Origin: Phyllobacterium sophorae
GTDB taxonomy: Bacteria > Pseudomonadota > Alphaproteobacteria > Rhizobiales > Rhizobiaceae
DNA length: 64,000 nt
Direction of reading: 5' to 3'
NCBI RefSeq assembly: GCF_003010965.1
Contig: NZ_PGGM01000001.1
Span: forward strand, 620,001 to 684,000
Shown here in pieces: positions 1-64,000 of this stretch (within the stretch, counting starts at the first letter, position 1; every line of letters begins with the position of its first letter). Position numbers and translations under genes: made by a program. The notes beneath the pieces are model-generated. The model did no database searches. It was not told the DNA's origin and saw nothing but the letters and a program-made list of their open reading frames with translations.

Positions 1-105
1 GAAGCTTGGCGTAACTGTTTCAGCGGGTTCATGCGCTGCCGCAGGTATTGCGGTCGCTATGGCGATGGCGGTGAACGCTCCGCCAATGAAGGATCTTATG
101 TTCAT
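1..105 (-). CDS. Secreted protein, N-terminal fragment (partial)
   Basis: Only the first 35 codons lie inside the window; the gene runs off the left edge. The ATG at 105 is preceded by a strong AAGGAG ribosome site. The product begins with a typical Sec signal peptide: MNIRS, a hydrophobic Ala/Ile-rich core, then an AAA|HEP cleavage site, so the mature protein should be periplasmic or secreted. The short mature start (HEPAETVTPSF) resembles exported cupin-fold proteins, but that is a weak impression from 11 residues. It diverges from the MocR-type regulator gene, which may control it. Confidence 0.6.
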   Translation of the reverse strand, partial: MNIRSFIGGAFTAIAIATAIPAAAHEPAETVTPSF

Positions 106-158
106 GATGGTATTCTCCTTTGTGAGTGTTTTCCTTTCCCACTATAAATACCCTTTGA

Positions 159-204
159 ATGGTCCTATAAAAAGCACCAAGAATGCTCAAAAATCATGTA
201 CCAT
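159..204. promoter_or_regulatory. Candidate operator between divergent genes
   Basis: The 7-bp half-sites ATGGTCC (159-165) and GTACCAT (198-204) face each other between the secreted-protein gene and the MocR-type gene, and related CTATAAA-like words lie nearby. MocR/PdxR regulators commonly bind paired half-sites in their divergent intergenic region. The assignment is inference, and the right half-site overlaps the putative start codon at 196. Confidence 0.25.
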
Positions 205-1632
205 GGTGGAATGACCAAACCGCTTGAGTTGCACCTCGACCGAACAACGAAGACCCCACTGGCCGACCAGATTTGCATGGGCATAACCGCTGCCATCGAG
301 AGCGGTGTGTTGGCAGCAGGTGCGCGCCTTCCTTCCTGGGTGGACCTGGCAATCCAACTGGGCGTCGCACGTGGCACTGTTCGTTCCGCATACGATAAGT
401 TGTCAGCAGCTCAGCTTATTGTTGCGTCGCGGGCGGCCGGTACCCGCGTAACGGAAAGACCAATTTTATCCTTGCCACGGGATCCCGCACCTGAGCCAGG
501 CTCCTTCATGGAGATGTATCAGGAGCTGACCTTGGGTCCGGCAATCTTCCAGATGGGGGTGCCGGCGAAGGAGACTTTTCCGGCCAAGCTTTTCGCCAGA
601 ATTCGCTCGCATGCCGTGCGCGCCGAAGCAAGTGCGGCGCCACTCTATCCGGATCCACGTGGAGAACTCGAGTTGAGGCGAGAGATCGCTGCCTATCTCG
701 CCATCGCTCGGGGAATAGAGTGCTCGCCCTCTCAAATCCTTGTTACCGGTGGCTTTGGAAGCGGCCTCGGATTGACGCTTCGCGTGCTCGGCCTTGAGGG
801 GAGCAAGGCGTGGATCGAGGACCCGGGGTTCCCGTTCACGCGACGCGGGCTCGAGCTCGCGAGACTGTTGCCAGTCCCTATCCCCGTCGACTCCGAGGGT
901 ATCGATGTTGACTACGGCTTGAGATATGCGCCGGATGCGGGGCTCGCTGTGGTGACCCCAGGACAGCAAGCCCCATTGGGGGCCACCCTGTCGCTATCGC
1001 GCCGATTGCGTCTTCTGGAGTGGGCGGCTCAGGAAGGCGCGTGGGTCATCGAGGATGACTATTTAAGCGAGTTACAGTTGAAAGGGCGTGCCGCGCCGGC
1101 ACTCGCCTCGGTCGATCGTACAGGAAGGGTCATTCATATCGGCTCGTTCAGCAAGACCATAAGCCCTGCTTTGCGCCTTGGCTTTGTGCTTGTTCCCCAG
1201 CGTCTGGCATCCCGTTTTGCGGAGGTGGCCGCATGCTTGGCACCTTCACCTGGGCCATCCATACAGCTTGCGGCCGCAGAATTTATCAGTGAAGGCCATT
1301 ATTTACGTCATCTCCGGCGCACCAAGCGTGCATATGCTGCGCAACGCGACGGAGTGTTGCAATATCTTGAACCGCGGACAAACAAGATTGCTGTGACCAC
1401 ACCCGGATTGGCTGTCCTGCTCCGGTTTACTGATGGGGCGCCAGACGTAGCGATCGTACGCGAAACGCTGGCCTTCGGCCTGGCGCCCTCGCCGCTATCG
1501 GTTTGGTACGCATCGCCTGCATCCGCGCAATCCGGTCTTCTGTTGGGAATTGCAACGTGCCCCCAACAGCACGTCGCGAAGTCTTGTGACCGCCTTCTTG
1601 AGATCCTTCAACGTCGTACGTCCTCGAGTTGA
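196..1632 (+). CDS. MocR/PdxR-type regulator (GntR wHTH + aminotransferase fold)
   Basis: A 478-residue transcription factor with two domains: a GntR winged helix (about residues 10-85, including ARGTVRSAYDKL) and a fold-type I aminotransferase-like domain (about 120-470). The aminotransferase half keeps the IEDDY segment and the SFSKT motif, whose Lys (about residue 320) would bind pyridoxal phosphate. Family members sense PLP or an amino-compound adduct rather than catalysing transamination. The length is normal for the family. The start is uncertain: ATG 196 and ATG 211 both lack a convincing ribosome site. Its likely target is the divergent secreted-protein gene at the window edge. Confidence 0.85.
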   Translation: MYHGGMTKPLELHLDRTTKTPLADQICMGITAAIESGVLAAGARLPSWVDLAIQLGVARGTVRSAYDKLSAAQLIVASRAAGTRVTERPILSLPRDPAPEPGSFMEMYQELTLGPAIFQMGVPAKETFPAKLFARIRSHAVRAEASAAPLYPDPRGELELRREIAAYLAIARGIECSPSQILVTGGFGSGLGLTLRVLGLEGSKAWIEDPGFPFTRRGLELARLLPVPIPVDSEGIDVDYGLRYAPDAGLAVVTPGQQAPLGATLSLSRRLRLLEWAAQEGAWVIEDDYLSELQLKGRAAPALASVDRTGRVIHIGSFSKTISPALRLGFVLVPQRLASRFAEVAACLAPSPGPSIQLAAAEFISEGHYLRHLRRTKRAYAAQRDGVLQYLEPRTNKIAVTTPGLAVLLRFTDGAPDVAIVRETLAFGLAPSPLSVWYASPASAQSGLLLGIATCPQQHVAKSCDRLLEILQRRTSSS

Positions 1633-1656
1633 ATCAACACACGGCTGCCGTTGAAC

Positions 1657-2907
1657 CTAACGCAACTCTGCTTGGGATCCTGATTTAACGACGGTTCTTA
1701 TCTTTGCCACAGCTTCGAGCGTCCGATGGACCGGGCATTTGTCGGCAATTTCGGCAATCTTGGCGCGAAGCTCCTCGGCGACTTCGCCATCCACGGAAAT
1801 GACCCGCTCGAAACGATCAATCCTGCTGCTACCGCTGCGTTCCGATTCGGTGCACTCTTCGCAATCCTTGGCATGGATTTTGGCATGGGAGACATCAACA
1901 CTGACACGTCCGAGCGTCAGATTTTTGTAATCGGCATATTGGCGCAGCGTCATTGAGGTGCAAGCGCCAAGCGCGATTGACAGGAAGTCGTATGGTGACG
2001 GCCCAGAATCGAACCCGCCTGCGTTTTCTGGTTCATCAGCGAAAAGGCGATGGCTGCCGGCCTGAACTGAGTTCTGAAACTTGCCCTCGCCCGTTTCCGT
2101 CACTCGGACATGTTCGATCAGGTCGTTGCCCTGCGGGGCGTCGGCGGCAATATAACGCGCCAGCCATCCCGATATGATCCGTCCTGCAAAGGCCGCGTCC
2201 TCAAGGTTGGTGAGCAGGTGGTCAGCCTTGTCAAGCGAAACAAAGCTTTTGGGATGTCTCGCCGCAAGGAAGATTTCGTTGGCATTCTCGATACCGACCG
2301 TCTGGTCCAGTGGTGAATGAAGGATAAGAAGTGGCTTTTTCAGGGATGCGACAGCGTCTTTGATAGACTGCGCGCGCACGTCCTCGACAAATTGCTTTCG
2401 AATAAGGAACTTGCGTCCGGCGAGATCGACTTCAGCGGCACCCTCCTTCTCTATTTCCTCGAGTCTCGCTCCGAAGTTCTTCAAGACGTGACCGACATCG
2501 GCCGGCGCACCGATCGTGGCGACGGCGCGCACTTCAGGTATGTCCTTGGCCACAGCCAGGACAGCTGCACCCCCAAGAGAGTGACCGATCAGCAACGCGG
2601 GTGCCTGGTAATGATGGCGTAAATAGTCGGCCGCCGAAATCAGGTCGGCGACATTCGAGGTGAAATTCGTCGAGGCAAATTCGCCTTCGCTCGACCCCAG
2701 GCCAGTGAAATCGAAGCGCAGGACCGCGATGCCCTCGCGGGTAAGCTCCGCTGCAATGCGGCGCGCCGCGGCCAAGTCCTTAGAGCAGGTGAAGCAATGG
2801 GCAAACAATGCGTAGGCGCGTAAATGCCCGTTGGGCAGGTCGAGGCGGGCGGAAAGAGTTGCGCCGGAATGCCCGGGAAATTGAAGCCGTTGCGTATTGA
2901 AAGCCAT
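1657..2907 (-). CDS. Bifunctional alpha/beta-hydrolase / OsmC-like protein
   Basis: A 416-residue fusion. Residues 1-255 form an alpha/beta hydrolase with the nucleophile elbow GHSLGG (about residue 110) and HS..D..V and DHLL segments that fit the acid and His positions. Residues about 260-405 form an OsmC/Ohr-type domain with its two characteristic Cys environments, LGACTSMTLR and DKCPVHRTL. OsmC domains reduce organic peroxides through such a Cys pair, so an esterase feeding a peroxidase is plausible; the natural substrate is unknown. This two-domain architecture is known in Rhizobiales and pseudomonads. It is cytoplasmic (no signal peptide), is transcribed alone, and starts at ATG 2907. 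Confidence 0.88.
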   Translation of the reverse strand: MAFNTQRLQFPGHSGATLSARLDLPNGHLRAYALFAHCFTCSKDLAAARRIAAELTREGIAVLRFDFTGLGSSEGEFASTNFTSNVADLISAADYLRHHYQAPALLIGHSLGGAAVLAVAKDIPEVRAVATIGAPADVGHVLKNFGARLEEIEKEGAAEVDLAGRKFLIRKQFVEDVRAQSIKDAVASLKKPLLILHSPLDQTVGIENANEIFLAARHPKSFVSLDKADHLLTNLEDAAFAGRIISGWLARYIAADAPQGNDLIEHVRVTETGEGKFQNSVQAGSHRLFADEPENAGGFDSGPSPYDFLSIALGACTSMTLRQYADYKNLTLGRVSVDVSHAKIHAKDCEECTESERSGSSRIDRFERVISVDGEVAEELRAKIAEIADKCPVHRTLEAVAKIRTVVKSGSQAELR

Positions 2908-2949
2908 AATTACGCTCCTTCGTTGTCACGAATATCCAGTGAGCCTCAC

Positions 2950-3906
2950 TCACCTTACAATGCTCTGGTCTTGCCGTTGAGAGTGGAAGGCATTGATCGC
3001 CATCACAACGCCGAGAACGAGCAGCATTATTCCAATCGACTCCGCAAGGGTTGGCCAACGATGGCGGACCATCAGCCCAAAACAGGTAGCAAAAACAATT
3101 TCCGTCATCAGCAACTGGCCCGTGAGCGCCACTGGCAGGCGCTGCGATGCTATTGTCCAAGCCCACGCTCCCCCGATTGAGGCTACAGCTGCCAACATGA
3201 AAGCTGGTAGGTAGAGATTGTTGATGGCGCCAAAGCCAAGACCGATTTCCGGGGCTCTGAACAAGCTCATACCGTAGCCGATCGGGAGAAATGCCAATGT
3301 CTGGATGCTGCCTCCAATCATCATCAGCGCCGTCCAGACGCGCGCATCCATGTGGGGCCTTTTCAGTAGTGCACTCTGGTTTGCGATTCCGAACCAAGTC
3401 CACAGAGCTACCGCCGCAATGGCAAACGCGATACCAATAACAAGCGATTTTTCCCGCTGCACTTCCGCCTGCACTATACTGCTACCATTGACCAGCAGCA
3501 GCCCTGTCGCCGCCAGCGCAAGGGGGATCAGAAGAGGCAGCCACGATATACTCCGCCCGCGATAATTGCCGGCGATCGCCAAGACGACAGGCACCAGACC
3601 GAGAAAGGCGGGAGGGATCACGGGGCCTGCATATACGGCGGCGATCATGACAGTCAGGAAGTAGCCCACATATCCGATGAAGGCGAGGCCGGCCGCAGCA
3701 AACCAATCTTGTAGCGTGAGCTGGCGACATTGGTCTGCGCTGGCAATGAGGATCGCGATCCCGATCAAACCAGATAGCAGAAATCGGCAAGCGGCAAGGT
3801 CGAAGATCGAATAATCTCCGATCACAAAGGGTGCGACAAAATTCATCGACCATGTGAGAGAAGCAAATATAGCTGCCGCGATGCCTGCAGTTGATACATT
3901 TTTCAT
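2950..3906 (-). CDS. EamA/DMT-family transporter
   Basis: A 318-residue inner-membrane protein with about ten hydrophobic segments arranged as two EamA repeats, characteristic of drug/metabolite exporters. Start ATG 3906 (MKNVSTAG) is chosen over an upstream TTG at 3936, although neither has a strong ribosome site. A truncated LysR gene diverges from it about 150 bp away, the layout expected of an exporter with its own regulator. Substrate cannot be told from sequence; metabolite or amino-acid export is usual for the family. Confidence 0.85.
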   Translation of the reverse strand: MKNVSTAGIAAAIFASLTWSMNFVAPFVIGDYSIFDLAACRFLLSGLIGIAILIASADQCRQLTLQDWFAAAGLAFIGYVGYFLTVMIAAVYAGPVIPPAFLGLVPVVLAIAGNYRGRSISWLPLLIPLALAATGLLLVNGSSIVQAEVQREKSLVIGIAFAIAAVALWTWFGIANQSALLKRPHMDARVWTALMMIGGSIQTLAFLPIGYGMSLFRAPEIGLGFGAINNLYLPAFMLAAVASIGGAWAWTIASQRLPVALTGQLLMTEIVFATCFGLMVRHRWPTLAESIGIMLLVLGVVMAINAFHSQRQDQSIVR

Positions 3907-4062
3907 AAGAGAGTTTGGCCATTCAGTTTCGATCAAAACGGTCTTAAGTATGGAACTACGTCAAAGAGCGATTTTGTGGTCCAGCGCTTGGACCAGTCTA
4001 TTTCATTTCAATTGTGAATGCATGCGGCTATCATCAGCCTATGGCCTACTGAAAGTAGAAAA

Positions 4063-4251
4063 ATGAATTGGAGTGACATCCGCTATTTCCTTGCCGTTGC
4101 CCGACATGGCGGCTTGATGAGCGCGGCCAAGCAACTCGGCGTTAGCCGGCGTGCAAAACGTAGCCGCGTCGTTTCCGACTTGCTCGCTCAGGTCATTCAG
4201 GGCCAACAGGGAATCTTGACCGCTTCGCCTACCCGGAGAAAAGCGGCTTAG
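4063..4251 (+). pseudogene. LysR-family regulator remnant
   Basis: The first 28 or so residues (MNWSDIRYFLAVARHGG, then LMSAAKQLGVS) are a canonical LysR N-terminus covering the first half of the HTH. After GVSR the frame continues into sequence with no LysR character and stops at 4251 after 62 residues, whereas the family is about 300 residues long. No frameshifted continuation is visible downstream; the next gene is an unrelated complete LysR. This looks like an internal deletion that removed the rest of the HTH and the effector domain of the regulator of the divergent EamA transporter. Confidence 0.7.
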
Positions 4252-4327
4252 TGGGAGCAGCGATCGGGGAAGGTTGCGTATCTCAGGTACCGCCAAGCAT
4301 CCGGCTAACAAAAGTGGGACGTCATCC

Positions 4328-5203
4328 ATGGACATCAATCAGGTCAGGTATTTCCTCAATCTGGCCGAAACATTGAATTTCACCGAAGCCGCGCGTCGTA
4401 GCCGTGTTTCGCAGCCCAGTTTAACGCGGGCAATTCAGCGTCTCGAGGAACAACTGGGCAGTCCACTGATCTATCGCGACGGTAAGGACAGCCGCCTTAC
4501 GGCGCTTGGTCGTGACGTACAAGCCGAGTTCATGCGGATCGAGCTCGCCCTCCGGAATGTGCGTGAGCATTCCGAGAGCACCGTTCTGGGCCGGCGCCGG
4601 ATTCTCGACATCGCCGTGGCTCCGACCATTGGTCCCGCCAGGTTCACCGCATTTTTTTTCGACGTGCTTGGCCAGCTTCCTTCCGTGAAGATCAACATGC
4701 ATCAGCTATTGTCCGGGGAGAGTGCGGACGAGGTGCTTTCGGGCAAGTACCACGCCTGTATCCTGCCGGGAATGCCGCGTCCCAATCCCAAGCTCAATGT
4801 CGTGCCGTTGTTTCGTGAGCGATTCCTCCTGGCTTGCGCAAAAGACCATCCACTGGCCGGAAATGACGTCATCACCACCGAGGCTCTGGCCACCTACCCG
4901 TATGTTGACCGGCTGGCCTGCGAGTTCCACTCCCAGATCACCGAGCACCTGATGGACCACGACGCGGTTATGCAACCGCGGTTCAGTGCCGAGCGAGAGG
5001 ATTGGGTTCAGCAAATAGTGGCAGAAGGCCGCGCGATCTGCATTATGCCCGAGCATTCCGCGGTCGTGCAGGGATTAGTAACCCGCCCAATTCAAGGCAT
5101 GTCACTGGAACGCGAGCTGGTATTTGTAACGGTTTCCGGTTCCGGCACACCGCGTGAGGTCCGCAGGATCGCGCAGATGGCTGCTAGGCACGACTGGACT
5201 TGA
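4328..5203 (+). CDS. LysR-family transcriptional regulator
   Basis: A 291-residue complete LysR regulator. The winged HTH is at residues 1-60 (MDINQVRYFLNLAETLNFTE, RRSRVSQPSLTRAIQRLE), followed by a type 2 periplasmic-binding-like effector domain (about 90-285). ATG 4328 was chosen because it gives the standard LysR N-terminus. It lies about 110 bp upstream of and co-directional with msrB-msrA, so control of methionine sulfoxide repair is a reasonable guess. The effector is unknown. Confidence 0.88.
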   Translation: MDINQVRYFLNLAETLNFTEAARRSRVSQPSLTRAIQRLEEQLGSPLIYRDGKDSRLTALGRDVQAEFMRIELALRNVREHSESTVLGRRRILDIAVAPTIGPARFTAFFFDVLGQLPSVKINMHQLLSGESADEVLSGKYHACILPGMPRPNPKLNVVPLFRERFLLACAKDHPLAGNDVITTEALATYPYVDRLACEFHSQITEHLMDHDAVMQPRFSAEREDWVQQIVAEGRAICIMPEHSAVVQGLVTRPIQGMSLERELVFVTVSGSGTPREVRRIAQMAARHDWT

Positions 5204-5313
5204 CCTTGCGGGACTGCCGTGTCGCGCAGCTATCGAATCTATGCACATCCTCTATTGGGAATCTTCCCGACCATTCGCCATATTAAGGCAAGACCAACAA
5301 TGGAGTTGTGGCA

Positions 5314-5757
5314 ATGAAGTACGCAAAGACTGACGAAGCGGTCGGCAAGCTTACGTCCGTGCAGTATCGCGTGACCCAGGAAAACGGCACCGAACGGCCG
5401 TTCACCGGCGAGTATCACGACAACAAGGAGCCGGGGATTTATGTCGACGTCGTTTCTGGAGAACCACTGTTCGCCTCAGCCGACAAGTTCGATTCCGGCT
5501 GTGGCTGGCCGAGCTTCACCAGGCCGATCGTACCGGCGAATGTCAACGAACTGCGGGACGACACGCATGGCATGACCCGCACGGAGGTACGCTCGGTGTA
5601 TGGTGACAGTCACCTCGGCCATGTGTTTCCCGACGGCCCGCAAGATCAGGGCGGGCTACGCTACTGCATCAATTCCGCTTCACTTCGTTTCATTCCGCGC
5701 GACGAAATGGAGGCTGAGGGCTATGGTGCGTATCTCAATCAGGTGGAGGATATTTAA
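5314..5757 (+). CDS. msrB: Peptide-methionine (R)-S-oxide reductase MsrB
   Basis: A 147-residue enzyme reducing the R epimer of methionine sulfoxide in oxidised proteins. Signature pieces are [18 protein letters not shown] and the catalytic [11 protein letters not shown] Cys. The start at ATG 5314 follows a GGAG at 5302-5305. The four Cys that bind structural zinc in many MsrBs are absent: [13 protein letters not shown] replaces the CxxC-bearing version and [11 protein letters not shown] the second, so this is the zinc-free subtype. The stop codon abuts the msrA start, so the pair is translationally coupled. A LysR gene sits immediately upstream. Confidence 0.95.
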
Positions 5758-6264
5758 ATGACCGAGAGAGCTGTTTTGGCTGGTGGTTGTTTCTGGGGCA
5801 TGCAGGACTTGATCCGCAAGCTTCCCGGGGTGATTGGCACCCGTGTAGGCTACACTGGCGGCGACATACCGAATGCGACCTACCGCAATCACGGTACCCA
5901 CGCCGAGGGAATCGAGATCACCTTTGATCCGGAGATCACGAGCTATCGGCGGATTCTGGAGTATTTCTTCCAGATCCACGATCCCACGACGAAAAACCGG
6001 CAGGGCAATGATATCGGCAGCTCATACCGATCGGCGATCTACTACATCGGCGACGAGCAGAAGCGAATAGCCGAGGAAACCATCGCCGACGTGGACGCTT
6101 CGGGGTTGTGGCCGGGCAAAGCCGTGACCGAGGTCGAGCCGGTGACGGATTTCTGGCAAGCAGAGCCGGAGCACCAGGACTACCTGGCGCGTTACCCAAC
6201 CGGCTATACCTGCCATTTCCCTCGCGCCAACTGGGTGCTGCCCCACCGGAAAGCGGCCGAATAG
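5758..6264 (+). CDS. msrA: Peptide-methionine (S)-S-oxide reductase MsrA (copy 1)
   Basis: A 168-residue enzyme reducing S-methionine sulfoxide. It has the catalytic AGGCFWG motif at residues 8-14, a GYTGG segment and the [10 protein letters not shown] motif that shapes the active site. Only one further Cys (GYTCHF, near the C terminus) is available for resolution, unlike the two-Cys tail of the second MsrA. It starts directly after the msrB stop, giving an msrB-msrA operon that handles both sulfoxide epimers. Compare the copy at 8493-9155, which lacks the catalytic Cys. Confidence 0.95.
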
Positions 6265-6573
6265 CTGCCCAATCCAGCGGCGGATATTGTTCTAGCCAAC
6301 TCTTCACGCCTGGCGCATATGCCAGGCGTGAAGAGCGATGCTGCTCGGCGGCATGCCCAGGATCTCTCGCGTGCCAACCAAAGCAAACTGTTCTCCTGGC
6401 GGCCGGGCCGAATAGGCCGCACTGGCCTACCGTAAGGAATTGGCCTACTATCAGCTTGCGGGATTGCACCCCTGCACTTGAGGAGCATTTCTCCCGGAAG
6501 CAAGTCGCGTGAATCGCAGCGATAGTGATCAGTGTGAAATTTCTGGACGTGTCTGGAACTGGAGCAGGGCGCG
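6265..6573. other. Intergenic region with hairpin, no gene seen
   Basis: About 300 bp between msrA and the YeeE-like gene. It contains a perfect hairpin (6300-6335) and, further on, short repeats of TGGCCTAC around 6420-6450. No frame has coding character or a convincing start. It probably contains the promoter of the downstream transporter gene. Confidence 0.5.
6300..6335 (+). terminator. Hairpin after msrA
   Basis: Perfect 15-bp inverted repeat: CTCTTCACGCCTGGC (6300-6314) and its complement at 6321-6335 around the hexamer GCATAT. It sits 36 nt past the msrA stop, where a transcript end is expected. It lacks a T-tract, so it may be a Rho-assisted terminator or mRNA 3'-end stabiliser. Confidence 0.55.
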
Positions 6574-7527
6574 GTGGACGAATTCCTCGTGAGCGTATCT
6601 GGGTCAGGCTTCGCAAGTATGGAGATCTGGGCGGGTGTGGCTTTGCTCGGCACACTGGGATTTGTCCTCGGTTTCGCCCTCAATTATGGATCGATCTGCA
6701 CAGTTATCGCCACGAGGGAATTGGTTTCGGAGAAGAGACCGGCGCGATTTATTGCGATCGTCGAATGCGCCGTCTGGGCGGCCCTTGTCTATGCCATAGT
6801 CGAAACGTCACCGACGATGCAGCGGGGTTGGTCGTCGCTCGGATATATCGTTCCCGCAGCCATATTGTTCGGAATCGGACTTCATGTGAACGGCGCGTGT
6901 GTGTTTGGGTCCGTTGGACATTTCGGAAATGGCGACTCTGAGTTTGTGTTCACGTTTTTTGGTATCTTTGCGGTGTTCTACTTTGAATCTCTGTTTGGAC
7001 TGCTTCCGGAGCGGTCACCGGCAAGTGCGCCCGTGCCATTTGAGCCGGTCCTTCTCATAACCGCATTGTTGGCAACGCTGGTATTGAGGCTTGGTGTGTC
7101 TTTCAAATCCGAGTCCAACTTCTGGCGGCTGACGGTGTCGATGGTAGCGATCGGAACGACCTTTACGATCCTGGCAATTATTGCACCCGGATTCTCGATC
7201 ACGGCATCATTTGGATCGGTCATTTCGATCCCTCTTGCAGGCCCCATGACTTTAGGCTGCATGTTCGCCGGCAGTCTTGTCTCAGCAAGGTTCAGGAGGC
7301 GTCGATTCGAGTTGAAATGGCCTACAGTTAACACCATAGTTTGGAGAACAGTCGGCGGCACACTTATGGGAATGGGTGCGCTGCTCATTCCAGGTGGTAA
7401 TGATACGCTGCTGCTGATTGGTTTTCCCATGGGGGCATGGCAGGCTGCGCTTGCCTACACGCTGTTCGTTGCAACGCTTGCAGCACTCATTGCCAGATTT
7501 GGTTCGATGGCAAAATCCTGGTCATGA
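6574..7527 (+). CDS. YeeE/YedE (TsuA-like) sulfur-compound transporter
   Basis: A 317-residue polytopic membrane protein of the YeeE/YedE family, with roughly nine hydrophobic segments. The diagnostic Cys-containing turns are present: NYGSICTV near residue 46, GLHVNGACVFGS near 110 and LGCMFAG near 228. In thiosulfate importers such Cys residues line the substrate path, so uptake of thiosulfate or another sulfur (or selenium) species is likely. The start is GTG 6574 with GGAG ten bases upstream. Its position after msrBA fits a sulfur/redox theme, but there is no TusA-like partner in the window. Confidence 0.8.
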   Translation: MDEFLVSVSGSGFASMEIWAGVALLGTLGFVLGFALNYGSICTVIATRELVSEKRPARFIAIVECAVWAALVYAIVETSPTMQRGWSSLGYIVPAAILFGIGLHVNGACVFGSVGHFGNGDSEFVFTFFGIFAVFYFESLFGLLPERSPASAPVPFEPVLLITALLATLVLRLGVSFKSESNFWRLTVSMVAIGTTFTILAIIAPGFSITASFGSVISIPLAGPMTLGCMFAGSLVSARFRRRRFELKWPTVNTIVWRTVGGTLMGMGALLIPGGNDTLLLIGFPMGAWQAALAYTLFVATLAALIARFGSMAKSWS

Positions 7528-7661
7528 TGTTCTCTTGGTCAGGCGATTGGCTATCTCCTGTCCGGCCCGCTCTTTCAAAACGTTCTCATATGGCAGACCT
7601 CAAGGTGGATCAAAGCAAATCCAGCACCGTAGCTATGTGAAAGGAAACAATCAGCATAAAA

Positions 7662-7752
7662 TGGCGGAGAGAGCGGGATTCGAACCCGCGTTACGCTTTT
7701 GACGTAAACACACTTTCCAGGCGTGCGCCTTCAACCACTCGGCCACCTCTCC
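7662..7752 (-). tRNA. tRNA-Ser(GGA)
   Basis: Read on the minus strand, the 5' acceptor GGAGAGG (7752-7746) pairs with TCTCTCC; a D arm, an anticodon loop CTGGAAA (anticodon GGA), a long variable arm typical of class II tRNAs and a GTTCGAATCC T-loop follow. Discriminator G and an encoded CCA (7664-7662) complete it. Length is 91 nt with CCA. It reads Ser codons UCC/UCU. Confidence 0.95.
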
Positions 7753-8130
7753 ACTCAACGTCCGGCATCTGGCCGGGCGGGTGAATTTTTCTCAGCCGGA
7801 ACGCCCGGCTTCGAGAGCACCGTCAACCATCGGTCACTCAATCTTTGGATGCGCACGCAACGCCTGCCGGTGGTTAGCCGACAGTGACCCGTGCGGCGCG
7901 CACTATAGTCAGAACAGGCACTCGATCAATACCTATTTCAACATAATCGCGCTTTGCCGCAGTTTCATCGCTTTCCCACTGAAATTGCTGGGAATTTTCT
8001 CGAATGTTTCGGCCGGTGCCATCAAAACACCAGGAAAATTCAATTCATTTGCAGCGAATCCGGCGCTAGAATGCCATTCGTCCAGTCAGATGCCCCTCTC
8101 GCATTTGGCGACTTGTTCTTGGAGATAGAT
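7753..8130. other. Intergenic region, promoters only
   Basis: 378 bp between the 5' end of tRNA-Ser and the small membrane protein. It should hold the leftward tRNA promoter and a rightward promoter. Open frames through it have no family features and no ribosome sites. A weak GC-rich inverted repeat (CCGGGCG/CGCCCGG) lies at about 7773-7812. Confidence 0.5.
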
Positions 8131-8454
8131 GTGATCCGTTCGCTTTTCAGGCTGCTCGCCTATATTGCCCTCAGTCTGGCGATCATTGCCGCCGTTCTTG
8201 ACGCTGCTCGCTCAGTTGGCGCGTCACATTTGATCATGACATCGCTCCGGGACAGCTGGCAGTCCATATCGGCGTCGTCGCTTGCGCTTGCCGAAACCAG
8301 CGTCAAAACCCATATTTACTCGATTTTGTGGGATCCGTTGATGCTCTGGGTGCTCGAAACGCCGACTTTTATCGTTTTTGCCCTACTCGCCTTTGTGCTC
8401 TATGCCATAGGTTACAGGCGCCAGAACAGGGTGGGGCGCTTCGCAGCCCGTTGA
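8131..8454 (+). CDS. Small two-pass membrane protein, function unknown
   Basis: A 107-residue protein starting at GTG 8131, six bases after GGAG; the frame extends upstream but without coding character. It has two hydrophobic segments, about residues 5-27 ([17 protein letters not shown]) and 77-97 ([18 protein letters not shown]), separated by a soluble loop of about 45 residues, and a basic C-terminus ([12 protein letters not shown]). I do not recognise a named family. The downstream msrA-like gene begins 38 bp later with its own ribosome site, so the two are probably cotranscribed. Confidence 0.65.
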
Positions 8455-8492
8455 AGCACGATGGAACTACTCCTTATCCTGGAGGTATTCCG

Positions 8493-9155
8493 ATGTTCAT
8501 CATAGATATGTTCAACAAGAAAACCAGAATGCCTGATAGGGCGGAAGCTCTTCCAGGCCGCGCGACGGCGATTCCCACCGCTGAAACGCATTTTGTGAAT
8601 GGACGCCCGTTGAACGGTCCGTGGCCGGACGGTCTGCAGACCGCGATGTTCGGCATGGGTCGCTTCTGGGGCGTCGAACGGCTGTTCTGGCAAGTGCCTG
8701 GCGTTTACGTCACCGCCGCAGGTTACGCCGGCGGCATCACGCCGAACCCCACCTACCAGGAAACGTGCACCGGGCTGACCGGCCACAATGAAGTGGTGCG
8801 CGTGGTCTTCGATCCGGACATCATTTCCTATGACGAACTATTGTCGCTGTTCTGGCAAGAGCATGACCCCACACAGGGCATGCGCCAAGGCAATGATATC
8901 GGCACGACCTATCGCTCGGGCATCTACACCTTCACGCCGGAACAGAAGGTTGCTGCCGAAGCAAGCCGAGATGCCTACCAGAAAGCGCTTGCCGCTGCTG
9001 GCCATGGCAAGATCACCACGGAAATTCTGGAAGTGCCGGAATTTTACTACGCGGAGGACTATCATCAGCAATATCTCGCCAAGAATCCCGCCGGTTATTG
9101 TGGCCTGCGGGGCACCGGCATTTCCTGCCCTATTCCACAGGCAAAAGCAGTCTAA
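8493..9155 (+). CDS. msrA: MsrA-family protein (copy 2) with catalytic Cys replaced by Arg
   Basis: A 220-residue protein clearly of the long MsrA type: [37 protein letters not shown] and the two recycling Cys in [13 protein letters not shown] are all present. The motif normally reading GMGCFWG here reads GMGRFWG, and codon 57 (8661-8663) is CGC instead of TGC. Without that nucleophile, normal methionine sulfoxide reduction should not occur. The rest of the fold looks intact, so either the loss is recent, the base call is wrong, or the protein has another role. Start ATG 8493 follows GGAGGT at 8481-8486. An intact msrA lies 2.2 kb upstream. Confidence 0.9.
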
Positions 9156-9232
9156 CAGTCTGACTTTGCTGAATTTTCGACGAGCGCTGCATTTGCTGGA
9201 CAATGCTTCTGGCAATATTTGACCATCAGGCA

Positions 9233-9250
9233 AAATTTCGCGTGAAATTT
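9233..9250. promoter_or_regulatory. Inverted repeat upstream of bmpA
   Basis: AAATTTC (9233-9239) and GAAATTT (9244-9250) form a perfect 7-bp inverted repeat with a 4-bp spacer, about 115 bp before the bmpA start and just downstream of a TTGACC hexamer. Position and symmetry suit a repressor operator. The regulator is unknown. Confidence 0.35.
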
Positions 9251-9366
9251 GCCCTCTGACATGCAAGATTGCTTGCGGGGCGGCTGCCTCTGACGTTGCC
9301 GCAACGATCTTGGGACTCAACAGCAAGTTGGTCCTGCTCAACAAAATCTAGAGGGGTTGGTATCAA

Positions 9367-10362
9367 ATGAAGCGTATTGTTCTTGGTCTCCTGGCTGCCA
9401 CAGCTATGTCCGTCTCGGCCTTTGCTGCAGATGACAAGCCAGCCGTCATTTACGATCTTGGCGGAAAGTTCGACAAATCCTTCAATGAAGCCGCTTTCAA
9501 TGGCGCAGAGAAATACACGGCCGATTCCGGTGTCAAATATCGCGAGTTCGAAATCCAGAACGAAGCGCAGCGCGAACAGGCATTGCGCAAGTTTGCAACC
9601 GACGGCAATTCGCCGATCGTCATCGCCGGCTTCTCGGCGGCCGCGGCAATCGAAAAGGTTGCAGGTGAATTCCCGGATACCAAATTCGTCATCATCGACG
9701 CGGTAGTGGAAAAACCCAACGTGCGCTCGGTCGTATTCAACGACAATGAGGGGTCCTATTTGGTTGGTGTGATTGCCGCCAAATCTTCAAAGACGGGGAC
9801 CGTGAGCTTCATTGGCGGTATGGACGTCCCGCTCATCCGCAACTTCGCCTGCGGCTATGTCGGCGGCGTCAAGGCTACCAATCCGGAAGCCAAGGTGATC
9901 CAGAACATGACTGGCGATACTCCGGCTGCGTGGAACGATCCGGCCAAGGGGGGTGAAATTGCCAAGTCGCAGATGGATCAAGGCTCGGATGTCATTTTCG
10001 CGGCCGCTGGCGGCACCGGCATAGGCGTCCTGCAGGCAACTGCCGACGCCGGCAAGCTGGGCATCGGTGTCGACTCCAACCAGAACGGCCTGCACCCGGG
10101 CAAGGTTTTGACCTCGATGCTCAAGCGCGTTGATGTTGCGACCTACAATGCCTTCAAAGATGGTGCTGAAGGCAAGTTCACCGCCGGCGTCAATGTGCTC
10201 GGCGTGAAAGAAGCGGGCGTGGACTATGCTGTTGACGACAACAATGCCAAGCTGATGACCGATGACGTCAAGAAGGCTGTTGAGACTGCCAAGGCGGATA
10301 TCATTTCCGGCAAGGTCAAGGTTCACAATTACAATACCGACAATGCCTGCCCGTACAAATAA
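9367..10362 (+). CDS. BMP-family nucleoside-binding protein of an ABC transporter
   Basis: A 331-residue periplasmic substrate-binding protein. It has a Sec signal peptide (MKRIVLGLLAATAMSVSAFA|ADDKP, no lipobox) and the BMP/PnrA fold with GGKFDKSFNEAAFNGAEKY at its start. PnrA-type proteins bind purine and pyrimidine nucleosides. The partner ATPase and permeases lie from 11.6 kb, separated by lysE- and slyX-like genes, and the salvage genes downstream support nucleoside uptake. A ribosome site (GAGGGG) precedes ATG 9367, and a strong terminator follows, so the binding protein is probably made in excess from its own transcript. Confidence 0.9.
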   Translation: MKRIVLGLLAATAMSVSAFAADDKPAVIYDLGGKFDKSFNEAAFNGAEKYTADSGVKYREFEIQNEAQREQALRKFATDGNSPIVIAGFSAAAAIEKVAGEFPDTKFVIIDAVVEKPNVRSVVFNDNEGSYLVGVIAAKSSKTGTVSFIGGMDVPLIRNFACGYVGGVKATNPEAKVIQNMTGDTPAAWNDPAKGGEIAKSQMDQGSDVIFAAAGGTGIGVLQATADAGKLGIGVDSNQNGLHPGKVLTSMLKRVDVATYNAFKDGAEGKFTAGVNVLGVKEAGVDYAVDDNNAKLMTDDVKKAVETAKADIISGKVKVHNYNTDNACPYK

Positions 10363-10383
10363 GCACGGACTTATCAATGATTC

Positions 10384-10420
10384 AAAGCCGCCGGTTTATT
10401 GACCGACGGCTTTGTTTTTT
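10384..10420 (+). terminator. Intrinsic terminator after bmpA
   Basis: Stem AAAGCCGCCGGT / ACCGACGGCTTT (one mismatch), loop TTATTG, then GTTTTTT. It is placed 22 nt past the bmpA stop and 26 nt before the LysE-family start, so it separates or attenuates the two genes. Confidence 0.85.
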
Positions 10421-10445
10421 CAGATCGCCGCAAAAGGAGACCGCC

Positions 10446-11087
10446 ATGACTGCCTTTGCTGTCCTTCTCAGTATTCTCGCCGCCATCGCAATTGGTGCGA
10501 TGAGCCCTGGTCCGAGTTTCGTCCTTGTTTCCCGCATCGCCGTCGTCTCGTCGCGCAGCCACGGTCTCGCTTCGGCGCTCGGCATGGGTGTGGGTGGCGC
10601 GTTCTTTGCTGCTTTGGCCGTCCTTGGCCTAACCGCCCTGCTCATGCAGTTCGAATGGCTCTATCTCATGCTGAAGATACTCGGCGGTGGCTATCTGATT
10701 TACCTGGCGATCAAGATCTGGCGCGGCGCATCGGAGCCGCTGGCGCCGTCGGGAACAAGCGAGAAAACCCGGGGCATTTCCGTTTTCCGTGCCTTCCTGC
10801 TCGGATTGATGACGCAGCTCAGCAACCCCAAGACCTCGATCGTCTACGCCAGCATTTTCGCGGCGCTAATGCCGCCCTCGCCGCCGATATGGCTGCTCTT
10901 TGCCCTGCCGCCAATAATATTCTGCGTGGAAGCGGGTTGGTACACCATCGTTGCGGTAGCCTTCTCAGGGTCGCGCGCTCGGCTGATCTATGCCCGCTTG
11001 AAGCGGTGGATCGACCGGGGCGCTGGCGCTGTGATGGGTGCGCTGGGGCTGAAGCTGATGGTCGAGGCTTTCAAGGCGAGAACCTGA
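10446..11087 (+). CDS. LysE/RhtB-family amino-acid exporter
   Basis: A 213-residue inner-membrane protein with about six hydrophobic segments. The diagnostic N-terminal stretch is GAMSPGPSFVLVSRIAV, followed by LGMGVGGAFFAALAVLGL. The family exports amino acids such as lysine, threonine, homoserine or leucine; the substrate is not readable. Start ATG 10446 follows AAAAGGAG. It sits between bmpA and the transporter ATPase operon, apparently as an unrelated insertion into the nucleoside locus. Confidence 0.88.
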   Translation: MTAFAVLLSILAAIAIGAMSPGPSFVLVSRIAVVSSRSHGLASALGMGVGGAFFAALAVLGLTALLMQFEWLYLMLKILGGGYLIYLAIKIWRGASEPLAPSGTSEKTRGISVFRAFLLGLMTQLSNPKTSIVYASIFAALMPPSPPIWLLFALPPIIFCVEAGWYTIVAVAFSGSRARLIYARLKRWIDRGAGAVMGALGLKLMVEAFKART

Positions 11088-11249
11088 TCAAAGTTCCCGC
11101 GCCAGAACGACAGGACCAGTTTCAGCGCCTGTGAGTGTCTCAAATTCCCGCCCGCCGATACGCCGGTATTGAACGGCCTCGCTCGTAAAGAAGAGCAAGC
11201 CACGGCCGGCACCATGCGAAGAAATTCGAGCGCTCTACGAAGATCACCA

Positions 11250-11462
11250 TCAGTAGTGCGGTGGTTTGGTTACTGGAATATCGGGGGCCGTCTGCTCTTC
11301 CAGCACGAGAAACCGGTCGGTCAATGCATCGAGTTTGCGGCGCATCCCCTCTATGACTTTCCATTGCCCGGCTACCTGGCCGGAAAGTTCCTCGATCGTC
11401 TTTTCCTGCTCGGTCACCAGAATCTCGAGGCGGGTCAAACGGTCCGTGTTATCGGCTGTCAT
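11250..11462 (-). CDS. slyX: SlyX family protein
   Basis: A 70-residue soluble protein matching SlyX in length and pattern: heptad-like coiled coil through residues 5-50 (RLTRLEILVTEQEKTIEELS) and the conserved C-terminal PPHY. The molecular role of SlyX is not known. It is transcribed against its neighbours, between the LysE-family gene and the nucleoside ATPase. Start ATG 11462 has an upstream GGAG on the minus strand. Confidence 0.88.
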   Translation of the reverse strand: MTADNTDRLTRLEILVTEQEKTIEELSGQVAGQWKVIEGMRRKLDALTDRFLVLEEQTAPDIPVTKPPHY

Positions 11463-11635
11463 TGCTCGTCTCCTTCACCGTGCACGCTTCTCTCTAGTCC
11501 GGGTTCGATCATGGTTCAAGTTTGATAGGCTTTGATGATTGTTGAATCTTGTTTTCTTGACTGGAAAGAAAAAAATCCCGTGTTAGGGTCGAATTCCGAA
11601 AAGACGATAAAAGCTGAACAACAGCGGATGGGGAC

Positions 11636-13168
11636 ATGGCCGAGCCGGCGATTGAACTTGTTGGAATTGATAAGCGTTTTGGTGCCGTTCATGCCAACCG
11701 CGACATTCATCTGCGTGTCGAGAAAGGCACGATTCACGGCATTATTGGTGAGAACGGCGCCGGTAAATCGACGCTGATGTCCATCCTTTACGGATTTTAT
11801 CAGGCGGATTCTGGAGACATTCGCATCAATGGGACCATGGCCAGCATTCCTGATCCCAATGCCGCCATCGCGCTTGGCATCGGCATGGTTCATCAGCATT
11901 TCATGCTGGTAGAAAACTTCACGGTGCTTGAGAACGTCATGCTGGGCGTGGAGGGTGCACCACTCTTGAAGAATGGCATAGCCAAGGCGCGCGCCGAATT
12001 GAAGCGGCTCGAGCGGGAATATCAGTTGGACGTCGATCCCGACGCATTGATCGAGGAGCTCCCCGTCGGTCTGCAGCAGCGCGTCGAAATCCTCAAAGCG
12101 CTCTATCGCGGTGCGGAGATCCTGGTGCTTGATGAGCCCACGGGTGTGCTGACGCCGCCGGAGGCCGATCATCTTTTCCGTATCCTTGAGCAACTGAAGG
12201 ATCAGGGCAAGACGATTATTCTGATCACGCACAAGCTGCGCGAGATCATGGCAGTAACGGACAATGTTTCTGTCATGCGGCAAGGCGCTATGGTCGCGAC
12301 CCGCAAGACCGAAGAGACCACGGTGGAAGAACTTGCCGAATTGATGGTCGGCCGCCGCGTGCTCCTCAGGGTACAGAAGGGCGAGGCGAAACCCGCCGAA
12401 ATCAAGCTTTCTGTCGAGAACCTGACCGTACGCGACAGCCGCGGTGTTGTGATGGTCGAAAATGCATCCTTCACCGTACGTGGCGGCGAAATCGTCGGGA
12501 TTGCTGGTGTGGCTGGCAATGGTCAATCGCAGCTGATTGAAACCATTGCCGGCATACGTACTGCGGTCTCTGGGCGTGTGCTTCTCGACGGGCAGGTTAT
12601 CGACATAACCGGCGCTGCCGATCCGGGTGAGCTGCGCGATCGCGGGCTCGCGCATGTGCCGGAAGACCGCCATCATATGGGCCTGGTGCTGGCCTTCGAG
12701 GAATACGAGAATTCAATCCTGGGCTACCATGACGATCCGCTCTATCTCAACGGGCCATTTCTCGATCTCGATGCAATCCAGGCCGATGCACGCAAGAAGA
12801 TCGAGAAATACGACATTCGCCCCAGTGACCCGCGGCTGAAGACTGCGAATTTTTCCGGCGGCAATCAGCAAAAGATCGTGCTCGCGCGTGAAATGGAACG
12901 CGATCCCGGTGTTCTTATCATCGGCCAGCCGACGCGTGGCGTCGACGTGGGCGCGATCGAGTTCATCCACAAGCGCATCATTGAAATGCGCGATGCGGGC
13001 AAAGCTGTGCTGCTTGTCTCCGTGGAGCTCGATGAAATCCGCTCGCTCTCCGACCGCATCCTGGTGATGTTTGCCGGCCGCATCGTTGGCGAACGCGACT
13101 CGGACGCCAGCGAAGGCGAGCTTGGTTTGCTCATGGCCGGCGTCGAACAGCAGGAGGCGGCGGAATGA
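11636..13168 (+). CDS. Nucleoside ABC transporter, double ATPase subunit
   Basis: A 510-residue cytoplasmic subunit with two ABC domains in tandem (about 1-250 and 255-505). The first has Walker A GENGAGKST and Walker B VLDEPTGVLTPPE. The second has a degenerate Walker A (GVAGNGQSQL) but a good SGGNQQK signature, the usual asymmetry of this carbohydrate/nucleoside-type ATPase. It powers uptake with the two permeases downstream and the BMP protein at 9.4 kb. It begins a tightly packed operon whose next gene overlaps it by 4 nt (ATGA). Confidence 0.92.
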   Translation: MAEPAIELVGIDKRFGAVHANRDIHLRVEKGTIHGIIGENGAGKSTLMSILYGFYQADSGDIRINGTMASIPDPNAAIALGIGMVHQHFMLVENFTVLENVMLGVEGAPLLKNGIAKARAELKRLEREYQLDVDPDALIEELPVGLQQRVEILKALYRGAEILVLDEPTGVLTPPEADHLFRILEQLKDQGKTIILITHKLREIMAVTDNVSVMRQGAMVATRKTEETTVEELAELMVGRRVLLRVQKGEAKPAEIKLSVENLTVRDSRGVVMVENASFTVRGGEIVGIAGVAGNGQSQLIETIAGIRTAVSGRVLLDGQVIDITGAADPGELRDRGLAHVPEDRHHMGLVLAFEEYENSILGYHDDPLYLNGPFLDLDAIQADARKKIEKYDIRPSDPRLKTANFSGGNQQKIVLAREMERDPGVLIIGQPTRGVDVGAIEFIHKRIIEMRDAGKAVLLVSVELDEIRSLSDRILVMFAGRIVGERDSDASEGELGLLMAGVEQQEAAE

Positions 13169-13716
13169 CGACTCAGGCACTGGTCGTCATCGATGTGCAA
13201 AACGCCATCGATGATCCGAAATGGGGCCGGCGCGGTCAGCCTGAAGCCGAAGCCGCGATCGCCCGGCTGCTGGCCGCCTGGCGTGAGCGACGCTTGCCGG
13301 TTATCCATGTGCGCCACGATTCCACAGACCCCACATCGCCCTACAGGCCGGGAACGGAAGGTAATGAGTTCAAAGCCGAGGTAGCGCCGCAATTGGGTGA
13401 GCCGGTCGTCGACAAGCGCACCAACAGTGCCTTCATCGGGACGGACCTCATGGATGTCCTGGACGAATTGCAGGTACACAGTCTCGTCATCACGGGCGTG
13501 CTGCTCGAAAACTCTGTCGACGCCACGGTTCGTATGGCCGCCAATCTCGGATTCGAGGTCACCGTTCCAGAAGATGCTGTCGCGAGCATCGACCGCAAGG
13601 ATCATTGCGGCAAGCACTGGGCCGCTGAAGATGTCCATGCTTTGGCACTATCCATCCTTGATGGCGAATATGCCCGTATCTCAACCGCCGACGCGATCAT
13701 CGAGACCTTGCCATGA
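13165..13716 (+). CDS. Isochorismatase-family hydrolase, Ser at the catalytic Cys position
   Basis: A 183-residue protein of the isochorismatase-like amidohydrolase superfamily. Conserved Asp (ALVVIDVQN, residue 9) and Lys (VVDKRTNSAF) of the usual Asp-Lys-Cys triad are present. The third position, normally Cys in a GVxTExCV motif, reads GVLLENSVDATVR with Ser at residue 117 (codon TCT, 13513-13515). Activity may be altered or absent, though Ser variants may be a natural subfamily. It overlaps both neighbours by 4 nt inside the nucleoside operon, which suggests a role in nucleoside or pyrimidine breakdown, comparable in position to ureidoacrylate hydrolases (inference). Confidence 0.85.
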   Translation: MTTQALVVIDVQNAIDDPKWGRRGQPEAEAAIARLLAAWRERRLPVIHVRHDSTDPTSPYRPGTEGNEFKAEVAPQLGEPVVDKRTNSAFIGTDLMDVLDELQVHSLVITGVLLENSVDATVRMAANLGFEVTVPEDAVASIDRKDHCGKHWAAEDVHALALSILDGEYARISTADAIIETLP

Positions 13717-14858
13717 GCCAGCCCTTTGCCAAATTGCCCGCCTGGGCCGACTATGGCCTCCTGCCGCTAATCAATCTGATTGTCGCCTTTTTCGTCGCCG
13801 GTCTTGTCGTTCTCCTTGTTGGCGAAAGCCCGGTCGATGCTGCCATCTTGATGGTCAAGGGTGCCTTCGGTTCGGGCGATGGCGTCGGTTATACGCTTTA
13901 TTATGCGACGAATTTCATCTTCACCGGCCTTTGTGTCGCCGTCGCGTTTCACTGCGGCCTGTTCAATATTGGCGGTGAAGGCCAAGCCTATATTGGCGGT
14001 CTTGGCGTTGCGCTGGTGGGGCTTGGTCTTGGCAGCGCTCTGCCCTGGTGGCTGGCCTTCCCCTTGGCAATCGTGGCATCAGCGCTCGTCGGTGCATTGT
14101 GGGCATTGATCCCGGCATGGCTGCAAGCCAAGCGCGGATCACACGTTGTCATCACTACGATCATGTTCAACTTCATCGCCGCCAGTATCATGGTCTATCT
14201 TCTGGTTGGACCATTGAAGCCTTTAGGCAGCCAAGCCCCGGAGACCCGCGTCTTCGGCGAGGGTGGGCAGCTGCCGGGACTTGGCTGGCTATTGAACCTG
14301 GTCGGGCTCAATATGCGTTCGGCCCCGCTCAACATCAGTTTCCTGCTTGCCCTTCTGGCTGCATTTCTTGTGTGGGTGCTAATCTGGCGCACAAAGCTTG
14401 GCTATGAAATCCGCACCATGGGCTTCAGCCCCAAGGCGGCGCGCTATGCTGGCATCAGCGAGCTGCGGATCATTATCATTACCATGATGATTTCGGGAGC
14501 GCTGGCCGGGATGATGGCCCTCAATCCGATCATGGGCGCACAACACCGGGTGCAGCTGGATTTTGTTGCCGGTGCTGGCTTCGTCGGCATTGCTGTGGCG
14601 CTCATGGGCAGATCGCATCCAGCGGGCATCGTTTTGGCCGCAATCCTCTTCGGCATGCTCTATCAGGGCGGCGCGGAAATCGCCTTCGACATGCCCAACA
14701 TTTCCCGCGATATGATCGTCATCATTCAAGGGCTGGTGATCCTGTTTGCCGGTGCGTTGGAGCACATGTTCCGCCCCTCGCTGCAACGTATTTTCCAGCG
14801 TATTGGCCGGGGGAAACGCGGGACGGCACCAGCAGTGGTGGCGGGAGGAGGCCAGTGA
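13713..14858 (+). CDS. Nucleoside ABC transporter permease 1
   Basis: A 381-residue inner-membrane permease of the BPD_transp_2 type, with about ten hydrophobic segments and the family stretch FNIGGEGQAYIGGLG followed by an EAA-like cytoplasmic loop around MGFSPKAARYAGIS. It pairs with the next gene as a heterodimeric channel. It starts at ATG 13713, overlapping the hydrolase stop, and ends in a TGATG overlap with permease 2, indicating translational coupling. Confidence 0.92.
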   Translation: MSQPFAKLPAWADYGLLPLINLIVAFFVAGLVVLLVGESPVDAAILMVKGAFGSGDGVGYTLYYATNFIFTGLCVAVAFHCGLFNIGGEGQAYIGGLGVALVGLGLGSALPWWLAFPLAIVASALVGALWALIPAWLQAKRGSHVVITTIMFNFIAASIMVYLLVGPLKPLGSQAPETRVFGEGGQLPGLGWLLNLVGLNMRSAPLNISFLLALLAAFLVWVLIWRTKLGYEIRTMGFSPKAARYAGISELRIIIITMMISGALAGMMALNPIMGAQHRVQLDFVAGAGFVGIAVALMGRSHPAGIVLAAILFGMLYQGGAEIAFDMPNISRDMIVIIQGLVILFAGALEHMFRPSLQRIFQRIGRGKRGTAPAVVAGGGQ

Positions 14859-15829
14859 TGGAATCGCTCACTACAATCCTCCAGCTGTTCGATTCGACGA
14901 TCCGGCTTTCCGTTCCGTTGCTGCTTGCTTGTCTGGCGGGTCTCTATTCCGAACGTGCCGGCATTTTCGACATTGGTCTGGAGGGCAAGATGCTTGCCGG
15001 GGCTTTTGCTGCCGGTGCTGCCGCCACCTGGTTCGGCTCGGCCTACATCGGCCTGTTCGCTGCAGTGCTCATATCGGTGGCACTCGGCCTTGTGCACGGC
15101 TTTGCGTCCATCACTCACCGTGGCAACCAGATCGTTTCCGGCGTTGCCATCAACTTCATTGCTGCAGGAACGACAGTTATTCTCGGGCAGGCGTGGTTCA
15201 GCCAGGGCGGGCGAACGCCTTCGCTTCCCAACGATGCGCGTTTCAATCCGATCAATCTTCCGGGCGCACAGGCATTGCGCGATGTGCCGGTCATCGGCCC
15301 GATCTATTATGAATTGATATCCGGCCATTCGATACTCGTCTATCTGGCTTTTGCCATGGTTCCCTTTACCTGGTGGGTGCTCTACCGCACGCGATTTGGC
15401 CTGCGCCTGCGGGCGGTCGGCGAAAATCCAGCAGCCGTGGATACCGCCGGTGTGTCCGTGCCATGGCTGCGCTATCGCGCGGTAATCTGCTGCGGTGTGC
15501 TCTGTGGCGTGGCGGGAGCCTATCTGGCAACTGCCCAAGGGGCTGGCTTCGTCAAGGACATGACCGCGGGCAAGGGTTATATCGCGCTTGCGGCATTGAT
15601 CTTTGCGAAATGGCGTCCGGTGCAGGCCATGTTTGCCTGCCTGCTCTTCGGCTTCCTCGACGCGGTGGCAATCCGCATGCAGGGGCATCCCCTGCCACTC
15701 ATTGGCGAAGTGCCGGTGCAATTCATGCAGGCCTTGCCCTATATCCTTACCGTCGTCCTCCTGGCCGGGTTCATCGGCAAGGCCATCCCGCCAAAGGCCG
15801 GTGGCGTCGCCTATGTGAAAGAAAGATGA
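14858..15829 (+). CDS. Nucleoside ABC transporter permease 2
   Basis: A 323-residue permease with about eight to nine hydrophobic segments; the N-terminal FDIGLEGKMLAGAFAAG motif corresponds to FNIGGEGQ of its partner. A further landmark is LRAVGENPAAVDTAGVSV, the loop that contacts the ATPase. ATG 14858 is preferred to the adjacent GTG 14855 because it sits seven bases after GGAGGAGG. The C-terminal part resembles nucleoside permeases of Bmp/Nup systems. Confidence 0.92.
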   Translation: MESLTTILQLFDSTIRLSVPLLLACLAGLYSERAGIFDIGLEGKMLAGAFAAGAAATWFGSAYIGLFAAVLISVALGLVHGFASITHRGNQIVSGVAINFIAAGTTVILGQAWFSQGGRTPSLPNDARFNPINLPGAQALRDVPVIGPIYYELISGHSILVYLAFAMVPFTWWVLYRTRFGLRLRAVGENPAAVDTAGVSVPWLRYRAVICCGVLCGVAGAYLATAQGAGFVKDMTAGKGYIALAALIFAKWRPVQAMFACLLFGFLDAVAIRMQGHPLPLIGEVPVQFMQALPYILTVVLLAGFIGKAIPPKAGGVAYVKER

Positions 15830-15839
15830 GAAGTTGCAA

Positions 15840-16244
15840 ATGAGCAAGGATCTGTTCGATGCGGCGTTTGCCGCCATGCAGAAGACGCATTCACCTTATT
15901 CGCAATTCCCGGTCGGGGCGGCAATTCGCACCAGCGACGGGCGCATCTTTTCCGGCTGCAATATCGAAGTCGTTTCCTATCCTGAGGGCTGGTGTGCCGA
16001 AACCACTGCCCTGTCGCATTTCGTCATGGGCGGTGGTGGCACGATCACGGAAATCGCGGTTGTCGCGGAGAAGAAGGCAAAATGCACACCTTGCGGCGGC
16101 TGCCGTCAGCGCCTGGCCGAATTCGCCGGACCTGAAACGCGCCTGCATCTTTGCGACAACAATGGAATTGTTGAAACCCTGACGATGAGGGAAATCTTTC
16201 CCTATGGCTTCGACGCCGAAGTTCTTGGCAAAGGTGCAGCATGA
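15840..16244 (+). CDS. cdd: Cytidine deaminase
   Basis: A 134-residue enzyme converting cytidine and deoxycytidine to uridine forms. Zinc ligands and the catalytic Glu are visible in WCAETTAL and CTPCGGCRQ; SGCNIEVVSYPEG supplies substrate contacts. Length is typical of the homotetrameric class. Start ATG 15840 is 11 nt after the permease stop, and its end overlaps punA by 4 nt. Within the operon it processes imported cytidine before phosphorolysis. Confidence 0.95.
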   Translation: MSKDLFDAAFAAMQKTHSPYSQFPVGAAIRTSDGRIFSGCNIEVVSYPEGWCAETTALSHFVMGGGGTITEIAVVAEKKAKCTPCGGCRQRLAEFAGPETRLHLCDNNGIVETLTMREIFPYGFDAEVLGKGAA

Positions 16245-17041
16245 TCGCACCTGCGACAGAAGCTCTTATCCAAAAGCTCAATGGTCTTGCGCCGCGCATC
16301 GCGCTGGTGCTTGGATCCGGCCTCGGTTCGCTGGTTGATGCCGTGGAAAATGCCATCCGCATCCCCTATTCCGATCTTCCAGGCTTTCCGCATAGCGGCG
16401 TCTCGGGTCATGCGGGCGAAGTCGTCGCAGGTTATCTCTCGGGCAAGCCGGTGCTGATGCTGGCGGGCCGTGCCCATTATTACGAGAAGGGTGATGCCTC
16501 AGTCATGCGGCCCGTGATCGCAGCGCTTGCTGATCTTGGCATCGAAATGCTGATCCTCACCAATGCTGCCGGTTCAGTCCGTCACGACCTCGTGCCAGGC
16601 AGCGTGATGTTAATCGATGATCACATCAATTATTCCGGCCTCAATCCTCTGATTGGAGAGCCGTCGGATCAGCGCTTTGTCGGCATGACGGCAGCCTATG
16701 ACAAGAAGCTCAAGGACGCCCTGACCATCGCTGCCGGTGAGGTTGGGGAAATGCTTGCGCCAGGCGTTTACATGTGGTTTTCCGGACCCTCGTTTGAAAC
16801 ACCGGCAGAAATTCGCATGGCACGCACGCTCGGTGCTGATGCGGTCGGCATGTCGACCGTGCCGGAGGTCATCCTTGCCCGCTTCTTTGGCCTGCGTGTC
16901 GCAGCTTGCTCGGTGATTACCAATTTCGGAGCCGGCATGACCGGGGCGGAGCTTTCCCATGAGGAGACCAAGGATGTAGCGCCAAAAGGCGGCGCACGCC
17001 TGCAGAAAATCATCCGGGCGCTGGTTCGGGAGATCGGTTAG
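16241..17041 (+). CDS. punA: Purine nucleoside phosphorylase
   Basis: A 266-residue trimeric-type phosphorylase that splits inosine/guanosine (or their deoxy forms) with phosphate. Family marks are VLGSGLGSLVD (phosphate loop), GRAHYYEKGD, TNAAGSV, and SGPSFETPAEIRMARTLGADAVGMSTVPE. It overlaps cdd by 4 nt, and deoA follows after 3 nt. It handles the purine half of nucleoside salvage in this operon. Confidence 0.95.
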   Translation: MIAPATEALIQKLNGLAPRIALVLGSGLGSLVDAVENAIRIPYSDLPGFPHSGVSGHAGEVVAGYLSGKPVLMLAGRAHYYEKGDASVMRPVIAALADLGIEMLILTNAAGSVRHDLVPGSVMLIDDHINYSGLNPLIGEPSDQRFVGMTAAYDKKLKDALTIAAGEVGEMLAPGVYMWFSGPSFETPAEIRMARTLGADAVGMSTVPEVILARFFGLRVAACSVITNFGAGMTGAELSHEETKDVAPKGGARLQKIIRALVREIG

Positions 17042-17044
17042 GCG

Positions 17045-18361
17045 ATGTTGTTGCCCCAGGAAATTATCCGCCGCAAACGCGACGGACAAACGCTGGATGC
17101 GGCGGACATAACCGCCTTTGTCAATGCCATGAGTTCAGGTGCGATCACCGAGGGCCAAGTTGCGGCATTTGCCATGGCGGTGTTCTTCAACGGTATGAAA
17201 CGTGATGAGGCAGTGGCGCTGACGCTCGCCATGCGCGATTCAGGCGATATTCTTGACTGGTCCGATTTGCCTGGGCCCGCCGTCGATAAGCATTCGACCG
17301 GTGGCGTGGGTGACAATGTCTCGCTGATGCTGGCACCGATAGCCGCCGCCTGCGGCGCTTATATTCCGATGATCTCGGGGAGGGGCCTCGGTCACACGGG
17401 CGGAACGCTCGACAAGATGGACGCGATTCCCGGATACCGCAGCCAGCCGGACAATGCGCTGTTCCGCAAGGTGGTGCACGAAGTTGGTTGTGCGATCATA
17501 GGGCAGACAGCCAATCTCGCTCCCGCAGACAAGCGTTTCTATTCAATCCGCGATGTCACCGCGACGGTGGAATCCATCCCGCTGATTACTGCCTCGATTC
17601 TGTCGAAGAAACTTTCGGCCGGACTCAACGCATTGGTGTTGGATGTGAAGTCCGGCAATGGTGCCTTCATGTCCAGAAATCGCGATGCCGTATCCTTGGC
17701 CGAGAGCATTGTGGCGGTGGCTCAAGGGGCGGGTTTGGCGACCACGGCGCTCCTCACGGATATGAATGAACCGCTGGCCCTCGCCGCCGGCAATGCAGTC
17801 GAGGTGAAGAATGCCGTCGATTTTTTGACCGGCGACCGGCGTGATGCCCGTCTCGAAGCGGTCACACTGGCGCTGGTTGCCGAGATGCTGGTCTCAGCCA
17901 AGCTCGCACCAAATCACAAGGTCGCGACGGAAAAGGCACGGGATGCCTTGAGCAGCGGCAAAGCGGCGGAAATCTTCGGGCGTATGGTGTCCGGGCTCGG
18001 CGGTCCGGCAGATTTCGTCTCTCGCGTCAGCCATCATTTGCCCGTTGCCCCCGTGACGCACGAGGTGAGGGCCCCACAGACGGGTCATGTCTCGTCGATA
18101 GATACCCGAGCAATTGGTGTTGCGGTTGTGACGCTGGGTGGCGGCCGGATCCGTCCGCAGGATCCTATTGATCATGCGGTAGGGGTAACGGCTCTTCAGC
18201 CAATTGGCGCCAGGATGGACGAAGGCGAACCGGTCGCTCTTGTGCATGCTCGCAACCACGATGACGCCGCCGCCGCCGTGCGCGTCATCGAATCCGCTTA
18301 TGGCTTTTCGGAACGCAAACCGCGCACTGTCAACCCCGTCTTCCGCCGCATAGGCGCGTGA
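17045..18361 (+). CDS. deoA: Thymidine phosphorylase
   Basis: A 438-residue enzyme catalysing thymidine plus phosphate to thymine and deoxyribose-1-phosphate. Signature VDKHSTGGVGD (residues about 81-91), GRGLGHTGGTLDK and VKSGNGAFM are present. Length matches the family. It is the last gene of the nucleoside operon and is separated by a single base from the convergent upp gene, leaving no room for a terminator. Confidence 0.95.
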   Translation: MLLPQEIIRRKRDGQTLDAADITAFVNAMSSGAITEGQVAAFAMAVFFNGMKRDEAVALTLAMRDSGDILDWSDLPGPAVDKHSTGGVGDNVSLMLAPIAAACGAYIPMISGRGLGHTGGTLDKMDAIPGYRSQPDNALFRKVVHEVGCAIIGQTANLAPADKRFYSIRDVTATVESIPLITASILSKKLSAGLNALVLDVKSGNGAFMSRNRDAVSLAESIVAVAQGAGLATTALLTDMNEPLALAAGNAVEVKNAVDFLTGDRRDARLEAVTLALVAEMLVSAKLAPNHKVATEKARDALSSGKAAEIFGRMVSGLGGPADFVSRVSHHLPVAPVTHEVRAPQTGHVSSIDTRAIGVAVVTLGGGRIRPQDPIDHAVGVTALQPIGARMDEGEPVALVHARNHDDAAAAVRVIESAYGFSERKPRTVNPVFRRIGA

Positions 18362-18362
18362 C

Positions 18363-18989
18363 TCACTTCGTTCCGTACATGCGGTCCCCGGCGTCGCCGA
18401 GACCGGGGACGATATAACCCTTTTCGTTCAGATGGCTGTCAATGGCCGCCGTGAAAACCTGCACGTCCGGATGCGCTTTGGTAAAGCGCTCAATGCCTTC
18501 CGGTGCGGCGAGCAAGCAGAGGAATCGAATGTTGCTTGCGCCGCGATCCTTCAGTTTCTGAATGGCGGCTATGGCGGAATTGGCCGTTGCCAGCATCGGA
18601 TCGACAACGATTATCAGCCGGTTGACGATGTCTTCCGGCGCTTTGAAGTAGTACTCCACCGGCAGCAGTGTTTCATGGTCGCGGTAAAGCCCGATATGTG
18701 CGACGCGAGCCGCTGGCACCAGATCGAGCATGCCCTCAAGCAGTCCATTGCCGGCACGCAGGATCGAGGCGAAGACGAGCTTCTTTCCCTCGATGACCGG
18801 CGCTTGCATCTCCATCAACGGCGTCTGGATGGTGATATTCGTCAGCTGCAGATCGCGCGTCACCTCATAGCACAGCAGCAGGGAGATTTCCTTGAGCAAC
18901 CGGCGGAATCCGGCTGTCGAGGTATCCTTGTCGCGCATGATTGTGAGCTTGTGCTGGACAAGCGGATGGGAAACGATCGTAACGCCCAT
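18363..18989 (-). CDS. upp: Uracil phosphoribosyltransferase
   Basis: A 208-residue enzyme making UMP from uracil and PRPP. The PRPP-binding loop [16 protein letters not shown] and [10 protein letters not shown] are present, with the uracil-binding C-terminal [17 protein letters not shown] 18989 is well supported by the usual [15 protein letters not shown] start and a GGGG-rich ribosome site. It converges with deoA and is probably cotranscribed with add, 33 bp upstream on the same strand. Confidence 0.95.
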
Positions 18990-19022
18990 GGGAAATCCCC
19001 TTCATTCTGAATATGCCGAACC

Positions 19023-20042
19023 TTAGCTGCTCGACACCGATCCCGCAAAGAGCTCATCGGCAACGCGCACAGTTTTGTCGGGGTGAAGACGTTCAAGCAG
19101 CTTCGTTCGCGTATTTTCGTCAACAAAAGCCCCCTTGATCGCTGTTTCGGTCACCGCATTGAGCATCTCTTCATCATAACCAAAATAAGTCGCCGCGATC
19201 TCGTATTCCCGCGCAAGGTCCGTATGGAAAAAGGGCGGATCATCGGAGTTAAGCGTCACCGGAACTCCAGCTCTCGCAAGCTCTGCAAAGGGATGGGCAG
19301 GAAAATCGGGATAGACGCTCAGCGAAATATTCGACCCTGGACAGCATTCGAGCATGATCTGGTCATCTGCCAGCCGCTTGACCAGATCGGGGTTTTCGAT
19401 CGCGCGCACGCCATGGCCGATGCGCGCGGGTCTGAGTGCATCCAGGGCGTCTGCGACGCTTTCCCAGCCCGACAGTTCGCCCGCATGCACGGTAATGCCC
19501 AGCCCCGCATTGCGTGCCAGGTCGAACGCCGCGGCGAAGTCCTTGGGGCTATGCATCCGCTCATCGCCGGCCATTCCAAAACCTGTGACCAGCGGGTGCG
19601 GATTGTCCGCGATATACTGCGCAGCCGCCAGCACGGCCTCGGGCCCTTTGTGACGCAAGCCCGTCGCGATCATCCGGCATTCCAGGCCGGTAGCGCCTTT
19701 GGCCCGGCGCATGCCTTCCGCGAGCCCTTCAATGTAGGCGCGCGGGGAGAGCCCGGCGCTGATGGCATGGTCTGTTGAGATGAACACTTCCGAATAGATG
19801 GCGCCTTGCCTGCTCAGCGAGAGCAGATAGTCTTCGGCAAGATCGGCGTAGTCCTCGTCGGTACGAAATAGCATCGAGGCCTGATCATAGGCGCGGAGGA
19901 AGGATGTAAAGTCGTGCCAGACGAATTTGCCACCCTGAAGGAATGCCGAAACATCTGCGCCATATTTGGTGGCCTTTCGCTCGACCAGGCCAGGCGAGGC
20001 GGCCCCTTCCATGTGGCAATGCAATTCGGCTTTCAGGACCAT
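19023..20042 (-). CDS. add: Adenosine deaminase
   Basis: A 339-residue zinc enzyme converting adenosine to inosine, feeding PunA. Metal ligands are visible in ELHCHMEGA (residues 6-14), HAGE, GHGVRA and NSDDPPFF. Start ATG 20042 is chosen because GGAG lies nine bases upstream on this strand; a TTG further out would add nine residues. It sits with upp, opposite the transport operon, completing a salvage set of cdd, punA, deoA, upp and add. Confidence 0.93.
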   Translation of the reverse strand: MVLKAELHCHMEGAASPGLVERKATKYGADVSAFLQGGKFVWHDFTSFLRAYDQASMLFRTDEDYADLAEDYLLSLSRQGAIYSEVFISTDHAISAGLSPRAYIEGLAEGMRRAKGATGLECRMIATGLRHKGPEAVLAAAQYIADNPHPLVTGFGMAGDERMHSPKDFAAAFDLARNAGLGITVHAGELSGWESVADALDALRPARIGHGVRAIENPDLVKRLADDQIMLECCPGSNISLSVYPDFPAHPFAELARAGVPVTLNSDDPPFFHTDLAREYEIAATYFGYDEEMLNAVTETAIKGAFVDENTRTKLLERLHPDKTVRVADELFAGSVSSS

Positions 20043-20165
20043 TCCGGTCACTCCAGAAAAATTAAACAAATTAATCGACGCGGCGCTTCACCGCGCTACA
20101 GACAATAGCCTTATGCGTTTCAATCTTCTATGGTTCGCCGCAACATAGATCAGCAGGTACACACA

Positions 20166-20942
20166 ATGAGCCAGCAACGAACCGGGGCCCATGGCGGCAT
20201 GGAAACATCCTTCGGCTTTCAGGATGTCAGTGATGGGGAAAAGCAGGCACGCGTCAATGATGTCTTCCATCGCGTCGCCAAGCGCTACGACGTGATGAAC
20301 GACCTGATGTCAGGCGGCCTGCATCGGGTCTGGAAGGATTCGATGATTGCCTGGCTTTCACCTTCCAGGACGGCGAATTGGAAAGTGCTCGACGTGGCCG
20401 GCGGCACCGGCGACGTCGCCTTCCGGATCATCGAAGCCTCCAATCGCAATGCCCATGCGACCGTGCTCGATATCAATGGCTCCATGCTTGGCGTCGGACG
20501 CGACCGCGCCGAAAAGAAGGGCCTTGCCGACAACGCCGAGTTTGTCGAAGCCAATGCAGAAGAACTTCCCTTCGGCGATGCGAGCTTCGACGCGTACACG
20601 ATCGCATTCGGCATCCGCAATGTCCCGCATATCGATCGCGCACTGTCCGAGGCCTTCCGTGTTTTGAAGCCGGGCGGGCGATTCCTCTGCCTCGAATTTT
20701 CCGAGGTCGAACTGCCGGTCCTTGACAAGATCTATGACGCCTGGTCGTTCAACGCCATTCCGAAGATAGGCAAGGCAGTGACAGGCGATGCCGATAGCTA
20801 TCAGTATCTGGTGGAGTCGATTCGCAAGTTTCCGCGTCAAGCGGATTTCGCCGAGATGATCCGTCAGGCAGGCTTCGAGCGGGTGAGCTGGCGCAATTTT
20901 ACTGGCGGCATCGCCGCGCTGCATTCCGGCTGGAAGTTGTGA
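20166..20942 (+). CDS. ubiE: Ubiquinone biosynthesis C-methyltransferase UbiE
   Basis: A 258-residue SAM-dependent methyltransferase acting on the quinone ring in ubiquinone (and menaquinone) synthesis. It shows [29 protein letters not shown] loop [12 protein letters not shown] (about 75-86) and AFGIRNV. ATG 20166 (MSQQRTG) is preferred over ATG 20130 on length. It is followed 14 bp later by ubiB, the conserved pairing of these genes. Confidence 0.95.
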
Positions 20943-20956
20943 GTTGTGATTCCTGA

Positions 20957-22534
20957 ATGAGTAAGCTTGCAGCAACATTTCGCCTGATGCGGGCCGGATG
21001 GATCATGACGCGTGAGGGGGTCATATCTGCCTTGCCCGCGGAAGGTCTGAGCGGCCTTCCTGCGTTCGGTCATCGGGTGGCCGGGCTTCTGGCGCGCAGG
21101 CGTGCCATGACCGCACAGCGTTCCGAACGTATGTCGCGCGCCATCAACAAACTCGGTCCATCCTACGTCAAGCTTGGCCAATTCCTGGCAACGCGTCCCG
21201 ACGTGGTCGGAAATGAGGTGGCGGACGATCTGGCGCTCTTGCAGGACCAGCTTGATTTCTTTCCGATGGAGGCTTCGGTCAAGGCAATAGAAGGCTCGCT
21301 GGGACGGTCTGTCGAGGACCTTTATGTAAGCTTTAACGAACCAATGGCCGCGGCCTCGATAGCGCAGGTGCATCCGGCGTTCGTCAGAAACAATGGCGAG
21401 CTCAAGAAGGTTGCCGTCAAGGTGGTGCGCCCCGGCGTTCGCCAGCGATTCAACAATGATTTGGAGAGTTTTTTCCTGGTCGCGAAATGGCAGGAGCGTT
21501 ATGTGCCGGCCACGCGCCGCCTTCGACCCATCGAAGTCACGCGTACCCTCGCTCAAACGACCCGCATTGAGATGGATATGCGGCTTGAGGCGGCGGCATT
21601 GTCGGAGATTGGCGAAAACACCAAGGACGATCCGGGGTTCCGTGTTCCAACTGTGGATTGGGAGCGCACCGGACGTGACGTCCTGACGCTCGAATGGATC
21701 GACGGCGTGAAAATGTCGGACATCGAAGGTTTGCGTGCTGCCGGCCATAATCTCATCAAGCTCGCGGAAACACTTATCCAGTCGTTCCTGCGCCACACAT
21801 TGCGCGATGGTTTTTTCCATGCCGACATGCATCCCGGTAATCTCTTCGTCGATTCCGAGGGCCATATCGTTGCGGTGGATTTTGGCATTACCGGCCGCTT
21901 GGGCAAGAAGGAGCGCCGCTTTCTTGCCGAGATCCTGTACGGCTTCATTACCCGGGATTATGCGCGTGTCGCCGAAGTACATTTTGAAGCCGGCTATGTG
22001 CCGCATCATCATGATGTATCGAGCTTTGCCCAGGCAATCCGCGCCATTGGCGAGCCGATTCACGGACAGCCGGCGGAAACCATTTCCATGGCGAAACTGC
22101 TGACGCTGCTTTTCGAGGTCACCGAGCTATTTGATATGGAGACCAGGCCCGAGCTCGTCATGCTGCAGAAAACCATGGTCGTTGTTGAAGGCGTATCACG
22201 TACGCTGGATCCGCATTTCAACATGTGGAAAGCATCCGAGCCCGTTGTCGGCGGCTGGATCCGCCGCAATCTCGGGCCGCAGGGCATTCTCATTGACGCC
22301 CGCGACGGCGCAAATGCCCTCCTGCATCTGGCCAGGCAGGCACCTGAACTTCTGGCGCGCGCGGATCGCTTGTCACAGGAACTCGACCAGATGGCGGCGA
22401 ATGGATTGCGCTTTGATGAACAGACCGCCAAGGCAATTGGCAAGGCCGAGGCGCGGCATACGCGTTCCGGCCGCGTCGCACTTTGGGTGATTGCAATTTG
22501 CCTTGTCGCGATCACCTATAAGCTTGTCGCTTGA
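20957..22534 (+). CDS. ubiB: UbiB family ATPase/kinase-like protein
   Basis: A 525-residue atypical kinase-like protein needed for ubiquinone synthesis. It has the family KxGQ motif (YVKLGQFLATRPD), the Ala-rich nucleotide loop AAASIAQVH, a catalytic-loop HADMHPGNLFV and metal-binding VDFGITG. A C-terminal hydrophobic helix (about 507-524) anchors it to the inner membrane; most homologs have two. It acts as an ATPase on lipid-bound intermediates rather than as a protein kinase in studied relatives. Confidence 0.93.
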   Translation: MSKLAATFRLMRAGWIMTREGVISALPAEGLSGLPAFGHRVAGLLARRRAMTAQRSERMSRAINKLGPSYVKLGQFLATRPDVVGNEVADDLALLQDQLDFFPMEASVKAIEGSLGRSVEDLYVSFNEPMAAASIAQVHPAFVRNNGELKKVAVKVVRPGVRQRFNNDLESFFLVAKWQERYVPATRRLRPIEVTRTLAQTTRIEMDMRLEAAALSEIGENTKDDPGFRVPTVDWERTGRDVLTLEWIDGVKMSDIEGLRAAGHNLIKLAETLIQSFLRHTLRDGFFHADMHPGNLFVDSEGHIVAVDFGITGRLGKKERRFLAEILYGFITRDYARVAEVHFEAGYVPHHHDVSSFAQAIRAIGEPIHGQPAETISMAKLLTLLFEVTELFDMETRPELVMLQKTMVVVEGVSRTLDPHFNMWKASEPVVGGWIRRNLGPQGILIDARDGANALLHLARQAPELLARADRLSQELDQMAANGLRFDEQTAKAIGKAEARHTRSGRVALWVIAICLVAITYKLVA

Positions 22535-22560
22535 AGAAACGATGCGATTGGTGATATCAT

Positions 22561-22601
22561 TGATTGCAAATTGCGGGATAATTTTCGCGAAAGTGCAATC
22601 A
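22561..22601. promoter_or_regulatory. Paired palindromes immediately before coaBC
   Basis: TGATTGCA (22561-22568) and TGCAATCA (22594-22601) form a perfect 8-bp inverted repeat with 25-bp spacing; between them lies the perfect palindrome TTTCGCGAAA (22583-22592). The array ends one base before the coaBC ATG, and no ribosome site is visible. Because coaBC here starts with a ribbon-helix-helix domain, this could be its own operator (inference). Confidence 0.4.
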
Positions 22602-22602
22602 T

Positions 22603-23997
22603 ATGGCCAGTATCACAATCCGAAATCTTGACGATACCATCAAGGAAAAATTGCGTCTGCGCGCTGCGGCACATGGACGTTCGATGGAAGAAGAGGTCCG
22701 GCTTCTCCTCGGGGGACTGGGAAATACGACTCCCACCGGGCTTGCACCTGCCGCCGTGAATGCTCATTCCGTCGCGTCGGGCTCCCTTTCCGGGCGGCGC
22801 GTACTCCTGATCATCGGCGGTGGCATTGCCGCGTATAAATGCCTCGACCTGATTCGGCGGTTGCGCGAACGGGGCGCCCAGGTGCGGCCGGTTTTGACCA
22901 AAGCGGCTGAAGAGTTCGTCACGCCGCTGGCTGTCGGCGCGCTTGCTGCCGACAAAGTCTTCACCGAGCTTTTCTCCCGCGAGGATGAACACGATGTCGG
23001 CCATATCCGCCTCTCGCGTGAAGCCGATTTGATCGTCGTTGCGCCGGCGACGGCCGACCTCATGGCCAAGATGGCAAATGGTCTTGCCAATGACCTCGCA
23101 TCTGCCGTGCTGATGGCGACTGACAAGCGTGTGTTGATTGCCCCGGCAATGAACCCGAAAATGTGGGACCACCCGGCCACGAAGCGCAATCGCGCGACTC
23201 TGGAGAAGGATGGCATCCATTTTGCTGGTCCCAGCAGTGGCGAGATGGCAGAGAGTGGTGAAGGCGGTACGGGACGCATGGCCGAACCGCTGGAGATCGT
23301 TGCGGCGATCGAGCTGCTGCTCGACCGCCGTCCCAAGCCGCTGACAGGCAAGACCATAATCATGACCTCGGGACCGACCCATGAGCCGATTGATCCGGTG
23401 CGCTACATCGCCAATCGTTCTTCCGGCAAGCAGGGCCACGCTATTGCCGCAGCACTGGCGAAGCTCGGCGCCACAGTACGGCTGGTTTCCGGACCTGTGA
23501 GTATTCCCGATCCTGAAGGTGTTACGGTAACCCACGTCGAGTCGGCACGGGAAATGCGTGATGCGGTGGAACAGTTTCTGCCCGCCGATGCCGCTGTCAT
23601 GGTCGCTGCGGTGGCGGATTGGCGCACGGCAAACGAGGCCGGCGAAAAGATCAAGAAAAAGCCGGGTGAAAAAGCCCCGGCGCTGCAAATGGTCGAGAAT
23701 CCCGATATCCTCGCAGGTATCGGTCATAGCAAATTGCGGCCGCGCCTTGTCGTTGGCTTTGCCGCCGAAACCCAGGATCTGTTGAAGAACGCGCGCAAAA
23801 AGCTCGACAAGAAGGGTGCTGACTGGATCGTCGCCAACGATGTCAGCCATGCCACGGGTGTCATGGGCGGCGATCGCAATGCGGTGCGCATCGTCAGCCG
23901 TTCAGGTGTGGAAGAATGGCCGGACATGAGCAAAGGCGAGGTTGCTGAACGACTGGCTGCCAGGATCGCCGCCGCATTGCAGGCGGTTGAGGTTTAG
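22603..23997 (+). CDS. coaBC: CoaBC with N-terminal ribbon-helix-helix domain
   Basis: A 464-residue bifunctional enzyme joining phosphopantothenate to cysteine (CoaB) and decarboxylating the product (CoaC) in coenzyme A synthesis. Residues about 62-240 are CoaC (LLIIGGGIAAYK, VGHIRLSREADLIVVAPAT, PAMNPKMW). Residues 245-460 are CoaB (MTSGPTHEPIDPVRYIANRS, AAVADW). In front is an extra segment, residues 1-45, matching FitA/Arc-type RHH antitoxins: MASITIRNLDDTIKEKLRLR, then AAAHGRSMEEEVRLLL. The frame is continuous with no internal start supported by a ribosome site. The CoaC substrate flap lacks the Cys of the E. coli version (GEMAESGEGG), which I believe is usual in Rhizobiales. Confidence 0.93.
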   Translation: MASITIRNLDDTIKEKLRLRAAAHGRSMEEEVRLLLGGLGNTTPTGLAPAAVNAHSVASGSLSGRRVLLIIGGGIAAYKCLDLIRRLRERGAQVRPVLTKAAEEFVTPLAVGALAADKVFTELFSREDEHDVGHIRLSREADLIVVAPATADLMAKMANGLANDLASAVLMATDKRVLIAPAMNPKMWDHPATKRNRATLEKDGIHFAGPSSGEMAESGEGGTGRMAEPLEIVAAIELLLDRRPKPLTGKTIIMTSGPTHEPIDPVRYIANRSSGKQGHAIAAALAKLGATVRLVSGPVSIPDPEGVTVTHVESAREMRDAVEQFLPADAAVMVAAVADWRTANEAGEKIKKKPGEKAPALQMVENPDILAGIGHSKLRPRLVVGFAAETQDLLKNARKKLDKKGADWIVANDVSHATGVMGGDRNAVRIVSRSGVEEWPDMSKGEVAERLAARIAAALQAVEV

Positions 23998-24034
23998 GGC
24001 TAAGACCGGTCGGCATGAAAACGGAGTACCATTC

Positions 24035-24562
24035 ATGATTCCCACCCTTGAAACCGATCGCCTTATCCTGCGTCCCCATCGGCGCGAGGATTTTGAGGCG
24101 GTTCACGCCATGTGGCAGCACCCCGCGATCTACACGCAAATAACGGGAAAACCATCGACCCGAGAACAATCCTGGGCACGCCTCTTGCGCTATGCGGGTC
24201 TCTGGCCCCTGATCGGTTATGGCTTCTGGGCAATGGAAGACAAGGCAACCGGACGCTTTGTCGGCGAGCTCGGCTTTGCCGACTTTCAGCGGGAGATCAA
24301 CCCGCCGTTCGGTGACGCGCCGGAAATGGGCTGGGTCCTCGCACCGGAAATTCACGGCAAGGGCTATGGCAGCGAAGCGCTGGCGAGCGTTGTTGAGTGG
24401 GGCGATACATTCTTCAAGCAGGATCGGGCGCTTTGTATCATATCGCCGGAAAACGCCGCCTCGTTGCGAGTTGCCGAAAAGAACGGCTTCAGCAAGGTTC
24501 TCGAAACGACCTATACGGATGAGCCCGTCATACTTTTGGAACGGGCGTTTCGACCCAATTAA
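24035..24562 (+). CDS. GNAT family N-acetyltransferase (RimJ/RimL type)
   Basis: A 175-residue acetyltransferase of the Acetyltransf_3 subgroup: N-terminal LETDRLILRPHRREDFEA, acetyl-CoA loop HGKGYGSEALASVVEWGD, and ENAASLRVAEKNGF near the C-terminus. These enzymes acetylate ribosomal protein N-termini, antibiotics or small amines; the target cannot be inferred. Start ATG 24035 follows GGAG by eight bases. It ends at a hairpin shared with the convergent SRPBCC gene. Confidence 0.85.
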   Translation: MIPTLETDRLILRPHRREDFEAVHAMWQHPAIYTQITGKPSTREQSWARLLRYAGLWPLIGYGFWAMEDKATGRFVGELGFADFQREINPPFGDAPEMGWVLAPEIHGKGYGSEALASVVEWGDTFFKQDRALCIISPENAASLRVAEKNGFSKVLETTYTDEPVILLERAFRPN

Positions 24563-24567
24563 TTGCC

Positions 24568-24596
24568 GCCGAGGCTGGCACGGTGTCAGCCTCGGC
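24568..24596. terminator. Bidirectional hairpin between convergent genes
   Basis: Perfect 10-bp stem GCCGAGGCTG (24568-24577) / CAGCCTCGGC (24587-24596) with a 9-nt loop, placed between the ends of the GNAT and SRPBCC genes. AT-rich sequence follows in the leftward direction, so it may terminate both transcripts. Confidence 0.7.
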
Positions 24597-24621
24597 GTTA
24601 TGTAAGCAAACACTTACAGTT

Positions 24622-25164
24622 CTATTCGACGATAATCTGGCTGTATTCCTTTCTGAGTCGTTCGAAATTGCCCCAGAACCCCGGCGTCTTGTCGCCATTG
24701 AGGTGATCGATGAGCACGCCGAGATGGGTGTGCCAGCCACTCGCAACCATGACCATTGAATCGGCACTGGCAAGACGCGTATGGGTCACCCTCAGCAATG
24801 TGTCGGCGCCTTTCGCTTCGAGTTCGAATGTGACTTCGGAATCCTGTCCCCCGTCCGGCCACGTAATGCTCAAGACATGCGGCGGCTCATAACGAAGAAC
24901 CTTGCCTTCATTGGTTGCACCTTCGAAGTTCTTGAATTCGGCCGGTGTCGTTTCGTCCGTAAGTTGCGAATGGTAAAAGGTCAGTTTGACGTCACCGCCG
25001 ACGTAATCGGCCATCGGGCCTTGCGCCAGCCATTTTTTGCGCTTGTCCGATTCCGTCAGATATGCCCAGACCCGTTCAATAGGGCCTGGCAGGATGCGTT
25101 CGATGCGAACCGTACGAGGCGCGGTGACAACGCCGAGCCGATCATTTCCAACATGCTCGTTCAT
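24622..25164 (-). CDS. SRPBCC (AHSA1-like) domain protein
   Basis: A 180-residue protein with a helix-grip fold: RTVRIERILPGPIERVWAYLTES near the start and HTHLGVLIDHLNG near the end, typical of activator-of-Hsp90-like START domains. No catalytic residues can be named. It is the second gene of an operon, overlapping the ArsR gene by 4 nt (ATGA), a widespread pairing in which the regulator controls itself and the SRPBCC protein. Ligand is unknown. Confidence 0.85.
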   Translation of the reverse strand: MNEHVGNDRLGVVTAPRTVRIERILPGPIERVWAYLTESDKRKKWLAQGPMADYVGGDVKLTFYHSQLTDETTPAEFKNFEGATNEGKVLRYEPPHVLSITWPDGGQDSEVTFELEAKGADTLLRVTHTRLASADSMVMVASGWHTHLGVLIDHLNGDKTPGFWGNFERLRKEYSQIIVE

Positions 25165-25565
25165 TTCTGTCTCCTTGACGTATTTTCAGGTGTTGACGGT
25201 TTTTCTGGCAGTTTCCCGGCCGCCTGGGCCGTGGCGCGATCCTCCTCACGCAGGATTTCCTCAAGATCTTCCAGACGCGAGGTCCAGAACCTTTCATACG
25301 TGCGCAGCCACTCCTGTGCCTCGGCGAGCCGCGCCGCCTCAAGCTGGCACATATGAGTCCTGCCCTGGACATGCCTGCGGACCAGCCCGGCCCCTTCCAG
25401 CACCTTGATATGTTTCGACGCGCCCGCCAGCGACATGTTGAAGGGTGTCGCGAGTTCACTGACCGAGCGTTGACCATCCGTGAGCCGGTGGAGCATCGCC
25501 CTTCGCGTCGGATCAGAAAGGGCGTGGAATACGGCGTCGAGATGAGGTGCCTGAAATTCAACCAT
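25161..25565 (-). CDS. ArsR-family transcriptional regulator
   Basis: A 134-residue winged-helix repressor: VFHALSDPTRRAMLHRL is the classic SdpR-type start and MSLAGASKHIKVLEGAGLVRR the recognition helix region. No Cys metal site is present, so this is not a metal sensor. Start ATG 25565 (MVEFQ) lies inside one of two near-identical palindromes, which implies direct autorepression. It overlaps and controls the SRPBCC gene. Confidence 0.9.
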   Translation of the reverse strand: MVEFQAPHLDAVFHALSDPTRRAMLHRLTDGQRSVSELATPFNMSLAGASKHIKVLEGAGLVRRHVQGRTHMCQLEAARLAEAQEWLRTYERFWTSRLEDLEEILREEDRATAQAAGKLPEKPSTPENTSRRQK

Positions 25566-25611
25566 ATGGTTTAATATCATTGAACCCAAATTTAGTCAAC
25601 CATATGGTTGA
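25558..25611. promoter_or_regulatory. Two palindromic ArsR operators
   Basis: TCAACCATATGGTTGA is a perfect 16-bp palindrome at 25596-25611; TCAACCATATGGTTTA at 25558-25573 differs by one base. Spacing start to start is 38 bp. The second copy contains the start codon of the ArsR gene. Location and repetition strongly suggest autoregulation. Confidence 0.75.
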
Positions 25612-25714
25612 ATATTATTCTGCCAACATTAATTCCCTTCACAAGGCGCAAGGGTGCGAACAGGCTGGTACCTACCTGTTTTCGGCAAAGTAGCGGTTGA
25701 TTGGATACGTTGCG

Positions 25715-26719
25715 CTAAAGAACCAGAAATCCCTGTCCCAGCGGATCGTCTTCCTCGACGATGAATTCCGCCTTGCCACTGTAATAGGCATGACCGGAAA
25801 CACGGGCGGTAATGGCATCGTATTCGCCGGCTTTGGTTTTGGAGGCGACGAAGCCCGCGAACCTTGACCCGACGATGCTTTCGAAAATCCGCGCATTGCC
25901 CTCGCGGATCTGGCCCTTGGCATGCATCGCCGCGAGGCGTGCGGTTACCCCGGAGCCCGTGGGCGAACGGTCAAGTTGCGCGTCGGCGAAGATGCAGACG
26001 TTCTTGGTCGGACCTTCATTCCAGGCATCAGCCCCATCGGTCAGAATGGAGCCGTAGAGGAACGCCAGATCCTTGTGATCGGGGTGGTCAAGCGGCACCG
26101 CCTCTTTCACCGCTTCCGTTAAGATCGTCGCGGCTTCGATGAATTTTTGAGCCGGATCGCGGCCAAACTCGAGACCGAATTGATGGCAGTCCGCCATCGC
26201 ATAAAAGGCGCCTCCATAGGACACGTCGAACTTCACTGCCCCAAAACCGGGCAGGTCGATGCTTTGATCCCGTGCAAACAGGAAAGCCGGGACACTCTCA
26301 AACGAGACGCCGCCGGATTTGCCCTCGCGCACTTCGACGGAGGCGACCACCATGCCACATGGGCATTCGATATGAACCGTTGTCACCGGCTCCACCTTGG
26401 GAACAATGCCGTAATCAATGGCATAGCGGCCAAGCGCGATGATGGCGTGGCCACACATGGTGGAATAACCTTCATTGTGCATGAACAGCACCGCGAGATC
26501 GGCGCCGGGAAGATTCGGCTGAACCAGCAATGCACCGTACATGTCGAAGTGTCCGCGCGGCTCGAACATCAGGATCCTGCGCAGGTGATCATGCCTGTCG
26601 CGTACATAGGCACGTTTCTCGAGGATTGTACCCTTCGGCAATTCGGGATAGCCGCCAGTGATGATGCGCAGCGGCTCACCGCCCGTGTGCATGTCGACGA
26701 CCTTAAGTGGGGCATCCAT
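25715..26719 (-). CDS. Proline racemase-fold protein, probable trans-3-hydroxy-L-proline dehydratase
   Basis: A 334-residue protein of the proline racemase superfamily. The first catalytic position is Cys in STMCGHAIIALGRY; the second, Cys in racemases and 4-hydroxyproline epimerases, is Thr in DRSPTGSGVTAR. The Cys/Thr pair is the signature of trans-3-hydroxy-L-proline dehydratases, which yield pyrroline-2-carboxylate. Start ATG 26719 overlaps the HAD gene stop by one base (TGATG), so the two are coupled. The next enzyme of the pathway, a pyrroline-2-carboxylate reductase, is not in the window. Confidence 0.85.
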   Translation of the reverse strand: MDAPLKVVDMHTGGEPLRIITGGYPELPKGTILEKRAYVRDRHDHLRRILMFEPRGHFDMYGALLVQPNLPGADLAVLFMHNEGYSTMCGHAIIALGRYAIDYGIVPKVEPVTTVHIECPCGMVVASVEVREGKSGGVSFESVPAFLFARDQSIDLPGFGAVKFDVSYGGAFYAMADCHQFGLEFGRDPAQKFIEAATILTEAVKEAVPLDHPDHKDLAFLYGSILTDGADAWNEGPTKNVCIFADAQLDRSPTGSGVTARLAAMHAKGQIREGNARIFESIVGSRFAGFVASKTKAGEYDAITARVSGHAYYSGKAEFIVEEDDPLGQGFLVL

Positions 26720-27375
26720 CAGGCAATCTCCAGCAATGCGGGCAATTTGCGCATGTCGTCGAACAAAATACCTCCCGCGGCCGTCAGGCCATCGCGGTCC
26801 GCGTGCTCGTCGCCGCAATAGGCGAAGACACGCATGCCAGCGGCCGTTCCCGCTGTGGTTCCGGCAACACTGTCCTCGATCACTACGGCCTGGGAGGGCT
26901 CGTAGCCCATCTCTTTTGCGGCGTGCAAAAACAGATCGGGAAAAGGCTTTCCGCGAGCAACCATGGAAGCGCTATAGAGCACATTCTGGAAATGGCCGAT
27001 AAGACCTGTTTTCCCGAGCGTTATGTACATCTTTTCGACATGCGCTGATGAAGCCACGCAAAAGGGAAGTGCGGCTTTCTTCACTGCAGAAATGACGTAT
27101 TCAATGTGAGGGATGGCTTCGACACCATTTTCAAAGATGATGGGAATAGCCTGATACCAGCGGTCGACGAAATCCTCCCCGAGCGGATAACCTTCCGCTT
27201 CGACCTTCTCCTTGACGGCGCGCATCGGCATCCCGCACAGGTTTTTCCGTGCCTCTTCGAAGGTGATTGGGTAGCCGGATGCGCCGAGCATTTTCACGAG
27301 ATGCTGGTTGGCAAGCGTTTCGGTATCGACCAGAACCCCGTCACAGTCGAAGATCACCAATTCGGGGCGTGCCAT
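26719..27375 (-). CDS. HAD-superfamily hydrolase (beta-phosphoglucomutase-like)
   Basis: A 218-residue HAD subfamily IA phosphatase/phosphomutase: motif I IFDCDGVLVDTE, motif II VASSAHVEK, Lys in RGKPFPDLF, motif IV VIEDSVAGTTAG. A helical cap follows motif I. Substrate unknown; sugar or glycolate phosphates are typical. It lies between the PEP mutase-like gene (3-nt gap) and the hydroxyproline dehydratase (1-nt overlap), making a three-gene unit. It is similar in style to the HAD protein at 62.6 kb. Confidence 0.85.
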   Translation of the reverse strand: MARPELVIFDCDGVLVDTETLANQHLVKMLGASGYPITFEEARKNLCGMPMRAVKEKVEAEGYPLGEDFVDRWYQAIPIIFENGVEAIPHIEYVISAVKKAALPFCVASSAHVEKMYITLGKTGLIGHFQNVLYSASMVARGKPFPDLFLHAAKEMGYEPSQAVVIEDSVAGTTAGTAAGMRVFAYCGDEHADRDGLTAAGGILFDDMRKLPALLEIA

Positions 27376-27378
27376 TAT

Positions 27379-28197
27379 TCAGCTATCCTTATCCATGCCT
27401 TGTGAAAAGAGTTGTTGCAGGTCGCCAAATGGAACGCCTGTCTTGGTAAATTCAAAAGTGCCTTTGTCCAGAACCTCACGTGCGGCGTCGCGAACCGCGG
27501 TAAAGGCGGCCGTCGTCAAACGCGGGCCGAGCGAAATGCGGCGCACACCGATTGAAGCCAGCTCGCTGACGGTGAGCGATGCGGGTGCCAGCACACTCAC
27601 CGGTTTTGAAACCGAAGCGCAGATTGTCCGGATGCGCTCGATATCGGAAATGCCGGGGGCAAAAAGTACATCGGCGCCGGCCTTCTCAAAGGCTTGCAAG
27701 CGCTTGATCGTGTCGTCGAAATCAGTCTGGCCGTGAAGGAAGTTTTCGGCCCGTGCCGTGAAGACAAAATCGGTCTTGAGGGCGCGCGCTGCTTCGGCTG
27801 CGGCCGCGACACGTTCGACCGCCAGCGAAAAATCGTAGATCGGCTTGTCTGGATCGCCAGAAAAATCCTCGATGGAGCAGCCGGCAAGTCCCGCCGCTTC
27901 AGCCGCAAAGATCGTCTCTGCGGCACTGTCGGCACTGTCGCCTTTGCCCTTCTCCAGGTCACCGGAAATCGGCAGGTCGGTCGCCCCGACGAGATCACGG
28001 CAATGCTGCATCATCACGTCGAAGGTAATTGTCCCATCGGGAAGGCCGCGTGAAAATGCGAAGCCGGCGCTGCTGGTCGCCAGGGCCTTAAAGCCCATAG
28101 AAGCAAGAAACTTTGTCGTCCCGGGGTCCCATGGATTGGGCATGAGAAAAATCTCGGATCGCTCATGCAACTGACGGAAAACCCTGCCCTTGTCCAT
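27379..28197 (-). CDS. Isocitrate lyase / PEP mutase-family protein
   Basis: A 272-residue TIM-barrel protein of the PEP mutase/isocitrate lyase superfamily: MPNPWDPGTTKFLASMGFKA, SSAGFAFSRGLPDG, a metal-binding DLEKG and SIEDFSGD, then FTARAENFL. The catalytic KKCGH-type loop of isocitrate lyases is absent, placing it with the poorly defined C-C lyase or oxaloacetate/acetylpyruvate hydrolase-like branch. GTCATG start at 28197 follows GGGAGG. It heads the unit with the HAD and hydroxyproline genes. Confidence 0.82.
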   Translation of the reverse strand: MDKGRVFRQLHERSEIFLMPNPWDPGTTKFLASMGFKALATSSAGFAFSRGLPDGTITFDVMMQHCRDLVGATDLPISGDLEKGKGDSADSAAETIFAAEAAGLAGCSIEDFSGDPDKPIYDFSLAVERVAAAAEAARALKTDFVFTARAENFLHGQTDFDDTIKRLQAFEKAGADVLFAPGISDIERIRTICASVSKPVSVLAPASLTVSELASIGVRRISLGPRLTTAAFTAVRDAAREVLDKGTFEFTKTGVPFGDLQQLFSQGMDKDS

Positions 28198-28222
28198 GAC
28201 GACCTCCCAGTCGAAAATCCAA

Positions 28223-28708
28223 TCACGAAGTGCCCGTTGACCCGAACCCCCCAGCGCCGCGAGCCGTGTCACTTGCATGTTGCCGCTCTTCAATGGCGAG
28301 CTGGACAACCGGTGCCAGAACCACCTGCGCGATACGCATGCCGCGTTCCACGTAGAAATCGTCGTCGCCGAGATTGATCAGGATTACTTTTACCTCACCA
28401 CGGTAGTCGGAATCAATCGTGCCCGGCGTATTGAGGCAGGTAATTCCGTTCTTGATCGCCAGACCTGAACGCGGCCTTACCTGCGCTTCGAAGCCCTTGG
28501 GAATCTCGAAAATCAGACCCGTAGGTACCAAGGCTCTGCGACCGGGCAGAAGCAGCAAGGGCCGGTCTTCGGGTACGGCAGCACGAAGGTCCATGCCGGC
28601 GGAACCCGAGGTTTCGTAGGAGGGTAGTTCGAGTCCCTCGCCATGCGGCAAACGGACAAGACCCAGAGCTGGGTTTTTCGGATGAGCGGAATCGGTTTCT
28701 TGAGCCAT
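28223..28708 (-). CDS. dut: dUTP diphosphatase
   Basis: A 161-residue trimeric dUTPase hydrolysing dUTP to dUMP, protecting DNA from uracil and supplying thymidylate synthesis. All five motifs are visible: [30 protein letters not shown] (catalytic Asp), RGMRIAQVV and the C-terminal [10 protein letters not shown] arm. In many alphaproteobacteria dut follows coaBC directly; here 4 kb of co-oriented and opposed genes separates them. Confidence 0.95.
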
Positions 28709-28873
28709 GAAAGTCCTTTTTCACCAGTCGGCGGGCACCGTCAACTCACAAGATTGGGGTGCATCCATTCTTTGCACATAATCTCCTTCTAACAGGCTAC
28801 CCCATCTGGGCGATTCCCAAGAATGAAATCACACGGTATTGTCAGTCTGTATGAGATCAAAACCAGGTGATTC

Positions 28874-29683
28874 ATGTGTCGTTGGGCAGCCTATCTCGGA
28901 CCGCAACTTTATCTTGAAGATGTTATCGCCTCTCCCTGTCACTCCCTGATCGCTCAAAGCCATGATGCGCATGAGGCCAAGACGCGCACAAATGGCGATG
29001 GGTTTGGTGTCGCCTGGTATGGCGAACGGGACGAACCGGGCCTATACCGCGATATCCTGCCGGCATGGTCGGACCAGAACTTGAAGAGCCTGTCGCGGCA
29101 GATACGCTCGCATCTCTTTCTCGCCCATGTACGCGCATCGACCGGCGGGGCAACCAGCCGCATGAATTGCCATCCTTTCGTCTGCGGCAAATGGAGCTTC
29201 ATGCACAACGGCCAGATCGGCCATTTCGATCGCTTGCGCCGCGGACTGGAAGCGCGTCTCGACGATGAACTCTACGCCCAAAAGTTCGGCTCGACCGATT
29301 CTGAACTGATTTTTCTGCTGATGCTGCAAAATGGTCTCGACGATGACCCGGCCGAGGCACTGGTCCGAACCGTCAATGACATTGTTGCGGAGGCCGAACG
29401 GGCCGGTGTTCCGGCGTTTGTCAGGCTCACCGCAGCATTTTCGGATGGCGAGCACCTCTACGCCGTCCGCTATGCCACGGATCGTTTCGCGCCATCGCTC
29501 TACACGGCGAGTCTGGCCGCAAGCGCCGGGCTGTGTGTGGTCTCGGAGCCGCTCGACGGTGAAGCGGGAAACTGGATTCCGGTGCCCCCAAATAGCTTCG
29601 TGACCATCAAAAACACCAAACGCATCGCCATTGAACCTTTCATGAGCGAAGAAAAATCCGGGCAGCTCGCCGAAACTGCCTGA
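28874..29683 (+). CDS. Class II glutamine amidotransferase (YafJ-like)
   Basis: A 269-residue N-terminal-nucleophile amidotransferase: Cys2 follows the start Met (MCRWAAYLG) and would become the N-terminal nucleophile. NGDGFGVAWYG, LAHVRASTGG and NCHPFVCGKWSFMHNGQI complete the glutaminase site. No synthetase domain is attached, so acceptor and product are unknown. Ergothioneine EgtC is a related family, but no egt genes are nearby. It starts at ATG 28874 after a 165-bp promoter region. Confidence 0.88.
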   Translation: MCRWAAYLGPQLYLEDVIASPCHSLIAQSHDAHEAKTRTNGDGFGVAWYGERDEPGLYRDILPAWSDQNLKSLSRQIRSHLFLAHVRASTGGATSRMNCHPFVCGKWSFMHNGQIGHFDRLRRGLEARLDDELYAQKFGSTDSELIFLLMLQNGLDDDPAEALVRTVNDIVAEAERAGVPAFVRLTAAFSDGEHLYAVRYATDRFAPSLYTASLAASAGLCVVSEPLDGEAGNWIPVPPNSFVTIKNTKRIAIEPFMSEEKSGQLAETA

Positions 29684-29771
29684 TCTGCCATTCAGAATTG
29701 GCAGTCGACGGCAAGGGCTGCGGCTGATAGAAGGCGCGCAACCATTCCCGTTTCAAGTTTGAGCCTTCTCT

Positions 29772-31358
29772 ATGTCTTCTGCCGACCATCCTGTCTCCAA
29801 GCGCCGTACTTTCGCGATCATCGCGCATCCCGACGCCGGTAAAACCACGCTGACCGAAAAGCTGCTGCTGTTCGGCGGAGCGATCCAGCTTGCAGGCGAA
29901 GTCAAGGCAAAGAAGGACCGTATCCAGACGCGTTCTGACTGGATGAAGATCGAGCGCGAACGCGGCATCTCGGTTGTCACCTCCGTCATGACCTTCGAGT
30001 ACAAGGATTGCATTTTCAATCTGTTGGACACGCCCGGCCACGAAGATTTCGCGGACGATACCTACCGCACGCTGACCGCCGTCGACAGCGCGGTCATGGT
30101 CATCGATGCCGCCAAGGGTATCGAGGCGCGCACGCTCAAGCTTTTCGAAGTTTGCCGCATGCGCGACATCCCGATTGTCACCTTCGTCAACAAGATGGAC
30201 CGCGAAAGCCGCGATCCTTACGAAATACTCGACGAGATTGAGCAGAAGCTTGCGCTCGATACCGCCCCGATCACCTGGCCGATCGGGCGTGGCAAGAGCT
30301 TTGCCGGAACCTACAATCTGCAGAACAACACGGTGCGTCAGCGCGACTCGGAAGAAGTGCCGACGCCGGTCAACGGCCCTGAATCAGCCAAAGTGTCCGG
30401 CCTTTTGCCCGAAAACGAGCGTCAGGCTTGGATCGACGAGGTAACGCTCGCACGCGATGCCTGTAATCCATTCGACCTGCAGTCCTTCCGTGAAGGTCAC
30501 ATGACCCCGGTCTATTTCGGTTCGGCACTGCGCAACTATGGCGTGCGCGATCTGATCGAAGCCTTCTGTGACTTTGGCCCAAGCCCGCGAGCGCAGGATG
30601 CCGATACGCGCCGCGTCGAAGCGACCGAAGAAAAGATGACCGGCTTTGTTTTCAAGATACAGGCCAATATGGACCCCAATCATCGTGACCGGATCGCCTT
30701 CCTGCGTGTATGCTCGGGCAAGCTGTCGCGCGGCATGAAAGCCAAGCTGGTACGCACGGGCAAGCCGATGGGCCTGTCGGCACCGCAATTCTTTTTCGCC
30801 CGCAGCCGCCAGATTGCCGATGAAGCATGGGCAGGCGATGTCGTGGGCATTCCGAACCACGGCACCTTGCGCATCGGCGATACGCTGACGGAAGGCGAAG
30901 ACCTCCTGTTCCGGGGTGTTCCGAACTTTGCCCCGGAAATTCTCCGCCGCGTGCGGCTCGACGATGCGATGAAAGCCAAGAAGCTGCGTGAAGCATTGCA
31001 GCAGATGGCGGAAGAAGGTGTTGTCCAGCTCTTCTTGCCGGATGATGGTTCGCCCGCCATTGTCGGCGTTGTCGGCGCGCTGCAGATCGACGTTCTGACG
31101 GAACGGCTAAAGGTGGAGTATACGCTCCCCGTCGGGTTCGAGCCGGCACGCTTCACCATCGCCCGCTGGATTTCAGCGGACGATCCGGCGGAATTGCAGC
31201 GCTTCATTAATGCGCATCGCGCCGATATTGCCCATGACCTCGACAATGATCCGGTATTTCTGGCGCAGAATTCCTTCTCGCTGTCCTACGAGGCGGAACG
31301 CTGGAAGGCGATCCGCTTCGCCGCGATCAAGGATTATCAGGTGCGCGAGGCCGCCTGA
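29772..31358 (+). CDS. prfC: Peptide chain release factor 3
   Basis: A 528-residue translational GTPase that recycles RF1/RF2 from the ribosome. G1 AHPDAGKTTLTEKLLLFGG, switch I ERGISVVTS, G3 DTPGHEDF, G4 NKMDRE are all intact, followed by the domain II/III regions of RF3. Length equals the family norm. Its stop is separated by one base from the stop of the convergent acyl-CoA ligase gene. Confidence 0.96.
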   Translation: MSSADHPVSKRRTFAIIAHPDAGKTTLTEKLLLFGGAIQLAGEVKAKKDRIQTRSDWMKIERERGISVVTSVMTFEYKDCIFNLLDTPGHEDFADDTYRTLTAVDSAVMVIDAAKGIEARTLKLFEVCRMRDIPIVTFVNKMDRESRDPYEILDEIEQKLALDTAPITWPIGRGKSFAGTYNLQNNTVRQRDSEEVPTPVNGPESAKVSGLLPENERQAWIDEVTLARDACNPFDLQSFREGHMTPVYFGSALRNYGVRDLIEAFCDFGPSPRAQDADTRRVEATEEKMTGFVFKIQANMDPNHRDRIAFLRVCSGKLSRGMKAKLVRTGKPMGLSAPQFFFARSRQIADEAWAGDVVGIPNHGTLRIGDTLTEGEDLLFRGVPNFAPEILRRVRLDDAMKAKKLREALQQMAEEGVVQLFLPDDGSPAIVGVVGALQIDVLTERLKVEYTLPVGFEPARFTIARWISADDPAELQRFINAHRADIAHDLDNDPVFLAQNSFSLSYEAERWKAIRFAAIKDYQVREAA

Positions 31359-31359
31359 C

Positions 31360-33621
31360 CTATGATCTGAGTTCCCGGCGCAGAATTTTGCCGACATTGC
31401 TCTTCGGCAATTCGTCGCGGAATTCGACCGAGCGCGGACGCTTGTAATTGGTCAGCCGCTCGGCACAGAATGCTTTCACCGCTTCTTCCGTCAGCGCCGG
31501 ATCTTTCCGCACGACGAATAGCTTGACCGTCTCGCCCGAATGTTCGTTGGCAACGCCGATTGCAGCCGCCTCGCGGATGCCAGGATGCTCCATCGCCACT
31601 TCCTCGATTTCATTCGGATAGACGTTGAAGCCCGACACCAGGATCATGTCCTTCTTGCGATCGACGATCTTGGTGTAGCCGCGCTCATCCATATAGCCCA
31701 TGTCGCCGGACCGGAAGAAACCGTCGGCTGTCATTGCCTTCTCCGTCTCGTCCGGACGGTTCCAGTATCCCGCCATGACCTGCGGCCCGCGAATGCAGAT
31801 CTCACCAACTTCCAGCAAGGGAAGTTCCTTGCCTTCGTCGTCGCGAATGGAAAAATCCGTCGAGGGCAGGGGCACGCCGATGGTGCCGGAGAATTCCGTA
31901 GCGTCGAGCCGGTTTGCCGATGCCACAGGTGACGTTTCCGACAAGCCGTAGCCCTCGGTGATCAGGCAGCCGGTCACTTCCTTCCAGCGATCGGCCACCG
32001 GCTTTTGCACAGCCATGCCGCCGCCAAGTGACAGGATCAGTCCCGAGAAATCGAGCTTGCGGAAATCCTCATTGTTCAAGAGACCGTTGAACAGTGTGTT
32101 GAGGCCGGGGAAGATGTGCATCTTGTGCTTCTGCAGCTCCTTCACGAAGCCCGGAATGTCACGCGGGTTCGGAATGAGCACATTCACCGCTCCCTGTTCC
32201 ATGCCCATCATCGCGTTCACTGTCAGAGCGAAGATATGATAAAGCGGCAAGGCGCAGATGAAGGTCAAATCGTTTGGCCGCGGCTTGATACGGTAGGCGA
32301 CATCGCACCACAGCCGCATCTGCGCAACATTGGCAACGATATTGCTGTGGGTCAGGATCGCGCCTTTGGAAACACCGGTCGTGCCGCCGGTATATTGCAG
32401 GAAGGCAATATCGGGGCCCTTCACCTCAACAGGTTTGAGGGTCAGGGCTGTACCTTTGACCAATGCTGTCTTGAACGGCGTATGGCCGGGCAGTGACCAG
32501 GCAGGGACCATTTTCTTGACGCGCCGGACGACGAGATTCACCAAATGGCCCTTAAGGCCCATCATGTCACCCATTGCCGCAACGATCACATGCTGGACGG
32601 GGGTCTTGGTGATCACCTTCGCCAAGGTTGCCGCGAAGTTTTCCAGGATGACGATTGCCTTGGCCCCACTGTCCTTCAGCTGGTGCTCAAGCTCGCGCGG
32701 CGTATATAGCGGATTGATGTTGACGACGGTCAGACCTGCGCGGAGGATGGCTGCGATGGTAATTGGATATTGCAGCACATTGGGCATCATCACCGCAACA
32801 CGATCGCCCTTTACGAGGCCGCGCGACTGGAGCCACGCTCCCATCGATTGCGAGTAGCGGTCGAGTTCAGCATAAGTGATGCTCTTGCCCATGCAGCTGA
32901 AGGCTGGCCGGTTGCTATATTGCTTGAAGGCCATGGCAAACAGATCGCCGACCGAATCATACTGCAAAGCGGCGATGTCGGCGGGTACACCGTCGGGATA
33001 TGATTTGACCCACAGCCTGGGCGTGGGCTTCACCGGCTGCGCCGCATCGGTCTTTGGTTTTGATGTCGGTTTGGATGCCTTGGCTTTGGCCGCGAGCTTT
33101 GTCGCTGGTTTCGCAGGGGCTGGTGCAGCGGCCGCATTTTTCACATTTGCAGCCTTTGTCTTTGCGGGCCCTTTGGCTGAGCGAACCGCCTCTGTGGCAA
33201 CGGGTTCTTTCTTTGACGCCGGCGTTGTGCCTTTGGCTGCGGTCTTCGCTGTTGGTGCCGGGGTGACGGCCGGGGCCTTGGCAATCCCCTTTGCAGCCTT
33301 CGCCTTTGCAGGCGCACCTGACGGTTTGCTGGCCACGGTCTTGTTGTTTGCCGCCTCCACTGTTTTGGCATCAGCCGGTGTCTTGGCTTTGGCTGCGGGC
33401 TTTGCTGCCTGTTTCGCCGGTGCCGGCTTTGCAATCGGAGCCCCGGCAATCTCCTTTGCGGTCCTCGTCTTGGCAGGAGCTTTCACCGGGCTGCTGGCCG
33501 CGGCTGTCTTGACACCACCGGCTGACTTTTTTGAAGCAGGTGCGGCGGTCTTCGCCTTGTCAGATGCCGCTTGCGCACTTGCGCGCCTGAGCGTTTTTAC
33601 CGGTGTTGTCTCGTTCGCCAC
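31360..33621 (-). CDS. Long-chain acyl-CoA ligase with Lys/Ala/Pro-rich N-terminal extension
   Basis: A 753-residue protein. Residues about 201-753 are an AMP-forming acyl-CoA synthetase of the FadD type (P-loop YTGGTTGVSKGAILTH, TEGYGLSETSP, YMDERGYTKIVDRKKDMI, final Lys near KSNVGKILRRELR). Residues 1-200 are low complexity and very basic, dominated by Ala, Lys, Pro and Thr (PAKQAAKPAAKAKTP, PAKTKAAN), like bacterial histone H1-like tails. The frame is continuous, and the GTG start at 33621 has GGGAGG five bases upstream, so the tail is probably translated. It activates fatty acids for beta-oxidation. A LiuR-like site lies about 110 bp upstream. Confidence 0.93.
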   Translation of the reverse strand: MANETTPVKTLRRASAQAASDKAKTAAPASKKSAGGVKTAAASSPVKAPAKTRTAKEIAGAPIAKPAPAKQAAKPAAKAKTPADAKTVEAANNKTVASKPSGAPAKAKAAKGIAKAPAVTPAPTAKTAAKGTTPASKKEPVATEAVRSAKGPAKTKAANVKNAAAAPAPAKPATKLAAKAKASKPTSKPKTDAAQPVKPTPRLWVKSYPDGVPADIAALQYDSVGDLFAMAFKQYSNRPAFSCMGKSITYAELDRYSQSMGAWLQSRGLVKGDRVAVMMPNVLQYPITIAAILRAGLTVVNINPLYTPRELEHQLKDSGAKAIVILENFAATLAKVITKTPVQHVIVAAMGDMMGLKGHLVNLVVRRVKKMVPAWSLPGHTPFKTALVKGTALTLKPVEVKGPDIAFLQYTGGTTGVSKGAILTHSNIVANVAQMRLWCDVAYRIKPRPNDLTFICALPLYHIFALTVNAMMGMEQGAVNVLIPNPRDIPGFVKELQKHKMHIFPGLNTLFNGLLNNEDFRKLDFSGLILSLGGGMAVQKPVADRWKEVTGCLITEGYGLSETSPVASANRLDATEFSGTIGVPLPSTDFSIRDDEGKELPLLEVGEICIRGPQVMAGYWNRPDETEKAMTADGFFRSGDMGYMDERGYTKIVDRKKDMILVSGFNVYPNEIEEVAMEHPGIREAAAIGVANEHSGETVKLFVVRKDPALTEEAVKAFCAERLTNYKRPRSVEFRDELPKSNVGKILRRELRS

Positions 33622-33732
33622 ATTAACCTCCCAGTTGTTTCCCTAAGCCCGGTTCGCGGTTCTCCAGCCGCGCCCCATGCTACTCAACAATCCTATCTAT
33701 TGCGAGAGGCGTCACCCATGCAAGTATTTACA

Positions 33733-33748
33733 TTGACGTAAACGTAAA
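33733..33748. promoter_or_regulatory. Candidate LiuR-type operator
   Basis: TTGACGTAAACGTAAA is an imperfect palindrome closely matching the TTTACGTTTACGTCAA-type sites known for the MerR-family regulator LiuR, which governs branched-chain amino acid and fatty-acid degradation genes. It lies upstream of the leftward acyl-CoA ligase gene, whose function fits. No LiuR gene is in the window. Confidence 0.5.
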
Positions 33749-33877
33749 AATAGTCAGTCCGCTGTTTTTTCGTAATTCATTCAAAGGGCGCACTCTTGGC
33801 ACAAAGTTGCCAAGGTTCGCCTCGACAAAGCATTCGCACTTCCTTCATCTTGTTCACCGAACGAAACTGGATCCACC

Positions 33878-35512
33878 GTGGAAACAATAACCATTGTCCT
33901 CCTGATGCTCCTGGCCGTGGTTGTCAGTGACTCCATTATCCGCATGCTGCCCTTGCCGGTGCCTCTGCCGCTGGTGCAAATCGGGCTTGGCGCGGTGATA
34001 GCTTCCCTGACCACCATTCGGGTGGAACTTGACCCCGATATTTTCTTCCTTCTGTTTCTGCCGCCGCTGCTGTTCCTCGATGGCTGGCGCATCCCCAAAG
34101 AAGGGCTTTTCCGCGACAAGGGCATCATCCTTGAAATGGCGTTGGGCCTGGTCATTTTCACCGTGCTTGGCGTCGGCTTCTTCGTGAACTGGATGATTCC
34201 GTCAGTACCCCTCCCTGTCGCATTCGCGCTGGCGGCCATCGTTTCCCCGACCGATCCGATCGCCGTCTCCGCCATTGCTGCGCGTGTACCGATCCCGTCA
34301 CGCATGATGCACATACTGGAAGGTGAATCGCTGCTCAACGATGCATCCGGACTCGTCTGCATGCGCTTTGCCGTCGCTGCAATGCTCACCGGGTCGTTCT
34401 CCTTGTCAGAGGCGTTCTTCACCTTCCTGTGGCTCGCCATCGCGGGCACCGCCATCGGCGTCGGCGTTACCATTGGAGTAACCCGCGGCAAAGCGTTCCT
34501 GACCCGGCATCTTGGCGAGGAGAGCGGTTCGCAAATTCTCATAAGCCTGCTCATCCCCTTCGGCGCTTACCTTCTTGCCGAACATGTTCACGCTTCTGGT
34601 ATTCTGGCAGCTGTCGCCGCCGGCATTACCATGAGCTATGCCGAAAACACCGGCCAGTCACTGGCATTGACAAGGGTGCGGCGCACTGCCGTGTGGGACA
34701 CGGCGCAGTTTGTGGCGAATGGTGCTATCTTCGTGCTTCTCGGCGAACAACTTCCGGGCATATTTTACGGCGCGGTCGAGAACGTGCAGCAGGCAGGGAG
34801 TTCGAGTCCCTGGTGGCTGTTGGTCTATGTGGTGGTGATTTATGCAGCACTGGTGGGACTTCGATTCGCATGGGTTTGGGCCTCATGGCGCATCGCCCTG
34901 TCGCGCCCTTCCAGTCGGGAGAATAACATCGTACGGCCGAGTTGGCAGCTTGTCGCCACCATGTCATTTGCCGGTGTGCGTGGCGCGATAACGCTGGCCG
35001 GTATCTTGACGCTGCCGCTTTTCCTGCATGACGGAAGTCTTTTCCCTGCCCGCGATCTGGTCATTTTCCTGGCAACGGGCGTTATCATCCTGTCGCTCCT
35101 CATGGCCAGCCTTTGCCTTCCCCGGTTACTCAGGAATATCGATCTGCCTGCTGAGGATTCGAACCAGAAAGAGGAAGACTATGCGCGTATTGCCGCCGCC
35201 GAGGCGGCCATCATGGCGGTCGAACGGGCGCAGCACGATCTCGCTGCCGGACGCGCCGACGCTGACATCTATGCCGATGTGGCAACGCAAATCATGGAAC
35301 TCTACCGCAAGCGGATCGACGGGCGCATGCATCTCGGCGAGGAACGCGAACAGACGGCTCGAAGCGAGGAGATCGGTAAGCTGCTGCATATTACTGCGTT
35401 GAACGCCGAGCGGCAGGAAATATATCGTCTGGTGCGGGCAAGGCGGCTTGAAAGCACCATGGCCACGAAGATGGTCCGCGATATCGATCTGCTTGAAGCC
35501 AGATATGGCTAG
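33878..35512 (+). CDS. CPA1/NhaP-type cation/proton antiporter
   Basis: A 544-residue membrane antiporter with about twelve hydrophobic segments in the first 415 residues, then a cytoplasmic tail of about 125 residues rich in charge and helices. Conserved marks are LFLDGWRIPKEG, SPTDPIAVSAIA and GESLLNDASGLV, the ion-binding regions of NhaP proteins. It would exchange Na+ or K+ for protons. It starts at GTG 33878. Transcription diverges from the acyl-CoA ligase. Confidence 0.9.
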   Translation: METITIVLLMLLAVVVSDSIIRMLPLPVPLPLVQIGLGAVIASLTTIRVELDPDIFFLLFLPPLLFLDGWRIPKEGLFRDKGIILEMALGLVIFTVLGVGFFVNWMIPSVPLPVAFALAAIVSPTDPIAVSAIAARVPIPSRMMHILEGESLLNDASGLVCMRFAVAAMLTGSFSLSEAFFTFLWLAIAGTAIGVGVTIGVTRGKAFLTRHLGEESGSQILISLLIPFGAYLLAEHVHASGILAAVAAGITMSYAENTGQSLALTRVRRTAVWDTAQFVANGAIFVLLGEQLPGIFYGAVENVQQAGSSSPWWLLVYVVVIYAALVGLRFAWVWASWRIALSRPSSRENNIVRPSWQLVATMSFAGVRGAITLAGILTLPLFLHDGSLFPARDLVIFLATGVIILSLLMASLCLPRLLRNIDLPAEDSNQKEEDYARIAAAEAAIMAVERAQHDLAAGRADADIYADVATQIMELYRKRIDGRMHLGEEREQTARSEEIGKLLHITALNAERQEIYRLVRARRLESTMATKMVRDIDLLEARYG

Positions 35513-35558
35513 AGCCTTTCATACCTCATGGGCGGGAAGGAGTAGCAACCTGTCCAGA

Positions 35559-37172
35559 TTACGCCTGATCTTCCAATACCAGCTCTGCACCCTTTGCCCC
35601 CACCATCATCGCGGCGGCATTGGTATTGCCCGAAATAAGGTTCGGGAACACTGAGCAGTCAATAATACGCAGGCGGTCCACACCATGGGCCCTCAGGCGC
35701 GGATCGACTACGCCCTCCAAAGGGTCGGATCCCATGCGGCAAGTGGAAACCGGATGATAGACGGTGCCGCTGCGCCGTCTGAAATCCGCAATGAGTTCAT
35801 CGTCGCTCCGGCAGGCCGGCCCAGGCAACAATTCCTCGACGATCAGTCTGGACATTGTCGGTGTCGCGGCGATCTTGCGCAGGAATTTCACCGCGTCGAG
35901 CATCTCGGCAACGTCATGCTCCGTCGAAAATGCATTTGGCATGATGCGCGGCTGTTCCAGCGGATCGTTGGAGCGAATATGAATCGAGCCTGTACTCGTC
36001 GGGCGGCAATTGGAAAGGCCGATAGAGAAACCAGGCCAGGGATCCGGTGTGAGGATTGGTCTTTCACCCGTCTTGGGTACGACGGTAGAAAACGCCTGGA
36101 AATAAAGCTGCATGTTGGCTCGCTTGCGCGATGGATCGGTGCGGAAAAAACCACCGCCCTGGTTCATGCTGATTGAGAGCGGCCCGGTCCGCAACAACAG
36201 ATATTCGATCCCGGCGAGAGCCTTGCCCCACCAGGGTCGCAACACCTGGTTGAGCGATGGAATACTCGCCCGGAAAGTATAATTGATGCCGAGATGATCC
36301 TGCAGGTTCTCACCCACCTGTGCGTTGTCGTGAACGACCGGAATACCAAGCTGACGCAGGCGCGCCGCATCGCCGATGCCTGAAAGCTCGAGGAGTTGCG
36401 GTGTGTTGACAGATCCACCGCAGAGGATCACTTCTCGCCCTGCCTTGACCGTTTCTCCTGTCCCATGACGCTTGAATTCGACGCCGGCCGCGCGCGTTCC
36501 CTCAAAGACGATGCGGGTCACCAGTGCCTGCGTGATGACGGTGACATTCGGGCGCTTCATCGCCGGGCGCAAGAATGCCCGCGCCGCCGACATCCGCCTT
36601 CCGCCCTTGGTCGTCAGCTGGTACGCACCAACCCCTTCCTGTGTTGCGCCATTGAAATCCGGATTGTATCCGAGCCCGGCTTCCTGAGCCGCCTTGATCA
36701 AATGGTTGGCGAGGGGATGGAACAGTTTCGAGCAATCGGTAACTTGAAGGCGGCCGCCGCGCCCAAGGCAGTTGGACGGCCCTTCGTGATTTTCAAGCGA
36801 GCGGAAGACCGGCAGCAGGTCCGAAGCGCCCCAGCCTGGATTGCCGCGGTCACGCCATTCATCAAAATCCTCCGCTGCGCCGCGGACATAGACCATTGCA
36901 TTGATTGAACTTGATCCACCGAGCACCTTTCCGCGCGGCCAGTAGTCGGCAGTGCCACCGAGACCTGGATCAGGCTCGGCGCGATACATCCAGTTGACCG
37001 ATCTGTCATAGAACGTCTTGCCATAGCCGAGCGGCATGGAAACGAAGAAACGCCGGTCGCTGCCGCCGGCTTCCAGGACCAGTACCGAATACCGGCCATC
37101 CGCAGACAGCCGTTCCGCCACGACCGAACCGGCCGATCCGGATCCAACGATGATGAAGTCAAAACAGCGCAT
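35559..37172 (-). CDS. GMC-family FAD-dependent oxidoreductase
   Basis: A 537-residue flavoenzyme of the choline dehydrogenase/alcohol dehydrogenase group. FAD-binding GSGSAGSVVAERL (residues 9-21), GMC signature GKVLGGSSSINAMVYVRG, second signature GSVNTPQLLELSGIG, and the active-site His region YHPVSTCRMG with a C-terminal NPNTNA-like SGNTNAA stretch are present. No betaine aldehyde dehydrogenase or betI neighbours exist, so choline is not specially indicated; an alcohol substrate is as likely. Transcribed alone or with the SRPBCC gene downstream at 37.3 kb. Confidence 0.9.
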   Translation of the reverse strand: MRCFDFIIVGSGSAGSVVAERLSADGRYSVLVLEAGGSDRRFFVSMPLGYGKTFYDRSVNWMYRAEPDPGLGGTADYWPRGKVLGGSSSINAMVYVRGAAEDFDEWRDRGNPGWGASDLLPVFRSLENHEGPSNCLGRGGRLQVTDCSKLFHPLANHLIKAAQEAGLGYNPDFNGATQEGVGAYQLTTKGGRRMSAARAFLRPAMKRPNVTVITQALVTRIVFEGTRAAGVEFKRHGTGETVKAGREVILCGGSVNTPQLLELSGIGDAARLRQLGIPVVHDNAQVGENLQDHLGINYTFRASIPSLNQVLRPWWGKALAGIEYLLLRTGPLSISMNQGGGFFRTDPSRKRANMQLYFQAFSTVVPKTGERPILTPDPWPGFSIGLSNCRPTSTGSIHIRSNDPLEQPRIMPNAFSTEHDVAEMLDAVKFLRKIAATPTMSRLIVEELLPGPACRSDDELIADFRRRSGTVYHPVSTCRMGSDPLEGVVDPRLRAHGVDRLRIIDCSVFPNLISGNTNAAAMMVGAKGAELVLEDQA

Positions 37173-37284
37173 GAATACCTAGCCTGGATGCAAAACCGCA
37201 TCTGAGGAGGATATCCGGCTTCGGTGTCATAAACCCAAACGGCTTTGCGCCATGGCTTATGGAAATTGCGACAGGAGAGTGGCT

Positions 37285-37728
37285 TTAGCTTCCGCTGATG
37301 GTCTGGTTGAGGTTTTCGAAGAATTGCGTGGCGAGTTTCTTCGATGTCGACGAAATCAATCGGCTGCCAAGCTGCGCGATCTTGCCGCCGACATCTGCGT
37401 TGACCACGTAGGCCAGCACTGTTTCGGCGCCCTCCTCGGTCAGGGTCACATCGGCTCCGCCCTTGGCAAAACCGGCAATGCCGCCTTTGCCTTCGCCGGA
37501 GATTGTATAAGACGATGGCGGGTTGAGATTGGTGAGTTCGACCTTGCCGTTGAAGCGGGCCTTGACCGGACCGATCTTGACCCCGACCGTGGCTTCCAGC
37601 TCCGTGTCGGAAATCTTCTCAAGGCTTTCGCATCCCGGAATGCACGCTTTCAAGACTTCGGGATCGTTCAAGGCCTTCCAAACGGCGTCACGTGATGCGG
37701 CAATGCGTTCTTCCCCCGTCAAATCCAT
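37285..37728 (-). CDS. CoxG-like SRPBCC protein
   Basis: A 147-residue helix-grip protein of the carbon monoxide dehydrogenase subunit G family: DLTGEERIAASRDAVWKALND start, then ACIPGCESLEKISDTE. CoxG proteins assist maturation or membrane recruitment of molybdenum hydroxylases, but no cox subunits are in the window, so the role here is open. Start ATG 37728. The hydrophobic C-terminal anchor of full CoxG is missing, as in many short homologs. Confidence 0.83.
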   Translation of the reverse strand: MDLTGEERIAASRDAVWKALNDPEVLKACIPGCESLEKISDTELEATVGVKIGPVKARFNGKVELTNLNPPSSYTISGEGKGGIAGFAKGGADVTLTEEGAETVLAYVVNADVGGKIAQLGSRLISSTSKKLATQFFENLNQTISGS

Positions 37729-37927
37729 GCTGAACCCTCCCTCACTTTGCGAAATTTAGAATAATATTTGGACAAATAGAAGCGCTTCTGCGCCGTAGTT
37801 CCGCCCGCATTTGCCCCACACTCTTACCCTATTATGGAAAGCGTAGAGATTCTTCCTTCGATCAATTGAACTAAAACCATTCCAATGGCAGTTTGCCCAC
37901 AATCAAGCGTGACTTCAGGAGACAGAC

Positions 37928-39580
37928 ATGGCGTCAGAACAAGCGAACGACCTCAAGCGGTCGGTTCAGGCATTGAAAGCACATTGGAAAAACGGCGCTC
38001 CGAAAAATATGCGCGCGACCTTTGCCGACGATTCAAAACGCTTCTCCCGCTACTCGCTCCAGCTCGATGATCTTCTGCTTGATTGGTCCAAATGCCTGGT
38101 GAATGACGAGACGCTTTCCCTGCTTGGCGATCTGGCAAAAGTCGCGAACGTCGAGGAGCGTCGCGACGCAATGTTTGCCGGCAAACCAATTAACAATACT
38201 GAGGGCCGGGCGGTGCTGCACATCGCACTGCGCAATCGCTCGGGCAAGCCGATCAAGGTCGATGGCGAGGATGTCATGCCAGGCGTCAAGGAGGTGCTTG
38301 ACCGCATGGCGGCCTTCTCCGATGGTCTGCGATCGGGCAGCATCAAGGGCTCGAAGAACAAACCGATCACCGATGTCGTGAATATCGGCATCGGTGGCTC
38401 TGATCTTGGACCCGCCATGGCGACGCTCGCCATGTCGCCGTACCATGACGGGCCGAAGCTGCATTTCGTCTCCAACATCGATGGCGCGCACATCGCTGAT
38501 ACGCTTGCCGGTCTCGATCCTGCGACGACACTGATCATCATCGCCTCGAAAACTTTCACCACCATCGAGACAATGACCAACGCCAAGGCAGCGCGCAAAT
38601 GGATTGCCGATGCACTTGGCGAGAAGGCAGTCGGCAAACACTTCGCCGCCGTTTCGACAGCGCTGGACAAGGTCGACGCTTTCGGCATTCCCGCGGATCG
38701 TATTTTCGGTTTCTGGGATTGGGTCGGCGGCCGCTATTCGATATGGTCGGCCATCGGTCTGCCGCTGATGATAGCGATTGGTCCGGAGGATTTCGGCCGG
38801 TTCCTCGATGGCGCCCATGCGATGGACGAACATTTCCGCAAGGCGGCTCTACCCAGGAACCTGCCTATGATTCTTGGCCTGGTCGGCTATTGGCACCGCG
38901 CCATCGCCGGTTATACCAGCCGTGCCGTGATTCCGTACGACCAGCGCCTCTCACGCCTGCCTGCCTATCTGCAGCAGCTCGACATGGAGTCCAACGGCAA
39001 GGGCGTGACCGTCGATGGCAAACCCGTTGCCGGCCCCACCGGACCGGTGGTATGGGGCGAACCCGGCACAAACGGCCAGCACGCTTTCTTCCAGCTACTG
39101 CACCAGGGTACGGACACGATCCCGGTGGAATTCATCGTTGCCGCCAAAGGCCATGAGCCGCATCTCGACAACCAGCATGAGATGCTGCTCGCCAACTGCC
39201 TTGCCCAGTCCGAAGCGCTGATGAAGGGCCGCACGCTCGAAGAGGCCAAAGCCCAGCTTGCGGCAAAGAACCTGCCCAAATCCGAAGTAAACCGCATCGC
39301 GCCACACCGCGTCTTCACCGGCAACCGCCCGTCGATCACGATTGTCCATGACAAACTTGATCCTTACGCGCTCGGACGTCTGATTGCGCTTTACGAGCAC
39401 CGGGTGTTCGTCGAGGCACAGCTCTTCGGCATCAATGCCTTCGATCAGTGGGGTGTGGAGCTTGGCAAGGAACTGGCAACGGAACTCCTGCCGGTCGTCT
39501 CCGGCGAGGTCAAGCCAAAGGACAAGGACGCTTCCACGCAAGGGCTTGTCGCGCACTTGCGCAAGCGCCGCGAGAAATAG
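37928..39580 (+). CDS. pgi: Glucose-6-phosphate isomerase
   Basis: A 550-residue enzyme interconverting glucose-6-phosphate and fructose-6-phosphate. Both family signatures occur: [16 protein letters not shown] near residue 155, and [21 protein letters not shown] near 385, with ESNGKGVT before it. ATG 37928 follows AGGAGACAG. In this organism it would also link fructose derived from the mannitol/sorbitol genes at 56-64 kb to glucose metabolism (inference). Confidence 0.96.
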
Positions 39581-39611
39581 AGCTAAAGTCACACGAAATA
39601 ATCGGAAAAGA

Positions 39612-40670
39612 ATGATGAAGACGGAAATGATCCAGCTGGCCGGCGACGTGCCGGGCAACAGCATCGAACTGCGCGTTCTGCGTTTCGAAGGCAAGAATGA
39701 AAAGGCTGCGACAGCCTATCTGCAATCGTCCTTGCACGGTTCGGAATTGCCCGGACAGGCCGCGCTGCATTTCCTCGTTCCCATGCTGGAAAAGGCCGAG
39801 AGGGAAAGCCGCGTCGCCGGCAACATCACTGTCGTCCCGCAGGCCAATCCGATCGGCTCTGCACAGTGGCTATCGCATCAGCATCTCGGCCGCTTCGAAT
39901 ATTTCTCCAACGTCAATTTCAACCGGTCCTTTCCCTTGCTCGAGACGTTCGACACGTCCGGTCTTGCACAAGTCGATGCGCCGAAAGCCCTGGCCGAGCG
40001 GCTGAAAGCCCAGCTCCTGCGTCTGGCACTGCCGCATGAAATCGTGCTCGATCTGCACTGCGACGATGAAAGCGAGAGCTACCTTTACATCCACCGGGCT
40101 TTTCTGCCGGAAATGTACGATCTTGCTTCGGCGCTGGGCTCGACGGCGATCCTCTCCTGGGACAGCACGGCCGACGCCGCGTTCGAGGAAGCCTGTGCCC
40201 ATCCCGTCTTGCAATTGCCCGAGGCCCAGCGAAAGGCTCGCGCGGTAACGACGGTCGAGTTCCGCGGACTGAACGACGTCGATATCGAAACCGGCAGGGC
40301 CGATGCCGAGGGCCTCTACCGGTTTTTGGTGCATCGCGGCGTTATTGTTGATCCAGGCGTCGAGCTGAAAGTAGATTTCAGCGGCCCTGTGACACCGCTG
40401 GAAAATGTCGAAATGATTCGCGCGCCGCAGGGCGGTATGATTCTCTTCCATGTCGATGTCGGCGCCGAGGTGGAAGCCGGTGCCAGGCTGGTCACGGTGG
40501 TAACGGTCCCCGGTGATCCGGACGGCGACATCACTCTGACCGCACCCCAGGCGGGCCGGATCCTTACCCGCCGCAGCCATCGTTATACCAGGCGCGGCGA
40601 TGACCTGATGAAACTGCTGGGCACCAGGCGTTCCGACAACGCCAGGCCCGGCTCTCTGGAGGCTCGATGA
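39612..40670 (+). CDS. Succinylglutamate desuccinylase/aspartoacylase-family protein
   Basis: A 352-residue zinc deacylase/carboxypeptidase-like protein of the AstE/AspA superfamily. The zinc HxxE is visible in SSLHGSELPG (residues about 38-47), and a third ligand lies in LDLHCDDES. The C-terminal part (about 265-350) is beta-rich, resembling the lipoyl-like barrel common in this branch. Deacylation of an N-acyl amino acid is expected; the substrate is unknown. Start could be ATG 39612 or 39615. Its end overlaps the HAD gene by 4 nt. Confidence 0.82.
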   Translation: MMKTEMIQLAGDVPGNSIELRVLRFEGKNEKAATAYLQSSLHGSELPGQAALHFLVPMLEKAERESRVAGNITVVPQANPIGSAQWLSHQHLGRFEYFSNVNFNRSFPLLETFDTSGLAQVDAPKALAERLKAQLLRLALPHEIVLDLHCDDESESYLYIHRAFLPEMYDLASALGSTAILSWDSTADAAFEEACAHPVLQLPEAQRKARAVTTVEFRGLNDVDIETGRADAEGLYRFLVHRGVIVDPGVELKVDFSGPVTPLENVEMIRAPQGGMILFHVDVGAEVEAGARLVTVVTVPGDPDGDITLTAPQAGRILTRRSHRYTRRGDDLMKLLGTRRSDNARPGSLEAR

Positions 40671-41407
40671 AAACCGCCCGCTCATCGCGCATCCGCGGCA
40701 TTCTTTTCGACAAGGACGGCACGCTGGTTGACTTCAACCGCACCTGGTTCGGCATCACCATGGAACTGGCGCAGAAGGCGGCGGATGGCGATGAAGTTCG
40801 GGCGCGGGCGCTGGTCGAAGCTGGCGGTTATGATTGGGAAATGGAAAAGTTCCGCGGCGGTTCGGTCGTCGCTGCCGGAACCATCCATGACATTGTCGAT
40901 CTCTGGCATCCTGAACTGACACTCGAAGAAAAGCGGGCACGTATCCGCGATTATGACGACTACGCCGTGCGTGAAGGCTCGCGCCGCGCCGTCGGCATTG
41001 ACGGCCTGCAAGTAACGCTGGAAGCCCTGGTCAAGCAGGGCTTTGTGCTCGGCATCGCCACGAATGATTCGGAAGCGGGTGCGCGGGCCACCGCCGAAGC
41101 GCTCGGCCTGACGGCATTGTTCAGCGTGATCATCGGCTATGATTCCGTAGCGCGCGCCAAGCCCCACGCCGATCAGCTGCATCTGTTTGCCGCCAGGACT
41201 GGTCTGGCGCCTGCCGCCATCGCCATGGTGGGCGATAATGCCCATGATCTTGAGATGGCCCATGCTGCGGGCGCGGGCCTTGCCGTTGGCGTGCTCTCCG
41301 GCAACAGCACGCTCGACGACCTTGGCCCGCTCAGCGATGCCATTCTTGGCTCGATCGTTGAACTGCCGCAGTATCTGGCGCATCGGGAGAGTTCCGCACC
41401 CGCGTAA
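40667..41407 (+). CDS. HAD-superfamily phosphatase
   Basis: A 246-residue HAD protein with motif I LFDKDGTLVDFNRTW, motif II IATNDSE, Lys in RAKPHADQL and motif IV MVGDNAHDLEMA. The DKDGT variant of motif I is seen in phosphoglycolate phosphatase-like members. A helical cap follows motif I. Its start overlaps the deacylase by 4 nt (ATGA), so both are likely made together. Confidence 0.85.
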   Translation: MKTARSSRIRGILFDKDGTLVDFNRTWFGITMELAQKAADGDEVRARALVEAGGYDWEMEKFRGGSVVAAGTIHDIVDLWHPELTLEEKRARIRDYDDYAVREGSRRAVGIDGLQVTLEALVKQGFVLGIATNDSEAGARATAEALGLTALFSVIIGYDSVARAKPHADQLHLFAARTGLAPAAIAMVGDNAHDLEMAHAAGAGLAVGVLSGNSTLDDLGPLSDAILGSIVELPQYLAHRESSAPA

Positions 41408-41500
41408 GCCGTCAATTGCCATGATGACAATGATTTGGATGCTTGAAGCCATTCATGGTGCTATCAATTCGCTATCATCATAGCTTGAAGCGAGGGCAGC

Positions 41501-42490
41501 ATGGATAGTCAGGGTTTTGCCGTTGGAATAGCCGACGTGGAGGCTGCCGCGACGCGGCTGGAAGGTCAGCTTGTACGCACCCGGCTCATTGAATCCGAGG
41601 CCTTGAACGCCCGTTACGATGCACGCATCCTCTTCAAGCCTGAATGCCTGCAGCGTACCGGCTCGTTCAAGTTTCGCGGCGCCTATAATCGGATCAGCCA
41701 GTTCACCCCGAAGGAGCGCGAGCGTGGCATCGTGGCGTTTTCCTCAGGTAACCATGCGCAAGGTGTCGCCAGTTCCGCCCGGCTTTTCGGCATCAGGGCC
41801 GTCATCATCATGCCGAGCGATGCACCGCAGACCAAGATCGCCAATACCCGGTCCTACGGTGCGGAAGTTGTCTTTTTCGACCGCTACAGCGAAAGCCGCG
41901 AGGCGGTGGCGGTACCATACATTGAAGAGCGCGGCATGGTTCTGGTGCCGCCCTATGATGACCCGTCCATCATGGCGGGGCAGGGCACGATTGGTCTTGA
42001 ACTCATTGCCGAAGCCGGGGAACGCGGACTGGCGCTTGACGATGTCTTCGTACCAAGCGGTGGTGGCGGTCTCATCAGCGGTATTTCGGTTGCCGTCAAG
42101 GCGGGCTCGCCGCAAACGCGCATTTGGGGTGTTGAGCCGGAAAATTTCGATGATCTGCGCCGCTCGCTCATTGCCGGCGAACGCGTAACCAACGAGACGG
42201 GTCACCGTTCGATCTGCGATGCGATCCTCACGCCGCAGCCGGGCGTGCTGACCTTCCCGATCAACAAGCACAATCTTGCGGGCGGCATCGCCGTTTCCGA
42301 CAGCGCGGTCAGGGCCGCCATGCGTGATGCCGCCAACCATCTGAAGCTGATTGTGGAGCCGGGCGGATGTGTCGCGCTTGCAGCGCTGGCGGCTGGTGAG
42401 GTCGATATCAGGGGCAAGACCGTTGCGGTGGTTCTTTCCGGCGGCAATGTGGATCTCGACATCTATGGCGGGCTGATCGCGGCTGCTTGA
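41501..42490 (+). CDS. Threonine/serine dehydratase-family PLP enzyme
   Basis: A 329-residue fold-type II PLP enzyme: PLP Lys in GSFKFRGAYNRI (about residue 52), SSGNHAQGVA, and phosphate loop SGGGGLISG. Short length without a regulatory ACT domain indicates a catabolic dehydratase, serine racemase or 3-hydroxyaspartate dehydratase branch. It may convert Ser/Thr or hydroxyaspartate to a 2-oxo acid plus ammonia. It stands alone on its strand. Confidence 0.88.
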   Translation: MDSQGFAVGIADVEAAATRLEGQLVRTRLIESEALNARYDARILFKPECLQRTGSFKFRGAYNRISQFTPKERERGIVAFSSGNHAQGVASSARLFGIRAVIIMPSDAPQTKIANTRSYGAEVVFFDRYSESREAVAVPYIEERGMVLVPPYDDPSIMAGQGTIGLELIAEAGERGLALDDVFVPSGGGGLISGISVAVKAGSPQTRIWGVEPENFDDLRRSLIAGERVTNETGHRSICDAILTPQPGVLTFPINKHNLAGGIAVSDSAVRAAMRDAANHLKLIVEPGGCVALAALAAGEVDIRGKTVAVVLSGGNVDLDIYGGLIAAA

Positions 42491-42522
42491 ACTATGGTCG
42501 CAAGTGGGGAGAAACAACGGAA

Positions 42523-42540
42523 CTGTCATCATATTGTTAC
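42523..42540 (+). promoter_or_regulatory. Candidate Pho box
   Basis: CTGTCATCATATTGTTAC closely follows the PhoB box (two CTGTCA-type 7-mers separated by 4 bp). It ends 68 bp before the PhoX-family start, as expected for a phosphate-starvation promoter. Confidence 0.6.
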
Positions 42541-42608
42541 TCTGCCGTCATAGCGGGTCGATACGGTTGAAATCCGTTCTCCCAGCCAGATAGCCAGAGG
42601 TAAGCGCC

Positions 42609-44591
42609 ATGAACGACCAATCTCAGACATTCCGCACCAGCCTGCTCGAGGAAAATGACGGTCCCGGCCACAACCCGACCGACAATGCCACCATGGGCGA
42701 ACTCATTGCCGCGCGGTTTTCGCGCCGCGGCTTCCTGAAGGGCTCGCTTGCCGTTTCCGCCATTGCCGCAACCGTAAGCCCGATGGCGTTGATGCTTGCC
42801 GATGACGCGCGCGCCGGGAGCAAGTCGGCCTTCACTTTCGAGGAAGTCGAGGCAGGTATTGACGAGAAACACCATGTCGCTGCCGGCTACGATGCGGATG
42901 TGCTTCTACGCTGGGGCGATGCACTCTTTCCGGATTCGCCAGAGTTCGATCCTTTGAACCAGACGCCGGAAGCCCAGGCCAAGCAGTTCGGCTACAACAA
43001 TGATTATGTCGGCTACATTCCGATCGACGGTTCCTCCGAGCATGGCATCCTCGTCGTCAACCATGAATACACCAATGAACATCTGATGTTCCCCGGCATC
43101 GTCAAGGTTGTCGAGGGCAAGCTTGAGGTTGCACCGGCAGACCAGAAGCGTGTCGATATCGAGATGGCTGCCCATGGCGGCACCGTCGTCGAGATCAGGA
43201 AGACCGGCGGCAAGTGGCAGGTCGTCAAGGACGGCAAGCTTAACCGCCGCATCACCGCCAATACGGAAATGCAATTGTCGGGTCCCGTTGCCGGGCATGA
43301 CCGCGTCAAGACCAATGCCGATAGCTCCGGCAAGAAAGTCTTCGGCATGATCAATAATTGTTCAGGCGGCGTCACACCTTGGGGCACCTACGTTTCGGGC
43401 GAAGAAAACATTCACGGCTATTTCCTCGGAAAACTGCCGGAGGACAGCAAGGAAGCCGCCAATTACAAGCGCATGGGCATTCCGGAAGGCGTCTATGACT
43501 GGGGCAATTTCCACGACCGCTTCGATCTGTCGAAGGACCCGAACGAGGCCAACCGTTTTGGCTGGGTGGTCGAGATCGATGTGAACGATCCCAATTCCAT
43601 TCCGAAGAAACGTACGGCCATGGGCCGTTTCAAGCATGAGGGTGCCGATTCCATCGTCGCCAAGGATGGCCGTGTCGTCTTCTATCTCGGCGATGATGAG
43701 CGTTTCGATTACGTCTATAAATTCGTCACCGCCAGCAAGTTCAATCCGGATGACCGCGCCGCCAATCTCGATCTTCTCGATGAAGGCACGCTCTACGTCG
43801 CCAAATTCGATGTCGACGGCACGATCGCCTGGCTGCCGGTCGTCTTCGGTGAGGGCCCCCTGACCGAGGCCAATGGATTCCGCTCGCAAGCCGACGTCTT
43901 GATCGAAACCCGCCGCGCCGGCGATTTGCTCGGCGCGACCAAGATGGATCGCCCTGAAGATATTGGCCCGAACGGCGTCAATGGCAAAGTCTATGTCATG
44001 CTCACCAACAACACCAAGCGCAAGGACGACCAGGTCGACCCAGTCAATCCGCGCGCCAAGAACGCCTTCGGTCATATTGTCGAGATTGCCGAGGAAGATG
44101 GCAATTTCACTGCCACCAAGGGCAAATGGGAAATACTGCTGAAATGCGGTGACCCGTCCGTCGCCGATGTGGGTGCTTCTTTCTCCACCGACACGACGAA
44201 AAACGGCTGGTTCGGCATGCCCGATAATTGCGCGGTCGATGCGGATGGCCGTCTTTGGGTTTCCACCGACGGCAATTCGCCGAAGGAAACCGGGCGCACC
44301 GACGGCATCTGGGCAGTGGATACGGAAGGCGCAGCACGCGCCACGTCGAAGCTGTTCTTCCGTGTTCCCGTAGGCGCCGAAATGTGCGGCCCGCTCATGC
44401 TGCCCGATATGGCAACGATGATGGTTGCGGTCCAGCATCCCGGCGATGGCGGCGAGGATTGGAAGCCCTTCGGCCGTCCCTCCTACTATGAGGACCTTTC
44501 GACCCGCTGGCCGGATTTCAAGGACAACATGCCGGTGCGTCCGTCGGTCCTCGCCATCACCAAAAAGGGCGGCGGCAAGATCGGGGTTTGA
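42609..44591 (+). CDS. phoX: PhoX-family (DUF839) alkaline phosphatase, Tat-exported
   Basis: A 660-residue secreted protein. Residues 38-72 are a Tat signal: SRRGFLKG followed by a hydrophobic stretch ending at ARA. The mature part is a DUF839 beta-propeller typical of PhoX, which uses calcium and iron to release phosphate from esters (segments SEHGILVVNHEYTNEHLMFP, SGGVTPWGTYVSGEE, DRPEDIGPNGVNG, CAVDADGRLWVSTDG). A Pho box precedes it and a strong terminator follows, so it is a single-gene unit. Some DUF839 proteins are not phosphatases; the Pho box favours PhoX. Confidence 0.85.
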   Translation: MNDQSQTFRTSLLEENDGPGHNPTDNATMGELIAARFSRRGFLKGSLAVSAIAATVSPMALMLADDARAGSKSAFTFEEVEAGIDEKHHVAAGYDADVLLRWGDALFPDSPEFDPLNQTPEAQAKQFGYNNDYVGYIPIDGSSEHGILVVNHEYTNEHLMFPGIVKVVEGKLEVAPADQKRVDIEMAAHGGTVVEIRKTGGKWQVVKDGKLNRRITANTEMQLSGPVAGHDRVKTNADSSGKKVFGMINNCSGGVTPWGTYVSGEENIHGYFLGKLPEDSKEAANYKRMGIPEGVYDWGNFHDRFDLSKDPNEANRFGWVVEIDVNDPNSIPKKRTAMGRFKHEGADSIVAKDGRVVFYLGDDERFDYVYKFVTASKFNPDDRAANLDLLDEGTLYVAKFDVDGTIAWLPVVFGEGPLTEANGFRSQADVLIETRRAGDLLGATKMDRPEDIGPNGVNGKVYVMLTNNTKRKDDQVDPVNPRAKNAFGHIVEIAEEDGNFTATKGKWEILLKCGDPSVADVGASFSTDTTKNGWFGMPDNCAVDADGRLWVSTDGNSPKETGRTDGIWAVDTEGAARATSKLFFRVPVGAEMCGPLMLPDMATMMVAVQHPGDGGEDWKPFGRPSYYEDLSTRWPDFKDNMPVRPSVLAITKKGGGKIGV

Positions 44592-44601
44592 GTGCACGAA
44601 C

Positions 44602-44647
44602 AAGAGCCCCGGCTTGTGGGATATTCCCACAAGCCGGGGCTCTTTTG
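44602..44647 (+). terminator. Strong intrinsic terminator after phoX
   Basis: A 20-bp perfect stem (44602-44621 with 44625-44644), loop TAT, then TTTTG. It begins 10 nt past the phoX stop. It could also stop leftward read-through only weakly. Confidence 0.92.
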
Positions 44648-44724
44648 TCATTGGGCTGCAACTCGTTTCACAGTCACGCATGAAACCACGCCGGCCCGAG
44701 GGCAAGCGCCGTAGTGCGATGGCA

Positions 44725-47061
44725 TCAATGATTGACGATCAGCTGGTTGTCCTCGTCGCCAGCGGACTTGTTTGCCCCTTCATTGCTGCCAAAGGCGACA
44801 CCACCACCGGCCCCTCCCAGCATACCTGCCTGTGACAGCGCAATCTCCGCCAGGCGCTCGTCACGCCCGAAATTCTGCAACTCGATATCGGTGATCGCCA
44901 CCTTGCCGCTTTCCTTGGGGAAAGCGAGTTTCAGTTCTTTGAGGTGTGCAAGGTCTACTCCCTCAAAGGCTTGCAAGGGGATGGCGACCATGTTCAGGAG
45001 GATTTTCACCTCGCCGTTGGCGTAGGGTGCGTCGGTCGGGTCGTCCAGCATCGGCAAGTCCTCTTCTTTGGGTGTGGTTCCACCCTTCTTTCGCTTCGGT
45101 GCGTTGTACAGTGCGTCGCTGAAATTGCTCGCATCGACCGTCGCCGACTTGCCGGCCGTGTCGGTAAGTGTGACCTCCACTTCCTGACCCAGCGGCCATA
45201 CCACTCCAATGCGGAAGGTAAGTGAATCATAGTCCTTGGCGGAAAGGTCCTTGAGTTCGGTGACGATCGAGGCGTTCGGCTTCGACCAGGGGAGTTCCGC
45301 ATGGTCCGCAATTGAGAGGAGGCCCTTGATGGCAATCCCAAAAGTATCAACTTTCCATGCGAAGCCCGGCAGACGTGTGGGTGCGCAGTTTCCTCCCGCG
45401 TTGGCAACGGAGGGCATGATGCACCGTGCGGTAGCATCAAAGTCTGAAAACGTAATGACGCCGCCGATGAGGCTGCGCCTGAGACTGTCTGCCCATTCGA
45501 AACGCTGGATCAGCTGACGCCCAGACTCGGCCTTCTGGACGGTCAGCACAATGCGTTCGTCGCAAGGGCCTTTGCCAGATGGACAGGCCTGTTCGGGCAA
45601 CTGTGCCAGGCCGTTCCACCATGATGCGAACTTTTGCTCGCCTCCCACATGATAGCGCATGAACGAATTGATGATGAAAGTGCCGCCTCTGCGTTGATCG
45701 TCCGAGGTGAGCCTGATGGAGTCGGTGTTTGACGTGAGGCAATAATCAGGTCCTCTGCCTCTACCGAAGTCGTCGCTGGGCCAATGTGTATTGTAATAGT
45801 TGTGGTTGGCGCCGTTCACCATGATCTGATAGCGCGGTGCCGTATAGTCGGAACGGCCGAAGCGATTTCGGTCATAGGTGGAAGAACCCTGAAGGTTGCG
45901 CATGTCGCCATCGCAGGACGGCAGCAATGTGGCCACTGGCACATCGCTCAACCCGTTACTGCCGCCAAAATCCGTCTGCGCCAACAAAAAGGCTCCTTTG
46001 AAACTATACGGCGGGGGAACGTTCTCGTTTCCACTGCCGGCGGCGTAATAAATGTTGTATTTCGCGATCGCTGCTTTGAACCTGGTCTCATCTATGCTGG
46101 CCGTTGCGCTGCCAGCGGCGGGTATGACAGCTGCTGAAAGATCGGGATAAGCGGTTCTAAAGCCGGACGGTTGAGCCAGGAGAGCCGTCCGCAGATCCGC
46201 TTCCGTTACGCCGCTGCGGGTTTCGTTAAACAGTATGGCCGTGGAAACGCCTTGGCCACCGCGCGAATGGCCCATGACGCCGATACGAGTGAAATCGAGT
46301 TTGCCTTTCAGATCATTAAGAGGTCCAGGTTTACCGTCTTTGTCCACCTGACCATTCTCGTCGATCTGGCGCAGGCGATCCAGTGTGCCGAGTACGAGTT
46401 GGGCACGCGACTGGCCGGAAGAGTTGTCCCACCCCGCCTCATTGATAATCCTAGCGTCAATTGACAGAACCACATAGCCATGTGGTGTCAGATCCTCCGC
46501 GAGATAGTTGTATCCTTGAAAACTGTGTTCGGTCGTTGAGTCGGTGTGTTGCCCATGAAGGAAAACAATGACCTTATACCGCTCTGTATCGAGCGAGGAA
46601 TCGAGTTTCTTTTCAGGATAGCGTATCCAGCCCTTGATCGGGCTGATGATGACTTTGCCGCCAGTAAAGGCGGCTGAGTCGGCACTATGCATTGTTACGA
46701 CGTTCCCGAGATCATAGTCAAATGTTGGTGATGATTCAAACGTCTGGCCTCCCGCTGTATCCGGCGCTATCTCGATAAAGCGGGTGGCACTTTTGCTTGC
46801 GGCTTCAAGCGCGTTAACAATCGGGTTCGGCTCACCGCCTGTCGTAACCGGCGGGCTCGGATCTGTATTGGGAACGATCTTGACTTCGCCGGTCACCGGC
46901 TCGTTCGGTACCTTGGTATCGTCGCTCGTCGATGGCTCGGTTCCAGAAAATGTTGATTCCGGGTTCGTTTCGGAATCGCTGCCATTGCAGCCTGCCAAAA
47001 CGGCAAGCAGTACGCCAAACAGACACGCGCTGCGCGTGCCGGATTTCACCCATTGCATCAT
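44725..47061 (-). CDS. Large lipoprotein with alpha/beta-hydrolase (esterase-like) domain
   Basis: A 778-residue exported lipoprotein: signal ending in the lipobox VLAGC at residue about 24, then a Thr/Ser/Pro-rich linker to about 90. An alpha/beta-hydrolase domain follows (VIVFLHGQHTDS, nucleophile GHSRGGQG, later NGANHNYYNTHW with a possible catalytic His). The last 250 residues form an extra domain of unknown type, beginning near ERIVLTVQKAESG. It resembles secreted polymer or lipid esterases, but the substrate is not readable. ATG 47061 follows AAGGAG. Codon usage is less GC-rich than neighbouring core genes, suggesting acquisition. Confidence 0.8.
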   Translation of the reverse strand: MMQWVKSGTRSACLFGVLLAVLAGCNGSDSETNPESTFSGTEPSTSDDTKVPNEPVTGEVKIVPNTDPSPPVTTGGEPNPIVNALEAASKSATRFIEIAPDTAGGQTFESSPTFDYDLGNVVTMHSADSAAFTGGKVIISPIKGWIRYPEKKLDSSLDTERYKVIVFLHGQHTDSTTEHSFQGYNYLAEDLTPHGYVVLSIDARIINEAGWDNSSGQSRAQLVLGTLDRLRQIDENGQVDKDGKPGPLNDLKGKLDFTRIGVMGHSRGGQGVSTAILFNETRSGVTEADLRTALLAQPSGFRTAYPDLSAAVIPAAGSATASIDETRFKAAIAKYNIYYAAGSGNENVPPPYSFKGAFLLAQTDFGGSNGLSDVPVATLLPSCDGDMRNLQGSSTYDRNRFGRSDYTAPRYQIMVNGANHNYYNTHWPSDDFGRGRGPDYCLTSNTDSIRLTSDDQRRGGTFIINSFMRYHVGGEQKFASWWNGLAQLPEQACPSGKGPCDERIVLTVQKAESGRQLIQRFEWADSLRRSLIGGVITFSDFDATARCIMPSVANAGGNCAPTRLPGFAWKVDTFGIAIKGLLSIADHAELPWSKPNASIVTELKDLSAKDYDSLTFRIGVVWPLGQEVEVTLTDTAGKSATVDASNFSDALYNAPKRKKGGTTPKEEDLPMLDDPTDAPYANGEVKILLNMVAIPLQAFEGVDLAHLKELKLAFPKESGKVAITDIELQNFGRDERLAEIALSQAGMLGGAGGGVAFGSNEGANKSAGDEDNQLIVNH

Positions 47062-47211
47062 CTTGAAAACTCCTTGGGCCAATGCCCTCAAAATAAATAA
47101 TAAAAACAACGAAATCTGGCTTGTGGGCCGATCCGTAACGCCGGACCTGCTCACAAGCTTGCAATTTCAAAAGCAAGGGCTGTGCCAGAAAGCGCGATCT
47201 TGGCCTAAAGA

Positions 47212-47781
47212 CTAAATGGTGCCGTCCTCCCAATCGAAAGCCGGTTCGCTCAGCTGCCGCGCATGATCGCGCACATCCTGCGGCCAGCCTTCGGTCAGGT
47301 CGGTGAACTGCTGGACGTTTCCGGCATAAAGCGCCCGCGCCACTTCTTCGTAGTGCGGCTGGTTGCCGGCCATCGCCATCATGAAGCGGTCGGCGGCTTC
47401 CTGCGCCTGCCGCTTGGCGGTGCGCCCGCTAGTTGCGTTGCGTGCCGCATCCACCAGCTTGCGTAACGTAACGGAAGCGCCGCCCGGCTGGCTGTTCAGC
47501 CAATCCCAGTGCCGCGGCAAAAGCGTTATTTCACGTGCCGTAACGCCAAGTTTCGGCCGCCCCGGCTTGCGCGGCTCGCTATTGCTCAGCCGCGCCACGA
47601 TCTCCGCATCGCTGCCGCGCAGGTCGAACTCGACCTGCCGGCCAGTCGCGTCGTCGAAGATCAGGATCGTCTCGTGGGTCTCGCCCGCGTGCTTCACGCT
47701 GAGCGCCACTTGGGCGCGTGTCCCGCTGGCAATCTTGCGCGTGCCCTGAAAGGCCGTGCACTTCGTCTCTATATCGTCCAT
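47212..47781 (-). CDS. DUF2239 family protein
   Basis: A 189-residue cytoplasmic protein matching DUF2239: CTAFQGTRKIASGTRAQVALSVK start, FDDATGRQVEFDLRG, then GRPKLGVTAREITLLPRHWDWLNSQPGGAS and a helical C-terminal half. The GRPKLGV stretch looks like an AT-hook-type basic patch and the later part like a RHH-style helix pair, but the function is undetermined. Start could also be GTG 47790. Two direct repeats lie in the intergenic region upstream, shared with divergent lepA. Confidence 0.8.
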   Translation of the reverse strand: MDDIETKCTAFQGTRKIASGTRAQVALSVKHAGETHETILIFDDATGRQVEFDLRGSDAEIVARLSNSEPRKPGRPKLGVTAREITLLPRHWDWLNSQPGGASVTLRKLVDAARNATSGRTAKRQAQEAADRFMMAMAGNQPHYEEVARALYAGNVQQFTDLTEGWPQDVRDHARQLSEPAFDWEDGTI

Positions 47782-47815
47782 CGCGCTCACTCGCTGCTCA
47801 ATCCAGGCGATAATT

Positions 47816-47852
47816 TACCCGGATATAACCCTATCGTCAATATACCCGGATA
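47816..47852. promoter_or_regulatory. Direct repeats TACCCGGATA between DUF2239 and lepA
   Basis: TACCCGGATA occurs at 47816-47825 and 47843-47852, 27 bp apart, flanked by AT-rich sequence, in the promoter region between divergent DUF2239 and lepA. Two identical 10-mers about two and a half helical turns apart suggest a regulator site; I cannot name the regulator. Confidence 0.4.
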
Positions 47853-47928
47853 AAATTATTATGGGCGATTGTCGCGAGCGCCGCGTGTCGCCCTTCCAAA
47901 ACGCCCCGAAATGCTCTATGTGGCGCGC

Positions 47929-49737
47929 ATGAGCACTCCACTAGATCACATCCGTAATTTCTCCATCGTCGCCCATATCGACCATGGCAAATCCACCCTT
48001 GCCGACCGCCTGATCCAATCGACCGGCGGGCTGGAGCAGCGCGACATGAAGGAGCAGGTGCTCGACTCGATGGATATCGAGCGCGAGCGCGGCATCACCA
48101 TCAAGGCGCAGACCGTCCGGCTCAACTACAAGGCCAACAATGGCGAGGACTATATCCTCAACCTGATCGACACGCCCGGCCACGTCGATTTCGCCTATGA
48201 GGTCTCGCGCTCGCTCTCCGCCTGCGAGGGTTCCTTGCTTGTCGTCGATGCCTCGCAGGGTGTCGAGGCGCAGACGCTGGCCAATGTCTACCAGGCCATA
48301 GACAACAACCACGAGATCGTCGTGGTTTTGAACAAGGTCGATCTTCCCGCCGCCGAGCCGGAGCGTATCCGCGAGCAGGTCGAGGAAGTCATCGGCATCG
48401 ATGCGAGCCAGGCCGTGCTGATCTCCGCCAAGACCGGCCTTGGCATTCCGGATGTGCTGGAAGCCATCGTCAACCAGCTGCCGCCGCCGCGCGAGGGCGA
48501 CCGCACCAAGCCGCTGAAGGCCATGCTGGTCGATAGCTGGTACGACGCCTATCTCGGCGTCATCGTCCTCGTGCGCATCATCGATGGCGTGCTGAAAAAG
48601 GGCCAGACCATCCGCATGATGGGCACCGGCGCCAAATATCCGGTCGAGCGCACCGGCGTGTTCACGCCGAAGATGCTCGCCGTCGACGAGCTCGGACCCG
48701 GCGAATTCGGCTTCATCACCGCTTCGATCAAGGAAGTCGCCGACACCCGCGTTGGCGATACCATCACCGAGGACAAGCGCCCGACCGATACGATCCTGCC
48801 CGGCTTCAAGCCGGCGCAGCCCGTGGTTTTCTGCGGCCTTTTCCCCGTCGATGCGGCGGATTTCGAGGATCTGCGCGCCGCCATGGGCCGCCTGCGCCTC
48901 AACGACGCCAGCTTCTCCTATGAGATGGAAAGCTCCGCCGCGCTCGGCTTCGGCTTCCGCTGCGGCTTCTTGGGGCTCCTGCATCTCGAGATCATTCAGG
49001 AACGGCTGGAGCGCGAATTCAACCTCGATCTCATCGCCACCGCGCCGAGCGTCGTCTACAAGCTCAACATGACCGACGGCACCCAGCGCGAGCTGCACAA
49101 TCCCGCCGACATGCCGGAAGTGATGAAGATCGCCACCATCGAGGAGCCGTGGATCCGCGCGACGATCCTCACCCCCGACGATTATCTCGGCTCCATCCTC
49201 AAGCTCTGCCAGGACCGCCGCGGCATCCAGATCGACCTGAACTATGTCGGCAAGCGCGCCATGGTCACCTATGACCTGCCGCTCAACGAGGTGGTGTTCG
49301 ATTTCTACGACCGGCTGAAGTCGATCAGCCAGGGCTATGCCTCCTTCGACTATCACCTGTCGGATTACCGCGAGGGCAATCTGGTCAAGATGTCGGTGCT
49401 GGTGAATGGCGAGCCGGTGGATGCGCTGTCGATGATGGTGCACCGCGCCGCCGCCGAAAAGCGCGGCCGCGACCTTTGCGAAAAGCTGAAGGACCTGATC
49501 CCCAAGCACATGTTCAAGATCCCGATCCAAGCGGCCATTGGCGGCACGGTGATCGCGCGCGAAACCATCTCGGCCCTGCGCAAGGACGTGACGGCCAAGT
49601 GCTATGGCGGCGACGTCTCGCGCAAGCGCAAGCTGCTGGAAAAGCAGAAGGAAGGCAAGAAGCGCATGCGGCAGTTCGGCAAGGTCGAAATCCCGCAGGA
49701 AGCCTTCATCCAGGCGCTGAAGATGAGCGATAATTGA
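47929..49737 (+). CDS. lepA: Translation elongation factor 4 (LepA)
   Basis: A 602-residue ribosomal GTPase that back-translocates or remodels stalled ribosomes. G1 [31 protein letters not shown] and NKVDLP are intact; C-terminal [20 protein letters not shown] is LepA-specific. ATG 47929 gives the standard length and [20 protein letters not shown] start. Its codon usage is strongly GC-biased compared with the flanking genes. Confidence 0.96.
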
Positions 49738-49765
49738 GGGCCATGGCCCTCAATTCCCTGTCTTT

Positions 49766-49957
49766 ATGACCCCGATGCGCCTCGTTCATCAGTTCCTGAT
49801 CGGCAGCCTGATCCTGTGCAGCGCGGCGGCGTGCAGCACGACCGCGCCGCGCACCCCGCCCGCAGCCATGCCCATCACCCAGGGTGACCAGCCCGAACCC
49901 CCGACGCCCGGCATCAAGCCGCTGACGGTGGAACAGGAAGAGCAGGTCGGGGGGTGA
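49766..49957 (+). CDS. Small lipoprotein, function unknown
   Basis: A 63-residue peptide with an N-terminal signal and lipobox (LCSAAAC, Cys at about residue 23), leaving a mature tail of about 40 residues rich in Pro and Thr. Start could be ATG 49766 or 49775. It lies 28 bp downstream of lepA on the same strand. No family is recognised; short Pro-rich lipoproteins of this kind are common in Rhizobiales. Confidence 0.55.
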   Translation: MTPMRLVHQFLIGSLILCSAAACSTTAPRTPPAAMPITQGDQPEPPTPGIKPLTVEQEEQVGG

Positions 49958-49994
49958 GGCCGACAAAGCGCGATGGCTTCATACGTCCCACAGT

Positions 49995-50837
49995 TTAATC
50001 GGGCAGTGCATCGTCTTCTTCCAGAACCGACTGTTGCGCCTGTAGCAACCTGATCAATTTTCCAATTTCTCTTGGTCCCAGATCTCGATTTGATACAATG
50101 CGAACTACAGTATCGCTACCCAGTTTGCTACGCATCCATTCGGTTTCGTCCGCTACGACTACCCCAATATTTGCTCCAGTTAGATTTCGGTGCGAAGAAT
50201 GAGAAGGTTCACCGAAGGGCTTTTGACCTTGCGAAATCGAGTTCGCCGTTTCGCTTGCAAAAGGCACTTCCGATGTAACCGTCTCCTCATACTCAACAGT
50301 ATCCGAGATGTCTGGAGCCGTTATACCCGCAAACAACAATGCGTCTCGATAGGTCTGGATCACCTCGGACGCCGAAGCTTCACTGTAGGGAGCTTCGCCG
50401 TTGTCGACGCGATCAAACAACAAGTGATTTCGGAGCACAGAATCCGAAATCTTGTCGGGACTGCCGAAGCGTTCCCATAGCTCTTTGTGAATACTAGGCA
50501 TAAGGGCTGAAGTCCTTATCGCTTGCTTGCGTTTGTCCGACTCTGGATCCGTGTCCTGAATGATGCGACGCGCAACGTCCGTAAGCTGAAATTTTCTCGA
50601 TTTTCCCGTGCCTTGGTCGGAGAGCAGACTATACTGTATTAACGCAGCCGCACTTTTCAACAGGCCGCCACTCTCAACTGATAACTGCCATGCATCTGCT
50701 AAAACGGATATCCCGGCCGCATAGTGATTGGCTTTACGAAACAATTGCTCAGCCCTCTCTATTGCCTTTGGTAGAGTAAGAGAAGGATAGGGCGGGCTAC
50801 GAAAGCGCTTGCGAACGTCAGTATTCTCGTTATTCAT
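49995..50837 (-). CDS. Hypothetical protein with possible winged-helix N-terminal half
   Basis: A 280-residue soluble protein I cannot assign by name. Residues 15-90 (SLTLPKAIERAEQLFRK, GGLLKSAAALIQYSLLSD, RKFQLTDVARRII) look like a small alpha/beta winged-helix module in which substrate-independent residues resemble phage or plasmid regulators. Residues 180-225 are Ser/Thr/Glu-rich and probably disordered; 235-270 is a second helical region (REIGKLIRLLQAQQSVLEED). Base composition is clearly lower in GC than lepA, consistent with acquisition. Start ATG 50837 has GGAGAAGG upstream on this strand. Confidence 0.6.
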   Translation of the reverse strand: MNNENTDVRKRFRSPPYPSLTLPKAIERAEQLFRKANHYAAGISVLADAWQLSVESGGLLKSAAALIQYSLLSDQGTGKSRKFQLTDVARRIIQDTDPESDKRKQAIRTSALMPSIHKELWERFGSPDKISDSVLRNHLLFDRVDNGEAPYSEASASEVIQTYRDALLFAGITAPDISDTVEYEETVTSEVPFASETANSISQGQKPFGEPSHSSHRNLTGANIGVVVADETEWMRSKLGSDTVVRIVSNRDLGPREIGKLIRLLQAQQSVLEEDDALPD

Positions 50838-51196
50838 GGCCTTCTCCGAAAAGATTTTATTGCAAGTTACAACACCTGTAGCTGAAATATAGCACTATTA
50901 TAGCTTGACATCAAGGATTGAATATGCGACAATGAAATTATAAGCAGGAGTTTCAGCAATGGGCAGAGCAGTAGCCGCTTGCGAATAGAGCGCCGTCGTA
51001 AGGGCAGTAACAAAAAGGGTCACAGAACACGTCGACTGATCCTCGACTGCAATGTGACCCGTGGTGTCAGTGGACAAGCCCGAATCCGCTGGACGGAATA
51101 CTAAGATTGTCGATTTGTCTGAACCGTTTGCATTCAGAGAATCGCATTTCTCGGTCTCCGTTTCAAGAGGGTAATTTTTGAGTGAAAGGATTTGCC
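50838..51196. other. AT-rich intergenic region with nested hairpin and minicistron
   Basis: 359 bp between divergent genes. It holds a nested inverted repeat: GGGTCACA (51017-51024) with TGTGACCC (51053-51060), and inside it GTCGA (51031-51035) with TCGAC (51043-51047). Upstream, an AGGAG-preceded ATG at 50959 opens a 9-codon frame ending at 50988. These could be a leader and structured 5' region for the small gene at 51197, but the role is inference. No larger gene is supported. Confidence 0.45.
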
Positions 51197-51394
51197 ATGA
51201 ACGACAACGGCAAACCAAGCTACAAACTTGCCTTCGAAGATGCGGTCATGAACTGGCTTCGTCATTGGGATGGTGAGTTCCAAAACCGCATTGCAGCAAG
51301 CTTCGACGTCAATCCTGGTCGCGTGAACGAAGTTCTAAAGGAACGAGCTCACGTCGGGAGCAAGGAAGAAGCACTTAAGAAGCGTGCTGCGTGA
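51197..51394 (+). CDS. Small HTH-like protein
   Basis: A 65-residue peptide with a short helix-turn-helix-like pattern (GEFQNRIAASFDVNPGRVNEVLKER). Proteins with this VNPGRVNEVL signature are frequent small orphans in Rhizobiales chromosomes and plasmids; no function is known to me. ATG 51197 follows GAAAGGA; the upstream GTG 51182 is less likely. A hairpin terminator and a pentamer repeat follow immediately. Confidence 0.6.
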   Translation: MNDNGKPSYKLAFEDAVMNWLRHWDGEFQNRIAASFDVNPGRVNEVLKERAHVGSKEEALKKRAA

Positions 51395-51401
51395 AACCCC
51401 G

Positions 51402-51421
51402 CCAACGCTTCCGAGCGTTGG
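51402..51421 (+). terminator. Hairpin after small HTH-like gene
   Basis: Perfect 8-bp stem CCAACGCT / AGCGTTGG with tetraloop TCCG, five nucleotides past the stop codon. It is followed by CATCT repeats rather than T-tract. Confidence 0.65.
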
Positions 51422-51445
51422 CATCTCATCTCATCTCATCTCATC
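51422..51445. repeat. Pentanucleotide repeat (CATCT)n
   Basis: Nearly five tandem copies of CATCT directly after the hairpin and before the next small gene. Such a tract can slip and could alter the spacer length between the two small genes. Confidence 0.8.
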
Positions 51446-51463
51446 ACTCTAACGGAGATTCAA

Positions 51464-51637
51464 ATGGCTACAAACCCACCTAAGGGGGACGGTCATCGGA
51501 ACGGCGCCGTTCGCGACCGTTCGCAGACCTTAAACCCTAAGACAGAAACATGGACAAAACGCGACTCAGATACTGGTCGCTTTATGGACGGTAAGAAAGG
51601 CGGCACGCCCTTCAAAGGTGTACGCAAAGAGAAGTAA
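51464..51637 (+). CDS. 57-residue conserved-type small protein
   Basis: The frame starts at ATG 51464, with GGAG eight bases upstream, and ends at TAA 51637. The peptide is basic and polar: GHRNGAVRDRSQTLNPKT, then ETWTKRDSDTGRFMDGKKGG and TPFKGVRKEK. This pattern (RNGAVxxRSQ ... RDxxTGRFMD ... PFKGVRxEK) is one I recall from many short uncharacterised bacterial and phage proteins; function is unknown. It is likely cotranscribed with, or attenuated from, the gene before it. A second hairpin follows. Confidence 0.7.
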   Translation: MATNPPKGDGHRNGAVRDRSQTLNPKTETWTKRDSDTGRFMDGKKGGTPFKGVRKEK

Positions 51638-51647
51638 TGTTCTCGGT

Positions 51648-51671
51648 TATCCTCGGGTCCGCCCGAGGATA
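51648..51671 (+). terminator. Hairpin after 57-residue gene
   Basis: Perfect 10-bp stem TATCCTCGGG / CCCGAGGATA with loop TCCG, 10 nt past the stop. No T-tract follows. The same TCCTCGGG core recurs in the foldback repeats at 52 kb. Confidence 0.65.
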
Positions 51672-51778
51672 GCAATCATCGCAGGTCCACATACCAGCCA
51701 TGCAGTTATTGCACTGCACAATACCCACACTCGCGCCTATCTTATGCCTGTTGAAACAGTGCCATAAGGGAACAGGCC

Positions 51779-51943
51779 ATGAGCTTTCTGATTGATTTTG
51801 CCACGCGCAGCCGCCGCAACAATGACAGTGCCTATCGCGAAGCCCTGGCCATGCTGCAGGGCATGAGCGCGAGCGACCGTGCCGATATCGGCATCAAGCA
51901 GGCGGATTTCGCCCGCATCGCGCGCGAGATGTCGCGCCGCTGA
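51779..51943 (+). CDS. DUF1127-like small protein
   Basis: A 54-residue peptide starting at ATG 51779, preceded by AAGGGA. The YREALAMLQGMSASDRADIGI core and FARIAREMSRR tail match the length and Arg-rich helical pattern of DUF1127-like proteins (YxEALxxLxxMSDxELxDIGI). Some relatives affect phosphate or carbon metabolism through RNA interaction; nothing here shows which. It lies just before the repeat cluster. Confidence 0.7.
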   Translation: MSFLIDFATRSRRNNDSAYREALAMLQGMSASDRADIGIKQADFARIAREMSRR

Positions 51944-51967
51944 ATTTTGGGTGCTTTGCCGAGCGCA

Positions 51968-52073
51968 TATCGCGGATCGTAAAGCACTCGGCTCTCCATG
52001 CATCGTAGAGCACCTCCGTCTCCGTCCATCGTAAAACACCACCCTTTCCGTTCATCGTAAAACACCCCCCTTT
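51968..52073. repeat. 26-bp tandem repeats, left array
   Basis: About four degenerate 26-27 bp units of the type ATCGTAAAACACC..CTTTCCGT. They run up to the left arm of the first foldback element and are the reverse-complement counterpart of the GGAAAGGGAGGTG units on the right. Confidence 0.75.
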
Positions 52074-52263
52074 CCGTCATCCTCGGGCTTGACCCGAGGA
52101 CCCACGGCAAAGAAGCGCGAGTTCGCCACCGCGCAACGCATTCCAGAGAATTACCTCTCTCAATGGCACACCAGCGCTGACACTCCGCTGGATCTCGTCG
52201 AGTTTTGTCGAAATGATAACGCTTCTTTGCCGTGGGTCCTCGGGTCAAGCCCGAGGATGACGG
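52074..52263. repeat. Foldback element, copy 1
   Basis: 190 bp with perfect 44-bp terminal inverted repeats (52074-52117 and 52220-52263) and a 102-bp centre. Each arm contains the smaller palindrome CCTCGGGCTTGACCCGAGG. It carries no protein-coding frame of its own. It resembles MITE/RIME-type intergenic elements of Rhizobiales. A second near-identical copy lies 431 bp away. Confidence 0.9.
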
Positions 52264-52504
52264 CGAGTGAGGTGCGCCGGGATTATCGGAAAGGGAGGAG
52301 GTGCTTTGCGATATACGGGAGGTGTGTGCTGCAGGATGACAGAGAGGGACGTGCTCTTGGATTATCGTAGATCGCTTCGCTCGCCGTTTATCGTAAAACG
52401 CCACCTCGTCATCCTGAATGCACCTTTCCATCTATCGTAGAGCACTCGGCTCTCATGTATCGTAAAACACCTCCCTCTCCGTTCATCGTAAAACACCCCC
52501 CTTT
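52264..52504. repeat. Degenerate 26-bp repeats between the foldback copies
   Basis: Remnants of the same 26-bp units: GGAAAGGGAGG-type units on the left half, then ATCGTAAAACACC-type units on the right half (about 52420-52504), so each foldback copy is flanked by inward-facing arrays. No coding sequence is seen. Confidence 0.7.
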
Positions 52505-52698
52505 CCGTCATCCTCGGGCTTGACCCGAGGACCCACGGCAAAGAAGCGCGAGTTCGCAACCGCGCAACGAATTCCAGAGAATTACCTCTCTCAATGGCAA
52601 GCACACCAGCGCTGACACTCCGCTGGATCTCGTCGAGTTTTGTCGAAATGATAACGCTTCTTTGCCGTGGGTCCTCGGGTCAAGCCCGAGGATGACGG
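52505..52698. repeat. Foldback element, copy 2
   Basis: 194 bp, same 44-bp perfect arms (52505-52548 and 52655-52698), with a centre differing from copy 1 by a 4-bp insertion (AGCA after CAATGGCA in the middle) and a few substitutions. The high identity suggests a recent local duplication or a mobile family. Confidence 0.9.
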
Positions 52699-52853
52699 AA
52701 AGGGAGGTGCGCCGGGATTATCGGAAAGGGAGCGCGCCTCAGGATGACGGAAAGGGAGGTGCGCCAGGATTATCAGAAAGGGAGGTGCGCCAGGATCAGC
52801 GGAAAGGGAGGTGCGCCTCAGGATGATGGAAAGCGAGGTGCTCTACGACATAC
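52697..52853. repeat. 26-bp tandem repeats, right array
   Basis: About six 26-27 bp units starting GGAAAGGGAGGTGCGCC, degenerating to the right. They begin within the last bases of foldback copy 2. They mirror the left array. Confidence 0.85.
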
Positions 52854-52940
52854 AGAGAGGCGATGCTTACGATGAAGGAAAGTTGAAAATACGCCATTCG
52901 TTGAATTTACCCGGGCGCCGTTTGCAATTCAAAATGCAGC

Positions 52941-53225
52941 ATGTCCGGCTACGTTTATATCCTCGCCAACCACAAGCACGGCACGCTGTACATCGGGGTC
53001 ACGTCCGATCTTGCCGGGCGCATGTACCAGCACCGCGAGGGGTACACGCCGGGTTTTGCATGGAGATACGGCTGTGCGCGGCTGGTCTGGTATGAAGAGC
53101 ACGGGTTGATCGTAGACGCTATCCAGCGCGAGAAATCGCTGAAACGCTGGCATCGCCAATGGAAGATCGAACTTATCGAAAGCATCAACCCAAATTGGGA
53201 AGATCTTTACGCTACACTCTCGTAA
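52941..53225 (+). CDS. GIY-YIG family nuclease-like protein
   Basis: A 94-residue single-domain GIY-YIG protein: YVYILANHKHGTLYIGVTSDLAGRMYQHREG holds both halves of the motif and the catalytic Arg, and a Glu occurs in the EKSLKRWHRQWKIELIES region. Stand-alone members (YhbQ/UPF0213-like) are common in Rhizobiales; their substrate is unknown. It starts at ATG 52941, right after the repeat cluster, and its last 14 bases overlap the convergent gene. Confidence 0.88.
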   Translation: MSGYVYILANHKHGTLYIGVTSDLAGRMYQHREGYTPGFAWRYGCARLVWYEEHGLIVDAIQREKSLKRWHRQWKIELIESINPNWEDLYATLS

Positions 53226-53688
53226 ACTCCATCACCCAGTTGGTTTCCCAGGTTTCGCCGCCATCCTTTGAAAACGCCTGCGCCCACAGCGGCATGTCGG
53301 GCGAGGGCGTCCACAGGAAGCGCACGCGCACCGGCACGCCGTCATCGGTGTCGTCGCCGTAGAAAACCCCCTTGCCATTGTCGAAATGGCCGATGATCGG
53401 CGGAAACATCACATTGCTGCGGCTGTCGGACCAATTCAGCGACCATGACCCGTCGCGCGGGTTGAACAGGCGCACCGTCAGCCCGGCAAAACCCTGTGAC
53501 GGCATATCCATTTCCTCGATATTCGCCGTGCCATACAGCGCCTTGCGCACGCTCGACGTGGCGTGGAACTCATCCCATTCGTCAGATTGCTTGAACCGCT
53601 CCTTCAGCCGCAGGTTGCGGATGTTCCAGTCGCCGATGAGAAAATCGAAATCCGCCGCACTGCCAAGTGTCTGTATCTCCGCGTCCAT
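53212..53688 (-). CDS. Uncharacterised DUF1579-like protein
   Basis: A 158-residue soluble protein. The start FDFLIGDWNIRNLRLKERF and later PLWAQAFSKDGGETWETNWVMEFTRV resemble the beta-barrel pattern of DUF1579/THAP4-like lipocalin-type domains (GxWxxxN...). No function can be given. Start ATG 53688. It ends inside the GIY-YIG gene on the opposite strand. Confidence 0.65.
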   Translation of the reverse strand: MDAEIQTLGSAADFDFLIGDWNIRNLRLKERFKQSDEWDEFHATSSVRKALYGTANIEEMDMPSQGFAGLTVRLFNPRDGSWSLNWSDSRSNVMFPPIIGHFDNGKGVFYGDDTDDGVPVRVRFLWTPSPDMPLWAQAFSKDGGETWETNWVMEFTRV

Positions 53689-53745
53689 CGCTAGTCCTCC
53701 CGCGCACCATTCTGCGTGCTTTTCGTGGATGAATATAGCGCAGGG

Positions 53746-53769
53746 CTCCTGACAACCTTGTGTCAGGAG
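53746..53769. repeat. Hairpin near start of the 53.7-54.6 kb gap
   Basis: Perfect 9-bp inverted repeat CTCCTGACA / TGTCAGGAG with a 6-nt loop. A further TGTCAGGAG copy follows at 53770-53779. It lies upstream of the DUF1579-like gene (leftward), possibly regulatory. Confidence 0.6.
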
Positions 53770-53810
53770 ATGTCAGGAGGAGAGGGGAGTTTTGGGTGCG
53801 TTGAGTGCGG

Positions 53811-54013
53811 CTTTCTCTCCCTCTGTGGGGGGCCGAAGGCGGGCGAGACCAGTGGTCGCCCCGGTAGCGATTTCGGCATCTTAGCTCTTGCTAAGTGCCA
53901 GAAATCGCAAGAGAGGGGATATGCTTCACTAAACTACCCCCTCACTTGGATTTTCTAAGGATTTAGCGAGGGCTAAATCCAAGAAAATCCTTTCTCTCCC
54001 ACAAGGAGAGAGA
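53811..54013. repeat. RIME-like palindromic element
   Basis: A 200-bp element bounded by near-complementary arms (CTTTCTCTCCCTCTGTGG at the left, CCACAAGGAGAGAG at the right). It holds two long hairpins: 53867-53908 (GCGATTTC..TTAGC / GCTAAG..GAAATCGC) and 53948-53990 (GGATTTTCT..GGATTTAGC / GCTAAATCC..AGAAAATCC). Both hairpins share a TTAGC/GCTAA core. Arms of the CTCTCCC...GGGAGAG type are familiar from intergenic mosaic elements of Rhizobiales. Confidence 0.75.
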
Positions 54014-54562
54014 TAATCGGTATCGGCTGTGGGTGCCGAACTTGTCCAACCACGCGCAGTGCCCTTGCACGAAAATAATCGTGGCTGTTTATCCACGCCC
54101 CTCAAACCTCGGTTATTCTATCCCCGTCCTTTCCATGGGGAGCTGCTTCCGGAGCCGTTCGAAAGTGGGGAAGGACAGCGTGTCAGCGGGCGGGCAACGG
54201 ACCCAAGCGCTGGCCGACCTGTTCGTCTTCGGAGGTCAATCTGCGCATTTTAGGCAGATATTGCCTCCATTGTTGACGCCAACGCCAATCGTGCGGACAC
54301 TGCACCGACGGCGACGATGGGCCCGGACTCCAGGCGTTCATCCACTCGCCCCGCGGAACAAGCAGAAGCTGGCCGGCAGGGGGACAACGTTAGCGGGCGG
54401 TCTTCGGATCGCATACCTTATCTACCAAGACGCGCTTCGACGACCGCCCGTCTTCCCACAATGCAAACAATGGCCAGACTCAAGATGAGGGCGTGGCAAG
54501 GGGGAAAGCTGGCCTCTACGAAGCAGCTTACATACCGATGAGGAAATGATAATAGACAGAAC
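54014..54562. other. Non-coding stretch, possible decayed sequence
   Basis: About 550 bp without a credible gene. Translated fragments such as GQRTQALADLF faintly recall transposase-type segments, but frames are short and interrupted, so I only note it as possible debris. The last part carries the promoter and ribosome site of the SelT-like gene. Confidence 0.4.
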
Positions 54563-55060
54563 ATGACAACAAAACCGCGCATCACCATCACCTATTGCAC
54601 GCAGTGCAGCTGGCTCCTCCGCTCCGCCTGGATGGCGCAGGAGCTGCTCTCCACCTTTGGCGCCGACCTCGGCGAAGTGTCGCTGATTCCGGGCACCGGC
54701 GGCGTCTTCGAAATCCGCGTGGACGGCGATCTCATCTGGGAACGCAAGCGCGACGGCGGTTTTCCCGAGGCCAAGGTGCTCAAGCAGAAGGTGCGCGATA
54801 TCGTCTGGCCCGAGCGCGATCTCGGGCATTCCGACGGGCATAAGGCTGAGGTCCCTGCCAGCGCCGAGCACAGCGAGAAGCTCAGGGGCGGGGCAGACGG
54901 GGTCCCTGCCAGCGCCGAGCGCAGCGAGAAGCTTAAGGGCGGGGCAGACGGGGTCCCCGCCAGCGCCGAGCACAGCGAGAAGCTTAAGGGCGGGGCAGAC
55001 GGGGTCCCTGCCAGCGCCGAGCGCAGCGAGAAGCTTAAGGGCGGGGCAGAAATTGAGTAA
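54563..55060 (+). CDS. SelT/SelW/SelH-like Rdx protein with repeat tail
   Basis: A 165-residue protein. Residues 1-92 are a thioredoxin-like Rdx domain: CxxC at 12-15 (TYCTQCSW), GTGGVFEIRVDG and WERKRDGGFPEAKVLKQKVRDIVWP. Bacterial members have CxxC instead of selenocysteine and are thought to be thiol redox proteins. Residues 97-163 are a four-fold repeat of about 17 residues (VPASAEHSEKLKGGADG), unusual for the family, which normally ends near residue 95. Its stop overlaps the start of the SorC-type regulator gene. Confidence 0.85.
   Translation: MTTKPRITITYCTQCSWLLRSAWMAQELLSTFGADLGEVSLIPGTGGVFEIRVDGDLIWERKRDGGFPEAKVLKQKVRDIVWPERDLGHSDGHKAEVPASAEHSEKLRGGADGVPASAERSEKLKGGADGVPASAEHSEKLKGGADGVPASAERSEKLKGGAEIE
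54851..55050 (+). repeat. 51-bp tandem repeat inside the SelT-like gene
   Basis: Four units starting at 54851, 54902, 54953 and 55004, each GTCCCTGCCAGCGCCGAGC... ; the last is incomplete (47 bp). The unit length is a multiple of three, so copy-number changes keep the frame. Units differ by only a few bases. Confidence 0.95.
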
Positions 55061-56006
55061 GCCGGACGTTACCACGACAAAGCTGGACGACGCCGCCCGC
55101 GCTGGCTGGTTGTATTATGTCGCCGGCAACACGCAGGACGAGATTGCCGCCAAGCTCGGCATTTCGCGCCAGTCGGCGCAGCGCATGGTATCGCTGGCGG
55201 TGTCGGAAGGGCTGGTCAAGGTAAGGCTCGACCATCCGATCGCCCATTGCCTCGATCTCGCCGAACAGCTCAAGCAGCGCTTCGGCCTGAAGATGGCGGA
55301 GGTGGTGCCGACCGATCCGGGCTCCAGCTCGACGACACTCGGCGTGGCCGATGCGGCGGCGGCGGAAATGACCCGCTGGCTGAAGTCGGAAGCGCCGATC
55401 GTGCTCGGCATAGGCACCGGCCGCACGCTCAAGGCGGCGATCGAGCTGCTGTCGCCGATCGAGTGCCCGCAGCACAAGGTGGTGTCGCTGACCGGCAACA
55501 TTTCGCCGGATGGTTCGGCGGCTTTCTACAACGTCATTTTCAACATTGCCGACAAGATCAAGGCGCGCTCATTTCCCATGCCGCTGCCGGTCATAGCCTC
55601 TTCGCCGCAGGAGCGCGAGCTGCTGCACAGCCAGGCGATGATCCGCCCGGTGCTGGAATTGTCGGCGCGGGCCAATGTCGCCTTTGTCGGCATAGGCGAC
55701 CTCGAGGAAGACGCTCCGCTGTTTATCGATGGCTTCATTTCGCGCGAGGAACTGGACGCTCTGCGCCGTGCCGGGGCGGTGTGCGAAATCCTTGGACGTG
55801 CCTTCGATCGCTATGGCGAACCCATCGAGGGGCTGACCAATGCCCGCGTCGCCAGCGCGCATATCCCCTCGCGCGACACCGCCACCGTCATCGCCACCGC
55901 CAAGGGTGCGAAAAAGCTACCGGGCATTGTAGCGGCGATAAAAGGCAATCTAATCAACGGCCTGATTACAGACGAGCGGACCGCGGAAACGCTTCTCGCC
56001 GGATAA
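55053..56006 (+). CDS. SorC-family sugar-binding transcriptional regulator
   Basis: A 317-residue regulator: N-terminal HTH (residues 10-60, NTQDEIAAKLGISRQSAQRMVSLAVSEG) and a sugar-phosphate isomerase-like effector domain (about 75-315, GIGTGRTLKAAIELL). The start is TTG 55053, eight bases after a GGCGGGG run, overlapping the preceding stop codon; no good ATG is available. It directly precedes the polyol transporter operon and is the obvious regulator, probably sensing a polyol or ketose phosphate. Confidence 0.88.
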   Translation: MSKPDVTTTKLDDAARAGWLYYVAGNTQDEIAAKLGISRQSAQRMVSLAVSEGLVKVRLDHPIAHCLDLAEQLKQRFGLKMAEVVPTDPGSSSTTLGVADAAAAEMTRWLKSEAPIVLGIGTGRTLKAAIELLSPIECPQHKVVSLTGNISPDGSAAFYNVIFNIADKIKARSFPMPLPVIASSPQERELLHSQAMIRPVLELSARANVAFVGIGDLEEDAPLFIDGFISREELDALRRAGAVCEILGRAFDRYGEPIEGLTNARVASAHIPSRDTATVIATAKGAKKLPGIVAAIKGNLINGLITDERTAETLLAG

Positions 56007-56035
56007 TTCCCTCCCATTGTTGCATCGCAGCGACG

Positions 56036-56095
56036 AATTGCTCTTGACTTGTTTCGCCGTTGTGTGAGTATTTGCCCACAAGACAAGCAATTGCT
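56036..56095 (+). promoter_or_regulatory. Promoter/operator region of the polyol operon
   Basis: AATTGCT-CTTGT arms (56036-56052) and ACAAG-AGCAATT arms (56078-56092) form an imperfect inverted repeat; AGCAATTGCT (56086-56095) is a perfect 10-bp palindrome. A TTGACT -35 (56045-56050) and TATTTG -10 (56069-56074) lie inside it. The upstream SorC-type regulator would be the natural ligand-responsive binder. Confidence 0.45.
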
Positions 56096-56117
56096 CATAA
56101 CATTCGGGAGGAATGAA

Positions 56118-57428
56118 ATGTTAACGAGAACGCTTCTGCTCGGCGCCGTATCTGCGCTCGCCATGGCGAGTTTTGCCCATGCGGAGACGCTGACCATCGC
56201 CACCGTCAATAATGGCGACATGGTCCGCATGCAGAAATTGACCGAGGACTTCACCAAGAAAAATCCGGACATCCAGCTCGAGTGGGTAACGCTCGAGGAA
56301 AACGTGCTGCGCCAGCGCGTCACCACCGACATCGCCACCAAGGGCGGCCAGTACGACATCATGACCATCGGCACCTATGAAGTGCCGATCTGGGCCAAGC
56401 AGGGCTGGCTTCTGCCGCTCGATGGCCTGGGCGATGCCTATGACAAGTCCGATCTTTTGCCGGCTATCAGCGACGCCGTCTCTGTCGATGGCAAGCTCTA
56501 CGCTTCGCCATTCTACGGCGAAAGCGCCATGGTGATGTACCGCAAGGACCTCGCCGAGAAGGCCGGCGTGACCATTCCGGAAAAGCCGACCTGGGACCAG
56601 ATCGCCGAAGCGGCGAAGAAGATGACCGACAAGTCGAGCGAAACCTACGGCATCTGCCTGCGCGGCAAGGCCGGCTGGGGCGAGAACATGGCGCTCCTGA
56701 CCGCGACGGCCAATTCTTTCGGGGCACGCTGGTTCGACGAAAAGTGGACTCCGCAGTTCGATCAGCCGGAATGGAAGAAGGCCCTGCAGTTCTACGTCGA
56801 CCTGATGAAGGAAGCCGGACCTCCCGGCGCCTCGTCCAACGGCTTTAATGAAAACCTTGCGCTGTTCCAGACCGGCAAATGCGGCATCTGGATCGATGCG
56901 ACCGTTGCGGCCTCGTTCGTGACCAATCCGAAGGAATCCAAGGTTGCCGACAAGGTGGGCTATGCGCTCTTCCCGACCGGCGGCGTCGAGAACCACGGCA
57001 ACTGGCTGTGGGCGTGGAACCTTGGCGTTCCGGCTGGCACCAAGAAGGCGGAAGCCGCGCAGAAGTTCGTCTCCTGGGCGACCGACAAGGCCTATACGGA
57101 ACTCGTCGCGAGCAAGGAAGGCTGGGCCAACGTTCCTCCGGGTACGCGCAAGTCGCTCTATGCCAATCCGGAATATGAGAAGGCTGCTCCCTTCGCCAAG
57201 ATCACGCTCGATGCGATGAATGCGGCCAATACGAGCAAGCCGACAGTCAAGCCGGTGCCCTATACGGGTGGCCAGTTTGTCGCCATCCCTGAGTTCCAGG
57301 GCATTGGCACGGCCGTCGGCCAGCAGTTCTCCGCAGCGCTTGCCGGTTCGATGACCGTCGACCAGGCCTTGCAGGGTGCGCAGGCGCTGACGACGCGTGA
57401 GATGACCAAGGGCGGCTACATCAAGTAG
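56118..57428 (+). CDS. smoE: Polyol ABC transporter, substrate-binding protein
   Basis: A 436-residue periplasmic protein (signal MLTRTLLLGAVSALAMASFAHA) of extracellular solute-binding family 1, SmoE-like: TIGTYEVPIWAKQGWLLPLD and YASPFYGESAMVMYRKDL, WLWAWNLGVPAGTKK. Relatives bind sorbitol, mannitol and related polyols. ATG 56118 follows GGGAGG. A GC-rich hairpin in the gap to smoF (57442-57479) may keep this mRNA segment more abundant, as usual for binding proteins. Confidence 0.92.
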   Translation: MLTRTLLLGAVSALAMASFAHAETLTIATVNNGDMVRMQKLTEDFTKKNPDIQLEWVTLEENVLRQRVTTDIATKGGQYDIMTIGTYEVPIWAKQGWLLPLDGLGDAYDKSDLLPAISDAVSVDGKLYASPFYGESAMVMYRKDLAEKAGVTIPEKPTWDQIAEAAKKMTDKSSETYGICLRGKAGWGENMALLTATANSFGARWFDEKWTPQFDQPEWKKALQFYVDLMKEAGPPGASSNGFNENLALFQTGKCGIWIDATVAASFVTNPKESKVADKVGYALFPTGGVENHGNWLWAWNLGVPAGTKKAEAAQKFVSWATDKAYTELVASKEGWANVPPGTRKSLYANPEYEKAAPFAKITLDAMNAANTSKPTVKPVPYTGGQFVAIPEFQGIGTAVGQQFSAALAGSMTVDQALQGAQALTTREMTKGGYIK

Positions 57429-57441
57429 GATCCTCCTGGCT

Positions 57442-57479
57442 CCGGGCGGTTCCTGACGCGAATGTTGGGGGCCGCCCGG
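57442..57479 (+). terminator. Intercistronic hairpin smoE-smoF
   Basis: CCGGGCGG (57442-57449) and CCGCCCGG (57472-57479) form an 8-bp GC-only stem, followed by GCCTCCTTTTG. It lies between the binding-protein and permease genes and could partly terminate or protect the upstream message. Confidence 0.6.
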
Positions 57480-57528
57480 GCCTCCTTTTGCATTATCACT
57501 TTGACGTTCACTGCATTGGAACCTGACC

Positions 57529-58401
57529 ATGGCTACGCTTCAGACACGCGCAACTGCCCGTTTCATGATGTCGCCCGCCGTCATCCTGCTGTTTCTCTGG
57601 ATGATCGTGCCGCTTGTCATGACGCTGTATTTCTCGTTCCTGCGCTACAATCTGCTGATGCCGGGAACCGAGGAGTTTATCGGCTTTCTCAACTATCAGT
57701 ACTTTCTGACCGACCCCGCATTCTTCACCGCACTCGGCAATACCCTGATGCTCGTCGGCGGCACGCTGCTGATCACTGTCATCGGTGGCATCCTGCTGGC
57801 GCTGGTGCTTGACCAGCCATTCTTCGGGCAGGGCATCGTCCGTCTTCTGGTGATAGCGCCGTTCTTCGTCATGCCAACGGTGTCCGCTCTCGTGTGGAAG
57901 AACATGCTGATGCATCCGGTCAATGGCCTTTTTGCGTGGATTGCCCGCTCATTCGGGTTCCAGCCCATCGACTGGTTTGCGGAACTGCCACTCTTCTCGA
58001 TTGTCCTTATCGTCGCGTGGCAATGGCTGCCCTTCGCAACGCTGATCCTGCTCACTGCGCTGCAATCGCTCGACGGTGAACAAATCGAGGCGGCAGAGAT
58101 GGATGGAGCCGGGGCGATCTCGCGCTTCATCTATCTGGTGCTGCCACACATGTCGCGGGCGATCACCGTTGTCATTCTCATCCAGACGATTTTCCTGCTC
58201 AGCGTCTTCGCTGAGATCCTGGTCACGACCAATGGCGGCCCAGGCATCCAGACGACGAATATCACCTATCTCATTTATATGCAGGCGCTCCTGCAGTTCG
58301 ATGTGGGCGGTGCCTCGGCCGGCGGTATTGTTGCAGTGATCCTCGCCAATATTGTCGCTTTCTTCCTCATTCGCCTTATCGGCAAGAACCTCGAGAGGTA
58401 A
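57529..58401 (+). CDS. smoF: Polyol ABC transporter permease 1
   Basis: A 290-residue permease with about six transmembrane segments. The EAA loop IEAAEMDGAGAISRFIYLVLP (about residues 185-205) contacts the ATPase. It is the MalF-like partner of the next gene. The start at ATG 57529 is supported by length; the next gene begins 4 nt after its stop. Confidence 0.92.
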   Translation: MATLQTRATARFMMSPAVILLFLWMIVPLVMTLYFSFLRYNLLMPGTEEFIGFLNYQYFLTDPAFFTALGNTLMLVGGTLLITVIGGILLALVLDQPFFGQGIVRLLVIAPFFVMPTVSALVWKNMLMHPVNGLFAWIARSFGFQPIDWFAELPLFSIVLIVAWQWLPFATLILLTALQSLDGEQIEAAEMDGAGAISRFIYLVLPHMSRAITVVILIQTIFLLSVFAEILVTTNGGPGIQTTNITYLIYMQALLQFDVGGASAGGIVAVILANIVAFFLIRLIGKNLER

Positions 58402-58405
58402 AGCC

Positions 58406-59236
58406 ATGGCCCGCGCAGTCACCACACGGCATAAGCTGACATTCACGATCCTCGGTTGGACGATCGGGTTCCTGATCTTCTTTCCGATCCTGTGGACATT
58501 CCTGACCAGCTTCAAGACTGAAGGAACGGCAGTCGCAACGCCACCGCAGTTCCTGTTCTTCGACTGGACTCTGGAAAATTACCACGAGGTGCAAAGCCGC
58601 TCGAACTACATGAAGCACGTCACCAATTCCGTGGTGATCTCGGTGGGGTCAACGCTGATTGGTCTGGCACTCGCCATCCCGGCCGCCTGGGCCATGGCAT
58701 TTTCGCCAACCAAGCGCACCAAGGACGTCCTGATGTGGATGTTGTCCACAAAGATGATGCCGCCTGTCGGCGTTCTCGTGCCGCTCTACCTGATTTTCCG
58801 CGACTGGGGTTTGCTGGATACGCGCCTTGGTCTCGTCGCAGTCCTGACCATGATCAACCTGCCGATCATCGTCTGGATGCTCTACACCTACTTCAAGGAA
58901 ATACCGGGAGAGATCCTCGAAGCGGCGCGCATGGACGGCGCCTCGCTGATGAAGGAAATCGTTTATGTGCTGACGCCGATGGCCGTGCCAGGTATTGCAT
59001 CGACCATGTTGCTGAACATTATTCTGGCATGGAACGAAGCGTTCTGGACGCTGAATCTTTCCGCGGCCAATGCGGCGCCACTCACCGCATTCATCGCCTC
59101 TTACTCAAGTCCAGAGGGCCTGTTCTGGGCCAAGTTGTCGGCCGCATCCACCATGGCGATTGCGCCTATCCTGATCATGGGATGGTTCTCGCAAAAGCAG
59201 CTGGTTCGTGGCCTGACCTTCGGCGCAGTGAAATAG
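58406..59236 (+). CDS. smoG: Polyol ABC transporter permease 2
   Basis: A 276-residue MalG-like permease, six transmembrane segments, EAA loop [25 protein letters not shown] 58406 follows GAGAGG. It completes the heterodimeric channel with SmoF. Confidence 0.92.
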
Positions 59237-59255
59237 GTTTTCGGGGAGGATTATT

Positions 59256-60254
59256 ATGGGAAGTATTACGCTCCAAAAAGTATCGAAGTCATTTGGAACC
59301 ACTGCGGTCATTCCAGAAATCGACCTTGAAATCGATGACGGTGAATTCGTTGTCTTCGTCGGTCCTTCCGGCTGTGGAAAATCGACCCTGCTGCGGATGA
59401 TCGCAGGTCTCGAAGATCTGAGCGGCGGCAGGATCGTCATCGACGGCAAAGACATGTCCAACGAGGCGCCGGCGAAACGCGGTTTGTCGATGGTATTCCA
59501 GTCTTATGCCCTCTATCCGCATATGAGCGTCTACGGCAACATCGCCTTCCCGTTGAAGATGGATGGCCAAGAAAAATCCGCTATCGACAAGAAGGTCAAG
59601 GATGCGGCGCATATTCTGAACCTCACCAATTATCTCGATCGCCGGCCGGGACAATTGTCGGGCGGCCAGCGCCAGCGTGTCGCCATAGGCCGCGCCATCG
59701 TGCGTCAGCCTAAAGCGTTTCTCTTCGACGAGCCGCTGTCCAACCTCGATGCTGCCCTGCGTGGAAACATGCGCCTCGAGATCAGCGATCTGCATCACCA
59801 GTTGAAGACCACGATGATCTATGTGACGCACGACCAGGTGGAAGCCATGACCATGGCGGACAAGATTGTCGTACTTAATGCCGGGCGTATCGAGCAGGTG
59901 GGCTCACCGCTTGAACTTTACCGGAGCCCGCGAAACGTTTTCGTGGCGGGCTTCATCGGCTCTCCTCGCATGAACCTCATCGAAGGTCAGGAAGCTGCCA
60001 AGCAAAACGCGACGACGCTCGGCGTGCGGCCGGAACATATCCGCATCTCCAAGACCGATGGTGCCTGGAAGGGGACCGTCGGTGTTACGGAACATCTCGG
60101 GTCCGACACGTTCATCCACGTGCAGGTTGATGGCGTTGGCAAGATCACCGTGCGAACCGATGGCGATTTCAGCACCGAATTTGGCCAGCAGGTCTATCTC
60201 ACGCCGGAGCCGGCACGGCTGCATAGGTTCGATCCTAACGGGCAAGCAATATAA
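59256..60254 (+). CDS. smoK: Polyol ABC transporter ATPase
   Basis: A 332-residue MalK/UgpC-type ATPase: Walker [12 protein letters not shown], signature [14 protein letters not shown], Walker [13 protein letters not shown], switch His THDQ, and a C-terminal regulatory OB domain ([12 protein letters not shown]). A ribosome site (GGGGAGG) precedes ATG 59256. It energises the SmoEFG importer. Confidence 0.94.
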
Positions 60255-60272
60255 AGCGATGGGCAATTTGAC

Positions 60273-61049
60273 ATGAACAGACTTGCTGGCAAGACGGCTT
60301 TCATAACGGGTTCGGCGCGCGGCATCGGCCGAACGTTTGCGGAAGCTTACATACGCGAGGGCGCCGCCCATGTGGTGATTGCCGATATTAATCTGGAACG
60401 TGCACAGGAGACGGCAAAGGAACTTGGCAGCCAAGCGCATGCGGTCCGCCTCGATGTTACAAGCCAGGCATCGATCGATGCAGCGGTCAAGGAAACCGTC
60501 GACAAGTTTGGCGGCATCGACGTGCTCGTCAACAACGCAGCGCTGTTCGATCTCGCGCCAATCGTCGAGATTACGCGTGAAAGCTACGACAAGCTTTTTG
60601 CCGTCAATTTCTCTGGCACATTGTTCACATTGCAGGCCGTTGCCAAGGCAATGATCGCGCGTGGCAAGGGCGGCAAGATTATCAACATGGCCAGCCAGGC
60701 CGGCCGGCGCGGCGAGCCGCTCGTTGCAATCTATTGCGCTACCAAGGCGGCGGTAATCAGCCTCACTCAGTCGGCCGGTCTCAACCTGATCGAGCACGGC
60801 ATCAATGTGAACGCGATTGCGCCGGGTGTGGTTGACGGAGAGCATTGGGAAGGTGTCGATGCGCTTTTCGCCAAATATGAGAACAGACCGCGGGGCGAGA
60901 AAAAGCGTCTGGTTGGCGAAGCCGTTCCCTTTGGCCGTATGGGCACAGCCGAAGATCTTACTGGCATGGCCATTTTCCTCGCGAGCGGCGAGAGCGACTA
61001 TATCGTCGCCCAGACCTACAATGTTGATGGCGGCAATTGGATGAGCTGA
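60273..61049 (+). CDS. smoS: Sorbitol dehydrogenase (SDR family)
   Basis: A 258-residue short-chain dehydrogenase oxidising D-sorbitol (and often galactitol/L-iditol) to a ketose with NAD. TGSARGIGRT (cofactor loop), NNAA, Ser in NMASQAGRRG and YCATKAA (Tyr-Lys pair) form the active site; YNVDGGNWMS is the C-terminal mark. It follows smoK by 18 bp as in known smo operons. Confidence 0.92.
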   Translation: MNRLAGKTAFITGSARGIGRTFAEAYIREGAAHVVIADINLERAQETAKELGSQAHAVRLDVTSQASIDAAVKETVDKFGGIDVLVNNAALFDLAPIVEITRESYDKLFAVNFSGTLFTLQAVAKAMIARGKGGKIINMASQAGRRGEPLVAIYCATKAAVISLTQSAGLNLIEHGINVNAIAPGVVDGEHWEGVDALFAKYENRPRGEKKRLVGEAVPFGRMGTAEDLTGMAIFLASGESDYIVAQTYNVDGGNWMS

Positions 61050-61112
61050 CGTTTCCCTGCATTCACCAGAAGGATGCAGGCGCATCTTACATGAAAAGAG
61101 GGATTAGGCCCG

Positions 61113-62591
61113 ATGACTGTTAAACTCTCCAAAGCCACGCTGCAGAACTTGCCGAAAAATGTTGGCGTCCCCGGCTACAGCCAATCGGGACTGAAGGCCG
61201 GCATAATCCATTTCGGCATCGGCAATTTTCATCGTGCGCATCAGGCAGTCTATCTCGATGAATTATTCAATGCCGGCACAGATCATGAGTGGGGCCTTGT
61301 CGGTGCTGGCGTTCTCGCGTCCGACGAAACCATGCGACAGAAGCTGCAGGCGCAGGATTGGCTGACGACTGTTGTCGAGCAGGATAGTGGCCACAGGACT
61401 GCTCACGTCACGGCGTCGATGATCGACTATCTGCAGCCTGGCGACACGGCAAATATCATTGCTCGCCTTGCCGATCCTGAAATCCGCATCGTATCCCTTA
61501 CGATCACGGAGGGCGGTTACTTCATTGATCCGGCGTCCGGGGTGTTCAATCCCCAGCACCCGGCAATCGTTTCCGACGCGGCCAATATCAAGGACCCGAG
61601 TACCGTCTTCGGCTTGATCCTTGCCGGTTTGATGCGCCGCCGCGATGAAGGAACGGCACCATTCACGGTCATGTCCTGTGACAATATCCCGGGCAATGGC
61701 CATGTGACCTGCGACGCAGTCAGTGGTCTTGCCGCGGTTATCGATCCGAATTTGGCTCAATGGGTCAAGGACCAGGTCGCTTTTCCCAACAGCATGGTCG
61801 ATCGCATTACGCCTGCCACGACAGACCGGGAGAGAGGATTGCTTGCGACGGATTTCGGTGTGGAGGACAACTGGCCAGTTTTTTGTGAACCATTCAAGCA
61901 ATGGGTATTGGAGGATCATTTTCCGGCCGGGCGCCCGGCTCTGGAGAAGGTCGGTGTGACCTTCGTCAAGGACGTCGCCCCCTATGAACTGATGAAAATC
62001 CGCATTCTCAACGGTGGTCACGCTGCAATCGCTTACCCGGCATCGCTCATGGATATTCATTTTGTGCACGAGGCCATGGAGGAGCCGCTTATCCGCGACT
62101 TCCTGACAAAGCTGGAACGGGAGGAGATTATCCCCGTTCTGCCTCCGGTACCGGGCACATCCTTCGACGCCTATTTCGACCTCATTGTCAGGCGGTTTTC
62201 CAATCCGAAGATCGGCGACACGATCCAGCGCCTGTGCCAGGATGGATCCAACCGCCAGCCGAAATTCATCCTGCCGACGACAGCCGACAGGCTTAAGGCG
62301 GGCAACGGTATTACTGGACTTTCGCTGGTTTCTGCGCTGTGGTGCCGGTTCTGTGCCGGGACGACCGATAGCGGCAAGCCGACGAATTATCTCGATGCAA
62401 GCGCTGAGCGATTGAAAGTAGAAGCTTTGAAGGCAAAGGACGATCCGAAGGCATTTCTGGCTATGACCGATATATTCGGTGAAGTTGGGACATCGCCGAT
62501 TTTCGTGGAATCGTTCTCGCGAATCCTGCGGATTTTGTGGGACAAGGGCGCGCGCGAGACTTTGACGCTTTACCTTGCCGACAAGCTCTGA
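61113..62591 (+). CDS. mtlK: Mannitol 2-dehydrogenase
   Basis: A 492-residue long-chain polyol dehydrogenase oxidising mannitol to fructose, also arabitol in some homologs. N-terminal IIHFGIGNFHRAHQAVY is the NAD site, followed by ERGLLATDFGVEDNWPVFCEPFKQWVLEDHF and the catalytic Lys-Asn-His block MKIRILNGGHAAIAY. Fructose formed here would enter glycolysis via a fructokinase not in the window. The HAD gene begins 2 bases after its stop. Confidence 0.93.
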   Translation: MTVKLSKATLQNLPKNVGVPGYSQSGLKAGIIHFGIGNFHRAHQAVYLDELFNAGTDHEWGLVGAGVLASDETMRQKLQAQDWLTTVVEQDSGHRTAHVTASMIDYLQPGDTANIIARLADPEIRIVSLTITEGGYFIDPASGVFNPQHPAIVSDAANIKDPSTVFGLILAGLMRRRDEGTAPFTVMSCDNIPGNGHVTCDAVSGLAAVIDPNLAQWVKDQVAFPNSMVDRITPATTDRERGLLATDFGVEDNWPVFCEPFKQWVLEDHFPAGRPALEKVGVTFVKDVAPYELMKIRILNGGHAAIAYPASLMDIHFVHEAMEEPLIRDFLTKLEREEIIPVLPPVPGTSFDAYFDLIVRRFSNPKIGDTIQRLCQDGSNRQPKFILPTTADRLKAGNGITGLSLVSALWCRFCAGTTDSGKPTNYLDASAERLKVEALKAKDDPKAFLAMTDIFGEVGTSPIFVESFSRILRILWDKGARETLTLYLADKL

Positions 62592-62592
62592 G

Positions 62593-63273
62593 ATGGCAAA
62601 GCCCGCTCTCGTCATTTTCGATTGTGATGGTGTCCTCGTTGACAGCGAGCCGATTTCCATTGCAGTCCTCCTTGACATGATCGCCAAGAGCGGGACCGCA
62701 TTGTCCGAGGACGACGCTTATGACCGGTTCCTCGGGCGCAGTATGACGACCATCAGCAAGATATTGCATGAGGATTATGGCTTTGCCGCAAGTGAGGCAG
62801 ACCTCGACGAGATGCGCTCCAACCTCTTTGCCCGCTTCAGATCGGATTTGAAACCGATTCCGGGCATTGCCGAAACGCTTCGCGCGCTGGATGTGCCCCG
62901 ATGCGTCGCCTCGTCAAGCCAACCGGACCGCATTCGCTTGTCCCTGACACTCACCGGGCTGCTTGATCTTCTCGACCCGCATATCTTCAGCGCCACCATG
63001 GTCAAACGCGGAAAGCCGGCACCGGATCTGTTCTTGCTAGCGGCAAAAACGATGAAAACGGCACCGACAGATTGTGTCGTTGTCGAAGACAGTCCCGCCG
63101 GAATTGAAGCGGCGAAGAGCGCGGGGATGCAGGTCTTCGCCTTCACCGGCGGAACACACTCGCGCGGCGGACGGTTGGAGGCGGCCCTTGCGTCTCTTAA
63201 ACCAGACCGTATATTCAACGACATGTTGCAATTGCCCGGCTTGCTCAGAGACCTTTCGAAAACTTCACCCTGA
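62593..63273 (+). CDS. HAD-superfamily phosphatase of the polyol operon
   Basis: A 226-residue HAD subfamily IA protein: IFDCDGVLVDSE, SSSQPDR, KRGKPAPDLF and VVEDSPAGIEAA. It is translationally linked to mtlK, which suggests dephosphorylation of a sugar or polyol phosphate as a clean-up or regulatory step. The exact substrate is unknown. Confidence 0.87.
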   Translation: MAKPALVIFDCDGVLVDSEPISIAVLLDMIAKSGTALSEDDAYDRFLGRSMTTISKILHEDYGFAASEADLDEMRSNLFARFRSDLKPIPGIAETLRALDVPRCVASSSQPDRIRLSLTLTGLLDLLDPHIFSATMVKRGKPAPDLFLLAAKTMKTAPTDCVVVEDSPAGIEAAKSAGMQVFAFTGGTHSRGGRLEAALASLKPDRIFNDMLQLPGLLRDLSKTSP

Positions 63274-63351
63274 TGGCCATCCGATGCGATTTTCTGCGCT
63301 TCCGGTGCTCATGGACGCTGATTTATCAGGTTGAGTTCTCAAAGGCCCCAT

Positions 63352-64000
63352 ATGACAGCAAGTAATACCGAAAGTTCGTTGATGCCGAAATTCGTCTGTG
63401 CGGTCGATGTTGGGACAGGAAGCGCCCGTGCGGGCATTCTCGATGCGGCGGGAAATCTTCTTGGCCGGGTCGAACATCCGATCTTGATGAACCGTCCGCG
63501 GGCAGATCATGCGGAGCATGATTCAGAAGACATCTGGAAATCCGTTTGCGTAGCAGTGCAGGGCGCTCTTGCGGCCTCGAAAGTCGATCCGTCGCACGTT
63601 GTCGGTATCAGCTTCGATGCAACTTGTTCACTCGTTGTACGCGACGAGGATGGCCTCCCGTTGACCGTGTCGACATCGGGTGAGCACCGCTGGGATACCA
63701 TCGTCTGGCTGGACCATCGGGCGCTGGATGAAGCGGATGAATGTACTGCGACGGGCCATAAAGCGCTGAGCTATCTTGGCGGCGTGATGTCGCCGGAAAT
63801 GCAGACCCCAAAACTGATGTGGCTGAAACGGCATTTGCCGGAAAGCTGGAACAAAGCCGGCTATTTCTTCGATCTTGCCGACTACCTGAGCTGGAAGGCT
63901 TCCGGTTCACTTGCGCGCTCGCAATGCACGCTGACGTGTAAATGGACCTATCTCGCGCATGAAAGTGAAGGCTGGCAGCCGGACTATCTGGAGACCATCG
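63352..64000 (+). CDS. FGGY-family carbohydrate kinase (partial, runs off window)
   Basis: The first 216 codons of a sugar kinase. It starts at ATG 63352 (or MPKFVCA at 63382). AVDVGTGSARAGILD is the ATP-phosphate loop, GISFDATCSLVV follows, and W-LDHRA (WLDHRALDEAD) is the substrate loop of the ribulokinase/xylulokinase group. Within this operon it would phosphorylate a pentulose such as D-ribulose or D-xylulose made from ribitol or arabitol. The rest lies beyond 64000. Confidence 0.88.
   Translation, partial: MTASNTESSLMPKFVCAVDVGTGSARAGILDAAGNLLGRVEHPILMNRPRADHAEHDSEDIWKSVCVAVQGALAASKVDPSHVVGISFDATCSLVVRDEDGLPLTVSTSGEHRWDTIVWLDHRALDEADECTATGHKALSYLGGVMSPEMQTPKLMWLKRHLPESWNKAGYFFDLADYLSWKASGSLARSQCTLTCKWTYLAHESEGWQPDYLETI

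Follow-up and report, generated by a model that had tools for sequence, protein, structure and literature searches.

The genome of Phyllobacterium sophorae contains a complete long-form gene for the methionine sulfoxide reductase MsrA (8493 to 9155, forward strand) in which arginine is encoded at the position of the catalytic cysteine, and the question is whether this arginine reflects a loss of the enzyme, an error in the sequence or a new function. The window, the whole stretch of 64,000 nucleotides that was analysed, lies on contig C11 of a draft assembly of 6.35 Mb in 49 contigs that is 99.3% complete.

The gene encodes 220 amino acids followed by a stop codon, and its product scores 203.4 bits with the Pfam model PF01625 (cut-off 23.7) and 216.6 bits with the NCBIfam msrA model TIGR00401 (cut-off 108.1). 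It is 77 to 88% identical to seven orthologs of the same genus and 87 to 88% identical to the three closest ones, those of the genomes G007, G017 and G019. The start is conserved with these three relatives, as is the ribosome-binding site GGAGG at 8481 to 8485 (forward strand). No frameshift, internal stop or lost start was found and the reading frame is intact; around the gene no promoter scored above the shuffled expectation.

MsrA reduces methionine-S-sulfoxide via a sulfenic acid that recycling cysteines resolve for thioredoxin, and the catalytic cysteine, as described in PMC6316033, is essential for this reduction. Residues 53 to 60 of the P. sophorae protein read FGMGRFWG. Translation thus confirms the earlier note, which had claimed that codon 57 is CGC (8661 to 8663, forward strand) and encodes arginine for the catalytic cysteine. 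The position aligns with Cys-51 of MsrA from Escherichia coli (1ff3), which PMC6316033 describes as the nucleophile attacking the sulfoxide. Tyr88, Glu100 and Tyr140, which are invariant in 98 orthologs, are kept; they are the equivalents of Tyr-82, Glu-94 and Tyr-134 of E. coli, given as sulfoxide-binding residues in PMC6316033. Phe58 and Trp59 are retained as well. Cys203 (codon at 9099 to 9101, forward strand) aligns with the recycling Cys-198 of E. coli. The position of the second recycling cysteine, Cys212 (9126 to 9128, forward strand), is covered by 93 of the 98 orthologs, all of which have cysteine at it; five are cut short before this point. The claim that both recycling cysteines and the remaining active site are intact was therefore correct. 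Altogether, the alignment with the E. coli enzyme (PDB 1ff3, 2gt3) extends over residues 6 to 215 with about 281 bits. The two proteins have in common the GxGxFWG motif, the sulfoxide-binding tyrosines and glutamate and the C-terminal recycling cysteines; they differ in Arg57 in place of Cys-51 and in the second recycling cysteine, which in P. sophorae lies one residue beyond the position aligned with Cys-206, as in rhizobial relatives. The protein thus has the family score, the sulfoxide-binding residues and the recycling cysteines of an MsrA; what it does not have is the catalytic cysteine (or selenocysteine).

The alignment to MsrA orthologs that had been proposed as a check shows how exceptional this is. 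Residue 57 is cysteine in all 98 distinct long-form orthologs, drawn from rhizobia, other Alphaproteobacteria, cyanobacteria and others, and arginine in P. sophorae alone. G007, G017 and G019 carry the gene at the same locus, yet all three have Cys57. These 98 remained from 114 matching loci, of which 112 have cysteine and two arginine, the latter both being the gene at 8493 to 9155 itself; 99 loci including that of the window were kept. The others were set aside, four as duplicates, ten because they are short or distant forms that fell below the 1e-60 cut, and one for its ambiguous bases; apart from the window's own, these loci have cysteine. One genome per species entered the comparisons.

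Motif searches gave the same picture. Within the genus the motif was present in 8 of 20 genomes searched, with TGY in seven and CGC in P. sophorae only. At the level of the family the motif matched in 165 of 394 genomes, and among the matches listed all have TGY except the window. A search of 397 genomes of the order for a CGN or AGN codon in the motif hit the window alone, 397 being the number of genomes searched and not of those bearing the motif. For the class, 385 genomes were searched with a pattern that detects only codons not starting with T in an otherwise intact motif. It hit the window and one place in G836; the latter lies in a frame of 36 residues and is a chance match rather than a second loss of the cysteine. 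Six matches of the arginine motif on viral contigs were also discarded, none being an MsrA. A plasmid collection, searched for a record from the same species, gave five matching records, all in the tRNA only, and in one of them the region is without annotation. As far as titles and the openings of abstracts go, a natural MsrA lacking the catalytic cysteine was not found among the literature matches listed, which is weak evidence of absence, and the parts of PMC8945050 and PMC4333827 that were available hold nothing on a natural replacement of this residue. Mesorhizobium huakuii, like P. sophorae a rhizobial species with a multi-copy Msr set, has GCFW instead of GRFW in MsrA1 and MsrA2, and PMC13272141 reports this motif as conserved in its MsrA alignment.

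What, then, has happened to the gene? We consider it somewhat better than an even bet that this is an ordinary long-form msrA, recently inactivated by one T-to-C change and tolerated through redundancy. According to this model, a single transition would have replaced the catalytic cysteine with arginine a short time ago. Without a thiol nucleophile the sulfenic-acid intermediate could not form, and the recycling cysteines would be left with nothing to recycle; the side chain of Arg57 probably fills the pocket partly or wholly. Because the thiol nucleophile is absent, the protein should, from the established chemistry of MsrA, be devoid of methionine-S-sulfoxide reductase activity. That the base is real and that the events took this order we infer as well. 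The loss would be tolerable, given three other MsrA genes with an intact cysteine: the genome has three further PF01625 genes, all encoding it. One of them is the short-form MsrA of 168 amino acids at 5758 to 6264 (forward strand; PF01625), which ends 2.2 kb before the start of the long-form gene, just as the earlier note had placed an ordinary MsrA. However, there are four MsrA genes in G007 and in G019 as well, and both kept the cysteine. Redundancy therefore permits the loss but neither explains nor predicts it.

The substitution pattern bears on how long ago such a loss could have occurred. Compared with the seven orthologs of the genus, the P. sophorae protein has nine residues of its own; such private residues number 1, 2 and 1 in the three nearest relatives and 5, 1, 4 and 5 in the remaining four. 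The order is reversed in the controls, six genes present in all eight taxa, with 6 private residues in P. sophorae against 14, 9 and 8 in the three nearest relatives. Genes for which taxa were missing (LysE and the one at 17045) were omitted from these controls, and the gene directly upstream of msrA does not enter their totals. The excess in MsrA, which was examined after the fact, is significant against these three (Fisher, 0.0008; 0.0019 without codon 57) but not at 0.05 against G007 alone (0.051). The excess is weaker in a codon branch model, where omega is 0.115 on the P. sophorae branch versus 0.057 in the background (p = 0.055), and 0.108 with codon 57 removed (p = 0.09); omega on this branch is not raised in any of the six control genes, and in perm1 it is lower (p = 0.03). 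An omega of 1.0 on the branch is rejected, with a difference of 21 in twice the log-likelihood. The low omega together with this rejection and the intact frame rules out a decaying pseudogene. A model with a neutral segment at the end of the branch peaks at the last 6%, with a 95% limit of about 19%; a segment of zero is not rejected once codon 57 is removed. Judged from these sequence comparisons, a loss of function, if there was any, would be recent and perhaps preceded by a mild relaxation.

Second in rank comes the possibility that the C at 8661 is an error of consensus sequencing or assembly and that the organism has an ordinary MsrA. We rate this as clearly less probable than a real loss, but as a possibility to be taken seriously. 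The difference is a single base in a draft assembly. Furthermore, the eight other private residues occur in orthologs or sit at varying sites: six are present in further orthologs, although Gln122 only in 2 of 98 (95 have glutamate), and of the two new residues Val153 occupies a site that varies and Asn41 one where 83 of 98 have lysine. Arg57 thus stands alone. On the other hand, the assembly looks accurate around the gene. The six private residues in the controls, out of 1930 aligned columns, are the fewest of the eight genomes, the gene immediately upstream has none in 96 aligned columns, and among 57 ORFs of G007 matched within the window there are no frameshifts. In the reverse comparison one frameshift-like pair was seen, and it is located in G007. 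In-frame stops were counted in 11 of 57 ORFs in one direction and in 12 of 59 in the other; these ORFs are taken as spurious overlapping ones and were left out of the argument on assembly quality. In addition, the excess of replacements in msrA is independent of codon 57.

The earlier note had favoured a neofunctionalised sulfoxide-binding protein, a pseudoenzyme that keeps the pocket and binds proteins with methionine sulfoxide without reducing them. We regard this as unlikely. It would fit the retention of Tyr88, Glu100, Tyr140, Phe58 and Trp59 and the low dN/dS, and the mild excess of replacements would permit it. There is also a precedent for binding without the thiol: according to PMC6210582, the C51S variant of MsrA from Neisseria meningitidis (PDB 3bqf) was seen in complex with a methionine-S-sulfoxide compound. 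In that variant the nucleophile is likewise replaced, but deliberately and by serine, whereas the arginine of P. sophorae is natural. Moreover, arginine is far larger than serine and probably fills the pocket beside Glu100. A low dN/dS is expected after any recent change and is no sign of a retained function. A selected new function should leave the change preserved across lineages with the rest of the protein constrained, but among the genomes searched Arg57 occurs in one only and is not shared by several species. Neither a linked change in the five pocket residues nor a new gene context is seen: the gene lies between the gene for a small protein and a gene set for a BMP-type ABC transporter, as in G007, G017 and G019. 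Thus, from the choice of functional change, recent loss or error offered in the earlier note, loss and error stand, with cysteine in the closest relatives and a gene under constraint, and functional change is left with evidence that permits it only.

It is tempting to speculate that Arg57 pairs with Glu100 and thereby locks the sulfoxide site, which would leave a selected non-catalytic binder or a thioredoxin-linked disulfide switch made of the two recycling cysteines only, but we think this even more doubtful than the sulfoxide-binding pseudoenzyme. That another thiol, such as Cys92 or the recycling Cys203, keeps the reduction going is highly improbable despite the presence of Cys92, Cys203 and Cys212: in the E. 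coli and bovine enzymes the cysteine of GCFWG is the nucleophile and the C-terminal cysteines recycle (PMC6316033), and Cys92 is replaced by threonine or valine in 4 of 98 orthologs and is therefore not essential in the family. In summary of the ranking, a recent loss in a redundant gene is the likeliest explanation, an erroneous base comes next, and neofunctionalisation is possible but unsupported.

If the arginine is real, the gene encodes a catalytically dead member of a multi-copy set of repair enzymes, caught before its sequence decays. Should selection have kept the arginine, the methionine sulfoxide pocket would have become the basis of a natural pseudoenzyme. The gene also calls for caution in annotation: its product exceeds the TIGR00401 cut-off by 108 bits, so automatic annotation would present it as an active reductase.

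The small protein encoded immediately upstream (8131 to 8454, forward strand; 107 amino acids, GTG start) lies beside msrA in all seven relatives fetched, with identities of 65 to 93%, and has no match in Pfam or NCBIfam. Further to the left, the short-form MsrA belongs to a cluster that adjoins a LysR gene and includes an MsrB with a SelR domain (5308 to 5757, forward strand; Pfam) and a membrane protein of the YeeE/YedE type (Sulf_transp; 6574 to 7527, forward strand; Pfam and NCBIfam). The genome has a second cluster of MsrB, MsrA and Sulf_transp genes on contig C33 (stretch L129, 8356 to 10577), whose products are 92% (MsrB), 90% (MsrA) and 77% (membrane protein) identical to those of the window; an EamA-type gene lies beside this copy.

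A tRNA-Ser (GGA) gene at 7662 to 7752 (reverse strand) marks the start of synteny with the G007 chromosome. Synteny breaks at its 3' end (7531 to 7660 of the window), and rightwards the window follows contig C1 of G007. Leftwards, some 16 to 17 kb (about 610 to 627.5 kb of C11, including the genes for LysR, MsrB, MsrA and YeeE/YedE) mostly follow a stretch of contig C2 of G007, and the DNA beside the tRNA-Ser gene in G007 matches contigs C3 and C33 of P. sophorae. Of the left flank, stretch L155 went into the search and L156 was left out. The left stretch seems to have been inserted at, or translocated to, a tRNA hot spot, with a misjoined contig as the alternative.
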